Source: a virus
DNA length: 38,769 nucleotides
Direction: 5' to 3' (one strand)
Virus record (IMG/VR): IMGVR_UViG_3300031525_000018
Span: 1-38,769 of that record
In this document: piece after piece, positions 1 through 38,769 of the stretch
How positions within the stretch are numbered: the first letter of the stretch is position 1
Layout: each line of letters opens with the position of its first letter
Notes under the pieces: generated by a model
Told to the model about the DNA's origin: nothing
The model's database searches: none
What the model saw: the letters and a program-made list of their open reading frames with translations, nothing else
Position numbers and translations under genes: made by a program

Positions 1-140
1 TGGATACGCTCCATTGCCTGCATCAAGCAAGAGCAGCATCTGAGGCGGCCTACCTAGCGTATGCGGAACCGTCTGCAATGTGCCCCCGGTCGTAATCGTC
101 ACCTGGAGAAATTGCCCGCGCCCGCTGGCCTGCCCATTAC
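1..140. repeat. Terminal direct repeat, left copy
   Basis: These 140 bases are repeated at 38630-38769. The copies differ at one position: G at 127 against A at 38756. The repeat lies inside one minus-strand gene whose reading frame continues across the joined ends, so the unit is circular or circularly permuted with a length of about 38,629 bp. The difference turns Ala codon 20 from GCC to GCT and is silent. It is probably an assembly overlap containing a population variant; a true short terminal repeat is the alternative. Confidence 0.95.
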
Positions 141-186
141 GCAGGAATGGCCCATAGAGCGGAACGCTCTTACCAGTTTTGCTCAT
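1..186 (-). CDS. Small tail-region protein, N-terminal part (runs off the window start)
   Basis: The gene starts with ATG at 186-184, overlapping the TGA of the upstream tail gene as ATGA. The first 62 codons lie here. When the 140-bp end overlap is collapsed, the frame continues without a break into 38629-38540, giving a 91-residue protein ending in YLFWIN. It is Gly/Thr/Pro-rich with a hydrophobic LLLL segment around residues 51-54 and no recognisable domain. It sits between the receptor-binding/tail genes and the GNAT-like gene, so a minor virion or tail-fibre accessory role is likely but unproven. Confidence 0.85.
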   Translation of the reverse strand, partial: MSKTGKSVPLYGPFLRNGQASGRGQFLQVTITTGGTLQTVPHTLGRPPQMLLLLDAGNGAYP

Positions 187-1268
187 TCGCCGAAATTTAT
201 CGTAGAGTAGGTGATGCTGCCTGTGAATGGACTGCCACTATTCGTCTGGGCGCACAGTTGAAAGCTTGTCGTCGTGCGTGAGTTGATGTAGGTGGTCACG
301 CCCCCTGAAGGCCCGCCACCCCCCAATTGCGTTGCAACGATATCTGGCTGCACAGCATAAGCGTGACTGTAGTATTGCGTTCCGCCGCAACCGAACGCAG
401 AACCGGAAAATGTGACAATTGCCTGACCGTGCTCCAGATGAGTCGTCTTAGAACCAGACGTTGAATTGCCGTCATAAGGAAGATCGAAAAACGTACTCCC
501 AGCCCCAGCGTATTGAGTATATCCATTGGTGGATATAAACCCAGTGCTGGGATTAAACTGAATGCCGCTGTCATTGCTTGTCGTGTTATCGTATATGCCA
601 ATATTGCCATTCGACTCGGTGAAAATGCTTGAACTCTGCGTTGCGCTAGAAAGCTGATATTGGCCCAAAGAAGCGAGAAAATTCGATGCGGTGACGTAAT
701 TCCCTGAACCTGTGACCGTGAGGTTGCCATTTAATGTCGTTGTCGTTCCGTTGAAATTTCCCCAATTTCCTTGCGGGCCTAATGCAATTCCAGCCAAAGA
801 CGTATCATCGTACCCAATCCCAATATGTGCGCCAGGTTGTGCGTCCAGATCAATATCATATCCATCCGTCTCTAGCCCAGGGTTTCCGGTGGGTGCCGGG
901 GTTGCGTTGACATAAAAGCTAATATTGTTTATCGAGCCATCGACCGAACCCGTTCCGCCATTGGCCTGCGTGAGCGGGCTAGAAAACACGGGGGGCAAAG
1001 TGAACACGAGCGGTACGGTTCCGCCAAATGTTGCCTGGGCGCTACTCGTGGGAATAAGCTGCGAGGGGAAAATACCCGCGCTTCCGATATTGCGATAATC
1101 GAGATTATTAAAGCAGGATGCCCATTGCGTGGGATTCGCGTTAAGATTACCAGCCGTTAGTGTTTCGCCTGTTGCAAACGTATGCACAACCGGGCACGAA
1201 ACCGCCAACGCCGCTTTCGGCGCGAAAAACAACGCGAATCCCAATAACCAAGGAAAGAGTTTTCTCAC
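183..1268 (-). CDS. Secreted-type tail fibre-like protein
   Basis: I use GTG at 1268 because it overlaps the previous stop as GTGA and leaves a clean Sec signal peptide: a short basic start (VRKLF), a hydrophobic core (WLLGFALFF) and an ALA cleavage site before VSCP. The longer frame from 1325 only adds a basic extension inside the upstream gene. The mature protein (about 335 residues) is rich in Gly, Ser, Thr and Asn, with beta-type repetitive sequence (LNGNLTVTGSGN) and a C-terminal domain with GCGGT and FQLC cysteines, as in the tip domains of phage fibres. Residues FATGETLTAGNLN resemble segments common at the start of phage fibre modules. Function is inferred from composition and place in the tail block. 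Confidence 0.75.
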   Translation of the reverse strand: MRKLFPWLLGFALFFAPKAALAVSCPVVHTFATGETLTAGNLNANPTQWASCFNNLDYRNIGSAGIFPSQLIPTSSAQATFGGTVPLVFTLPPVFSSPLTQANGGTGSVDGSINNISFYVNATPAPTGNPGLETDGYDIDLDAQPGAHIGIGYDDTSLAGIALGPQGNWGNFNGTTTTLNGNLTVTGSGNYVTASNFLASLGQYQLSSATQSSSIFTESNGNIGIYDNTTSNDSGIQFNPSTGFISTNGYTQYAGAGSTFFDLPYDGNSTSGSKTTHLEHGQAIVTFSGSAFGCGGTQYYSHAYAVQPDIVATQLGGGGPSGGVTTYINSRTTTSFQLCAQTNSGSPFTGSITYSTINFGE

Positions 1269-2461
1269 GGAACAACCGCCTTTTTCGCGCTCATGGAGTT
1301 GATAATATATCCGAGAGTGACCCATGTATAAATCGAAGTTTCGGAAAATCCGATCTGAATCACCCGGCCTTGGGAACCCTCTTGAGAAAAAGCGCGAGAT
1401 ACTTGGAATGTATCGGCGGCTGTCCCGCCTCCGACTACAGCCTGCCCAACAATCGCTGAACCCACTACGGCCTGAGCAATCGCAGAAGCAATCGTCACGG
1501 CGTTCTGACCTGCGCTCGCCAGTACGCTATATAAATCAGCAGTAACAATACAATTAAACGTGAGCTGCTCGCCCTGCGAATTCGTCGGAATTGAAATCAG
1601 AATCGCGACATTATCAACGCATTTGACCATCACAGGGGCTGAATCGCCGTATTCCTCAGAAAAGAAATCTGATTTGCCCGCCCATGTCGTCGTGATCGCG
1701 GTCCCAAAATCGCCAAACCCAAAGCCAAAATTCGCGACCTGATCGAGAATGCCCGAGCACCAAGCAACGGTGCTTTCATCCTGCGGCCCGCGCAGGGCTG
1801 CGGCCCCCGTCACGGGCATCCCGCGCATCTCACCGACCGAAGGCAAGCCCTCATCGTCTGGGTGCAAGAAGTCAAACCATACGCCCGCCGTAGGGTACCC
1901 AAGGGGTGATGGTCGCGCAACCGCGTTTGCCCCAGCATAAATCGTGACGAAAAACTGGACCGCGCTGCCGTGGTCATCGGTGACAGTGACGACGCAATTC
2001 CCAGGAGATACCGGCGCTATGGTGACCGGGCCAAACGTCGGCCCCGTGCCTGTAGCGGCTGAAAGCGTCCCGAGCGGCGGGTCAATGGTCGCGGTGAATG
2101 TCCCGCCATAACCCGTTTCCACCGCCGTGAATGACCCGCTCACGCTCCCACCAGGACTAAATGAGGTCAGTGCAAGCGGGCCGTAGGCATATACCGTGAC
2201 AGGTGTCGTTTGTCCGCTTGGGTGCCCCGTCACTGTCACCGTGATCGGTACGCCCGCAACCGTGAGAGGCGCAACATAGGTCACAGTGAGGTTCGAGCCT
2301 GTGACCGAAACCGTAGCGGTAGCCGTACTGCTCGATACTGCCGTATAGCTCGTATCTCCACTTGTTGTTGAAAGTGCAACAGCTGCCGTGGCCGCGCCAA
2401 CCGGGTTGCTTGGTGCGGAGGGATAGACTTTCACCGTTGAGGGCGTTGCGACTACACTCAT
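1265..2461 (-). CDS. Tail fibre/spike protein with Ig-like N-terminal repeats
   Basis: 398 residues. The first ~180 are Thr/Val/Ser-rich with repeated Ig-like beta-strand signatures (TVTYVAPLTVAG, GTFTATIDPPLGT, NCVVTVTDDHGSAV). The C-terminal half has a distinct globular domain (YPTAGVWFDFLHPDDEGLP ... AAALRGPQDESTVAWC) and a hydrophobic Ala/Val-rich stretch near residue 320. Four cysteines lie in the C-terminal region or at its edge. The ATG overlaps the upstream stop as ATGA. Lying between two signal-peptide-bearing tail proteins, it is probably a surface-binding structural component. No enzyme motif was recognised. Confidence 0.75.
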   Translation of the reverse strand: MSVVATPSTVKVYPSAPSNPVGAATAAVALSTTSGDTSYTAVSSSTATATVSVTGSNLTVTYVAPLTVAGVPITVTVTGHPSGQTTPVTVYAYGPLALTSFSPGGSVSGSFTAVETGYGGTFTATIDPPLGTLSAATGTGPTFGPVTIAPVSPGNCVVTVTDDHGSAVQFFVTIYAGANAVARPSPLGYPTAGVWFDFLHPDDEGLPSVGEMRGMPVTGAAALRGPQDESTVAWCSGILDQVANFGFGFGDFGTAITTTWAGKSDFFSEEYGDSAPVMVKCVDNVAILISIPTNSQGEQLTFNCIVTADLYSVLASAGQNAVTIASAIAQAVVGSAIVGQAVVGGGTAADTFQVSRAFSQEGSQGRVIQIGFSETSIYTWVTLGYIINSMSAKKAVVP

Positions 2462-4620
2462 GGGAAATATATTCCTCCGGTTTGTGGGGCCATTGTCGCA
2501 CTAGGCGCTGGCCCGGAAACCGACAGCACGCCATTATCGCCAAATTCCGTGATAACCCCGCGTCCGGTATATTGCGCCGAATGCGTATAGCTGCGCGAGA
2601 GCGTCGGGAAGCTCACGTTACTCGTCGTTGGGTTTGTCACAAACGCGCAAGCGGAATACGGCTGACCATAGACTGAACAGCTTGCATACTCGCGAGCGTA
2701 CGCGCCTGTAGACGTTTTAAGTGTAGAAATCCCGACATTCGTAGGTGGTGAATTCTGGTTGTAATTCACACTGATTGGGTTGAAATTGATTGAGCCTTTG
2801 AGCGGCTGTGATGGGATAATATAATACAGTGGTGAGATCAAGACGCCGCTATTAGCGGGATAGCTTGAATTCGCTTCTTCTTCCGCACCAAGCAATGAGG
2901 GTGCTTCATCAATAAGCCCCATGCTCGCCATGAAGAATTGATCTTGCGCGTAGTTGTTAATCACCGCATTGAAGTAAAAATATTCAACGCCTGAATTTAT
3001 GAATACCAGTGCGGCATTCAAATGATTGATATAGGTCGTCTCGGTTTGCCCTAGAACGCATCCTTCGCATTGCGCTCCGAGCACGTTGGGGACATTTAAG
3101 ACAACATAACCCGGCCACGTTGCGTCGTTATAAATCACTGGCAAGCTCATATTACTGAAGAGATTATTTTCCCCAGCAACCCAAGCGGCATTCGGCGGCG
3201 TGAGCGTTAGGAATGGCAAAGTCGTCGCATTCAGCTGCGGCTCCGCACCAGGGCATACTCCGACCGTTGTGCCGCCGTTGCTGAAGAACCCGCCGCAATA
3301 AAGCGTATAGCTCGCAGTCTCTCCAGGCAAAGCCGCATCATCGGCTCTCATCCAATCGTGAGGAAATGGCCCGTACTGCGCGTTGACCACTGAGCTTATA
3401 TAGCCATTGGCATAGGTTAAGAGGCTACCGCTGCCCGTAGTCGTGGGGTCTCCCATAAACGATCCGCAGACATTAGGATTCACGTTGGGCATGAACACCA
3501 GCGCCCCGCTCGTGCTTTTCGCGATATAGCTTGAGGCGAATGTCGAGGAGGTCATGCACCCTGAATTTACATGGAGCTGATTGAAATCGCCATAACTGCC
3601 CATTTTTATTCCGGCTGCATGTCCATAATTCGTCATGCGATTATCGGTTTGCCAATGCGTAACGTATTTGGCGAATTTCGTGACATCGCTCTGAACCTGC
3701 GTACCCGAGGCCGTCGGCCCAGCCAGCGGCTGCGGGCATCCGGTACCGTTTGAATTATGGTAGCACCCCGCAACGTCCGTGTACGCCAGTAAATGTGTAG
3801 GCTGCGCGTTCGGCGGGGCTACCGTTGCTTGCGGTGTCGGGGTCACGTTTACGATGGGGAGAGATGGAGCCCCGCCGACATGCGTCAACAGGACCATCGT
3901 AAACGCACCCGGAGCCGGAGACGCCAGCGTCCCGCTCGCCGATCCTGAGACCGCTGTGGTCACATTCGTAGACGCAAGCTGCTGGCGATATTGCGTGAGT
4001 GAGACTTTCGCTGCGGCTCCCGAGGTCGATTTGGTGCCAACACCATCATTGAGCCAACCCGCGCTCGGAGTGAGGCTTGTCTCGCTGCCCAGCGCATAAA
4101 ATGACACCGGCTGAGTCCCTGAGATGTTCGGATTGATGGACGGGGGATTCAGCACTTGCGCCCCAGCAGGGACCACTGGCGTATAGACGGTCGAAACGCC
4201 AGCAATGGGATTCACAGTATCGACGTTGCCCCATTCCTGGCACGAAGCGGCCATGCCCACGGCAGATCCCGTGATGCTCCACGTATAAGGCCCGGCCACG
4301 TCCGTGCTCGTTGCGAGCCGTGAATACATCGACAGCGTGAGCGCCCCGGTTTGCGTTGGCGGAACAATCAGGCTAAACCCAACCGGCGGGGTTGCAGCCG
4401 CACTTCCCGACGCATACGCGAGCCCGCAAACGAAATAATCATTCGCTGTGGGCGTATTGGCGAATGTCAATGAAATAGAGGTTGCGCTATTACTCACGCC
4501 TCCGATTTTCTGCGTGAGGCTGGGGAGATTATTGATATTGACGAGCAAAATAGCGTTAGCAATTACCGCAGTCGCAAGCAGCGTGCCAAGAGCGACAACA
4601 TACGCCACCCAACGTTTCAT
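2458..4620 (-). CDS. Large exported receptor-binding/depolymerase-like protein
   Basis: 720 residues starting with a textbook signal peptide: KR, a hydrophobic core (WVAYVVALGTLLATAVI), then ANA before ILLVN. Residues ~40-250 look like a beta-sandwich tail or lectin domain (SATSISLTFANTPTANDYFVCGLAY). Residues ~290-600 resemble a glycoside-hydrolase-like TIM barrel (HLLAYTDVAGCY, GIKMGSYGDFN, HDWMRADDA), but no exact catalytic family was recognised. There are many cysteines, several closely paired (CEGC, SCSVYGQPYSAC), fitting disulfides formed outside the cytoplasm. The ATG overlaps the upstream stop as ATGA. A host-polysaccharide binding or degrading tailspike is the best guess. Confidence 0.75.
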   Translation of the reverse strand: MKRWVAYVVALGTLLATAVIANAILLVNINNLPSLTQKIGGVSNSATSISLTFANTPTANDYFVCGLAYASGSAAATPPVGFSLIVPPTQTGALTLSMYSRLATSTDVAGPYTWSITGSAVGMAASCQEWGNVDTVNPIAGVSTVYTPVVPAGAQVLNPPSINPNISGTQPVSFYALGSETSLTPSAGWLNDGVGTKSTSGAAAKVSLTQYRQQLASTNVTTAVSGSASGTLASPAPGAFTMVLLTHVGGAPSLPIVNVTPTPQATVAPPNAQPTHLLAYTDVAGCYHNSNGTGCPQPLAGPTASGTQVQSDVTKFAKYVTHWQTDNRMTNYGHAAGIKMGSYGDFNQLHVNSGCMTSSTFASSYIAKSTSGALVFMPNVNPNVCGSFMGDPTTTGSGSLLTYANGYISSVVNAQYGPFPHDWMRADDAALPGETASYTLYCGGFFSNGGTTVGVCPGAEPQLNATTLPFLTLTPPNAAWVAGENNLFSNMSLPVIYNDATWPGYVVLNVPNVLGAQCEGCVLGQTETTYINHLNAALVFINSGVEYFYFNAVINNYAQDQFFMASMGLIDEAPSLLGAEEEANSSYPANSGVLISPLYYIIPSQPLKGSINFNPISVNYNQNSPPTNVGISTLKTSTGAYAREYASCSVYGQPYSACAFVTNPTTSNVSFPTLSRSYTHSAQYTGRGVITEFGDNGVLSVSGPAPSATMAPQTGGIYFP

Positions 4621-5675
4621 AGCCCACCATTATCATAAAACAACAGATAGCGAGAACCGCCATAACGCACGCCTACTGCCGTCGTCCGGTCCAAAATCGC
4701 CGCAGTGTAGCCCTCGAATAAATCTGGGTTATTATCTGAAATAGGACGCTGCGAAATATTCTGACCGTCGCATGTATATACGCCATCTTGGCCTAAAAAT
4801 ACATGGAACGTATCGAAATTCACAAGTGATTTTGGCGAGACGCACCCAACGGTGGCGGAAACGAGATTCACATCCCAAGGTCCGATATCTCCATAATAGC
4901 CTATGTGATCCATGCGATAGATCGCGGATTCCTTATAAATCATTACGCTTGATGCGCTAATCGGCATAATCCCCGTAATATTTCCGCCCGCGACTCCATC
5001 ATTAAAGCCGATGAAATATCCCAGATATGCCGCGCCGGGAAGATTCCCGCCATAGGTAAACGATTCAGGAGCTGTTGGGTCACTAATATAGACCGCCGTT
5101 GGCTCTGTTGGTTCTCCCGAATACCAGATGCTATTAAAAAAACTCATCACATACGCTGGCGTAATTACCGCACTCCCGCTATGATTAAGCGGAGCAGATG
5201 CGCTCGTGAGGCTAACGCATGAATTTCCAGGACCTTCCCAAATACGAGGCGCGTCATGTCCATTGACGATGAACGCACACGTAGCGGTTTGAGCCGGGTC
5301 ATATATCTGAGCCGCATTCAGGAGCTTAGCGCTACTATTGACTCCAGTAGCAATGCTCGTGAATGCTGCGTCCGTTACTTGAGCCGCATAAAGATGGCCC
5401 GCGCTTTGAACAATGACGTTGGAAACATCATTAAATCTCACTACAACGAGACCGCTACCGGGAGCTGCACTCCCCGTTGCTGTGGCTGCGAGTAGAGCAG
5501 AATTCCCGGGCCTCTTCCCAAAACTATTCGCCGCAGGGATCCAACCGTTAATTGAAACTGCAAGCTGATTGCGCTTGATCGCGTGCGGGTCTTTGCGCGT
5601 ATTGCGTCCGCCGCCTAAATCAAGATACGCAATATCCATATTTCCCGGGTTTGTCGATGCGACAGGCGTACCCAT
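4617..5675 (-). CDS. Beta-propeller-like tail protein (P22 gp10-type)
   Basis: About 352 residues from ATG 5675, which overlaps the upstream stop as TAATG; the frame is open to 5690 but the overlap favours 5675. After an N-terminal GGGRNTRKDPHAIKRNQL stretch come repeated short beta segments (AGHLYAAQV, SIWYSGEPTEPTAVYISDP, VMIYKESAIYRMDH, FLGQDGVYTCDGQNI). This pattern is typical of podovirus tail-needle-knob and DNA-stabilisation proteins such as P22 gp10. It directly follows the adaptor-like gene, the expected order for a short tail. Homology to gp10 is my reading of the pattern, not a search result. Confidence 0.65.
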   Translation of the reverse strand: MGTPVASTNPGNMDIAYLDLGGGRNTRKDPHAIKRNQLAVSINGWIPAANSFGKRPGNSALLAATATGSAAPGSGLVVVRFNDVSNVIVQSAGHLYAAQVTDAAFTSIATGVNSSAKLLNAAQIYDPAQTATCAFIVNGHDAPRIWEGPGNSCVSLTSASAPLNHSGSAVITPAYVMSFFNSIWYSGEPTEPTAVYISDPTAPESFTYGGNLPGAAYLGYFIGFNDGVAGGNITGIMPISASSVMIYKESAIYRMDHIGYYGDIGPWDVNLVSATVGCVSPKSLVNFDTFHVFLGQDGVYTCDGQNISQRPISDNNPDLFEGYTAAILDRTTAVGVRYGGSRYLLFYDNGGL

Positions 5676-6475
5676 TAGAGGCCAGCCCAACTAAGATCGT
5701 TCACGGGGCTATACGTAGGCTCACCTGTTATTTGGAGGAAATCTCCAATGCTATCTCGCCCATAAATAACTTTCAGACGAGCGATTTCTTCCGCGTACGT
5801 CTGGCGATAAAACTTCGCGTTTGCATCATCGCCATTCCGCTTGTACACATACCACAAGGCCCAGTACGTAATCGCTTCCGCGCAATCGCTAGGGAGAGCA
5901 ATCATATCGGTCACTGTTACAAGTGTCGGGAATTGATTCGCGTTTGGCGTCGGAAGGGCGGAATAATAGACCGTGATAATATCGCCAGTTTCAAGCGGGG
6001 TGGGAAATAGCTCTAGCGTATCCCGCTGCGGGCCTAACGCGCAATAGGTCGGGTAGAGCGTGCCGCTATTTGCACGGAGATAATTCTGGCCCGTCTTGCG
6101 GCAGAATTCGCTCCACGACACCAGCATTGACCCAGGCTCAAACCGTACCGCATTCTGCACGCCTAACGGAAGATAAAAGACATCACGCAATAGGCGGATT
6201 TCCGGGAATGGATTCGCCGGTTGCATTGGCGGAATGGGATACGTGCCCACACCTGTCGACGTAGTGATGGTGAATTCCGCTGCCAAAAGATTGTAATCAG
6301 CGAGATCGGAAGCTACCCGCTTATAGCCTAGATTGATGAAATAATCCAATAGCGCTTGCGAATATTGCGGGTTAGTTAGTGAAGACCACGAAGGGCCTTG
6401 ACCCAAAACGAAATTCGCCCCAGGCTCGCTGAGCATCATCAAGATCGTGTTTTCAATATCGCCTAAACTTGGCAT
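5675..6475 (-). CDS. Head-tail adaptor-like protein
   Basis: 266 residues from ATG 6475, which overlaps the upstream TGA as TGATG; TTG at 6484 is a less likely alternative. Begins MPSLGDIENTILMMLSEPG. The C-terminal part (ALPSDCAEAITYWALWYVYKR ... FYRQTYAEEIARLKVIYGRD) is a helical pair preceded by a beta-rich middle with ITVYYSALP. This layout is common in phage adaptor proteins (SU10-like, P22 gp4-like) that bind the portal ring. Its place just before the propeller-like tail gene supports a connector role. Confidence 0.6.
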   Translation of the reverse strand: MPSLGDIENTILMMLSEPGANFVLGQGPSWSSLTNPQYSQALLDYFINLGYKRVASDLADYNLLAAEFTITTSTGVGTYPIPPMQPANPFPEIRLLRDVFYLPLGVQNAVRFEPGSMLVSWSEFCRKTGQNYLRANSGTLYPTYCALGPQRDTLELFPTPLETGDIITVYYSALPTPNANQFPTLVTVTDMIALPSDCAEAITYWALWYVYKRNGDDANAKFYRQTYAEEIARLKVIYGRDSIGDFLQITGEPTYSPVNDLSWAGL

Positions 6476-6744
6476 CACAACCAACTTACATTAAAAACTG
6501 CGGTTGTCCATCCACCTTGACCAGTAACCACAATCGTTGGGTGGAGAGGGATCACCCATAGGTTATCGGTTATGCGTTGATATGGAGTAGCCCAAGAATT
6601 CGTGATTTGAGGAACAACCGCAAACCCGGTTGCAGCGACGATATCTTGATACTGAGAAGATGCCGAAGCCAAAATTAACGCAGATGCAGCTAATGCTAAT
6701 GCTTGCGTAGCGAATACCGCGAAAGTCGAGTTTGCAATTCCCAT
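6475..6744 (-). CDS. Small hydrophobic-start tail-region protein
   Basis: 89 residues. An Ala/Leu-rich segment at residues ~8-30 (AVFATQALALAASALILASA) looks like a signal or membrane segment ending in ASA, but it lacks the basic start of a classical signal peptide. The rest is beta-type (VVPQITNSWATPY, HPTIVVTGQGG). The gene lies 1 bp from the LamG-like gene upstream and overlaps the adaptor-like gene by one base. No family recognised; a virion protein is inferred from position. Confidence 0.6.
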   Translation of the reverse strand: MGIANSTFAVFATQALALAASALILASASSQYQDIVAATGFAVVPQITNSWATPYQRITDNLWVIPLHPTIVVTGQGGWTTAVFNVSWL

Positions 6745-6745
6745 A

Positions 6746-7528
6746 TCAGAATGTCGCTCTGGGCGGTGCGTGGAAATATGGGTGATTCGTCGGCAGAGCG
6801 TTTGCCATCGCCCATTTCCATGCTAGGTAGCCCTGCACGATAGCTATAGCATTATCTGGTATTCGTATAGAGTAGATAATGATTTCACGCATTGAGCACG
6901 GCTGTCCAAAACCTTGATTCCCGGCGCATATCTCAAATGCCTGAGATGCAGACGTGTTCAGGTTATTTGAGGTTAGGATTGGAGTCCCGCCATTTTTCGA
7001 AATGCGTTGCGCCCCAGGTGCGTGCGCAAAATCCATCATCATTCGATTTCCAGAGGAGTACGCATTGCCCGAATCCGTATCTAAATTATCGGTCCCTAGA
7101 TATGGGTCATGCCCGCCGAAATTCTGCACTTGGCATAATTGACCGTTAGCGCTAAATCCCCACGAAAAATATGCCGCGTTTGTGGCGGACCCTTGTGGCG
7201 TGTAGACGCTAAATATTGTGCGAGGAGTATTCCCAACCGGGAGATTCGGATTAGCACCCGTGGAAAGAGTTGATGGCTGATTAACGGTAAAATCAATAAA
7301 CGGTTGAGTAGCTGAAGTCGAGCCTGTTAAAGCAACATATCCTGGTTGTGATGTAGACGTGCCCTGAGAAACGGTATTCCCGGCTCCAGATTTATCCCGC
7401 CATTGCGAGACGGTAGTACCGTTAAGAATAATGGTGTTTTTGTCGAAAGCATCAAGCCAAAGGCAGAGAGATGAACTTAATCCTGAATCTCTTGGGGTCC
7501 AGAGGCGATGCTGGCGACCAGGCAACAT
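6746..7528 (-). CDS. LamG/concanavalin-like lectin-domain tail protein
   Basis: 260 residues preceded by a near-perfect Shine-Dalgarno (AAGGAGG, 6 nt before ATG), which indicates high expression. Contains the signature of phage and bacterial LamG-like modules: LCLWLDAFDKN, VSQWRDKSGAGN near the start and GYLAWKWAMANALPTNHPY near the C-terminus. Such domains form beta sandwiches that bind sugars or other ligands. It is probably a fibre or host-surface binding protein. The fold is assigned from these two conserved ends. Confidence 0.85.
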   Translation of the reverse strand: MLPGRQHRLWTPRDSGLSSSLCLWLDAFDKNTIILNGTTVSQWRDKSGAGNTVSQGTSTSQPGYVALTGSTSATQPFIDFTVNQPSTLSTGANPNLPVGNTPRTIFSVYTPQGSATNAAYFSWGFSANGQLCQVQNFGGHDPYLGTDNLDTDSGNAYSSGNRMMMDFAHAPGAQRISKNGGTPILTSNNLNTSASQAFEICAGNQGFGQPCSMREIIIYSIRIPDNAIAIVQGYLAWKWAMANALPTNHPYFHAPPRATF

Positions 7529-7538
7529 GTCATCCTCC

Positions 7539-8678
7539 TTAATCTTGGATCGTGGAAATGTTGATCGAAATATCCGAAGTCGATGCGAATGTTGGCGTGC
7601 CGGTTGTTACCAGAATGCCATATAGCGTTGATCCGCCACCTGTTGCAATGGATTTTCCAATACCATCCAGATTATACACCGTGACCGTGCCTAGCCCACT
7701 ATCGGGCGCTGCGAGGACATACACACCGACTAAATTCGGAATATCTGCAGCGTTAATTGCAGGAGCAGCGTGATCTGTCCATGTCGAATTTGTTGGATTA
7801 GCCTTAAAAATGTAAAGTTTGAAACCAGCAGTTTGCACATCTTTCGTCGTAATATAAATTGACGATAGCTGCCCTGAAGCTGCCGCTGCAAACACGCTGG
7901 AGAACGTCAGTAGGCCCCCAACATCATAACCGGCAACGTACGCAGACGTTGAAACTGTTGGCGAAACGAGAACAGATCCGGTTTTCACTGCAGAGCCTAC
8001 CGTGCTCGTAACTGTGCCTGATATGGGCACGGCAACGCCGCTGCTTGAGCCCTGAATTGTCAGAACATTGCTTCCAGTGGCAGAGGTCCCGGGAGCAGTC
8101 GGGCCTGGGAAGCCCGTACCCGCGTTAGACGTGACCGTTCCCGATACCGGAGACGTTCCGCTCAGTGAAACCGTGCCGGAAACAGGCTGTGTGGCCTGGT
8201 AGAACGTGCCTGTAACGGGCAACCCAACGCCTCCAGAGGCACCCTGAACCGTGAGAACATTCGAGCCGCTTACAGCACCGCCAGCGGAATATAATGTCGG
8301 GTAGCCCGTGCCTGCGTTAGATGTAACCGTTCCTGAAATAGGCTGGGTCGTCTGGTAGAACGTGCCCGACACGGGCAGGGGCACGCCTCCGGTGACACCT
8401 TGCACGGGGTTTGCCGTGGTTGCCGACGTGCCCGCATTAGTGGGAGCAACAGGACCACCGCCACCGCTGCCTGTGGTGAGAACGTGCCCGGTAGAATCGC
8501 ACTGTATATTAAAATACGTATCAGCAGTAGCAGTCGTAATGCCAGCGTTCGTGTATTTGCAGCCCGTGATCTGCGTACCAGCGTCAATATTCGCTGCAGA
8601 AACTGAAAGCGGGGCGCATAGCGAAGCAAAGCCCATGAGCAGGACAACAATTGGCGCGAAAAGCTTAGTCTTCATCAT
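7539..8678 (-). CDS. Exported repeat-rich fibre protein
   Basis: About 379 residues from ATG ATG at 8678/8675, the position that yields a Sec signal peptide: MKTK, a hydrophobic core to LCAPL, then VSA before ANIDAG. The frame is open to 8822, but that extension covers the upstream gene. The mature part contains imperfect repeats of about 52 residues built on PVSGTFYQ.TQPISGTV and GSNVLT.QG, a 156-bp DNA period seen in the region 8040-8400. A compact domain of about 130 residues follows (VSTSAYVAGYDVGGLLTFSSVF ... ISINISTIQD). Two cysteines lie near the mature N-terminus (ITGCKYT, NIQCDS). Probably a trimeric fibre with a C-terminal binding head. Confidence 0.8.
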   Translation of the reverse strand: MMKTKLFAPIVVLLMGFASLCAPLSVSAANIDAGTQITGCKYTNAGITTATADTYFNIQCDSTGHVLTTGSGGGGPVAPTNAGTSATTANPVQGVTGGVPLPVSGTFYQTTQPISGTVTSNAGTGYPTLYSAGGAVSGSNVLTVQGASGGVGLPVTGTFYQATQPVSGTVSLSGTSPVSGTVTSNAGTGFPGPTAPGTSATGSNVLTIQGSSSGVAVPISGTVTSTVGSAVKTGSVLVSPTVSTSAYVAGYDVGGLLTFSSVFAAAASGQLSSIYITTKDVQTAGFKLYIFKANPTNSTWTDHAAPAINAADIPNLVGVYVLAAPDSGLGTVTVYNLDGIGKSIATGGGSTLYGILVTTGTPTFASTSDISINISTIQD

Positions 8679-8871
8679 GGCAAAATAACCCAACGTCATA
8701 TTTGCGAGGCACTTCATTATTGTACGGCTCAATAAATGGATGCTCGCCGATGCCAATTGTTGGCGCGCCAGTAACATGCTTGAAATCTTCAGCGGGCGAG
8801 CCGTGCTCTTGTTGTATCTCAATCGCAGTGCGAACTATGCCGGTTCCGCTAACTAGCTCGTCCTTGCCCAT
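8665..8871 (-). CDS. Small late protein, unknown
   Basis: 68 residues from ATG 8871 with an AAAGGGG ribosome site 6 nt upstream. Soluble, mixed composition (GAPTIGIGEHPFIEPYNNEVP), ending FCHDED. It overlaps the signal-peptide start of the next gene by 14 bp. No family recognised. Its place after the 237-residue gene and before the fibre genes suggests a virion-assembly or tail accessory function. Confidence 0.7.
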   Translation of the reverse strand: MGKDELVSGTGIVRTAIEIQQEHGSPAEDFKHVTGAPTIGIGEHPFIEPYNNEVPRKYDVGLFCHDED

Positions 8872-8874
8872 GAA

Positions 8875-9588
8875 CTACCCCTTTGTCGGTGTTTTTTGCG
8901 CTTTTTGGTGCGCTTCTAATTGCGAAACGATCGCTTTGAGCTGGTCGAGGCTAAACGTCTCCACGCCAGCCGATGCGGTTTGTGCAGCAGTAATAGTGAC
9001 ATCATCTTCCCATTTGAAATGATCCCAAGGCCGATAATTCAGGCGCACGCCAACATTGCCGCGCTCGTCAATATCCTGTACCAGCACCCTAGGCACGCTT
9101 GGCGGCCCGATTTTGCTCATGTCTGGCATCTCACCCGGGCTGCAAAAACGCTTGCCAGTATTCGTGACTTGCGGCATCTGCCACCAGCCCCACCGTTGAG
9201 CAACGCGATTGCGCTCATAGCTGTAGGTCATTTCCGGCGGAGTGCCATGCTCGGTCTCAGTTGGATAGCGCCAATCGCCAAACCAAAGCCTAGCCGCTTC
9301 AACGGGTACGAGAATATACGAGCGCCCTGGATCGCTCGCCATCAATTCCCAGGTAATCGGTTTTCCCGGCTGCATCCGGCGAATTGAACGCGGGATTTTA
9401 TCCAGAAAACTCCCCGCATCAACAAACTCATCAGCAGAGACTTCTAGCCCGCCAAACGAAGCGGATGAATTCTGCCTAAGCAGCCGCGCTTCAGTCGTTC
9501 CGTAACGGAGAGAAAGCGGCTGCTCTTCCCCATTTGGGCGCTTCCGAAAAGGCGCTTCGAGGGTAACTCGAACCTGTGCGTTATTCAT
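8875..9588 (-). CDS. Conserved-type late protein, unknown function
   Basis: 237 residues. Rich in aromatic residues and Arg in the middle (ARLWFGDWRYPTETEHG, ERNRVAQRWGWWQMPQV), then VPRVLVQDIDERGNVGVRLNYRPWDHFKWEDD. A C-terminal helix (FSLDQLKAIVSQLEAHQKAQK) could be a coiled coil. The ATG overlaps the decoration-like gene as ATGA. No enzyme motif seen. Location between head and tail genes suggests a head-completion or structural role. Confidence 0.75.
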   Translation of the reverse strand: MNNAQVRVTLEAPFRKRPNGEEQPLSLRYGTTEARLLRQNSSASFGGLEVSADEFVDAGSFLDKIPRSIRRMQPGKPITWELMASDPGRSYILVPVEAARLWFGDWRYPTETEHGTPPEMTYSYERNRVAQRWGWWQMPQVTNTGKRFCSPGEMPDMSKIGPPSVPRVLVQDIDERGNVGVRLNYRPWDHFKWEDDVTITAAQTASAGVETFSLDQLKAIVSQLEAHQKAQKTPTKG

Positions 9589-10361
9589 GCGAGCGAGTTC
9601 ACGTCAGCGAACACGGCGAGAGACGTTGAGCCGCTACCCGGCACCGCGATGACACTCGCGCCACTTGTTGAGAGAATACCCTTGACTTGCGTGGTAACAG
9701 GATGAGCGTTCGCGAATGTCGCGGTGAACGTCGTTGCTGTAACAGCGCTTGGGGTCACGAGTTCTTGCACGGTTCCAGTATCAATAGTAAGCACGGTACT
9801 TGTCGTTATGCCAGCCATGCTAGCAGGCGTAACAGCGACCGATCCCGCCGCAGTCGCCAACGCTATGGTTGTATTCACCGCATACGCCGTAACGACGCCG
9901 ATTGAATTCCCGATCGCGCGTGTGCCAACCGTGGCGAAAACATTCGAGCTTGTGATGATGAGCTTCGAACCAATCGTAACGGCTGTACCAGCAGCCACGG
10001 CACCAGCCAACACGCGAGCAAGACCCACCCGTCGAACCGGAATGACGAAATTCTTCGTGACCGCTGTCGTGTTTGTTAAAGCAATATTCTGCTCTCCAAC
10101 ACCCGTGAATACACCTATCACATCGCCAGCATTTGCACTTGTTGCGAGCACGCCAGTATCAGTCTGCCGAGCACTGAAAAACAATACCGACGGTGACGCA
10201 TCAGCAGGGAGCATCCCGCCTGGTAATTTCGTAATATCGCGACAAATTGGAGTTCCAACGGCGAGAACTTGAGCCGCTGTAAGCGAAATCGTAAGGAGCT
10301 GCGTTAGCTCATCCGTTCCGCCATAAACCGACCCCGTACTAAGATTTGATTTCGTAATCAT
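9585..10361 (-). CDS. Capsid decoration/head-fibre-like protein
   Basis: 258 residues, almost entirely Ala/Val/Thr/Ser beta-type sequence. The middle (GVGEQNIALTNTTAVTKNFVIPVRRVGLARV) resembles structural or cement proteins found next to coat genes. The C-terminal part (PASMAGITTSTVLTIDTG ... TATTFTATFANAHPV) matches a module I recognise from many phage structural proteins. An AAGGG ribosome site lies 6 nt before the ATG. It lies two genes downstream of the coat protein, as decoration proteins usually do. The assignment is by composition and context. Confidence 0.65.
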   Translation of the reverse strand: MITKSNLSTGSVYGGTDELTQLLTISLTAAQVLAVGTPICRDITKLPGGMLPADASPSVLFFSARQTDTGVLATSANAGDVIGVFTGVGEQNIALTNTTAVTKNFVIPVRRVGLARVLAGAVAAGTAVTIGSKLIITSSNVFATVGTRAIGNSIGVVTAYAVNTTIALATAAGSVAVTPASMAGITTSTVLTIDTGTVQELVTPSAVTATTFTATFANAHPVTTQVKGILSTSGASVIAVPGSGSTSLAVFADVNSLA

Positions 10362-10363
10362 TA

Positions 10364-10591
10364 TCAGCCCTTCTTGAAGAATTTCTTCACGACGGGATTT
10401 GCCGACGTGCGTGGATCGGAATCGGGGAAATTCCCGCTACCAACCGGGCCAGGACCACCGCGATATCCAGGAGCCGGAGGCGTACCTAATGGGTCATCAC
10501 CAATACCCGCAACCGAATGAATTACCCCACCTTCGGTTTTGTAGTAGGGGGCGTCTTTGCCGGTTTTGTTCGTGCTCTCGTGCTTAGCCAT
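10364..10591 (-). CDS. Small basic/Gly-Pro-rich protein next to coat
   Basis: 75 residues with a strong ribosome site (AAGGAG, 6 nt before ATG). Low complexity: a Gly/Pro centre (GTPPAPGYRGGPGPVGSG) and a basic tail ending VVKKFFKKG. Likely unstructured. The strong translation signal directly after the coat gene suggests a plentiful virion or assembly-related protein. No homologue recognised. Confidence 0.7.
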   Translation of the reverse strand: MAKHESTNKTGKDAPYYKTEGGVIHSVAGIGDDPLGTPPAPGYRGGPGPVGSGNFPDSDPRTSANPVVKKFFKKG

Positions 10592-10621
10592 AATACTCTC
10601 CTTACGCGAAAAACGTGATGT

Positions 10622-11653
10622 CTAGAACGATTGCGCCCAAAGCACCCAATTACTAGATGGTTTCAGAATTGCCATATTCGCAAACCACAGGATGCGAGTA
10701 AATAGCGTGAGGTTATTCTGGCCTATTTGCCAATCCATCAGCTCGAAATTATACGAGGGATTCACTACGAGCTTGAAATACGTGGAATTGATCCCATACA
10801 TAAGCCCGCCTGAATTCGTGCCGCTTGGTGGGCTAGATGATGGCGACGCAACTCCCGTAGGAATGGCCGTATCCAGGAAAACCGGATTGCCGTTGAACAC
10901 ATAATCATTTCCGCCCGCAGCTCGGGCCATCTCGGGTTGCATATACCGATCTTGCGGAAATAAACTCTGAATCAATTGCCCGAAAAGTAACAGATTTGTG
11001 AAATATGCATCTGGGCGAGAACCATCTTGCGATGCCTGTAAATCCAGTGTGTGAATATTCGCTGTGAGGTTCGCCGCTGAAGCAACAGGAATAACATAAT
11101 TCGTATTAGCCTGCCAGCGGGTACCGAGCGTGCTGCGCGAGAGATTAGCATAATACGGCGCAACCGTGCCGTCATCCACCGCCTCAGCTAACCCATTCAG
11201 CCCCTTGGGATCAATCGCTTGAGTATTCAGAATCAGATCTGAAGCAATGCGATCCAGCAAGGACATTTTCATAATGTCGAGCTGCACGTCTAAGAGGTTT
11301 GCAACCGCTTCTTTCGACCCGTTGTTATCCGATAATTGCGTTAATGGAATCGACAGCGCATCGGTATAGCGTGCCCACTTTAACGATGCTCGAAGTAGAT
11401 TCCCATCCATTGAGGAAATCGGGAGGTCATCATCACCATCAAACGTGGTCGTGTTGGGCGATGATCCCACATTGATCGGCCATGTGAGCGCGAGGGAGCC
11501 TTCTTGCTCAACTACTCGCTCACGTTGGCGTGCATATTGCGCGAATTTCTTTGCTTTGAAAAATGTGTCGATCACATTCTTCGTGATAAATCCTTCGCGC
11601 GTCAGCGTTTGGATGTCTTTTTGGTACGAGTAAAAAGCCGAAAAATCAGGCAT
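10622..11653 (-). CDS. Major capsid (coat) protein
   Basis: 343 residues, preceded by GAGGA 8 nt from the ATG. An N-terminal helix-rich arm (FYSYQKDIQTLTREGFITKNVIDTFF) is followed by a mixed alpha/beta body (ISSMDGNLLRASLKWARYTDALSIPLTQLSDNNGS; LLDRIASDLIL). The C-terminal part (GGLMYGINSTYFKLVVNPSYNFELMDW) is a pattern seen in HK97-fold coats. It directly follows a scaffold-like coiled-coil gene. The length fits the family. The coat assignment rests on context plus this pattern. Confidence 0.85.
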   Translation of the reverse strand: MPDFSAFYSYQKDIQTLTREGFITKNVIDTFFKAKKFAQYARQRERVVEQEGSLALTWPINVGSSPNTTTFDGDDDLPISSMDGNLLRASLKWARYTDALSIPLTQLSDNNGSKEAVANLLDVQLDIMKMSLLDRIASDLILNTQAIDPKGLNGLAEAVDDGTVAPYYANLSRSTLGTRWQANTNYVIPVASAANLTANIHTLDLQASQDGSRPDAYFTNLLLFGQLIQSLFPQDRYMQPEMARAAGGNDYVFNGNPVFLDTAIPTGVASPSSSPPSGTNSGGLMYGINSTYFKLVVNPSYNFELMDWQIGQNNLTLFTRILWFANMAILKPSSNWVLWAQSF

Positions 11654-11664
11654 GTTTTAATTCC

Positions 11665-12366
11665 TCACCGCGCCTTGTCCATAATCTGCAAAAACCTCTC
11701 ACGTACTGAAACGTCTTTATTCGCAGATGAGGGACCAGGTACGCCTTGCATCCCTGCGCCTGAGCGTAGGGTGGGTTCATCAATGGATGCGCGGGTTTGC
11801 GCCTTATACAGGGGCTCTAATTGTCGAGCCGCTTCTTCGAATGAAATCGACCGTTGCATAGAACGTATGGCAATGGCCTCAATTCCAGCGTGACCGTTTT
11901 CAGCTAAAACTGGATAGTCTTTAATGAGATTTTCAGCGATTTTTGCGTTATCTTGCAGCAGCCGTTGGTTCGCTTGCTCGCGTTCATGACGCTCATATTC
12001 ATCTGCACGTTGTGAAAATTTATCAACAACCTTTGCCATGTCATCAATGCGCTTGACATATGGATTAAATTCCGGGTCCCATTCACGAGAAAGTTTTGGT
12101 TTTTGCTTCTCAATAATGGTGTCATAAGCGCCCATAGAATCGTCGTAAACTTGACGCGCTCTCTCATCTGTTCGTAGACGACGCACGCGATCGCGGAAAT
12201 TTTCATCTTCGACTATACCGCGAATGTCATCAGCGTGAGGAGAAAGGCACTCTAGGAAGCTTTGTGTCTCTTGACGATATGCGCGGAGCTGTTCAAGCTC
12301 TTGCAGATCGGGTGAATTGGAAAAAGACGGTGCAGGCTGTGCTCCGCCGTTAAGGTCAATGCTCAT
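11665..12366 (-). CDS. Scaffolding protein
   Basis: 233 residues, highly charged and predicted helical: ELEQLRAYRQETQSFLECL, FRDRVRRLRTDERARQVYDD, KFSQRADEYERHEREQANQRLLQDNAK. The N-terminus is short and disordered (GGAQPAPSFSNSP) and the basic C-terminal helix (SVRERFLQIMDKAR) is a typical coat-binding end. It lies immediately upstream of the coat gene. Length and composition fit phage capsid scaffolds. Confidence 0.8.
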   Translation of the reverse strand: MSIDLNGGAQPAPSFSNSPDLQELEQLRAYRQETQSFLECLSPHADDIRGIVEDENFRDRVRRLRTDERARQVYDDSMGAYDTIIEKQKPKLSREWDPEFNPYVKRIDDMAKVVDKFSQRADEYERHEREQANQRLLQDNAKIAENLIKDYPVLAENGHAGIEAIAIRSMQRSISFEEAARQLEPLYKAQTRASIDEPTLRSGAGMQGVPGPSSANKDVSVRERFLQIMDKAR

Positions 12367-12389
12367 ACTCCACCGTCAATTTTCATTGG

Positions 12390-12440
12390 CTACTTGTGCT
12401 TGCGACCGCGTTTGTGGCGGCCACGTCCGTGACGACGCAT
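12390..12440 (-). CDS. 16-residue arginine-rich peptide
   Basis: Encodes MRRHGRGRHKRGRKHK then TAG. Thirteen of 16 residues are Arg, Lys or His. The start is backed by a perfect Shine-Dalgarno AAAGGAG with CCTACG spacing, 24 bp after the upstream stop and just before the scaffold gene. A second basic peptide of the same style is encoded at 15602-15727. Composition suggests binding to nucleic acid, like the packaged basic peptide J of microviruses or protamines, but this is inference. It is below the usual ORF length cut-off and easy to miss. Confidence 0.65.
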   Translation of the reverse strand: MRRHGRGRHKRGRKHK

Positions 12441-12463
12441 CGTAGGCTCCTTTAACCGGTCGA

Positions 12464-12955
12464 TCAAACCGGCGACACAGGACTTGGCATCCCAGGAGGT
12501 GCGCCCAGGGGAGGCGCTCCCGGTGGCGTAGGCCCTGCCGATGGCCCCATTGGCGCACCTGGTGGGGGTGCTGGGGGTGTAACACCCCCTGGCGGTCCTG
12601 GTGGGGTCGTCCCAGGTGCCAAGCTAGTGATGATCTGCTGCATTATTGCCTGGGGGTCTAGCCCAAGCAGCAGTTGGTCCGCAATCATCCGCACTTTCGA
12701 AATCATGGCCTTAAGCGGAATTTCATCAGGCGTTAAATCCTGGTCAATCAGCGTGGACACGCGTTTCAATTGTGCGTAACGACTCATGCGGTGATCACTC
12801 GGATCTTGGCGATTTGCGGGAGTGCCAGGATTGGCAGGAGGCGCGGATTTGTTGAGCCTGCCCATGAGGGCAGACACATCTGCTTGCTTCATTCCATTGG
12901 GACCACCGACAGCGAAGCCAGCCACTTTGCCTCCAGAACGCAAAAAAAGAGCCAC
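12464..12955 (-). CDS. Late protein with GGK start and proline-rich tail
   Basis: Up to 163 residues. The N-terminal RSGGKVAGFAVGG motif is a short pattern I have seen at the start of phage head-region proteins. A helical middle follows (RYAQLKRVSTLIDQDLTPDEIPLKAMISKVRMIADQLLL), then a ~50-residue Pro/Gly tail. The start is uncertain. The longest frame begins at GTG 12955, inside the 3' arm of a strong terminator. GTG 12925 follows GGAGG closely, and ATG 12892 is also possible. It lies between the portal block and the scaffold, so a head-assembly role is likely. Confidence 0.65.
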   Translation of the reverse strand: MALFLRSGGKVAGFAVGGPNGMKQADVSALMGRLNKSAPPANPGTPANRQDPSDHRMSRYAQLKRVSTLIDQDLTPDEIPLKAMISKVRMIADQLLLGLDPQAIMQQIITSLAPGTTPPGPPGGVTPPAPPPGAPMGPSAGPTPPGAPPLGAPPGMPSPVSPV

Positions 12956-12994
12956 GGCAGGCTCTGCGCTGGAATGCAGAGATTGCCGTGGCTC
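12942..12994 (-). terminator. Strong intrinsic terminator inside the late operon
   Basis: Read on the minus strand, GAGCCACGGCA (12994-12984) pairs perfectly over 11 bp with TGCCGTGGCTC (12959-12949). An inner CTCTGC/GCAGAG stem nests within it, and seven T residues follow (12948-12942). The plus strand lacks a T tract at the other end, so the signal is directional. It lies between the 58-residue gene after the portal and the proline-rich late gene, upstream of scaffold and coat. Confidence 0.85.
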
Positions 12995-13046
12995 GGGATT
13001 GCCTAGACCACTAACAGTTTAAACATATACCCGAAATTCGGGCGGG

Positions 13047-13223
13047 TCAATATGTTTGGCGGATTTCCTCTGAAGCGTTCACTTTTCCATCACGCACCGA
13101 GATTCGTATTGAGCCGACAAGCGGTTTGTTGCTCAAGAATGCAAGTAACTGCGCGAGCACCACAGGCTTTTCTTGTAGTGCCCTAATAATAATAACGGCC
13201 TTTTGCATTTCTAGCTCGGTCAT
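13047..13223 (-). CDS. Small late protein (58 residues), unknown
   Basis: Starts at ATG 13223, overlapping the portal TGA as ATGA, and ends with TGA at 13047. Sequence begins MTELEMQKAVIIIRALQEKP and continues with a helical then beta-type pattern (LVGSIRISVRDGKVNA). No cysteines or membrane segment. The stop-start overlap and codon-sensible composition support a real gene despite its length. Followed by a CCCGAA/TTCGGG dyad (13030-13042) and then the terminator at 12942-12994. Confidence 0.7.
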   Translation of the reverse strand: MTELEMQKAVIIIRALQEKPVVLAQLLAFLSNKPLVGSIRISVRDGKVNASEEIRQTY

Positions 13224-15151
13224 TTTGCAGGCATAGGCGGCTTCGCGTGAGGTCCCTGCGCTTTCTTCGGCGGGGTCGGTTGTAGCTGCGGAGGTGTTTG
13301 CAGTTTACGCTTCATAATCTGCTGCCAATCAGGCGTGTTCGACCGCTGCCAATATGCAACTAAGTCGATGATTCCAGCTTGCAATTCTTGCATTAGGCGG
13401 CCTTTAACCGCGCTTTCTGACCATGCCATAGTAGAGCCCGTAACGACGTTATAATTGAAGCTCCCGCGTAAGAATGCGCCCCCAAGGCTTTCTTCGCTAA
13501 TATTCCCTTCGGCATCCATCACAGAGTGCGCGTGCTTATCTGAATATTTATTCTGCATAAACCACGAAACGATTCTGACCGTCTGCACGATAGATTGCTC
13601 CATGCGCTGCGTGCATTCAACTAATCTCGATCCGCCGATTTCCGCCAGCAGATCATAACCAGCAGCAGAATCCACACGCCCGGCGGCTTCGCCTTGCATG
13701 ACACCCGTAGCGCCGATAAGGCGTTCCATATTTTTGACAATAAACTCACACCATTGAAACCATTCTCCCGCTAATTGCGGAAACTCCATAGGCTTGATTT
13801 GCGCGACATCACCAACACGAATAATTTGACCGGGACGAACGAGCAGCGTATTTCCTTCGATGTTTGAAGATTGGCCCGCGAGAACGGGGCGGTAGGCTGC
13901 CATGCGTAAGTTGTCCATCATGGAACTGAGTGATACGTTTAAAACGACCTGGCAGTCTTCCAAATCTAAGGAGCCGCCTTTTACCCACGGCCCTTCAAGC
14001 GCATCACCATCGCTGTAAAGTGCGTAGGGAACGGGGCCATCCCACGCCCGATCATCGACCATAATAAGATCAGGGAGAATGACGGTCGTTCTTCTCCAAT
14101 GAGGGTATTTGGGTTTAAGCCGTTTCTCATATTTATGCTCGAATTGAAGCTCGAATTTTGGGAGACTGACGTATGATCCATCTTCACTTTGATGTAATTC
14201 CTCGCCAACTTCGTTGAATTTCGGCATTCCGTTATCTTCACGCAGAACGATTTTGCGTGGGTTTCCATGCGCGTCATAGGCTTTTTCCGTCACCTCGTGC
14301 ATTGAACGATCGCGATGGAATAATTCCACAATTTGGACCTGATCGACAGTATTAGAATGCGGGCGGCTATTTGCGTCTTGGAGCGTATAGGCTGAGATTA
14401 CGGGTTTTCCATTAACAATGGTTGAGAGATTGCGCCCATTGGCTGCCATACGCCGCCACGGGTCGCCTAGAGGCGTGGTGGGCATTCCGCCTGTCGAGCT
14501 TGCTTGCCCACGCTTATAATCGCCTGCGTTGCGATAGATGCGCTCAGCAGCGTTTGGATACATCAGCAGAGCTTCTGAGCGGCGCAACGTCTCACGGTGC
14601 CCAATGAATCCCATGCGCTCTGGGTCATCGGCAGAATCGTCTAAAATCAATCGCCAGCCGGGGACGGTATCAACCGCTACGTCACCCACTCCGCCATTAA
14701 GCGTATTATCCCAGCAGATTTTGAAGGCTGCGGTACGGGTACTACAGGCGAGTAATTGTACCCGTCGTAGCTTGAGCTTCATATTTTGATCGCGCCACCA
14801 CTTCATCACGACCTGTTTGAGCAGCTCCGAGGCTTCCGCATCTCCAAATTGCGTCGCCTCAATTACGGGAATTGGGTCTTGCTTTGTCATAATGGCGATT
14901 TTATGCAGCGTGAGAGCTTTGGCGAAATTGACGGTAAGAGCCGCCCTGTGCGCGGGCATTGCAACCTGCCAGTGCCTACCATAGATAAGGTTCGCGCCGA
15001 TACGGTCGGTACGGCGGCGCGCGTCTTCGTTCACATCCGCCCGAGCGACCATCTCAGCCACGCGGAGACAAAGGCGACGCTCCCAAGATTCTTTATTATC
15101 TGACCCGATCGGTTGGTCGCGTAATGGGTCACTAAGAGCCGAAATTGGCAT
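13220..15151 (-). CDS. Portal protein
   Basis: 643 residues, the size of podovirus-type portals. N-terminal part RLCLRVAEMVARADVNEDARRRTDRIGANLIYGRHWQV and the ALTVNFAKALTLHKIAIMTKQDPIPVIEA segment match the clip/wing start of portals. The middle GWRLILDD.ADDPERMGFIGHRE and the later IKNMERLIGATGVMQGEAAGRVDSAAGYDLL helix are characteristic of the stem/crown region of this class. The C-terminus is Pro/Lys-rich. It follows the terminase and a zinc-ribbon gene, the standard packaging order. It forms the dodecameric vertex ring through which DNA enters. Confidence 0.85.
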   Translation of the reverse strand: MPISALSDPLRDQPIGSDNKESWERRLCLRVAEMVARADVNEDARRRTDRIGANLIYGRHWQVAMPAHRAALTVNFAKALTLHKIAIMTKQDPIPVIEATQFGDAEASELLKQVVMKWWRDQNMKLKLRRVQLLACSTRTAAFKICWDNTLNGGVGDVAVDTVPGWRLILDDSADDPERMGFIGHRETLRRSEALLMYPNAAERIYRNAGDYKRGQASSTGGMPTTPLGDPWRRMAANGRNLSTIVNGKPVISAYTLQDANSRPHSNTVDQVQIVELFHRDRSMHEVTEKAYDAHGNPRKIVLREDNGMPKFNEVGEELHQSEDGSYVSLPKFELQFEHKYEKRLKPKYPHWRRTTVILPDLIMVDDRAWDGPVPYALYSDGDALEGPWVKGGSLDLEDCQVVLNVSLSSMMDNLRMAAYRPVLAGQSSNIEGNTLLVRPGQIIRVGDVAQIKPMEFPQLAGEWFQWCEFIVKNMERLIGATGVMQGEAAGRVDSAAGYDLLAEIGGSRLVECTQRMEQSIVQTVRIVSWFMQNKYSDKHAHSVMDAEGNISEESLGGAFLRGSFNYNVVTGSTMAWSESAVKGRLMQELQAGIIDLVAYWQRSNTPDWQQIMKRKLQTPPQLQPTPPKKAQGPHAKPPMPAK

Positions 15152-15578
15152 TCGATTCCCTCATCATTTGACTCACCGACTTTATTCCTGATAAATCGGG
15201 CTTTTCAACTAAATCATTTTCTTTTTCTTTTGATAGGCGAGCGCCACCAGTTTTGACGTGGGAAGCATATTCTGCCGCGACCTTCCACTGTGCTGGCATG
15301 TCAGCTTTTGTGACAGGTTCAATGCCCTTCATCTTATAGACGGCATCCCGCTCGCGTCTGTCTTTCGGGTAAGGCTGCCCAAGCATATCGCTGAAGTCTT
15401 CGCCTGTGCGCGGGTTCTTAGCGAATCTACAGCGGTCTTCAACAAAATGCGGCACATCGAAAATGCGCGGGCATTCGAGCATACATGCCGCGCAGAGATA
15501 CGGCTCTGACGCTTCCGACATCGGGCGGATGATAGATTGCAGACCATGCATAGGGCACTCGTACGAGTAGACTGGCAT
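15132..15578 (-). CDS. FmdB-like zinc-ribbon protein
   Basis: 148 residues from ATG 15578; ATG 15587 is a possible start three codons earlier. The start MPVYSYECPMHG followed by CAACMLECPRIFD matches FmdB-type zinc ribbons (MP.Y.Y.C..CG). The remaining ~100 residues are charged and soluble (FAKNPRTGEDFSDMLGQPYP, KGIEPVTKADMPAQW). It overlaps the portal start by 20 bp. Such genes are common between terminase and portal in phages, but their role is not established. Confidence 0.75.
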   Translation of the reverse strand: MPVYSYECPMHGLQSIIRPMSEASEPYLCAACMLECPRIFDVPHFVEDRCRFAKNPRTGEDFSDMLGQPYPKDRRERDAVYKMKGIEPVTKADMPAQWKVAAEYASHVKTGGARLSKEKENDLVEKPDLSGIKSVSQMMRESNANFGS

Positions 15579-15601
15579 GATCTGCATATCGGCACTAACG
15601 G

Positions 15602-15727
15602 CTAGTGTCTGCGGCCTCTGTGCTTGCGCCCGCCCTTTTTGCGCCCGTGTTTCTTGCGCTTGCCTTCCTTGCGGCCTTCTTCCTCACGCCCGCCTTCTTC
15701 GCGGCCGCCTTCTTCTTTTTCGAACAT
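15602..15727 (-). CDS. 41-residue basic/acidic Gly-rich peptide
   Basis: ATG 15727 with AAAGG 8 nt upstream, TAG at 15602. The first half repeats EEGGR-type units (MFEKEEGGREEGGREEEGR). The second half is strongly basic (KEGKRKKHGRKKGGRKHRGR, then RH). The C-terminal half resembles the 16-residue peptide at 12390-12440 in using R, K, H and G almost alone. Likely unstructured and able to bind DNA, RNA or an acidic partner. It lies between the terminase block and the FmdB-like gene. Low complexity means chance coding cannot be excluded. Confidence 0.6.
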   Translation of the reverse strand: MFEKEEGGREEGGREEEGRKEGKRKKHGRKKGGRKHRGRRH

Positions 15728-15787
15728 TGGATCAACCTTTCGCTAGCTAGCTAAAGTCGATTCCCCTAATATCAACCTTTTTATATT

Positions 15788-16129
15788 TTACCAGGATCTG
15801 CGGGAAATAGGCCGTTTGGCAAAGATCTTCTCAACCTCTGAGGGCCTAACGCCCCTGCCGTCTAATTGCTCAAAGAGTTTTGGATCAAATAGGCCGATCT
15901 TTGATAAACAAAGCAGAGCGGCCATCTTGTCAAAGTCTTGTTCGCACCAATCTTTATAGAGTACCCATATTCTCGACCCGTATATTTTGTATTCATCCAG
16001 AACATGAAAGAGCGGGGCTTCGTTCCTTTTCGCAAACTCGGCTAAAGTGACGGCTGCTCCAGGATTGCCTTCGGAAAGTATCACGATGCCATCCACGATA
16101 GTCGTGGTGTCTGAGATTCTATTATTCAC
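15788..16129 (-). CDS. Small protein downstream of large terminase
   Basis: 113 residues from GTG 16129, 6 bp after the terminase stop. Soluble alpha/beta composition (TTTIVDGIVILSEGNPGAAVTLAEFAKRN; YKIYGSRIWVLYKDWCEQDFDKM). Similar short genes sit next to the large terminase in many phages, but I cannot assign a family. Co-transcription with terL is clear from the spacing. Confidence 0.7.
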   Translation of the reverse strand: MNNRISDTTTIVDGIVILSEGNPGAAVTLAEFAKRNEAPLFHVLDEYKIYGSRIWVLYKDWCEQDFDKMAALLCLSKIGLFDPKLFEQLDGRGVRPSEVEKIFAKRPISRRSW

Positions 16130-16135
16130 CGTACT

Positions 16136-18280
16136 TTAATAATCCATCATGTCATATGGACCGCGAAGCACGTTAAACGGCTGGTCCATTGAGCCAAATC
16201 CAGAGCCAAACATCTTCTCGAAGTGATCTTCGCCTAGTGTTTCTTTGAGTTTGGCATTTGAGCTTGACGGCATGGCAAAATCTGGCTGGTGCGAGAGTCC
16301 GAGGTCGACTGCTGTAGGTATGCGTTGACTTCGTGCGCTATCCACCATTGCCAAATACTTAGGTGCTTGTTTAATGCCAATACAGCAGAGGCCAGCGGCA
16401 ACGACAAAATCATCATGTTGATGCGCTTTTGCCGTCCTGTATTCCATGCCTTCCTTGCGAAACGTTGAAAGCTCACGAACTAAAGGACGAGAAGCGAATT
16501 GAATATATTTTTCCTGAATAAACCATTTTAACGTGGAGAAAATCATTGGGCGGTTTTGCGGAGATGTCCACCAGCCGGGCTTATTCTTTTTCACGCCCAA
16601 TTCATCCCATTTTTCTTCATGGGCGAAATTTGTAAAGCCCCACTCACCTGACATGCGTTTAATCACGACAGAGCCCAATCCGTTAAGCTCAGGCATAATC
16701 ATCATATGGTTATACCATTCGCATAAATGAACTAGGATGTCGGCGAAAAGCTCCGGTTGAATATGCCCGCCATATTCTGCAACTTGTCGTCCCGTGACGA
16801 GATCAACGACGCAGCATGTGGACAGATCGCGACCAAGTTCCCCTCCAGCAACGTCAGCTCCACCGAAATAGATGTGCCCCTTTCTAGGAGGCTCCCACAC
16901 GCACAAGTCTCCGTTTCCAAGAACAAAGCGGGGCCTCTCGACTTTCCGATGAAAGACGGTTTCAAAAGGGGAATGCAAAGGTTTGAAGCGCAGGCTTCCT
17001 GTAACCGGGCCGTTTGTTTCGATCGGATTTCCTCTGGTGTCATTAAGTCGTGCCCACTCTTCCTTCGCGCGTAATTCTGCTTGTGTTACACTTGACGTAA
17101 GGAATTTCATATCCTCTGAGAAAACCGACTCTGAACGTTGCAAGAAACATGTCTGATCGTCAGATGCATACTCCATATCGAAGGAATCTTCGTCGTGTTT
17201 TAAATTGATGAGTTTGCAATGTCTCCAATACATTTGCGCGCGTGTTACATCTTGTCCATCTATTTTCCGACGCATGTGAGATAATTCTATTTGCAGATCT
17301 TTTTCGCTTGAGGTCATCCGCCAATCTTTAGGCGGGGTTAATGCGTATTCATCATCGTGAATATACCACGGGAGAAAAACGCAGACATATTCGGAGTCTT
17401 CTTCTTTCCCAGCTTCCCAGAAATCATAGAAATTATTCTGACCGTTGGGTGTAGACTCCATCATTATGCTGCAATTAAGCCGCGCTTTCGTGCCCAACGC
17501 TGGTAGCTGTGGCTCAATAGTCTGGAAAATATCATTGAGAACATCGGTTCCATAGAAAGCGGGTTCTCTAAACGCACAATGCTGGGTCGTGAAGCCCCGT
17601 GAATCCAAATTCGAGGCGACGTAGGTGTCTCCCTGACACATTCTATCACTAAAGAATAGCTCGGATTTGGGGATTCTGGCCTTAGAAGACTGATCTCGTA
17701 ACGGTGGACGGAGTAATCGTTCTTCTTCACCGCTCGCATTTTTGACGACTGGTAATGAATCATAAAACACCCTATAAAAGTCGATGATGCGGCCTGCGAG
17801 GGCTTTATCATGGGTTACGTCGAGCGTTCGTACATCTCTTCCGCGCCAGAGGTGCCAGAAGTGCCAACCTGCGCCAAAGCACGATATTCCCATTTGCCGG
17901 GCCTTGAGGACCACGAGAAAGATCATGCGCCCTTGCTGCACGCACCACATCATTTTATTCCAGCAGGCACGCTGTCCATTGTTGAAGATAAATGGTGTTC
18001 GCTGCCCGTCAAGGCGCGAGATGATCTTCATTAAGAGGGCGCAGAAGGTTGGGAAGTCGCGCTTGCAATGTGAGAGGAGACGGGCGAAATCGGGCTTATT
18101 CGTGTCGTAGAGGCGCTGCCACCACTCGTTTGAGAGCCCACGGTAGTTGGGGCTCTTATCGTCACGTCGGCCTGCTTGGATTACGCCGCCGTTGCGCGTG
18201 ACGATCTCGTACGCCTCAGGCAGGATCTGCCTATGCGTTCGGTCGTTGGGCTGGTAGGTGCTCGGGAGAAGTACGGCCAC
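16136..18280 (-). CDS. terL: Terminase large subunit
   Basis: 714 residues from GTG 18280; an in-frame stop lies just upstream. The packaging ATPase has an adenine-binding/Walker A-like KARQMGIS (126-133) and a Walker B/catalytic-carboxylate region IMMESTPNG with Glu 275. The C-terminal RNase H-like nuclease shows FGGADVAGG (Asp 476), PELNGLG (Glu 531) and HDDFVVAAG (Asp 623/624). It drives ATP-dependent DNA packaging through the portal and cuts concatemers. Somewhat longer than usual for the family because of an extended N-terminal part. Followed directly by a small gene and the portal block. Confidence 0.95.
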   Translation of the reverse strand: MAVLLPSTYQPNDRTHRQILPEAYEIVTRNGGVIQAGRRDDKSPNYRGLSNEWWQRLYDTNKPDFARLLSHCKRDFPTFCALLMKIISRLDGQRTPFIFNNGQRACWNKMMWCVQQGRMIFLVVLKARQMGISCFGAGWHFWHLWRGRDVRTLDVTHDKALAGRIIDFYRVFYDSLPVVKNASGEEERLLRPPLRDQSSKARIPKSELFFSDRMCQGDTYVASNLDSRGFTTQHCAFREPAFYGTDVLNDIFQTIEPQLPALGTKARLNCSIMMESTPNGQNNFYDFWEAGKEEDSEYVCVFLPWYIHDDEYALTPPKDWRMTSSEKDLQIELSHMRRKIDGQDVTRAQMYWRHCKLINLKHDEDSFDMEYASDDQTCFLQRSESVFSEDMKFLTSSVTQAELRAKEEWARLNDTRGNPIETNGPVTGSLRFKPLHSPFETVFHRKVERPRFVLGNGDLCVWEPPRKGHIYFGGADVAGGELGRDLSTCCVVDLVTGRQVAEYGGHIQPELFADILVHLCEWYNHMMIMPELNGLGSVVIKRMSGEWGFTNFAHEEKWDELGVKKNKPGWWTSPQNRPMIFSTLKWFIQEKYIQFASRPLVRELSTFRKEGMEYRTAKAHQHDDFVVAAGLCCIGIKQAPKYLAMVDSARSQRIPTAVDLGLSHQPDFAMPSSSNAKLKETLGEDHFEKMFGSGFGSMDQPFNVLRGPYDMMDY

Positions 18281-18398
18281 CCACGAGATATCGGCTCAAA
18301 GTCTGGGCAACATCATCGCGTAAGACGAAAAACTGTGGTCGTGTAATAACACAGGAGTATTGGAAAAGCCGAAGCTCAAGGCCCCTTACGACGAGCAA

Positions 18399-18424
18399 GG
18401 AGGCCCGTGCTTGCATGGGCCTCC
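18399..18424. other. GC-rich hairpin upstream of terL
   Basis: Perfect 8-bp inverted repeat GGAGGCCC/GGGCCTCC with a 10-nt loop, in the 194-bp gap between terL and the PGDYG-like gene. No T tract follows on either strand, so it is not an ordinary intrinsic terminator. It may be an mRNA processing or stability element, or a packaging-related site. The rest of the gap shows no convincing gene. Confidence 0.5.
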
Positions 18425-18440
18425 TGTGCTACTGATCTAA

Positions 18441-18452
18441 AAATATCGTGAC
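18441..18452 (+). repeat. 12-bp direct repeat, left flank of the PGDYG-like gene
   Basis: AAATATCGTGAC occurs here and again at 18771-18782, so the two copies bracket the PGDYG-like gene exactly within its intergenic regions. This could mark a past insertion or exchange of a gene cassette, or be a shared regulatory motif. Confidence 0.6.
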
Positions 18453-18474
18453 TGTACACTTTCGTCTAGGGAGT

Positions 18475-18753
18475 CTAGTTCAGAGCGGGCTCGTAGTTGG
18501 CTTCAAAGACTTCAGATTTACAGGGATAGTATTCGCCTTCGCTTGTGCGGATGAGATAATCGCCTTCTTGGCATGTCACTTTCCCGTGATTCGTCAGCAC
18601 AATGAGATCTGGACAACGCACCTCTATCTCTTTCGGCCAAAAATAGTGACGCGTAGCCCCTTCTGTAGAAACTTCGATCAACTCTTCAATGGCCTCGGTT
18701 TTTCCAAGCCACTGAATGGCATCGACGATGATTGGCTTCTTGCGATACTTCAT
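18475..18753 (-). CDS. PGDYG-like phage protein
   Basis: 92 residues. The pattern MKYRKKPIIVDAIQW ... CQEGDYLIRTSEGEYYPCKS ... FEANYEP is characteristic of a small protein family very common in phages (PGDYG-type). The function is unknown; it is often found as a mobile accessory gene. Preceded by a purine-rich leader with GGAGGAGGAG for strong translation. Flanked on both sides by the 12-bp repeat AAATATCGTGAC, which supports it being a cassette. Confidence 0.85.
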   Translation of the reverse strand: MKYRKKPIIVDAIQWLGKTEAIEELIEVSTEGATRHYFWPKEIEVRCPDLIVLTNHGKVTCQEGDYLIRTSEGEYYPCKSEVFEANYEPALN

Positions 18754-18770
18754 TTTGTCTCCTCCTCCTC

Positions 18771-18782
18771 AAATATCGTGAC
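18771..18782 (+). repeat. 12-bp direct repeat, right flank of the PGDYG-like gene
   Basis: Second copy of AAATATCGTGAC (first at 18441-18452), 330 bp away and immediately upstream (minus strand) of the ribosome site of the PGDYG-like gene. Confidence 0.6.
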
Positions 18783-18801
18783 GCGTAAACATATCATTTT
18801 C

Positions 18802-18866
18802 CCATGTCCGGGAAGAACTGATTCTCGGACATGGAGTGAGCCCAAATTCATTTTTCACGCTCACTC
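18802..18866. other. Two adjacent hairpins between accessory genes
   Basis: CCATGTCCG (18802-18810) pairs perfectly with CGGACATGG (18826-18834), with a nested AGAA/TTCT stem. The next base pair set, GAGTGAGC (18834-18841) with GCTCACTC (18859-18866), is also perfect. The two share one base, so they may form side by side or compete. No T tract follows, so neither is a classical terminator. They fill the 117-bp gap upstream of the PGDYG-like gene in an otherwise tightly overlapped operon. Confidence 0.6.
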
Positions 18867-18870
18867 GGAG

Positions 18871-19152
18871 TTACCACCATTTGCCTCGTTCATTCGCCTC
18901 TTGAATTTTATCTAACTGGTCGGAAGCTTGGTTCTTTTCAACCCAAGCTTGGGGGGTTATATTCTCCTTCTCCCAAGGAGGTTGCGTGAGCTTCTCCAAT
19001 TCGCCTGGAGTAATCCCCATGCGGAAAAGAAGAAAGTTGTTTTCTTTATGGAGATAATCAATTAAGTCGGCCACATCATTAAGCAGCGCGTCATCGCCTG
19101 TGAGCATGGCCCGCACGCGGAGCTGAGATATCGCTTCTTCAGGAGTTATCAT
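18871..19152 (-). CDS. Small protein of the MITPEEA group (third copy)
   Basis: 93 residues starting MITPEEAISQLRVRA, followed by helical sequence (DDALLNDVADLIDYLHKENNFLLFRMG) and a Trp-rich end (GKWW). The first ~35 residues parallel those of the next gene upstream (MITPEEAIAGLRERAP ... LWEVSDLIDRMNDE), so the two are diverged tandem duplicates. The start codon lies inside the 3' end of the upstream gene (14-bp overlap), where one DNA stretch encodes both SDDNS-stop and MITPEE. Function unknown. Confidence 0.75.
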   Translation of the reverse strand: MITPEEAISQLRVRAMLTGDDALLNDVADLIDYLHKENNFLLFRMGITPGELEKLTQPPWEKENITPQAWVEKNQASDQLDKIQEANERGKWW

Positions 19153-19519
19153 CTGAATCCTTAGCGGCGAGGTTCGCCTTATCCCACTTATACTTCATGT
19201 CGGGTAACTGCACATAATTTTCAAGACAAACCCTAGCCATATTTATATAATATAACTTAGATTCATAGCTCATGCGAATCCAATCGCTTTCAGCAACTGG
19301 ATTCGTGCCATTAACAAAATGCATATACATACGATATGCACAATATAGGATTTCAGCATCCGTAACTTTGAGGCGCTCTGCGCGAGCGACGAGAGCTTCA
19401 TCATTCATCCGATCAATTAAATCTGAGACTTCCCATAGGAAGCTGTCCCACGGCCCCCGACCCTCGTATGATGGGGCGCGTTCCCGTAGGCCCGCTATAG
19501 CTTCTTCAGGCGTTATCAT
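19139..19519 (-). CDS. Small protein of the MITPEEA group (second copy)
   Basis: 126 residues from ATG 19519; ATG 19528 is possible and would add three residues. Starts MITPEEAIAGLRERAP, has a helical DLIDRMNDEALVARAERLKV segment and DAEILYCAYRMYMHFVNGTN, and ends DSDDNS. Its start is embedded in the end of the upstream gene, and its end contains the start of the downstream paralogue. Probably helical and soluble. Function unknown. Confidence 0.75.
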   Translation of the reverse strand: MITPEEAIAGLRERAPSYEGRGPWDSFLWEVSDLIDRMNDEALVARAERLKVTDAEILYCAYRMYMHFVNGTNPVAESDWIRMSYESKLYYINMARVCLENYVQLPDMKYKWDKANLAAKDSDDNS

Positions 19520-19697
19520 CTGAAGCATTTTCTATAGCTTTTGCAATGATTGCATCTAGCTCGTCAACAGAGAAACCCTTACCTCCGAACATGACCGCAA
19601 CAGAATCTTTCTCAGACGCCAGTCTTAGACACTGGTATTTTTCATCCCATACACAGTAAATCATGTCTTCTTCAGGTTCTTCTTCGGGCGTTATCAC
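19506..19697 (-). CDS. Small protein of the ITPEE group (first copy)
   Basis: 63 residues from GTG 19697: (V)ITPEEEPEEDMIYCVWDEKYQ, then FSVDELDAIIAKAIENASDDNA. Only the start ITPEE and the C-terminal SDDN junction match the two downstream genes; the body differs. A longer frame to 19811 exists, but it runs through the overlapping 51-residue membrane-peptide gene, so GTG 19697 is preferred. Function unknown. Confidence 0.65.
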   Translation of the reverse strand: MITPEEEPEEDMIYCVWDEKYQCLRLASEKDSVAVMFGGKGFSVDELDAIIAKAIENASDDNA

Positions 19698-19711
19698 GCT
19701 ATGTTTATAGC

Positions 19712-19867
19712 TCAAGGGAGATGCCTGGATGCTACCAGTACGAGAACAATGATGAGAATAATAGGCCAAGACGGCCAATAAAACGGACTCGAACCATAGG
19801 ACGGAAACCAATACCCTCCGGCATTCGCTAAAATCAAAATTAGGATAAGAATCCAGAATAAGCTCAT
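19712..19867 (-). CDS. 51-residue two-helix membrane peptide, DUF3309-like
   Basis: ATG 19867 with GAGG 6 nt upstream; TGA at 19712. Two very hydrophobic segments (FWILILILILA and PIILIIVLVLVA) flank a Trp/Tyr/Pro/Ser-rich turn (GGYWFPSYGSSPFYWPSW). This layout resembles DUF3309, a family of tiny membrane proteins common in proteobacteria. It lies in the late accessory cluster, so it could be a holin-like or membrane-stress peptide, but nothing shows that directly. It lies in another frame from the longer open frame that covers it. Confidence 0.7.
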   Translation of the reverse strand: MSLFWILILILILANAGGYWFPSYGSSPFYWPSWPIILIIVLVLVASRHLP

Positions 19868-19874
19868 ATTTTCC

Positions 19875-20240
19875 TCAATTCACGCCAAGCCATGATTGTG
19901 CTTCATCTTCTCCGGGTCCAGGCTGCGTTCTAGGTTCTCGCGATTCATGCGCGAGTTTGCTCGCCATAAATACCTGTTCGAGGCTCATCTCCGGGTCGAT
20001 AGGATCTTCACGCAGTGCCATTTTTTCCACATGCATTTGATAGGCTTCGTCGAGGAGCGGATCAGACATATGTGGGAATGACGGTGCCATTTCCCCCGAC
20101 TCCTCAACGAGAAGAGGCGCAGTCTTTTTACGGACGCGCCTCGTACCTCTGTCCACACGACATGAACTATTATCTGCTTCGAGCATCGCCTGCATCAAGC
20201 CTTTGGCAAAAGCAGAAACGATACTCTCCACGTCAGTCAT
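19875..20240 (-). CDS. Late accessory protein, unknown
   Basis: 121 residues from ATG 20240, overlapping the upstream stop by 8 bp. Acidic/helical start MTDVESIVSAFAKGLMQAM, a basic patch (CRVDRGTRRVRKKTAPL) and a soluble end (LAHESREPRTQPGPGEDEAQ). No family recognised. Co-oriented with and tightly packed against its neighbours. Confidence 0.65.
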   Translation of the reverse strand: MTDVESIVSAFAKGLMQAMLEADNSSCRVDRGTRRVRKKTAPLLVEESGEMAPSFPHMSDPLLDEAYQMHVEKMALREDPIDPEMSLEQVFMASKLAHESREPRTQPGPGEDEAQSWLGVN

Positions 20241-20484
20241 TTGGCGAAGCACTAGAAAGATACAACATAAATCGAAACGCGGCTAAAGTTGCTCCAGCTA
20301 TGGTTATTGGGCCATAGCTCTTGAAACTGTAGTCCTGCCTACGATCAGAAGTATTCTGCACGCGAATAAGTATAACTTGGTCACCATCATCGAGTTCATC
20401 AATCGCTTGATGGACCTCCGCGCGTTCTGTGATCTTCTCTAGTTGCTTCTGCCAATCGGCCATATTAGTAGTGAAATTCTCCAT
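20233..20484 (-). CDS. Small single-pass membrane protein
   Basis: 83 residues from ATG 20484. ATG 20496 and ATG 20463 are alternatives; the last sits just past the upstream stop. A helical charged N-terminal part (WQKQLEKITERAEVHQAIDELDDGDQVILIRV) is followed by a C-terminal membrane segment (GPITIAGATLAAFRFMLYL). Reads like a C-tail-anchored protein. Function unknown; a lysis or membrane role would fit but is unsupported. Confidence 0.65.
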   Translation of the reverse strand: MENFTTNMADWQKQLEKITERAEVHQAIDELDDGDQVILIRVQNTSDRRQDYSFKSYGPITIAGATLAAFRFMLYLSSASPND

Positions 20485-20977
20485 TGGGTTCTTCATGACC
20501 CGAGGGTTCAACCGCGTTCGAGCCCGCAGTATTCCCCTCGTCTTCATACGCAGATTCAGCAGAAGGGGTCACTATTGATTCTTCGGCAGGTTCTTCCTCA
20601 ACAATAGGTGCTGCCTTAACTTTCGCACGAGCCCCTGCAGCAAGTTTCTCCGCGTCGGTTTTTAGCTCATCAGGATATTCAATGTCAGAATTATCAGCAG
20701 GGTCACGACTACCCAGAACATTTTTCTTATACTCCTCTCGCCCGCGATGTTGGCTGCCTTCATAAATACATTTGGGATTATGCGAGCAGTAAAACGCCGT
20801 CGTATTTTCTAGTTCGTGAGGAGCTTTGAAAAACACCGATTTGCAACTATTGCATACGACGCGAATGCGTTGTGCTAATTGCGTGAGGAGCTTGCCATGA
20901 TTCTCATTTGAGGTATCCACGGCGGTTTGATTCTGCGATTGTGCAGGCGTGGTTTGGGGGTTAACTTCATTACTCAT
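20465..20977 (-). CDS. Zinc-ribbon protein with acidic tail
   Basis: 170 residues from ATG 20977, overlapping the upstream stop by 8 bp; the frame is open to 21022 inside the acidic end of the upstream gene. Residues ~35-75 hold a zinc-ribbon-like set: VVCNSCKSVFF ... FYCSHNPKCIYEG. The second half is acidic and disordered (EEEPAEESIVTPSAES). Located directly after the putative small terminase. May be a packaging accessory or a regulator. Confidence 0.7.
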   Translation of the reverse strand: MSNEVNPQTTPAQSQNQTAVDTSNENHGKLLTQLAQRIRVVCNSCKSVFFKAPHELENTTAFYCSHNPKCIYEGSQHRGREEYKKNVLGSRDPADNSDIEYPDELKTDAEKLAAGARAKVKAAPIVEEEPAEESIVTPSAESAYEDEGNTAGSNAVEPSGHEEPNGEFHY

Positions 20978-21743
20978 CTTCGTCTTCATCCTCATCGTCA
21001 GTGTCTTCATCTTCGCCATCAATAAGATCTAGATCGCCATCATCGCCGAAATCCACTTCTTCTTCGTCTTCTACTTCTGGATCCGTGTTAATGGTTTGAC
21101 CGACAATTCTTGCTTCCATTGGTGCGAAGCCCTCACTTTCAATTTCAGAGACGAGCGCGTGCATATTAAAATTCGCCACAGCAACCCTGCTTGTTTGCTT
21201 AGGAATAATCATCTGCTCGAAAGCTTGCAAGGCGTTATAGTTTGGCGGGATTTTCAGCGACATAATTTCTCCGCCCACCACAACTTCTTTCGTCAATTCT
21301 CCTTTAATGTGCGCAACATGCATATCCACGGCGTCTTCTATAGTAAAGCCACGAAGCGCGAAGATCGCCTGCACGCCTTGGCAGACGTCAGGCTGCGCGA
21401 GTTTCGACATGGCTTTTTCCATGACGCTCTGCGTGTTGGCGGTAGCTAAATTTCCGTAGCTCATTCGTGTTGCGTGCTCCAAGCTATCATCTAATGGAGC
21501 ACCTTTTCCCAAAAAAGAAAGTAGGAGCTGCAGCCACTGACGATCACGTCTACGGGAGATTAAGTTTAGAGCTTGCTCCAGTGAAGTCACCTGCCCCAGA
21601 ACCGCCGCCTTCATTTGCGCTCGTAGCTCCGCCGCTCGGTTCAGGCACGCTCGGCGCTCTCTCCAAAGACTGTCGTATTTCTTCCGCATGGGGCCTTCCG
21701 GGATCTGGAACCTCTTCGCCCCCATCTTGGTCCGCTTTGGCAC
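20970..21743 (-). CDS. Putative terminase small subunit
   Basis: 257 residues from GTG 21743, supported by GGAGG 6 nt upstream. Layout: basic helical N-terminus (KRFQIPEGPMRKKYDSLWRERRACLNRAAELRAQ), a helical DNA-binding-like middle (LLSFLGKGAPLDDSLEHATRMSYGNLATANTQS; FTIEDAVDMHVAHIKGEL), a segment recalling small-terminase oligomerisation regions (YNALQAFEQMIIPKQTSR), and an extremely acidic tail (~35 residues, mostly D/E). It lies upstream of terL in the late operon, but several genes separate them. Assigned by pattern only. The N-terminus overlaps the previous gene by 194 bp in another frame. Confidence 0.5.
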   Translation of the reverse strand: MPKRTKMGAKRFQIPEGPMRKKYDSLWRERRACLNRAAELRAQMKAAVLGQVTSLEQALNLISRRRDRQWLQLLLSFLGKGAPLDDSLEHATRMSYGNLATANTQSVMEKAMSKLAQPDVCQGVQAIFALRGFTIEDAVDMHVAHIKGELTKEVVVGGEIMSLKIPPNYNALQAFEQMIIPKQTSRVAVANFNMHALVSEIESEGFAPMEARIVGQTINTDPEVEDEEEVDFGDDGDLDLIDGEDEDTDDEDEDEDE

Positions 21744-22062
21744 CTAACGCCTCCAACAGAATGTCATTTGCAAGATCACGTAGCTCGGTCTTGATAACGC
21801 ATTGATATGATTGGTTACTCGCTTCAAGGCCTAGGGTGTGGAGCGCCAGCTCCACACGGCGCGCGTTATCCGCCGCCAGAGCACTCTTCGTATTCAGGAG
21901 CGCGTCTAGCGTGGTGAGTCGTTCCTCGTGGCTTGCGATGATCTCAGCAAAGCCTTGGTTGAGCGTGTCGTAGAGCTTGGAGGCTACAGCTCCAGCCATT
22001 TCCTCCTGCGTGTAGTTTTTGGTCTTATCCCAATTGGGGATGAAATCTTGAAAGTCTGGCAT
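21550..22062 (-). CDS. Late protein with helical body and Gly/Pro-rich tail
   Basis: 170 residues. N-terminal 115 residues are helical (MAGAVASKLYDTLNQGFAEI; HEERLTTLDALLNTKSALAA; ARRVELALHTLGLEA). The last ~55 are disordered and acidic/Gly-rich (GGEEVPDPGRPHAEEIRQ; GATSANEGGGSGAGDF). The tail lies in a different frame over the start of the putative small terminase. Function unknown. Confidence 0.7.
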   Translation of the reverse strand: MPDFQDFIPNWDKTKNYTQEEMAGAVASKLYDTLNQGFAEIIASHEERLTTLDALLNTKSALAADNARRVELALHTLGLEASNQSYQCVIKTELRDLANDILLEALGAKADQDGGEEVPDPGRPHAEEIRQSLERAPSVPEPSGGATSANEGGGSGAGDFTGASSKLNLP

Positions 22063-22155
22063 GGCATTTGCTTCGGCAGAACGGAGAGAGAACGGAATAG
22101 CTTAGGCTGCTCTGATTGGTTAGATTATACATCTCATCAACATCAAAACGCGGGA

Positions 22156-22383
22156 TTACTCTAGCCGTAGCTCCTCACGCTCTTGGGCTAAGATATCCCG
22201 TAGGGACAAAAGCGCGTGACTCGCCGCTAGATGCCGATCGTGACGCATATGCAGGCGCTTCATCCAATACTCAATATTGGCAAGCTTGCCTTCGAGTTCA
22301 AGCACCGTCCACAACCAGGCCACAAGCTCATATTCCCGCGCACTGAGAACACGCTTAGGCTCATCATCGGTACCATTTAGCAT
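22156..22383 (-). CDS. First gene of the late operon, small helical protein
   Basis: 75 residues, all predicted helix: REYELVAWLWTVLELEGKLANIEYWMKRLHMRHDRHL then SHALLSLRDILAQEREEL. No clear ribosome site precedes the ATG. It lies ~35 bp downstream of a leader terminator and ~165 nt from the candidate late promoter. This position would suit a regulator such as an antitermination factor, but the sequence does not identify one. Confidence 0.65.
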   Translation of the reverse strand: MLNGTDDEPKRVLSAREYELVAWLWTVLELEGKLANIEYWMKRLHMRHDRHLAASHALLSLRDILAQEREELRLE

Positions 22384-22418
22384 ACGGAGGGATTACGATA
22401 ACGCGCGTAGAAGTCCTT

Positions 22419-22448
22419 CTAAAAAAGTTTCAGGAGAAACTCTTTTAG
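22419..22448 (-). terminator. Leader terminator ahead of the late operon
   Basis: Read on the minus strand, a 13-bp inverted repeat with one mismatch (CTAAAAGAGTTTC/GAAACTTTTTTAG, TCCT loop) ends in a run of six T. It is nearly symmetrical, so the plus strand also has a shorter T run. Sited between the candidate late promoter and the first late gene, it would block late transcription unless modified or bypassed. Confidence 0.65.
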
Positions 22449-22830
22449 CGTAGCTTAGCTGCCTCCTGCAGCACGCGCAACTCCTAGCTCCTAGTGCTCA
22501 CGCGCTCCGCACGGCGAAAATACCACAAAAAAATATACACAAAAATTATTCCCTAAGTGTACCACTGAGGTGGAAAATTCTGCAAAAGTCAAGGGCCGGA
22601 AGCCTAATTCGCATGGGAAATACGCCTAGCCAACCTGGCTGGCAAGATACCGTGCGTGTGTAAGCTCGGTCCAGTATCATTGTGCTTGTTGAGCTTGGTT
22701 TGGTATTGGGTGTAGGCTCTTGTAGGGCATGTTAAGAGGTAGGGTATTGAACCCCACTCGCTTTGCTCGTTCTCCCCTAGAGTCCTAATAGTAGTAGTCG
22801 AATGACTGCTTGATTGTATAGCCTGGGGTC
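22449..22830. other. Intergenic control region between divergent operons
   Basis: No gene is supported across this stretch. It holds the candidate leftward promoter (22556-22585), a CCAC/GTGG dyad over that promoter (22562-22573), an AGCCA/TGGCT hairpin (22628-22640), and two imperfect direct repeats AGCTYGGTYYRGTAT at 22663-22677 and 22692-22706. An AT-rich block (22530-22550) follows the leftward promoter. On the minus strand a tRNA-like T arm occurs near 22740, without the rest of a tRNA. Confidence 0.6.
22556..22585 (-). promoter_or_regulatory. Candidate late promoter, leftward
   Basis: Minus strand TTGCAG, 18-bp spacer, TACACT, with TGG directly before the -10 (an extended -10). The match is weak, as expected for an activator-dependent or regulated late promoter. 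A CCAC-TGAG-GTGG dyad overlaps its upstream side, echoing the ACC-N4-GGT dyads on the early promoters. Transcription would begin near 22549 and reach the leader terminator at 22448. Confidence 0.35.
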
Positions 22831-22859
22831 TTGCTTTCTTAAATACCGCGTGGTATAAT
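22831..22859 (+). promoter_or_regulatory. Early rightward promoter with operator dyad
   Basis: TTGCTT (22831-22836), exactly 17 bp, then TATAAT (22854-22859) with TGG before it (extended -10). The dyad TACC-GCGT-GGTA (22844-22855) reaches into the -10 box, so a bound repressor would block polymerase. The same geometry occurs at 25161-25172. Drives the cluster of small genes from 22898 rightward. Confidence 0.85.
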
Positions 22860-22897
22860 ATATATATAGACCGAGCGAAACGAAAGCGAGATGCAGC

Positions 22898-23017
22898 ATG
22901 ATGATGGATGATTTAGAACAGCGAATCGCACGGCTAGAGAGCTATGTATTACACGCTCAGATCTTCGCAACCGCCCTTGTAGTGTTCGGGATTCCCTACT
23001 GGTTAAGTCCCCGTTAA
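22898..23017 (+). CDS. 39-residue membrane-anchored peptide
   Basis: First gene after the early promoter. ATG ATG ATG at 22898, TAA at 23015. A short heptad-like helix (DDLEQRIARLESYVLHAQ) runs into a membrane segment (IFATALVVFGIPYWL). Ribosome site weak (GCGAG). The charged helix plus a C-terminal anchor resembles small phage membrane proteins that modify host processes early. Too short for family assignment. Confidence 0.55.
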   Translation: MMMDDLEQRIARLESYVLHAQIFATALVVFGIPYWLSPR

Positions 23018-23047
23018 TACACGCAGTTTCCCTCCGATAAGTATATC

Positions 23048-23230
23048 ATGAAACCATTTCGCCCGCTTACATTTACAGACGCCAACCTTGAAGAATTATG
23101 CATCTGTGGGCACAAGCTGCGGTACCACAATATCGCCCATTTGAAAATGTATTGCTTCGTTTGTGACGAGGCACCAAACCTTTGCGTTTGCGCCTGGTTT
23201 CGGCCAGCAGATCGCGAGCGAGCAACATGA
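23048..23230 (+). CDS. Small zinc-binding protein
   Basis: 60 residues with CICGHKLRYHN ... YCFVCDEAPNLCVC, a set of five to six cysteines and histidines in zinc-ribbon spacing. Ends in a basic tail. Next gene overlaps by ATGA. An early gene of unknown function; small zinc ribbons are common among phage host-takeover proteins. Confidence 0.7.
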   Translation: MKPFRPLTFTDANLEELCICGHKLRYHNIAHLKMYCFVCDEAPNLCVCAWFRPADRERAT

Positions 23231-23454
23231 CACACACGACGAAAGAGAGACACGACATGAGCGGATCTGTACTCACATGCGAAAGCTGCAACACGTTCTT
23301 TTGGTTTCACGATATTTTAGACTCTGGAATGTGCCAATCATGCACACAACACGAAGAGGACACGTTCGAAGAACAGGAAGCGGAATATCTTGGAAGCGTG
23401 AAGTTTGAAAGCGCGATTGAGCTTTTGCAAGGGTCAGGAAAATCTACGTTATGA
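23227..23454 (+). CDS. Small zinc-ribbon protein with acidic tail
   Basis: 75 residues from ATG 23227 (ATGA overlap). ATG 23257 with GAGAGA upstream is an alternative that keeps the core. The core CESCNTFFWFHDILDSGMCQSC is a classic two-CxxC zinc ribbon, followed by an acidic stretch (EEDTFEEQEAEYLG). Next gene overlaps by ATGA. Early region; function unknown. Confidence 0.7.
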   Translation: MTHTTKERHDMSGSVLTCESCNTFFWFHDILDSGMCQSCTQHEEDTFEEQEAEYLGSVKFESAIELLQGSGKSTL

Positions 23455-23642
23455 CCTACGATATTCGCACGGTGGGCAGAACCTCAGACACCTCTGAGCC
23501 CGTGTTTCAAGCGATTGTTTTTTATAAGCAGGCTGAAATATGGCGAGGCACGAGAACCCTGAAATGGGCTGAGGCGCGAAATCAAGCCGCTAGCAAAGTC
23601 GATGAATTAGAGAATGTAATCGAGTACCATGAAGAAGATTGA
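23451..23642 (+). CDS. Small early protein, unknown
   Basis: 63 residues, MTYDIRTVGRTSD ... VFQAIVFYKQAEIWRGTRTLKWAEARNQAASKV, a plausible beta-beta-alpha fold of the kind seen in small dsRBD-like or DUF-type phage proteins. No cysteines. Overlaps both neighbours (ATGA upstream, 14 bp downstream), showing translational coupling. Confidence 0.7.
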   Translation: MTYDIRTVGRTSDTSEPVFQAIVFYKQAEIWRGTRTLKWAEARNQAASKVDELENVIEYHEED

Positions 23643-23856
23643 CATACAAGACGAAACCTTTGACGACTTAGTTGCAGAAACACTTGGGCCGCATTATGCT
23701 GCAAATGAACAAGCACGTCGCGGATTACATAAGATGCGCCATAGAGCATGGGAAATAATACGATTAGCAATCTTTGAGCGTTACTTCACGCAGGAAATAA
23801 AATGGGATGAATGCGAGATAATACTCGCAGAAGCCATGAGGCGTAATTTTGCGTAA
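23629..23856 (+). CDS. Small helical early protein, unknown
   Basis: 75 residues: acidic start (DIQDETFDDLVAETLGPHYA) then helices (RRGLHKMRHRAWEIIRLAIFERYFTQEI; CEIILAEAMRRNF). No motif recognised. The next gene begins at a TTG inside its last codons. Confidence 0.65.
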   Translation: MKKIDIQDETFDDLVAETLGPHYAANEQARRGLHKMRHRAWEIIRLAIFERYFTQEIKWDECEIILAEAMRRNFA

Positions 23857-24022
23857 AATAGACTTTTACCGCCTGCGCGGACATTGGAAGCAGTATCTCG
23901 GGAGTACCGAACGCTTCCAAACATGCGCCGAAGCTCTAGTATGGTTTCGCACGCAATACCCTGAATTACCTACGGTTAAGGCGAATTTCGCGCCGATATT
24001 ACGAAAGCTGGAGAGAGTATGA
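23849..24022 (+). CDS. 57-residue early protein with TTG start
   Basis: TTG 23849 has GAGG 7 nt upstream and overlaps the previous stop by 8 bp; TGA 24020 overlaps the next ATG as ATGA. Both overlaps match the pattern of the operon, which supports a real gene. Sequence starts MRKIDFYRLRGHWKQYLGS and has TERFQTCAEALVWFRTQYP. This resembles a tiny alpha/beta fold. Its last residues KLERV are nearly repeated by the minicistron at 24294. Function unknown. Confidence 0.6.
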   Translation: MRKIDFYRLRGHWKQYLGSTERFQTCAEALVWFRTQYPELPTVKANFAPILRKLERV

Positions 24023-24297
24023 AAGCCCCTGAATGCAAGCCAAAGCATTACGCCTATCCATCGGAACAAAAGCACAAATGGATATACCGAGACGCATGGA
24101 GTCATCGTTCCTCTCCCATTCCTAAAGATCGGCACGATTGCGAAAGATGCGGCGCAATAAAATGGGGTCATGGTAGTGGCGTATTTTATGAGTTAAGTAG
24201 GTATGATCCGACGCCGGAACATACACCAGAGATGGAAGAAGCTCTTTACAAAGGATCAATACTCGGTCCTCCTGGCCGGATATTGCGGAGAACATGA
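24019..24297 (+). CDS. Small early protein with CxxC knuckle
   Basis: 92 residues starting from a GGAGAG ribosome site carried on a 22-bp segment repeated before the gene at 24341. Contains HDCERCGAIKWGHG, with His, Cys and Trp typical of a small zinc knuckle, and charged flanks. Function unknown; part of the early cluster. Confidence 0.7.
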   Translation: MKAPECKPKHYAYPSEQKHKWIYRDAWSHRSSPIPKDRHDCERCGAIKWGHGSGVFYELSRYDPTPEHTPEMEEALYKGSILGPPGRILRRT

Positions 24298-24344
24298 GCA
24301 CTAACGCGAAGGCAAGCTTCGCAGTAAAGCTGGAGAGAATATGA
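24294..24344 (+). CDS. 16-residue coupling minicistron
   Basis: ATG 24294 overlaps the previous stop (ATGA). The peptide MSTNAKASFAVKLERI ends at TGA 24342, again overlapping the next ATG. Its ending KLERI mirrors KLERV at the end of the gene before 24019 because the ribosome-binding segment was duplicated. It probably serves to carry ribosomes into the next gene rather than as a functional peptide. Confidence 0.4.
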   Translation: MSTNAKASFAVKLERI

Positions 24345-24589
24345 AAGATTATGACGAGAGTCGAAACCGCGTCGTCGATTGCACGAATTGCGGGAAAATT
24401 GCGCTCCTCGTTTATGAAGACGACGGCTCATTTGTGACATCTCACAAGTGTTTTAAGGGGCACGTCTGCCGGAGATGCGGAAACTCATGCGAGTTATGTG
24501 ACATAGCGTTAAACGACGGATACGTTTTCGATGAATGCGATCACCAGATATGCGAGACATGTTTCCAAAAGGAAACAAACGTAGCGTAG
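24341..24589 (+). CDS. Small RING/treble-clef-like zinc protein
   Basis: 82 residues with ten cysteines: VDCTNCGKI ... HKCFKGHVCRRCGNSCELCDIALNDGYVFDECDHQICETCF. The spacing suggests two zinc sites, with a RING or treble-clef look. The ribosome site GGAGAG lies on the duplicated segment. An early protein, possibly acting on host machinery; specific function unknown. Confidence 0.7.
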   Translation: MKDYDESRNRVVDCTNCGKIALLVYEDDGSFVTSHKCFKGHVCRRCGNSCELCDIALNDGYVFDECDHQICETCFQKETNVA

Positions 24590-24603
24590 CAAATAACAAC
24601 TAA

Positions 24604-24646
24604 GCGACCCTTTGACTGCAATCAACGAGTCGCACCTCTCTTTTTC
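24604..24646 (+). terminator. Possible attenuator hairpin
   Basis: GCGAC/GTCGC (24604-24608, 24629-24633) encloses a TTGA/TCAA stem and is followed a few bases later by CTCTTTTTCT. The stem is short with a large loop, so termination is likely partial at best. Confidence 0.35.
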
Positions 24647-24666
24647 TATCTTTAGGAGTTCATGAC

Positions 24667-24999
24667 GTGACGAACATAAGCAAAGAGCCAGTCCAACTTT
24701 CATCGTCTAACCACGGCGATTGGAACCCTCCCGGTGGAACCCTAACCGAGAAACGCGCTACCGTGTACCGTTTACCATCCGGAAAATTCAAGCTAGAAAT
24801 TGACGACAAGCGCGGCAGCAACCAAGGCTATAAAGAATGGCATTTCGAGGAATCACGCAATTATAGGCACGCAGACCTCGACGAATTGATGGCGATTGCT
24901 CTTTCCGAGGAAGAAGACAAAGAAATTAGAGCGGCGATTCGTGACGCAATTGGAGACGCCGAAGACGAAATATTTACGCAGGACCAAGAAGCCCCCTAG
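24667..24999 (+). CDS. Acidic early protein, unknown
   Basis: 110 residues from GTG 24667, with AGGAG 8 nt upstream. An ATG at 24662 between them hits a stop after two codons (ATG ACG TGA), so GTG is the working start. Sequence: RATVYRLPSGKFKLEIDDKRG (beta hairpins), then a strongly acidic C-terminal half (LSEEEDKEIRAAIRDAIGDAEDE). Acidic small proteins of this kind can mimic DNA, but that is speculation. Last gene before a terminator. Confidence 0.7.
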   Translation: MTNISKEPVQLSSSNHGDWNPPGGTLTEKRATVYRLPSGKFKLEIDDKRGSNQGYKEWHFEESRNYRHADLDELMAIALSEEEDKEIRAAIRDAIGDAEDEIFTQDQEAP

Positions 25000-25107
25000 C
25001 AAATAGCAGCCTCGTGTCATTCTGACCGATCACATTTCCGGGAAACGCTTGTGTCGACAAAAGGCAAGTGGTGGAGCGTGTGAACGGATATGAGTGCGCG
25101 TATGAGT

Positions 25108-25146
25108 AAAAAAGGTTCGTGTTTCGAAGTTTCACGGGCCTTTTTT
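25108..25146 (+). terminator. Intrinsic terminator of the first early operon
   Basis: AAAAAAGG (25108-25115) pairs with CCTTTTTT (25139-25146), with an inner CGTG/CACG stem and a TTTCGAAGTTT loop. The T run ends two bases before the -35 of the next promoter. The A/T symmetry means it could also work leftward. Confidence 0.8.
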
Positions 25147-25147
25147 A

Positions 25148-25176
25148 TTGACATTGGCTATACCATATGGTAAGAT
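25148..25176 (+). promoter_or_regulatory. Second early rightward promoter with operator dyad
   Basis: Consensus -35 TTGACA (25148-25153), 17-bp spacer, TAAGAT (25171-25176) preceded by TGG. A perfect 12-bp palindrome TACCATATGGTA (25161-25172) lies between the boxes and enters the -10, in the same register as the dyad at 22844-22855. A further dyad GTAAGG-ATT-CCTTAC (25189-25203) lies in the transcript leader. Drives the genes from 25243. Confidence 0.85.
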
Positions 25177-25242
25177 ATAGATGAACAAGTAAGGATTCCT
25201 TACACGTTCGCCACACGACTGAAAAGAGACGATACAAACACT

Positions 25243-25503
25243 ATGAGTATGATGTCTGATATTGATATCGACCGGCAAGAATATGGCGCGAAGTTCGAAG
25301 CGCTACGCGCAACGTATTTCGAGAAACGCATGAAGATTGAAGCCGAATATGCGGCAAAGCGCAAATTGCTCGCCTGGGAAGAAACCGCACAAATCGAAGC
25401 ATTACAACGCACCTGTAATCATCCTCTGCTCAACGAGAACTGGGATTGTGTCGTATGTCGGCGGTATAAACCATCCAGCATGGATCGTGTAAGATGGAGT
25501 TAA
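25243..25503 (+). CDS. Coiled-coil plus zinc-knuckle early protein
   Basis: 86 residues. A long charged helix (EYGAKFEALRATYFEKRMKI, then EAEYAAKRKLLAWEETAQIE) leads to a metal-binding end TCNHPLLNENWDCVVCRRYKP. The C-H plus CxxC set resembles a small treble-clef. Overlaps the next gene by 10 bp. Function unknown. Confidence 0.7.
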   Translation: MSMMSDIDIDRQEYGAKFEALRATYFEKRMKIEAEYAAKRKLLAWEETAQIEALQRTCNHPLLNENWDCVVCRRYKPSSMDRVRWS

Positions 25504-25721
25504 GGCAGGCGCAGGACTCCGTTCCCGACAATGCACAGGAAGCTCTTTGGATTCAGCGGGAGCGGGAGCAAGCGAGCGACGATCAGCAGTATTGCAAAGA
25601 ATTGATTCGTTCGCTTGCACATAAATGCGAACAGCACGAAATCACGCCCACAGATGCCTTGATCGAATTTGCACTCAAAGTAGGCGCGTTGCCGATCCTA
25701 GGCGGTGGCTGGACCATCTAA
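25494..25721 (+). CDS. Small helical early protein, unknown
   Basis: 75 residues: acidic/Gln-rich helices (DNAQEALWIQREREQASDDQ; YCKELIRSLAHKCEQHEITPTDALIEFALKVGALP). Starts inside the previous gene. No family recognised. Followed by two hairpins. Confidence 0.65.
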   Translation: MELRQAQDSVPDNAQEALWIQREREQASDDQQYCKELIRSLAHKCEQHEITPTDALIEFALKVGALPILGGGWTI

Positions 25722-25756
25722 GATATAGGCCCGGGCTTCCACCCCATGAATGCGCC

Positions 25757-25785
25757 CCGTGTCGCTAGGTGGCCTAGACACACGG
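25757..25785 (+). other. Stable hairpin before the terminator
   Basis: CCGTGT/ACACGG outer stem, a CG/AC internal loop and a CTAGG/CCTAG inner stem closed by TGG. A GCCCGGGC palindrome lies shortly upstream. It ends five bases before the terminator stem at 25790, so the pair could act as an attenuator for the last gene of the operon. Confidence 0.6.
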
Positions 25786-25789
25786 AAAG

Positions 25790-25825
25790 AAAGCCCTCTG
25801 CTACCATGTGCAGGGGGTTTTCTCT
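25790..25825 (+). terminator. Terminator whose 3' arm is the next gene's ribosome site
   Basis: AAAGCCCTCTGC (25790-25801) pairs with GCAGGGGGTTTT (25810-25821) across an 8-nt loop, allowing G-T pairs, and continues into TTTTCTCT. The GGGGG in the 3' arm is the only ribosome-binding sequence for ATG 25826, 8 nt downstream, so the hairpin would also hide the ribosome site in any read-through RNA. Confidence 0.75.
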
Positions 25826-26107
25826 ATGACATTTGAAACAAAATTGCTGCGTGCGGCTATAGCAGAATTTAGATTACAGACGTGCCCATGTAGCGGTTGC
25901 GAGCATGGCAGAGGTCTTGCGGATGCGCTGGAAATAATGCTCAAACCCATTGAAGCTAGACCAGACGCATTGCAAGCGGCAGTTACCGCCTTTGAACAGG
26001 CGTATTCTGAGCCAATTATTCACCAGACTGGTGCAATTACGAGAACCATTGCGGCTTATCATTCTCAGCTTATAGCATACATGGTTAGCGAAATTTCTTC
26101 GGAATAG
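25826..26107 (+). CDS. Small cysteine-containing early protein
   Basis: 93 residues from ATG 25826; the frame is open to 25808 in the hairpin loop. Contains CPCSGCEHGRGLADALEIML near the N-terminus, a compact cysteine motif, then helical sequence (DALQAAVTAFEQAY; AYHSQLIAYMVSE). Its end overlaps the convergent RusA gene by 23 bp. Function unknown. Confidence 0.65.
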   Translation: MTFETKLLRAAIAEFRLQTCPCSGCEHGRGLADALEIMLKPIEARPDALQAAVTAFEQAYSEPIIHQTGAITRTIAAYHSQLIAYMVSEISSE

Positions 26108-26597
26108 GAAATCCCATTAAAACGCACTCATCATGCGGCATTCCTCGCACTGTAACAATGACACGAGGGCCTTTTTTATCGCGGTGCATATTCACGGTGA
26201 GTTTTTTCACGCGCGAATCTGCAGCATAAAAAACGCCCTGCATCCCGTCTAAAATACATTTCGGGACATTATCGACGTCTTGCGCCACGTTGTACACATC
26301 GAGTATCACGGCGCAATAATACGGCCATTTCCAGCGTAATTCACTCGCTAAGGAAAAGCTCAGAGCATACACCTTATTTTGGTACGTCGCGGCATCTGAG
26401 GCTTTGTACATGCGGCCACGATAGGTTGATTGAGCTGTTTTGACCGCTTGTGGCTTGCGCGAAGCGTTGGCCGAGACGGGCTTGCCAGGGATCTCGAAGA
26501 CGATCGTCCGGCTTGCCCCCCCGTGGTTCTCGGGGTCTTGAGTTTGGATAGCCTTTAAAGCCGTCTTCCCGGCCCGTGAAGGCCCACGAATCCCCAC
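26085..26597 (-). CDS. rusA: RusA-type Holliday junction resolvase
   Basis: 170 residues from GTG 26597. IPGKPVSANASR (36-47) is the RusA start motif. The acidic metal-binding residues are visible in QDVDNVPKCILDGMQGVFYAADSRV: Asp 107, Asp 109 and Asp 127. It cuts four-way junctions formed in recombination and replication before packaging. Last gene of the leftward replication operon. The N-terminal ~30 residues are an unusual extension, so a later start is possible. Its 3' end overlaps a plus-strand gene tail to tail. Confidence 0.9.
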   Translation of the reverse strand: MGIRGPSRAGKTALKAIQTQDPENHGGASRTIVFEIPGKPVSANASRKPQAVKTAQSTYRGRMYKASDAATYQNKVYALSFSLASELRWKWPYYCAVILDVYNVAQDVDNVPKCILDGMQGVFYAADSRVKKLTVNMHRDKKGPRVIVTVRGMPHDECVLMGFPIPKKFR

Positions 26598-26611
26598 TTA
26601 GCTATAATCTT

Positions 26612-27442
26612 CTATTCCGAGACTAGCCGAAGCTTGGTAGGCCTTCTAGGCTCGCTCCGCAGATTTCCGCCCGTGAAGTGCAGCTCTTCTCGAAGCAGGC
26701 TCTTCAGGCGAGTGAACCTAGCTGCGCCATCGGTCTGCGAGACATCACAGAACTTCCTGCCGAGTTCTTCGAGGGAGACGTTAGCCGTGACGATGGTTGG
26801 CAACTCAGCACGCATCCTTCGGTCGAGAACGAGATAAATCAAATCCATTTCTTCGGAAATTTTTGAGACGTTATCGACATCATCAAGCACTAAAAGCGGA
26901 GTTTTGCTCAACACGTCTGCCATTTGAGATATTGCGTAAAGACGATCACCGTATTGCCTGTGATTTCTCACCTCGAACATAGTATCAATCAGATTCGCGA
27001 CTCGCCCAGAGATAAAAAAATGCTCGCGAAAATGGTTCAGCATTGCCGTTACGCTGAAGGTCTTGCCACACCCGCTTGGGCCCCAAGCGTAGAAACCTTG
27101 CATCCCACGAACCGCTTTACGTCCTGCCATTTCTGCATCAGCATCCGACACGCTAGGCACTTCCGGTAGATACCTGCAGATGTCACGAACTTCGGCGATC
27201 ATGTCATCCATGGTGGCCTTCGCCTCGAACGTATTGTTGTGCGCGAACACTCTGTGAATTGTAGCCTCTTCGAGGTTTTGCGGAACCGCAGAATTGCGCT
27301 TGGCGCTCACGCGCAGGCTATTACGCAACGACTCTACGTGAGAAGGAGTCTCCTTCTGCCGCGCAAGAAATCGCTGCCCAACCTCCGCAACACTTTGCTC
27401 CGTTATCCCGATTGAAGAGAGTACCTCAGAAAATCTATTCAC
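26612..27442 (-). CDS. DnaC-like AAA+ helicase loader
   Basis: 276 residues. The ATPase core shows Walker A GPSGCGKT (121-128), Walker B LLVLDDVD (183-190), sensor-1 TIVTAN (216-221) and an arginine near RFTRL (242-246). The N-terminal helical part would bind the host replicative helicase. It overlaps the initiator gene as ATGA, the standard lambda O/P-like pairing. No phage helicase is present, so it presumably loads host DnaB at the origin. Confidence 0.9.
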   Translation of the reverse strand: MNRFSEVLSSIGITEQSVAEVGQRFLARQKETPSHVESLRNSLRVSAKRNSAVPQNLEEATIHRVFAHNNTFEAKATMDDMIAEVRDICRYLPEVPSVSDADAEMAGRKAVRGMQGFYAWGPSGCGKTFSVTAMLNHFREHFFISGRVANLIDTMFEVRNHRQYGDRLYAISQMADVLSKTPLLVLDDVDNVSKISEEMDLIYLVLDRRMRAELPTIVTANVSLEELGRKFCDVSQTDGAARFTRLKSLLREELHFTGGNLRSEPRRPTKLRLVSE

Positions 27443-28431
27443 CTTGCGCCCATCGGCGTTTTTGTAGAAACTTTTAGCGCGTCGAGAGCGTCGAGAGCCC
27501 GCTGCATTTCGCCCGAAGATTTATACGCTTCAAATTTACGTTCACGTTCTGCGTCCATCTGCGCTTGTTCCTCGGGCGTGAAGTACGTCGCGTACTTGTT
27601 CCCGCCGCTAGGCGTCCTAGATGCTCGTTGGCTTGGCACGTAGGCGTTCGGCTTGGACGATTCCGGCTTGTAGCTAGACGGTTCAACGCGACTAGGGGCC
27701 ACAGTGCCGAGCGGCACCTCATCGTCCTTGTGTTTGCGAAGGATGCCTTTTGCGTATTTCATCGGGTCTGAGACTTCTGGCTCGCGGCTTAGCGCATCGT
27801 CCACAGCGTAGCGCCAGGAGACGAGTCCAAAGGCCGCTTTGTCCTCCCAGGCTTGGTGCCTGAATTGAGCGATTTTCTCTGGGAGTGCTTTTCCAGACTT
27901 GTAGCGGCGAGAAAGTAAGTGCTTTACTCGTTGCTCGTCTTCGGGCTCAAAAATATGTTCGGGGAAAGAAGGTTTTTCGATTTTCTGTGTGACATTGCGA
28001 CGCGCGTGCAGGGGGGGTGAGGCGTGAGGCTCACCCCCCGTATACTTAGTTGGTTTAGAGTTAAGATCTGTACGTAAGGTTCCCGTTTGTTCCGGGGTGG
28101 TTCCCGGCGTGCTCAAAATCGGTTCCGGGGTGGTTCCCGAAAGTTCCCAACTGGTTCCCGTATTGGCGGCAGAGTAGTCAAGCGAGCCAAAGGCGCGGAG
28201 CATAGAGTTTGGCGAGGCGTAATCGGTTCCCGCCGTGCTTGAAATCGGTTCCCGCATTTCCTCTACCCTCAAGCGTCGAAGGTGGGCGCACACCTCGGAC
28301 TTACGCATACCAACATCATCAAGCTGCAAGTGCTTGATGATGTTCAAAGCACTCACTCTTTTGTTGTCGAGGCGCAGAACAATCGCAACGGCCTTCACTC
28401 GTTTGAAGTCTAATTCGTCGGCTGAAATCAT
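27439..28431 (-). CDS. Replication initiator with internal iterons
   Basis: 330 residues. N-terminal ~60 residues look like a winged-helix DNA-binding domain (FKRVKAVAIVLRLDNKRVSA, then LNIIKHLQLDDVGMRKSEVC). A Thr/Pro/Gly-rich linker (~residues 60-125) is encoded by the GGTTCC repeat array. The C-terminal region (EDEQRVKHLLSRRYKSGKAL ... AWEDKAAFGLVSWRYAVDDALSREP) is helical and typical of phage replication proteins upstream of a DnaC-like gene. The layout parallels lambda O: DNA-binding N-terminus, origin inside the gene, partner-binding C-terminus. The minus-strand AAGGGAG before its start is paired in the hairpin at 28441-28469. Confidence 0.75.
   Translation of the reverse strand: MISADELDFKRVKAVAIVLRLDNKRVSALNIIKHLQLDDVGMRKSEVCAHLRRLRVEEMREPISSTAGTDYASPNSMLRAFGSLDYSAANTGTSWELSGTTPEPILSTPGTTPEQTGTLRTDLNSKPTKYTGGEPHASPPLHARRNVTQKIEKPSFPEHIFEPEDEQRVKHLLSRRYKSGKALPEKIAQFRHQAWEDKAAFGLVSWRYAVDDALSREPEVSDPMKYAKGILRKHKDDEVPLGTVAPSRVEPSSYKPESSKPNAYVPSQRASRTPSGGNKYATYFTPEEQAQMDAERERKFEAYKSSGEMQRALDALDALKVSTKTPMGAR
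28040..28077. other. AT-rich stretch beside the iterons
   Basis: An A/T-rich run with poor G+C content relative to its surroundings lies directly next to the first GGTTCC repeat. Next to iterons this is the expected place for DNA unwinding. Weak evidence alone. Confidence 0.45.
28078..28254. repeat. Iteron array, probable replication origin
   Basis: Nine copies of an 8-mer close to GGTTCCCG start at 28078, 28088, 28099, 28121, 28132, 28142, 28153, 28225 and 28247. Steps are 10, 11, 22, 11, 10, 11, 72 and 22 bp, close to whole helical turns, so the copies share one face of the DNA. They fall in two different reading frames of the initiator gene, so the spacing is kept for DNA, not protein. 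Longer shared blocks include a 17-bp unit at 28090 and 28123. Known phage and plasmid origins often use such arrays as initiator sites. Confidence 0.75.
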
Positions 28432-28439
28432 GCTCTAGC

Positions 28440-28580
28440 GGGCTCCCTTATGGCACAAGGAAAGAAGCCTACGAGCTGCGAAACCATAAATAGTATTACG
28501 TACTTTTGGTTCTGGGTGGGAGCGTAGACGGCTCTCTCTCATAAAAGACATCGGTTTCCACCCGGTGTCTTTTTGCATTT
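28440..28580 (+). ncRNA. Structured element U1 (candidate small RNA)
   Basis: First of two related elements. Order on the plus strand: hairpin GGCT...CCTT/AAGG...AGCC (28441-28469); a stem CCTAC with a conserved bulge, then GAAACCA/TGGTTC (28480-28512) closing with GTGGG; a GAGC/GCTC hairpin; and a terminator AAAAGACA-T-CGG/CCG-G-TGTCTTTT with a T run (28543-28574). A weak TTGAAG-17-AATCAT promoter lies just upstream. It could instead encode a 25-residue peptide (28450-28527), but no ribosome site is present. On the minus strand the same stretch is the leader of the initiator mRNA. Strand is therefore not certain. Confidence 0.5.
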
Positions 28581-28595
28581 GCAAGGTTGGTTGAT

Positions 28596-28612
28596 AAGGT
28601 CTGCAAGACCTT
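28596..28612. other. Short hairpin between the two elements
   Basis: Perfect 7-bp stem AAGGTCT/AGACCTT with loop GCA, in the spacer between U1 and U2. No T tract on the plus strand. It could separate the two units or act in the minus-strand leader. Confidence 0.5.
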
Positions 28613-28629
28613 GGTTGCGGTGATTGCTC

Positions 28630-28785
28630 AATGGGCTTCCTATCTCAGCAAGGAGAGAAGCCACCGACTTGCGAAAACGTAAGATGTAACATATACTTAA
28701 GTGGTCTTACGTTTTCGGTGGTTCGGGGGCGGTGGACTAAGTTCTAAGAAAAGCATCGGTTTGCAGCCGGTGTTTTTCTGCATTT
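28630..28785 (+). ncRNA. Structured element U2 (candidate small RNA)
   Basis: Second unit, same order as U1: GGCTTC/GAAGCC hairpin with inner TCTC/GAGA (28634-28662); CCAC, a 7-nt bulge, then a perfect 13-bp stem CGAAAACGTAAGA/TCTTACGTTTTCG (28672-28684, 28705-28717) closing with GTGG; a GGGGGC region; and terminator AAAAGCATCGG/CCGGTGTTTTT (28749-28777). Stems correspond to U1 although their bases differ (compensating changes), while the bulge and GCGAAA are conserved. A 38-codon frame (28631-28747) shares QG.KP..CE with the U1 frame, so a peptide origin is not excluded. Confidence 0.5.
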
Positions 28786-28837
28786 CCGGGCTAATTAGCG
28801 AGAGAGGCTTAGGACCCTTGCCTTCAAGCGCTAAACG

Positions 28838-29056
28838 CTAGAACGGCAGATGGTACGTCTCCAGCGCATCATCCCCAAGCGCCTCTAACGAGAGCCGATA
28901 CCGCTCTGGTGGCGATTCACCGTCAAGCTCGGCCTTCGCCCGGTAGAGCATCCTCGGATTGATGACAAACCCACATGGCTCGACAATATCGTAGGCATAG
29001 GACTTCGCCGTATCGCGATGCACGTTGCGAATGACTATAACTTCTGAAAAATCCAA
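28838..29056 (-). CDS. Small protein with TTG start behind a terminator
   Basis: 72 residues. TTG 29056 has a very strong ribosome site GGGGAGG 9 nt upstream, but that site sits in the 3' arm of the hairpin at 29065-29095 and the spacer is the eight-T run. Sequence DFSEVIVIRNVHRDTAKSYAYDIVEPCGFVINPRM looks like a compact alpha/beta protein; family not recognised. Expression would need read-through and hairpin opening. Last gene before the tandem elements. Confidence 0.65.
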   Translation of the reverse strand: MDFSEVIVIRNVHRDTAKSYAYDIVEPCGFVINPRMLYRAKAELDGESPPERYRLSLEALGDDALETYHLPF

Positions 29057-29095
29057 GAAAAAAAACCTCCCCTGAACGGTTGTTCCAAGAGAGGT
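29057..29095 (-). terminator. Terminator with embedded ribosome site
   Basis: Minus strand hairpin ACCTC/GAGGT with GTTCC.A/TGAAC inner pairing (some mismatches), then eight T. The 3' arm contains GGGGAGG, the ribosome site of the next gene. Same design as the terminator at 25790-25825 on the other strand. Confidence 0.65.
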
Positions 29096-29115
29096 CGGTT
29101 TAAATGGCTCAGATT

Positions 29116-29226
29116 TTAGGCCCGATCGCGGAGGCTACAAAATATGATCACTGCTGCTGCCACGGCCCCAGCGCAGGAGCTTATCCCGGCTACAGCGATA
29201 ATCATGCAGAGCGCGTGGTCACTCAT
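29116..29226 (-). CDS. 36-residue membrane peptide
   Basis: ATG 29226 overlaps the end of the upstream gene by 8 bp; TAA at 29116. Sequence begins MSDHALCMIIAVAGISSCAG and continues with AVAAAVIIFC and a short basic end. One membrane segment covers most of it. Supported by the coupling overlap and by lying between two operon genes. Could affect the host membrane; function unknown. Confidence 0.5.
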   Translation of the reverse strand: MSDHALCMIIAVAGISSCAGAVAAAVIIFCSLRDRA

Positions 29227-29581
29227 CGCCTTCTAATTCCGCGCGAAGAATCTCCAGAGTCGCACGTTTCATGAAACTGCGAAGGGCGTTCTCAAGCATA
29301 CTCAAAAGCGTACCATTGTTGCCGAATATGCGAGCACTACAATCCATCTCATCATTTTCTTTCGAGTAGAGGACAATGAGGTGCATTTTCTCATTTGAGT
29401 CTGCAAGCTCACGCAGGCACGATCTCATGCTCTCGGGTAATACAGTGACGTTTTCAAATGAAGCTTTGTGAGCTTGCTTTTCCTCTTCTTCCCCGCAGTC
29501 TTCGCATTTCTCCCGCAGGCTGCCAGTGATTTCTGCAAGCTGTTTCAGAGCGTCTGATAAATCTTCTTCCAGCGACTTCAC
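29219..29581 (-). CDS. Small helical early protein
   Basis: 120 residues from GTG 29581. I chose GTG because AAGGAG lies 8 nt upstream and the start overlaps the previous stop as GTGA; longer frames to 29611 or 29665 run over the zinc gene. An N-terminal coiled coil (VKSLEEDLSDALKQLAEITG) has CEDCGEEEE after it, then a domain MHLIVLYSKENDEMDCSARIFG and helix MLENALRSFMKRATLEILRAE. Function unknown; sits among recombination genes. Confidence 0.75.
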   Translation of the reverse strand: MKSLEEDLSDALKQLAEITGSLREKCEDCGEEEEKQAHKASFENVTVLPESMRSCLRELADSNEKMHLIVLYSKENDEMDCSARIFGNNGTLLSMLENALRSFMKRATLEILRAELEGDE

Positions 29582-29754
29582 GTAGTGGTCTCCTTCAATT
29601 TCTCCCGCCATTCTTGCGGGCGAACTCGGCGATATTTTGGGCATGGGCAATCTGTCCATAAACAAATCGGACGACGGCGTGAAAAACTGTAGATATGCTT
29701 AGCAATATGATGCCAGCACGTCGAGCAGATTTCAGGTGTCGTCCATCTGCTCAT
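29578..29754 (-). CDS. 58-residue zinc-knuckle protein
   Basis: ATG 29754 with AGGAG upstream. MSRWTTPEICSTCWHHIAKH ... RPICLWTDCPCPKYRR gives CxxC-HH plus C...CPC, a plausible zinc site in a basic protein. A longer frame from 29940 would overlap the ERF gene and is not needed. Follows the ERF gene directly; it may be a nucleic-acid-binding accessory. Confidence 0.7.
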   Translation of the reverse strand: MSRWTTPEICSTCWHHIAKHIYSFSRRRPICLWTDCPCPKYRRVRPQEWREKLKETTT

Positions 29755-29794
29755 TGTACACTCTCCTACGTAATCTTTTGGTGGGGAATACAGC

Positions 29795-30463
29795 TCATAG
29801 GCGTTTCGTAAGAAATACCGTGGCTTGAATGACGTCGAGGATAATCTGACGCTCCCAGGGGTGGGGTTCCCACCCATTAGGCTGGGGCACGATGCGTGTA
29901 TTCTCGCGAATCCAATCCTTGAATTTGTTCGCGTCATCATTTGTTTTTCGCTTTGTATTCCACATCGCTTTTAGCTGGTGTATTGCAGGAGGTTCCGGGT
30001 CCTTGGCCTTCTGCGCGCGCTGGATGTTTGGTGATTCCTCGTCGGGGTCTTTGCCGGTTGGAATCCCTAACATCCCTAATAGGCCATATTTCCGCGCGCT
30101 CGTAATGGCCTTATTTACGCCTTTATCGCCCGTATCAATCCCAAGGCCCGGGAATGTCGATGTCCACGTATCGCCAGTTTCGTTATCAATTAAACTAATC
30201 ATCATCACGAATTCCGTGCGAAGGCTGGTCTTCTCTCCTGACATTTCTACATGCCGAATTGAATCTGGAATAACACTCGCAATCGACGTAATTCCAAATT
30301 CTTGGCAAGCCGAATTCACCTCGCTGAATACCTCAGAGGCGCTTGCAAAACAATATTTATGGAATTTATTCTCGCCATTTTTTTCGATCCAGCCGATTTT
30401 TTTCAAAACCTTGGAAATCTTTACCGCGAGACCCTTGGGGCAGATACTCAAATGCTCCGTCAT
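29795..30463 (-). CDS. ERF-family single-strand annealing protein
   Basis: 222 residues. Key features of the ERF superfamily: FHKYCFASASEVFSEVNSAC ... FGITSI near the N-terminus and GDTWTS.FPG.GIDTGDKGVNKAITSARKYGLLGMLGIP in the middle, followed by the usual disordered linker and short helical C-terminus. It pairs complementary single strands during phage recombination. Overlaps the nuclease gene as ATGA, so exonuclease and annealing protein are made together. Confidence 0.9.
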   Translation of the reverse strand: MTEHLSICPKGLAVKISKVLKKIGWIEKNGENKFHKYCFASASEVFSEVNSACQEFGITSIASVIPDSIRHVEMSGEKTSLRTEFVMMISLIDNETGDTWTSTFPGLGIDTGDKGVNKAITSARKYGLLGMLGIPTGKDPDEESPNIQRAQKAKDPEPPAIHQLKAMWNTKRKTNDDANKFKDWIRENTRIVPQPNGWEPHPWERQIILDVIQATVFLTKRL

Positions 30464-31194
30464 AGCACCCCCATTAGCGGATTCTTATTGTTTTCGCAAC
30501 CAGCATACGCACAGAATTTGCACGCGAAGGAAGCGATGTGCGCGGGTGGCACTTCATGGTGAGGCTCGGGTTGGTTTGGACCAGTAACCAAGGCATAGTG
30601 CGCCTGTAGCGCGCGGATACGCGGTGCAAACGTGGATGTCTGGAGCACGAATTCCACCATCTTCCCCGTATTGCGACATACAACCACAATCCTGAATGTG
30701 TCAGATCCAATCTGGATGGCATTCGTACCGGCCTGAATGACATATCGTTCAGCAGGCTCCTTTGGCAGAAAGACATCCTTGTTCCCGGTCGCTTTATTCC
30801 AGCGAGCAACAAACGTCGTTGTCTTCACTTCTATCGGCTGTAATTCTCCTGTAACCGTGTCGCGTAGGATAAAATCAGGATGCCCTACAAGCTCCACACC
30901 GTTATTTAACCCGAAATATTCCGCTTGACGCAAAATCTCAATCGTTGTGCCTGCGTATTTTTGCTCTAACGCTTCGAGGACTTGCTCTTCAAAGTCGACA
31001 CCAATGCGAAATTGCCGCAAGACATCACTACCGAGAGGAAGCATCGGCTTCCCGCTTCGACGTGCCCAGACTTCCCGCGCACATTTCACCAAGTCTGAAC
31101 TATGTAACGCAACTTTGTCCCACGGATCGTTCGCTTCTCGAATTTCGTGCAATGACTCAAACGCGTCTCGGACAAGTGTCGTATCAGCGAACAT
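30460..31194 (-). CDS. Cas4-like PD-(D/E)XK exonuclease with Fe-S cysteines
   Basis: 244 residues from ATG 31194, overlapping the HTH gene by 11 bp; the frame is open to 31263 inside that gene. Nuclease motifs are GHPDFIL (Asp 107) and IEVKTTTF (Glu 122, Lys 124). One cysteine near the N-terminus (Cys 38 in LVKCAREVW) and three at the C-terminus (Cys 225, 228, 233 in CKFCAYAGC) match the Cas4/AddB-style iron-sulfur pattern. It would resect DNA ends for the ERF partner. Not linked to any CRISPR array here. Confidence 0.85.
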   Translation of the reverse strand: MFADTTLVRDAFESLHEIREANDPWDKVALHSSDLVKCAREVWARRSGKPMLPLGSDVLRQFRIGVDFEEQVLEALEQKYAGTTIEILRQAEYFGLNNGVELVGHPDFILRDTVTGELQPIEVKTTTFVARWNKATGNKDVFLPKEPAERYVIQAGTNAIQIGSDTFRIVVVCRNTGKMVEFVLQTSTFAPRIRALQAHYALVTGPNQPEPHHEVPPAHIASFACKFCAYAGCENNKNPLMGVL

Positions 31195-31441
31195 TGAATA
31201 TCTCTTCGTCTGGAAACATAAATATATCGTGCTGCTCGCGTTTACGCTTGAAAAGCTTCCCAAGACGGCGGCGTAAAGTCGGACCTAAAGGCTGCTTGCC
31301 TTGCATGTGCAACGTCACTTTGGATTGCGGTACGCCTGTTAATCTCTGAAGTGCTTGATACGACGCGATATCGTAGGCATCCATCATCTGTTGCAACCTG
31401 TCCGGGGTCAGGTATCCGTAGTTTTTCTCTCGATCACTCAT
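31184..31441 (-). CDS. HTH (Cro/CI-type) transcriptional regulator
   Basis: 85 residues from ATG 31441; the open frame extends to 31600 but the promoter lies inside that extension. The helix-turn-helix is ASYQALQRLTGVPQSKVTLH, then MQGKQPLGPTLRRRLGKLF. The short hydrophobic/acidic tail (IFMFPDEEIF) could dimerise. It is the first gene of the leftward early operon. The dyads TACC-N-GGTA on three promoters are its likely targets. The small size is Cro-like; no partner CI or integrase was found. Confidence 0.85.
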   Translation of the reverse strand: MSDREKNYGYLTPDRLQQMMDAYDIASYQALQRLTGVPQSKVTLHMQGKQPLGPTLRRRLGKLFKRKREQHDIFMFPDEEIFNVR

Positions 31442-31447
31442 ATATAA

Positions 31448-31476
31448 ATTATACCAGGTAGGATAAACTATAGCAA
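31448..31476 (-). promoter_or_regulatory. Promoter of the HTH gene, apparently leaderless
   Basis: Minus strand TTGCTA (31476-31471), 17-bp spacer, TATAAT (31453-31448) preceded by TGG. Six bases follow before ATG at 31441, so the expected first transcribed base is the A of the start codon. The dyad TACC-T-GGTA (31452-31460) overlaps the -10, allowing self-repression. Confidence 0.85.
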
Positions 31477-31503
31477 TACCTTGCGGAATATATGAGGACG
31501 AAA

Positions 31504-31529
31504 GGCTTGCAGTGTAGGGACTACAAGCC
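31504..31529 (-). terminator. Possible end-of-late-operon hairpin
   Basis: GGCTTG/CAAGCC stem with one mismatch and an AGT/ACT extension, loop GTAGGG, followed on the minus strand by TTTCG. The T tract is short. It lies just after the last lysis-cassette gene and just before the HTH promoter, where a terminator is expected. Confidence 0.4.
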
Positions 31530-31550
31530 CACGCTCTCCCCAGCCTAGAC

Positions 31551-31775
31551 CTACTTGGGAGCGGTCGCGGTTGGAGCTTGATAGGAGGCCGCAGGCGCAA
31601 CCGTGATATTTATGGCGACTTGTTTGCCGCCAATATAGGTGAGGATCGTCGGGATATTCACGGGATGCCCAGATTCAAATGCGGCATAATCTGACTCTAA
31701 TTCAAGCGCCAGCGCGCCAGCAATCTGAAACGCAGGGCCGATGTCTGAGAGAATTTGTCCAAATGATGTGCTCAT
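31551..31775 (-). CDS. Small lysis-cassette protein, unknown
   Basis: 74 residues, overlapping the holin candidate as ATGA. MSTSFGQILSDIGPAFQIAG ... ALALELESDYAAFESGHPV, then a Val/Ala/Pro tail. Weakly amphipathic with no clear membrane segment or lipobox. Last gene of the late transcript. Could assist lysis; no family recognised. Confidence 0.65.
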   Translation of the reverse strand: MSTSFGQILSDIGPAFQIAGALALELESDYAAFESGHPVNIPTILTYIGGKQVAINITVAPAASYQAPTATAPK

Positions 31776-32050
31776 ACAGAATCCTTTGTGGAGATTTTCG
31801 TTGTTGTCACTGTTGTGTCGGCCTCTAGGCTGGAGACTTCATCCTGCAGCGCATGAGCAATGCCGCTTATGAGGGCCGAGAGCCCAGCGGCAAGGATGAG
31901 CTGCCAATGTACTGCACATTCGATCGGCGCGATGTTTGGGGCCGGGCTCGCGCAGACTTGCAGATCGTTCCCCAGGACGATCAGACCAGCAACAAGCGAG
32001 GAAATAAAGACAATCACAAATGACGTAGCAAAACGCTTCCGAGAACTCAT
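31772..32050 (-). CDS. Holin candidate
   Basis: 92 residues with two membrane segments: FATSFVIVFISSLVAGLIVL and WQLILAAGLSALISGIAHAL, separated by a short loop with two cysteines (CASPAPNIAPIEC), and a charged C-terminus. Basic N-terminus (SSRKR). It directly follows the transglycosylase (ATGA overlap). Size, topology and context fit a class II-like holin. Confidence 0.75.
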   Translation of the reverse strand: MSSRKRFATSFVIVFISSLVAGLIVLGNDLQVCASPAPNIAPIECAVHWQLILAAGLSALISGIAHALQDEVSSLEADTTVTTTKISTKDSV

Positions 32051-32541
32051 TGTGGCCCCTTATGTGAAGCGGCGCAAAACCACGCAAACGCCTGCGTAAC
32101 GGCGGGAACGTACCACGACGCATATGTTACTGAGGAAGGCAGTCTCCCGGCCTGGAGAGCGGCTGTAACGGCCCCTATGCCTGCGTTATAGGCGGCGACA
32201 ATAGCGTTGAGATTGGCAGGAAACGTCTGCATCGCGGGCTTGATATGATCCCGGCAGGCGACCATCATATTGTAGGCCGGGTCGAGAATGTCTTGAGTCT
32301 CGTAACTATATGACGTATCGACCCCTGCCCCGTGAACAATTACACCGCTCGTAATCTGGCAGAGCCCGCAACCCGTATCAAACGAGATGATATTGGGATC
32401 GCCACCGGATTCATAGAGGATGATGGCTTTTAAGAGATTCGGCGGAACGCTATATTGCGGGGCGATCTGATTGATGAGTGAATCCCAGCGGTCGCAACCG
32501 GGATGTCCGGCTCGCATCGCGACAATCATGTCGAGTATCAT
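32047..32541 (-). CDS. Lytic transglycosylase (SLT-type endolysin)
   Basis: 164 residues. SLT family motifs in order: LLKAIILYESGGDP with catalytic Glu 44, GCGLCQI (57-63) and AAYNAG (116-121). Cleaves the glycan backbone of peptidoglycan. No signal peptide, so it needs a holin. It may serve as the endolysin or as a virion lysin, as it follows the ejection proteins. Overlaps both neighbours as ATGA. Confidence 0.9.
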   Translation of the reverse strand: MILDMIVAMRAGHPGCDRWDSLINQIAPQYSVPPNLLKAIILYESGGDPNIISFDTGCGLCQITSGVIVHGAGVDTSYSYETQDILDPAYNMMVACRDHIKPAMQTFPANLNAIVAAYNAGIGAVTAALQAGRLPSSVTYASWYVPAVTQAFAWFCAASHKGPQ

Positions 32542-32918
32542 GGTTTGAAGCCCTCATCATTCAGAACTCGAAAGAGTAGGTTCCCCTGCGCGAACAAGGT
32601 TGCAAGTCCAATAACGGCCAGAAACCAAATAATTCGAGCCATAATCTTCTTCGTCTCATCTTGCACTTTTCGGATATCTTTTAGCTCTTGAATGATCCCC
32701 CGCATAGTAGTCTGTACTCCGCCGTCTTTATGCAGCTCATCCGCAAGTCGCGTGACGATTTTCGCGAGGTTTACCGCAGTTTTGTTTGTTTCTGCCACAG
32801 CGTAAATCAGGCCAGGACCACGCCGCCCGCCCCAAAGCTGCTCGGCGATTGAGCGTACGGAGATTTCACGCTCTGCCCGGCTGATTTCTTCATCCATATC
32901 ATCCTCGTCAACCGTCAT
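32538..32918 (-). CDS. Coiled-coil, C-terminally anchored protein (XhlA-like)
   Basis: 126 residues: acidic N-terminus, long amphipathic helix (AVNLAKIVTRLADELHKDGG; MRGIIQELKDIRKVQDETKK) and a single membrane segment (IIWFLAVIGLATLFAQ) near the C-terminus. Architecture resembles hemolysin XhlA-type lysis accessory proteins, which help the holin and endolysin. Directly upstream of the endolysin. A structural membrane protein of the ejection machinery is the alternative. Confidence 0.65.
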   Translation of the reverse strand: MTVDEDDMDEEISRAEREISVRSIAEQLWGGRRGPGLIYAVAETNKTAVNLAKIVTRLADELHKDGGVQTTMRGIIQELKDIRKVQDETKKIMARIIWFLAVIGLATLFAQGNLLFRVLNDEGFKP

Positions 32919-35266
32919 AACTGCGGCCAGAATTCGGCCTTGTATTTCTCCTTGAGTTGAGCTTTTGTCTCAGGATTGATACGAGGACCAAACAAGCGCA
33001 ACCAATCGTTAACCATCTCCCCCTGGCGTTTCGGATCTTTGGAATCTTCAATCGGTTCGGCGAGTTCGCTATAAGGCAAGAGACTAGAGAACATACTGCC
33101 GAGTTTATCTAAGCTATGCTTCGGGCTTGTAAAAGCATCAAATAACTCTGTTAAAGATCCACCCTGTTTGCTCAAAGTTTTCATTGTACCGTAGGGAGCC
33201 GCGAGCGTTTGGAGCCCTGAGTCCAACATTGGGAAAAGATTATACTCATGCGGGCCGCCTGGAAGCTCGCCCCCTTCGCTTAATTTTGTAGGGATATTCT
33301 GCAAAGCCATCATCTGTTCTATAATTTTAGGATTTTTCAATGCATGTCTTGCCGTGCGAGTAGCGGTTCCTAGAGCGAATTGAGGGAAAGACCCTCCAAG
33401 GGCCTTGGATAATTTAACAAGATTTGATGCTTCAGTGGTCCCATAGATGTCTGCCATTTCTTTCGCTAAGTAAGGGCCGGAGAATCCCTTTGCTTGCAGA
33501 TATTTCATTGTCGCGAGCTTCTGCGCGGTATCATGCACATCTAAAGCATGTTGACCTGGTTTCGCAACCGCATGTGCGGCACGTCCAACAAGCGGGATTT
33601 TTGAATACATGGGAGTTCTTCCCGATGCATAACCTGATCGTTGCCCTAGACTCGTCAATTGATCAATAGAGGGCAATATACTAGCGTCTTTAGTCGCTAC
33701 CGCCGGGATATTTCCAAGGCCTTCCAGGGCTCCTCGCAAGCCAGGACCGCCTTGCAATGTTTGATTCAGGATATTCCAACCGTGAGGAAAGCCAAGCGAG
33801 TACATGGCATCTCGCGCCATATCCGAAACCCACGCCACTGGGTTATTCTTTTCAAGTTCACTCAATCCAGAACGGAGCTTTCGAGGCTTGCCCTTAAAAT
33901 TTTGATCTTTAATCAACATCTGAAGAGAATGAGGCCATGAATTTTCATCTTCAGGATCTAGCCCAAAATGATTAAGAATATCTGAATGCGTTTTATTCAG
34001 CGCATCTCGTCTAGCTAGCTTAGGGAAATATGATGTTAACTGCTCGTGGACATTATCATCATGCTTACCGATTTTCTTGTCAAGCACTCTCCCAGTCCCT
34101 GACCCCGGCCCTTGCGCGTGGAAAGAATCCTTATCGTATGCGTTCTTTCCAGGAGGTTCCGCAAGCTGGTGTGCATCTGGGCTATATCCGTTGTGGATAG
34201 CCTCTTGTCGGCCTTCTTTACTCATCAAAGACCATTCAAGACGTTCGAGGGACTCCATCGCCTTGGGCGCAATATACTTGGCATCCATTCTACGTTCTGC
34301 GGGAGTCGTGACGATTTTCTCACCCGTATGTGATGATGAGCCGATTTTAGATAATCGCTCCCGATGCGGGTTTAGTTGCTGCTCAAAGTCAGCCGTTCTC
34401 CCCTCTGCGGCACCTCTAGCCTGTAACAGGCTCCCTTGGATATAATCCGCATCTTTGGGAGAATATTGCTGTTTGATATAATGATATGGGTCCACAAAGT
34501 GCAATGCATCAATAGCTCGTTCGCCGATTTGCGGAAATTTTTCAACTACTTTTTCACCGATTTTGCCTCCACCCCATAGTAAGCCCTTCCCTATTGCCTC
34601 GGCCCCATTCACCCCAATATTTAATCCGTTTTTCAACATTGCTGGAAGGCGTGCAGCCCCCATGAGCAACGCATCAATTGCTTCAGGATGGTTTAACAAT
34701 TGGCCTATAGCGGCACTTGTTCCAACGTCAGGGCTTACTGTTTGCGCCAACGTCGTGTTTGCAGCAGCTTCGTTCCCTTGAGAACGAAGCGCGTTCGTTG
34801 GATTAAGATTAAAGTTCCGCCGGACGTTATGGACGTTCTGAAGCTCTTGGTGTGGATGCGCGATTGCGTTCACGGTACTGCGCGGAACATCTGTAATGCC
34901 GTTAGCCCCAAATGCCCCTTCCAGGCCATGTGCAATAACGTCTAGCAGATCCCAGCCTTCTTGCTGGTGCGTCTGATAGTATTGCGCCTTATTTGCGATT
35001 TGCCCGGTGAGTCGCTGCCCTTCTTGCACCGCCCCTCGCAACATGCCGGGGATCTGCGCCGTTGCTCCGCGTAGCATCCCGCCAAAGTCGAAGCCTGGTT
35101 GCCCGGTCGTTGGCGCAGGCTTGGGGGGAGGCGCGTTCTGGCTCATGTGTTCAAGAGAGAGTCCGCCTGAAGAGGCTTGTGGCCCGCTTTGGCTCATCTG
35201 CTCAAGAGTAAGACCTCCTGAAGATGCCTGTGGCCCGCTCCGGCTCATCTCCTCAAGGCTAGGCAT
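32915..35266 (-). CDS. Large ejection (internal virion) protein
   Basis: 783 residues, the largest protein here. The first ~50 residues are three copies of a 17-residue unit (MS.SGPQASSGGL.LE), a 51-bp DNA repeat near 35120-35263. The body is helical and Lys/Gly/Pro-rich with membrane-active-looking segments (LLWGGGKIGEKVVEKFPQIG; SFPQFALGTATRTARHALKN). Position after two other ejection-like genes and before the lysis genes matches the internal-core proteins of podoviruses that form the DNA-injection channel. No enzymatic domain recognised. Confidence 0.7.
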   Translation of the reverse strand: MPSLEEMSRSGPQASSGGLTLEQMSQSGPQASSGGLSLEHMSQNAPPPKPAPTTGQPGFDFGGMLRGATAQIPGMLRGAVQEGQRLTGQIANKAQYYQTHQQEGWDLLDVIAHGLEGAFGANGITDVPRSTVNAIAHPHQELQNVHNVRRNFNLNPTNALRSQGNEAAANTTLAQTVSPDVGTSAAIGQLLNHPEAIDALLMGAARLPAMLKNGLNIGVNGAEAIGKGLLWGGGKIGEKVVEKFPQIGERAIDALHFVDPYHYIKQQYSPKDADYIQGSLLQARGAAEGRTADFEQQLNPHRERLSKIGSSSHTGEKIVTTPAERRMDAKYIAPKAMESLERLEWSLMSKEGRQEAIHNGYSPDAHQLAEPPGKNAYDKDSFHAQGPGSGTGRVLDKKIGKHDDNVHEQLTSYFPKLARRDALNKTHSDILNHFGLDPEDENSWPHSLQMLIKDQNFKGKPRKLRSGLSELEKNNPVAWVSDMARDAMYSLGFPHGWNILNQTLQGGPGLRGALEGLGNIPAVATKDASILPSIDQLTSLGQRSGYASGRTPMYSKIPLVGRAAHAVAKPGQHALDVHDTAQKLATMKYLQAKGFSGPYLAKEMADIYGTTEASNLVKLSKALGGSFPQFALGTATRTARHALKNPKIIEQMMALQNIPTKLSEGGELPGGPHEYNLFPMLDSGLQTLAAPYGTMKTLSKQGGSLTELFDAFTSPKHSLDKLGSMFSSLLPYSELAEPIEDSKDPKRQGEMVNDWLRLFGPRINPETKAQLKEKYKAEFWPQL

Positions 35267-36381
35267 TAGGAGCCGTCATCATCATCGGGCGAGTCCTGAA
35301 TACTCTGCAAGTCATCATCATCTAGCCCAGCAGCAGCAGAGGGGTCATTCTGACGCACTTGCTGAGGAGTCCATCCGAGATTGAGGGCATTCTTAATGAG
35401 CTTCCGCACTTGCGGGGGTTTTTGCTTCGCGTTCGCGGTCAAGGGCCGAACCTTGACAGGCGGCTTCGTGACGGTAGGGTTAGGCGGCTTCGTGACGGTA
35501 GGTTTAGGGGTCGCAGGCTGTCCATATACCGGAATAGGGATTGGCGTAGCAGAAGAATTCAGAGGTACAGCTTGAGTGTTTTTCTGATTAAGACCAGCGG
35601 ATGTAATTGCGGCTTGATTTTTAGCATGTACATACGCACGCGCATCTTCGTGGTTTTGAACGATATTCGTGCGACGATCTAACCCGGCTTCAGTGCTATC
35701 ATGACGACGATCATCACCTACCTGCACATTATGTGCAATCTTTTCGCGAGATGTAGCGCTTACCGTAGCGGCCTGAACAATGGCAGCGGCTCTGGTGCGC
35801 GCGGCTGCCATTGTCGTTCTATCGTGACCTGCTGCAATTACTAATTTGTCCGCGTTTGCTTGGGCAGTATTGATATCTGCCTGAGACCAGTGGTGTATCT
35901 CAGCTTGGTCTTTAATTTCTTTATGGACTTCTGTGCGTAATGCCAAAGCGTCTTGGTCGATTTGATGCTGCTGCGCCTGTAGGTCATTGATCGAAACCAG
36001 TTGATCTTTTGCCTGGTCAGTAGCGCGATTATTGACATAATAATTATACGCCGCCCAAGTATTCTCAAGACTTTGTTTAACAGAAAGATTGGTTCCTTGA
36101 TGCGGGACTGGAGGAGGCGCTAACCCCCAGCCAGTTGTTGTTTTCTTCATCGCTAGATCGGTCGTTTTGGTATCGGTATCGGCTACCGATCCTTTATGCG
36201 CGTCAGCAGCAGCGATTCCAGCCGCTGTTGCCGCATCTGCCGCCTGTTTATCCGAAATCTCTTGCCGCTTACGCTCGCGCTCGTTTTCCTCTTGCTGTTG
36301 GCGCGCGCTGGAAAGTCCAATACCAACACTTGCCGCCGTTGCAATGCCCTCGCCGAATGGGTCGCGTTGCGTCCACGTCAT
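35266..36381 (-). CDS. Ejection protein, helical/alanine-rich
   Basis: 371 residues. A long Ala/Gln/Asp-rich helical region (residues ~30-240: QEENERERKRQEISDKQAAD; AAARTRAAAIVQAATVSATS) is followed by a Pro/Lys/Thr repeat (KPTVTKPPNPTVTKPPVKV, two tandem units) and an acidic end (GLDDDDLQSIQDSPDDDDG). Start overlaps the upstream gene (ATGA). Typical composition of short-tail phage internal proteins. Confidence 0.65.
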   Translation of the reverse strand: MTWTQRDPFGEGIATAASVGIGLSSARQQQEENERERKRQEISDKQAADAATAAGIAAADAHKGSVADTDTKTTDLAMKKTTTGWGLAPPPVPHQGTNLSVKQSLENTWAAYNYYVNNRATDQAKDQLVSINDLQAQQHQIDQDALALRTEVHKEIKDQAEIHHWSQADINTAQANADKLVIAAGHDRTTMAAARTRAAAIVQAATVSATSREKIAHNVQVGDDRRHDSTEAGLDRRTNIVQNHEDARAYVHAKNQAAITSAGLNQKNTQAVPLNSSATPIPIPVYGQPATPKPTVTKPPNPTVTKPPVKVRPLTANAKQKPPQVRKLIKNALNLGWTPQQVRQNDPSAAAGLDDDDLQSIQDSPDDDDGS

Positions 36382-37673
36382 GCTGCTGCCGTCGCAGCCT
36401 TAGCCGTTGGCGCGTAGACAGATGACAACGACGAGCCGATATCCGCGAATGGATTTGATCCCGCTGTCCCGTAATTATTCGCACCACTTGAAGCAATGGT
36501 ATTCTGCGTATTCAAGCCCGCATCGTTAACGCCATTAAATGCAGCGAATTGGTTCTGATATTGCTGCATCATCGCGCTGAGGTAGTTCTGATTCGCTTGG
36601 TTTGTCCCAGCGGTATTTGTCGCATTCACGACATTTTGAGCGCCAACATTCGTTGTATTCGCCGTATTGATCGCGTCTTGATTCGCCAAGCCCGCCTGTT
36701 GATTAAGCTGCGCCTGTAGCTGGCTCTGGGAATTCTGAGCCGATTGATTGCCCATGCCCGCCTGCTGTTGCAAGTTCGCCTGGAGCTGGTTATTGCTATT
36801 CAACGCGCTCATATTGCCAGTCAATGTATTCATAAGCTGCGTTGTATTGAATTGACCCGCGCCTAATTGATTAGATTGTGATTGTTGAATTGCAGCGGCT
36901 AACGTCGGCGCAAGGGCCTGCGTCTGTTGGCTTTGCAGGTTGTTCTGTGCTGCAATCGCCGGACCACCGCTCAAACCACTTGCCGCTAACTGATCCTGAA
37001 GCTGCGCCTGCCCTTGCCGCGCCTGCGGTTGGAAAGCTTGGAGGATCTGCTGTATTTGAGCATTTGAGCTAAGATCTGGCGTGTTGGCGTTCGTGATCCC
37101 CTGGGTTAAAAGGGGGTTTATTTGGCTCGCCTGCCCGAGTTGAGCCCCACCATAATTTTGGGCTGGAGCAACATTCGCGCCGATATTCTGCGGTTGAAGC
37201 GCGGCTTGCAACGAGCCTGGCACTTGACCGGGAGAGCCCCATTGACCGGATTGGAGCTGTTGGAGCCATTGTGGACCCATAGTAGCTTGGCCCTGCTGAA
37301 GCCATTGCTGATACCCTTGAGGATCCGCTGCAACCGCTTGCGGGGATATCCCAGGTGGCAATCCACTTGACTGCACGCCCTGCGTGTTCGTCATCCCTGG
37401 TTGCGCTTGTCCATTTGAAGGCGTAAAAGGCGTGCCGTATTGCTGCCCATTCGCCTGATTGAACGTCTGGGCCGCGATCGAATTAGGTTGTTGCAGTGGG
37501 GTTGCCGTAGAACTAAAATTCGCTGGAGCATTCAGATACGTGCTAAGCTGCGGCACGTTGAGCAGATTATTTGCCGCGCTCGTCTGTTGCGACGAGCTGC
37601 CGTTTCCCGCAGTAGGCGTAACCCCAGCAGGTACGTAGCCCGGTTGTCCCGGGACCCCAATCGCGCTACTCAT
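36378..37673 (-). CDS. Gln/Asn-rich ejection-like protein
   Basis: 431 residues, strongly enriched in Q, N, A and G, with repeated QLQAQLNQQAG and QANLQQQAG units in the second half and PAGVTPTAGNGSSSQ-type disorder at the start. Probably long helices with Gln/Asn faces. No known domain. Overlaps both neighbours as ATGA. Placed in the ejection block by context. Confidence 0.65.
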   Translation of the reverse strand: MSSAIGVPGQPGYVPAGVTPTAGNGSSSQQTSAANNLLNVPQLSTYLNAPANFSSTATPLQQPNSIAAQTFNQANGQQYGTPFTPSNGQAQPGMTNTQGVQSSGLPPGISPQAVAADPQGYQQWLQQGQATMGPQWLQQLQSGQWGSPGQVPGSLQAALQPQNIGANVAPAQNYGGAQLGQASQINPLLTQGITNANTPDLSSNAQIQQILQAFQPQARQGQAQLQDQLAASGLSGGPAIAAQNNLQSQQTQALAPTLAAAIQQSQSNQLGAGQFNTTQLMNTLTGNMSALNSNNQLQANLQQQAGMGNQSAQNSQSQLQAQLNQQAGLANQDAINTANTTNVGAQNVVNATNTAGTNQANQNYLSAMMQQYQNQFAAFNGVNDAGLNTQNTIASSGANNYGTAGSNPFADIGSSLSSVYAPTAKAATAAA

Positions 37674-38146
37674 GCCGACATCCCGCCGCCTTGGCCGATT
37701 TTAGCGAGTAAGGCTTGGATCATTTGCGGGGTCATCTGCGGGGTCATCGCTCCGCCGCCAGGAGCACCGGGAGCACTAGCACCAGCAGCACCACCCATAG
37801 CCCCGGGAGCGCCTCCGCTCATAAGGCTCTGAAGCCCGGTCGCACCGCCTCCACCGCCAGGAGTGCCTTGCATGGGGATCGACGCGCCGGAGTATGCAGG
37901 GGCTGCACTTGTTCCGGCAGGACCACCTTGAACGGGGCCAGGATTTGTTTTGTTGAATTGCCCAAGATTGTTCAGCGCGTTCTGCTGGTTGGTCTGCGTC
38001 TGAGCAAGAGCCGAAGCTTGGGCGTTATCTCGGTTTTTTATTGCAGATTTATTTTGCATATTTGCATCGGCCATCGTGACTCCGGCTGTCCCTAGAATTG
38101 CTGGAATAAGCCAAGGGCCTAATGCTGCTGCTAACGCTGGGGGCAT
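37670..38146 (-). CDS. Gly/Ala/Pro-rich protein with N-terminal membrane segment
   Basis: 158 residues. Residues ~4-26 (ALAAALGPWLIPAILGTAGVTMA) can span or insert into a membrane; the middle is polar helical (NMQNKSAIKNRDNAQASALAQ) and the C-terminal half is Gly/Ala/Pro-rich. First of the four ejection-like proteins. The hydrophobic N-terminus is consistent with membrane insertion during DNA entry. Confidence 0.65.
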   Translation of the reverse strand: MPPALAAALGPWLIPAILGTAGVTMADANMQNKSAIKNRDNAQASALAQTQTNQQNALNNLGQFNKTNPGPVQGGPAGTSAAPAYSGASIPMQGTPGGGGGATGLQSLMSGGAPGAMGGAAGASAPGAPGGGAMTPQMTPQMIQALLAKIGQGGGMSA

Positions 38147-38150
38147 AATT

Positions 38151-38627
38151 TCACCTCAAATTTGGAAGCCTAATGATTGCGGTTCCTGGAGATTGGAATC
38201 CATATCGTTCGCAATTCGCAAGCACGGCGGCGCTAGGAGTGACGCTGCAAATAGGCATCCCCTGCTCATCTGCTTCGGCACAGATCAATAGCATTAAAGC
38301 GTCTGTACCTAGCTTACCCCAACGCCCTGGAATGCAAAGAACATGGGTAAGATAGACGGCCCCCGGCACGTCCTCACGGCGAGCACACGCAACAACTTCG
38401 CCGTCTCGCTCGGCAATGAGCCAAGCAGAGGGCGCAAAAAGCCCGAGAGACAACGCGGGGCCGTCATGCTCCTCTGTCCAGCAAATAAGCAGCTCTTTGA
38501 TCGGCTGCATGTCATCGTGAATCGTAGGCGCGCGTACGTCTAATTGATCCAAAACAGGTATGTTCCGGCGCTCGGCATATTGATCCCGACGGTGGTCTTG
38601 GCTCTCGAAGCGGTGGGCCAAGACCAT
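38151..38627 (-). CDS. GNAT-fold protein (gp13-like position)
   Basis: 158 residues by the longest frame from ATG 38627, which has GGAG upstream but overlaps the previous gene by 88 bp. TTG 38551 or ATG 38510 would start closer to the conserved part. GNAT-like features: DVRAPTIHDDMQPIKELL (first strand and helix), WLIAERDGEVVACARRED, AVYLTHVLCIPGRWGKLGTDALM (acetyl-CoA region) and YGFQSPGTAI. T7-like phages carry an acyltransferase-like internal virion protein at this place, so it may be a virion protein rather than a free enzyme. Confidence 0.75.
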   Translation of the reverse strand: MVLAHRFESQDHRRDQYAERRNIPVLDQLDVRAPTIHDDMQPIKELLICWTEEHDGPALSLGLFAPSAWLIAERDGEVVACARREDVPGAVYLTHVLCIPGRWGKLGTDALMLLICAEADEQGMPICSVTPSAAVLANCERYGFQSPGTAIIRLPNLR

Positions 38628-38769
38628 GCTGGATACGCTCCATTGCCTGCATCAAGCAAGAGCAGCATCTGAGGCGGCCTACCTAGCGTATGCGGAACCG
38701 TCTGCAATGTGCCCCCGGTCGTAATCGTCACCTGGAGAAATTGCCCGCGCCCGCTAGCCTGCCCATTAC
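38540..38769 (-). CDS. Small tail-region protein, C-terminal part (continues from the window start)
   Basis: The reading frame enters from the right edge. Bases 38630-38769 repeat codons 16-62 of the gene at 1-186, and 38629-38540 supplies the unique last 29 residues ending TYLFWIN, then TAG. Joined across the ends the protein has 91 residues. Confidence 0.85.
   Translation of the reverse strand, partial: NGQASGRGQFLQVTITTGGTLQTVPHTLGRPPQMLLLLDAGNGAYPAWSWPTASRAKTTVGINMPSAGTYLFWIN
38630..38769. repeat. Terminal direct repeat, right copy
   Basis: Copy of 1-140 with a single silent difference (A at 38756). See the left copy. Confidence 0.95.

Follow-up and report, generated by a model that had tools for sequence, protein, structure and literature searches.

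What kind of replication control is encoded where a phage initiator gene carries an array of short repeats and is preceded by two structured elements on the opposite strand? The locus lies in the 38,769-base record of an uncultivated phage, the whole of which was analysed and is referred to here as the window (Table 1). On the minus strand the genes run in the order exonuclease-like, Erf-type, small genes, initiator, DnaC-like helicase loader and RusA. No similar DNA was found in the phage collection, single-protein searches with the initiator, loader and terminase as queries returned no matches, and no prophages or hosts were found when these were sought via the capsid in 84,980 genomes.

Table 1 Observed and predicted features of the replication locus and its neighbourhood (positions in the window).
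Feature	Position	Strand	Basis or remark
RusA	26085-26597	-	ORF list and family search
DnaC-like helicase loader, P-like partner	26612..27442	-	phrog_50 E 3e-18; IstB_IS21 above its cut-off; DnaI/DnaC chains in PDB
Replication initiator gene, 330 aa, ATG at 28431	27439..28431	-	ORF
A+T-richer stretch beside array, candidate unwinding element (inferred)	28040..28077	.	sequence, composition
Iteron array, 7 GGTTCC[C/G]G and 2 GTTCC	28078..28254	+	initiator codons ~60-118
Promoter-like site TTGAAG-17-AATCAT, extended -10 TG, pO-like	28403..28431	+	top 0.04% of window positions; prediction only
Unit 1, predicted structured RNA of ~140 nt	28438..28580	+	antisense to initiator leader and ribosome site
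Initiator ribosome-binding site AAGGGAG, 11 nt before ATG	28444..28450	-	covered by unit 1
Intrinsic terminator, unit 1	28543..28578	+	stem 28543-28573, then T-rich run
Weaker promoter-like site TTTGCA-17-TAAGGT (extended -10), for unit 2	28572..28600	+	top 0.18% of window positions; overlaps palindrome
Perfect 17-bp palindrome AAGGTCTGCAAGACCTT, candidate operator at unit 2 promoter	28596..28612	.	
Unit 2, paralogue of unit 1, predicted structured RNA of ~145-175 nt	28631..28785	+	
Intrinsic terminator, unit 2	28748..28783	+	stem ~28748-28777, then T-rich run
Erf-type annealing protein	29795-30463	-	ORF list and family search
Exonuclease-like gene	30460-31263	-	

By its position and architecture the initiator is O-like. 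A low-confidence AlphaFold model gave a small N-terminal helical domain, a disordered linker and C-terminal helices, with pLDDT values of ~75 for residues 1-60 and below 50 for residues 59-158; the codons that carry the repeat array fall in the part modelled as disordered. The protein had no match in Pfam, PHROGs (E 0.01), the PDB or the deposited phages and, since Pfam and PHROGs gave nothing, no match to a plasmid Rep family either. Nor did it match a known O family, as judged from Pfam and PHROGs at E 0.01, and a structure search with the low-confidence model returned no meaningful match.

The preliminary description of this DNA had reported a helically phased GGTTCC array inside the initiator gene, and this was confirmed. 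Every site is on the plus strand: GGTTCC[C/G]G starts at 28078, 28099, 28121, 28132, 28153, 28225 and 28247, and the shorter GTTCC at 28089 and 28143. Their spacings (10, 11, 22, 11, 10, 11, 72 and 22 bp) are approximately multiples of 10.5 bp, with a mean phase vector of 0.93 for the seven GGTTCC[C/G]G sites. These spacings are mostly not multiples of three and the repeats fall in differing codon frames, so coding is not the cause of the pattern. Seven of the eight plus-strand copies of GGTTCC[C/G]G in the 38.8 kb lie in the array and the minus strand has none. The array is the probable core of the origin and, from its composition, the A+T-richer stretch beside it is a possible unwinding element. 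A 10-bp perfect inverted repeat (28012-28039, GGGGGGTGAG/CTCACCCCCC) borders the iteron region next to this stretch. A further perfect inverted repeat of 13 bp with a 7-nt loop (28312-28344, AACATCATCAAGC...GCTTGATGATGTT) was observed in the part of the initiator coding sequence that separates the iterons from the predicted promoter; it is one of only four perfect inverted repeats of at least 11 bp (loop ≤ 24) in the window.

Iterons of the origin within the initiator gene, with a loader gene downstream, are what marks phage initiators of the O type, and both are found here. In lambda four iterons (39034-39118) lie inside O (38686-39585), and the succession of an initiator with in-gene iterons, a DnaC-like loader and RusA corresponds to the O-P layout. 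In P22 the initiator gene, gp18, carries the iterons where it encodes the linker, and the helicase loader comes next. Compared with lambda O and P22 gp18, our phage has the same in-gene origin and loader, whereas the iteron sequence differs and the initiator has no family match.

Two paralogous plus-strand elements upstream of the initiator, each with its own terminator, had also been described, and our comparison bore this out. Local alignment of unit 1 with unit 2 gave a score of 93, against 19.9 ± 3.2 for shuffled sequences (maximum 36, n = 300), and their 37-nt terminators are 84% identical; it should be noted that one terminator scanner missed both terminators and a second detected only that of unit 1. 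Conservation is best in a 5' hairpin (GGGCUyCCU...CAAGGArAGAAGCC), a following CGA..UGCGAAA segment, and the terminator with its loop and the downstream TGCATTT, while the middle of the units varies in sequence and retains a stem. In this second helix all eight pairs are kept despite six changes between the units (P = 0.007, with the register set by hand). The terminators differ by five changes, with 12 of 12 pairs kept on the plus strand versus 10-11 on the minus strand, and this retention is not significant on its own (P = 0.095). G-U pairs on the plus strand become A-C mismatches on the minus strand and, judged from the sequence, these pairs and the T tracts point to plus as the RNA strand.

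Unit 2 includes a perfect 13-bp stem (28672-28684/28705-28717). Compared with dinucleotide shuffles, units 1 and 2 had fold z-scores of -3.0 and -4.9 on the plus strand and of -1.3 and -3.3 on the minus strand. In a fold scan of the whole window unit 2 was the 11th strongest peak and unit 1 fell within the top 4-5% of segments. Fold energy by itself is therefore weak evidence for unit 1, and the case for this unit is carried by paralogy and terminators. The strongest fold of the window is a very stable minus-strand terminator (12951-12992, -28.5 kcal/mol) located between the portal gene and those on the capsid side, and the second strongest relative to composition is at 19216-19365 (minus strand, GC 0.34), amid consecutive short ORFs that repeatedly start with MITPEEAI. 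Searches of the phage collection and of the viral and genome contigs gave no sequence homologue for unit 1 or unit 2. Rfam gave no match at the gathering score and only chance-level microRNA hits at relaxed thresholds, while pattern scans of viral contigs with the conserved RNA core were at first empty and later gave a single chance hit, the 147-kb contig in question having no further similarity; the terminator pattern had no match in the genome contigs.

The first element had been placed antisense to the leader of the initiator mRNA, over its ribosome site, and this held, since the minus-strand AAGGGAG is complementary to plus-strand positions 28444-28450, within the 28441-28469 hairpin of unit 1. 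Unit 2 was also predicted to pair in trans with the leader (-154 kcal/mol, versus -72 ± 6 kcal/mol when unit 2 was shuffled), a necessary consequence of its similarity to unit 1. Of the plus-strand promoter-like sites in the region, the best-scoring one has its -10 element over the initiator start codon and a predicted start near 28438. Both promoter-like sites are consensus matches and predicted only. The palindrome at the second site has no other copy in the window at ≤ 3 mismatches. No cII-like target overlaps either unit, and the nearest upstream ORF ends at 28838, past both terminators, and has no Pfam or PHROGs family match.

These features recall lambda OOP, a self-terminating RNA of 77 nt whose promoter, pO, is found beside the first codon of O and drives transcription away from O, opposite to pR. 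OOP is antisense to cII, and replication too is influenced by the activity of pO (PMC3349717, PMC3985674). OOP was reported to have no effect on O-P mRNA stability, and pO is thought to act via transcription interference (PMC3985674). The likeness lies in a predicted short self-terminating RNA directed away from an O-type gene and in a promoter -10 beside or over the O-type start codon, which is here a consensus prediction. Unlike OOP, the units are present in two tandem copies of ~140-175 nt, have no cII-like gene beneath them, cover the initiator ribosome site more fully (unit 1) and are unrelated in sequence. The 33-bp lambdoid oop/pO sequence (PMC3349717) had 0 matches at ≤ 3 mismatches. 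As both this sequence and the cII overlap are absent, the units are OOP-like in layout and not members of the lambdoid OOP group. The preliminary description knew of no such tandem-element design in a lytic-type phage; this is not supported for the layout, which is known from lambda OOP, and it stands for the duplication, which is apparently new as far as searched.

We compared the locus with nine related phages, including G001, which were gathered by capsid similarity. The two closest relatives, G002 and G003, replicate by a primase-helicase instead. G002 has a phased TTTCCTG array (spacings 11, 10 and 11; L096 3565-3597) near the 3' end of the primase-helicase gene, which is possibly its origin. 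The initiator of G004 is ~30-33% identical to ours across residues 2-82 and has in-gene iterons of its own (GGACGC, spacings 11, 11, 12, 22 and 24). Approximately 100-135 nt upstream of it is a strong terminator (L100 16062-16087) with a T tract on the plus strand only, and the segment between terminator and initiator is among the strongest folds of that genome and plus-biased, the upstream segment having z-scores of -5.1 on plus versus -2.3 on minus. We rejected this element as a homologue of our units, as its fold differs and only the layout is common to both. O-like genes with in-gene phased repeats were also found in G001 (L084 4288-5169; TGGGTAGCATCTGGGT, spacings 33 and 22) and G005 (L101 657-1316; CAGTAGC, spacings 22, 11, 33 and 22), neither with detectable similarity to our initiator. 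In G001 there is no plus-strand terminator upstream of the O-like gene and the structured strand there is mainly minus (z = -5.8), and we therefore rejected this structure as support; in G005 an HNH-like gene is directly upstream, without an equivalent element. Initiators with in-gene iterons and a loader thus form a recurring module whose iterons differ; in two of four cases (our phage and G004, not G001 and G005) the initiator comes with a divergent RNA-like element. Related phages that keep the initiator gene without the stems had been named as evidence against the locus as described: the O-like genes of G001 and G005 do lack the element, but they are dissimilar to our initiator, and the phage with a similar one, G004, has an element.

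We give a probability of roughly 0.6 to the reading that this is a lambda-type O-P replication module with a tandem pair of OOP-like self-terminating RNAs which restrains the initiator or the transcription that activates the origin. The iterons, the loader, the paralogy, the terminators and the leader complementarity are seen in the sequence itself. An O-like initiator with the origin iterons in its own gene would act together with the helicase loader that follows it, and short self-terminating RNAs, tandemly duplicated, would be transcribed away from the initiator gene. The RNA of unit 1 would start at the promoter whose -10 lies over the initiator start codon and run for ~140 nt, through the complement of the initiator ribosome site, to its terminator, and unit 2 would repeat the same design upstream. 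The promoters, the expression of the units and any effect on initiator or origin are inferred. The most probable role of the units is a cis-acting restraint on both initiator expression and origin-activating transcription, exerted through antisense pairing with the leader, promoter collision or the two together, routes which the evidence does not separate; early replication would thereby be limited once genome copies accumulate. Since OOP was reported to leave O-P mRNA stability unchanged in lambda, it cannot be taken for granted that the initiator is subject to an antisense effect here. It is doubtful that the duplicated antisense pair silences initiator translation directly, which would be a plasmid-style negative feedback unused by lambda OOP, with the two copies acting separately, one on the ribosome site and one under the candidate operator palindrome.

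Other readings of the same structures have to be weighed against the tandem OOP-like pair. The units might be phage small RNAs which act in trans on host or other phage mRNAs or on a protein, their overlap with the initiator leader being incidental. The conserved 5' hairpin, adjoining segment and terminator around a variable paired middle are as in binding-module RNAs, two copies would raise the dose, and the initiator ribosome site lies outside unit 2; however, the start of unit 1 coincides exactly with the initiator start region and in G004 the same place is taken by a non-homologous element, neither of which is expected of position-independent RNAs, and we consider this reading unlikely. 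We judge it distinctly unlikely that the structures instead function within the initiator mRNA of the minus strand, whether as leader hairpins, attenuators or short leader ORFs, with the plus strand untranscribed. The T tracts are on the plus strand, where G-U pairs are lost on reading the minus strand, and plus folds better in both units and clearly so in G004, although the minus strand also folds (z = -3.3 in unit 2) and is the structured strand upstream of the O-like gene of G001 (z = -5.8). Both units carry a minus-strand ORF starting MQK[D/N]TG[W/C]KPM.F (28435-28580 and 28700-28785), as would follow from their nucleotide similarity. We rejected these ORFs as coding leader peptides, as 3 of the 12 first residues differ, the sequences then diverge and there is no upstream ribosome site.

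Copy control of the plasmid type, with initiator synthesis inhibited by antisense RNA and handcuffing by the iterons so that a low-copy episomal prophage is maintained, is very improbable. The locus does combine iterons with an antisense element that covers the initiator ribosome site, which is the likeness (predicted as regards the RNA) to CopA/RNAI-type and iteron plasmids, and some phages with RepA or RNA-based origins are extrachromosomal (PMC7157519). Against this, the initiator has no plasmid Rep family match, none of the proteins scanned (part of the genes) was identified as a partition protein or integrase, and the exonuclease, Erf, loader and RusA neighbours form a lytic replication-recombination block in a phage gene order. 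The preliminary description had taken the plasmid layout as the closest; in its parts and their order the locus, with its predicted promoter and RNAs, corresponds to lambda O-P with OOP.

With the layout itself known, the tandem duplication appears to be the new part, as far as searched, and the lack of a cII-like target beneath the RNAs is a second new feature; together they are why the locus merits follow-up. On sequence grounds we predict that the units act on the initiator leader and the origin, either as OOP-like antisense RNAs or as promoters. The influence of OOP/pO on lambda replication beyond cII has been called unexplained or obscure (PMC3349717, PMC3985674). The same geometry in unrelated sequence, without a cII overlap and here in two copies, would point to the origin itself as what the divergent RNA serves. 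If this is true, a family of uncultivated phages with OOP-like geometry would offer a comparative handle on the old OOP/pO question.
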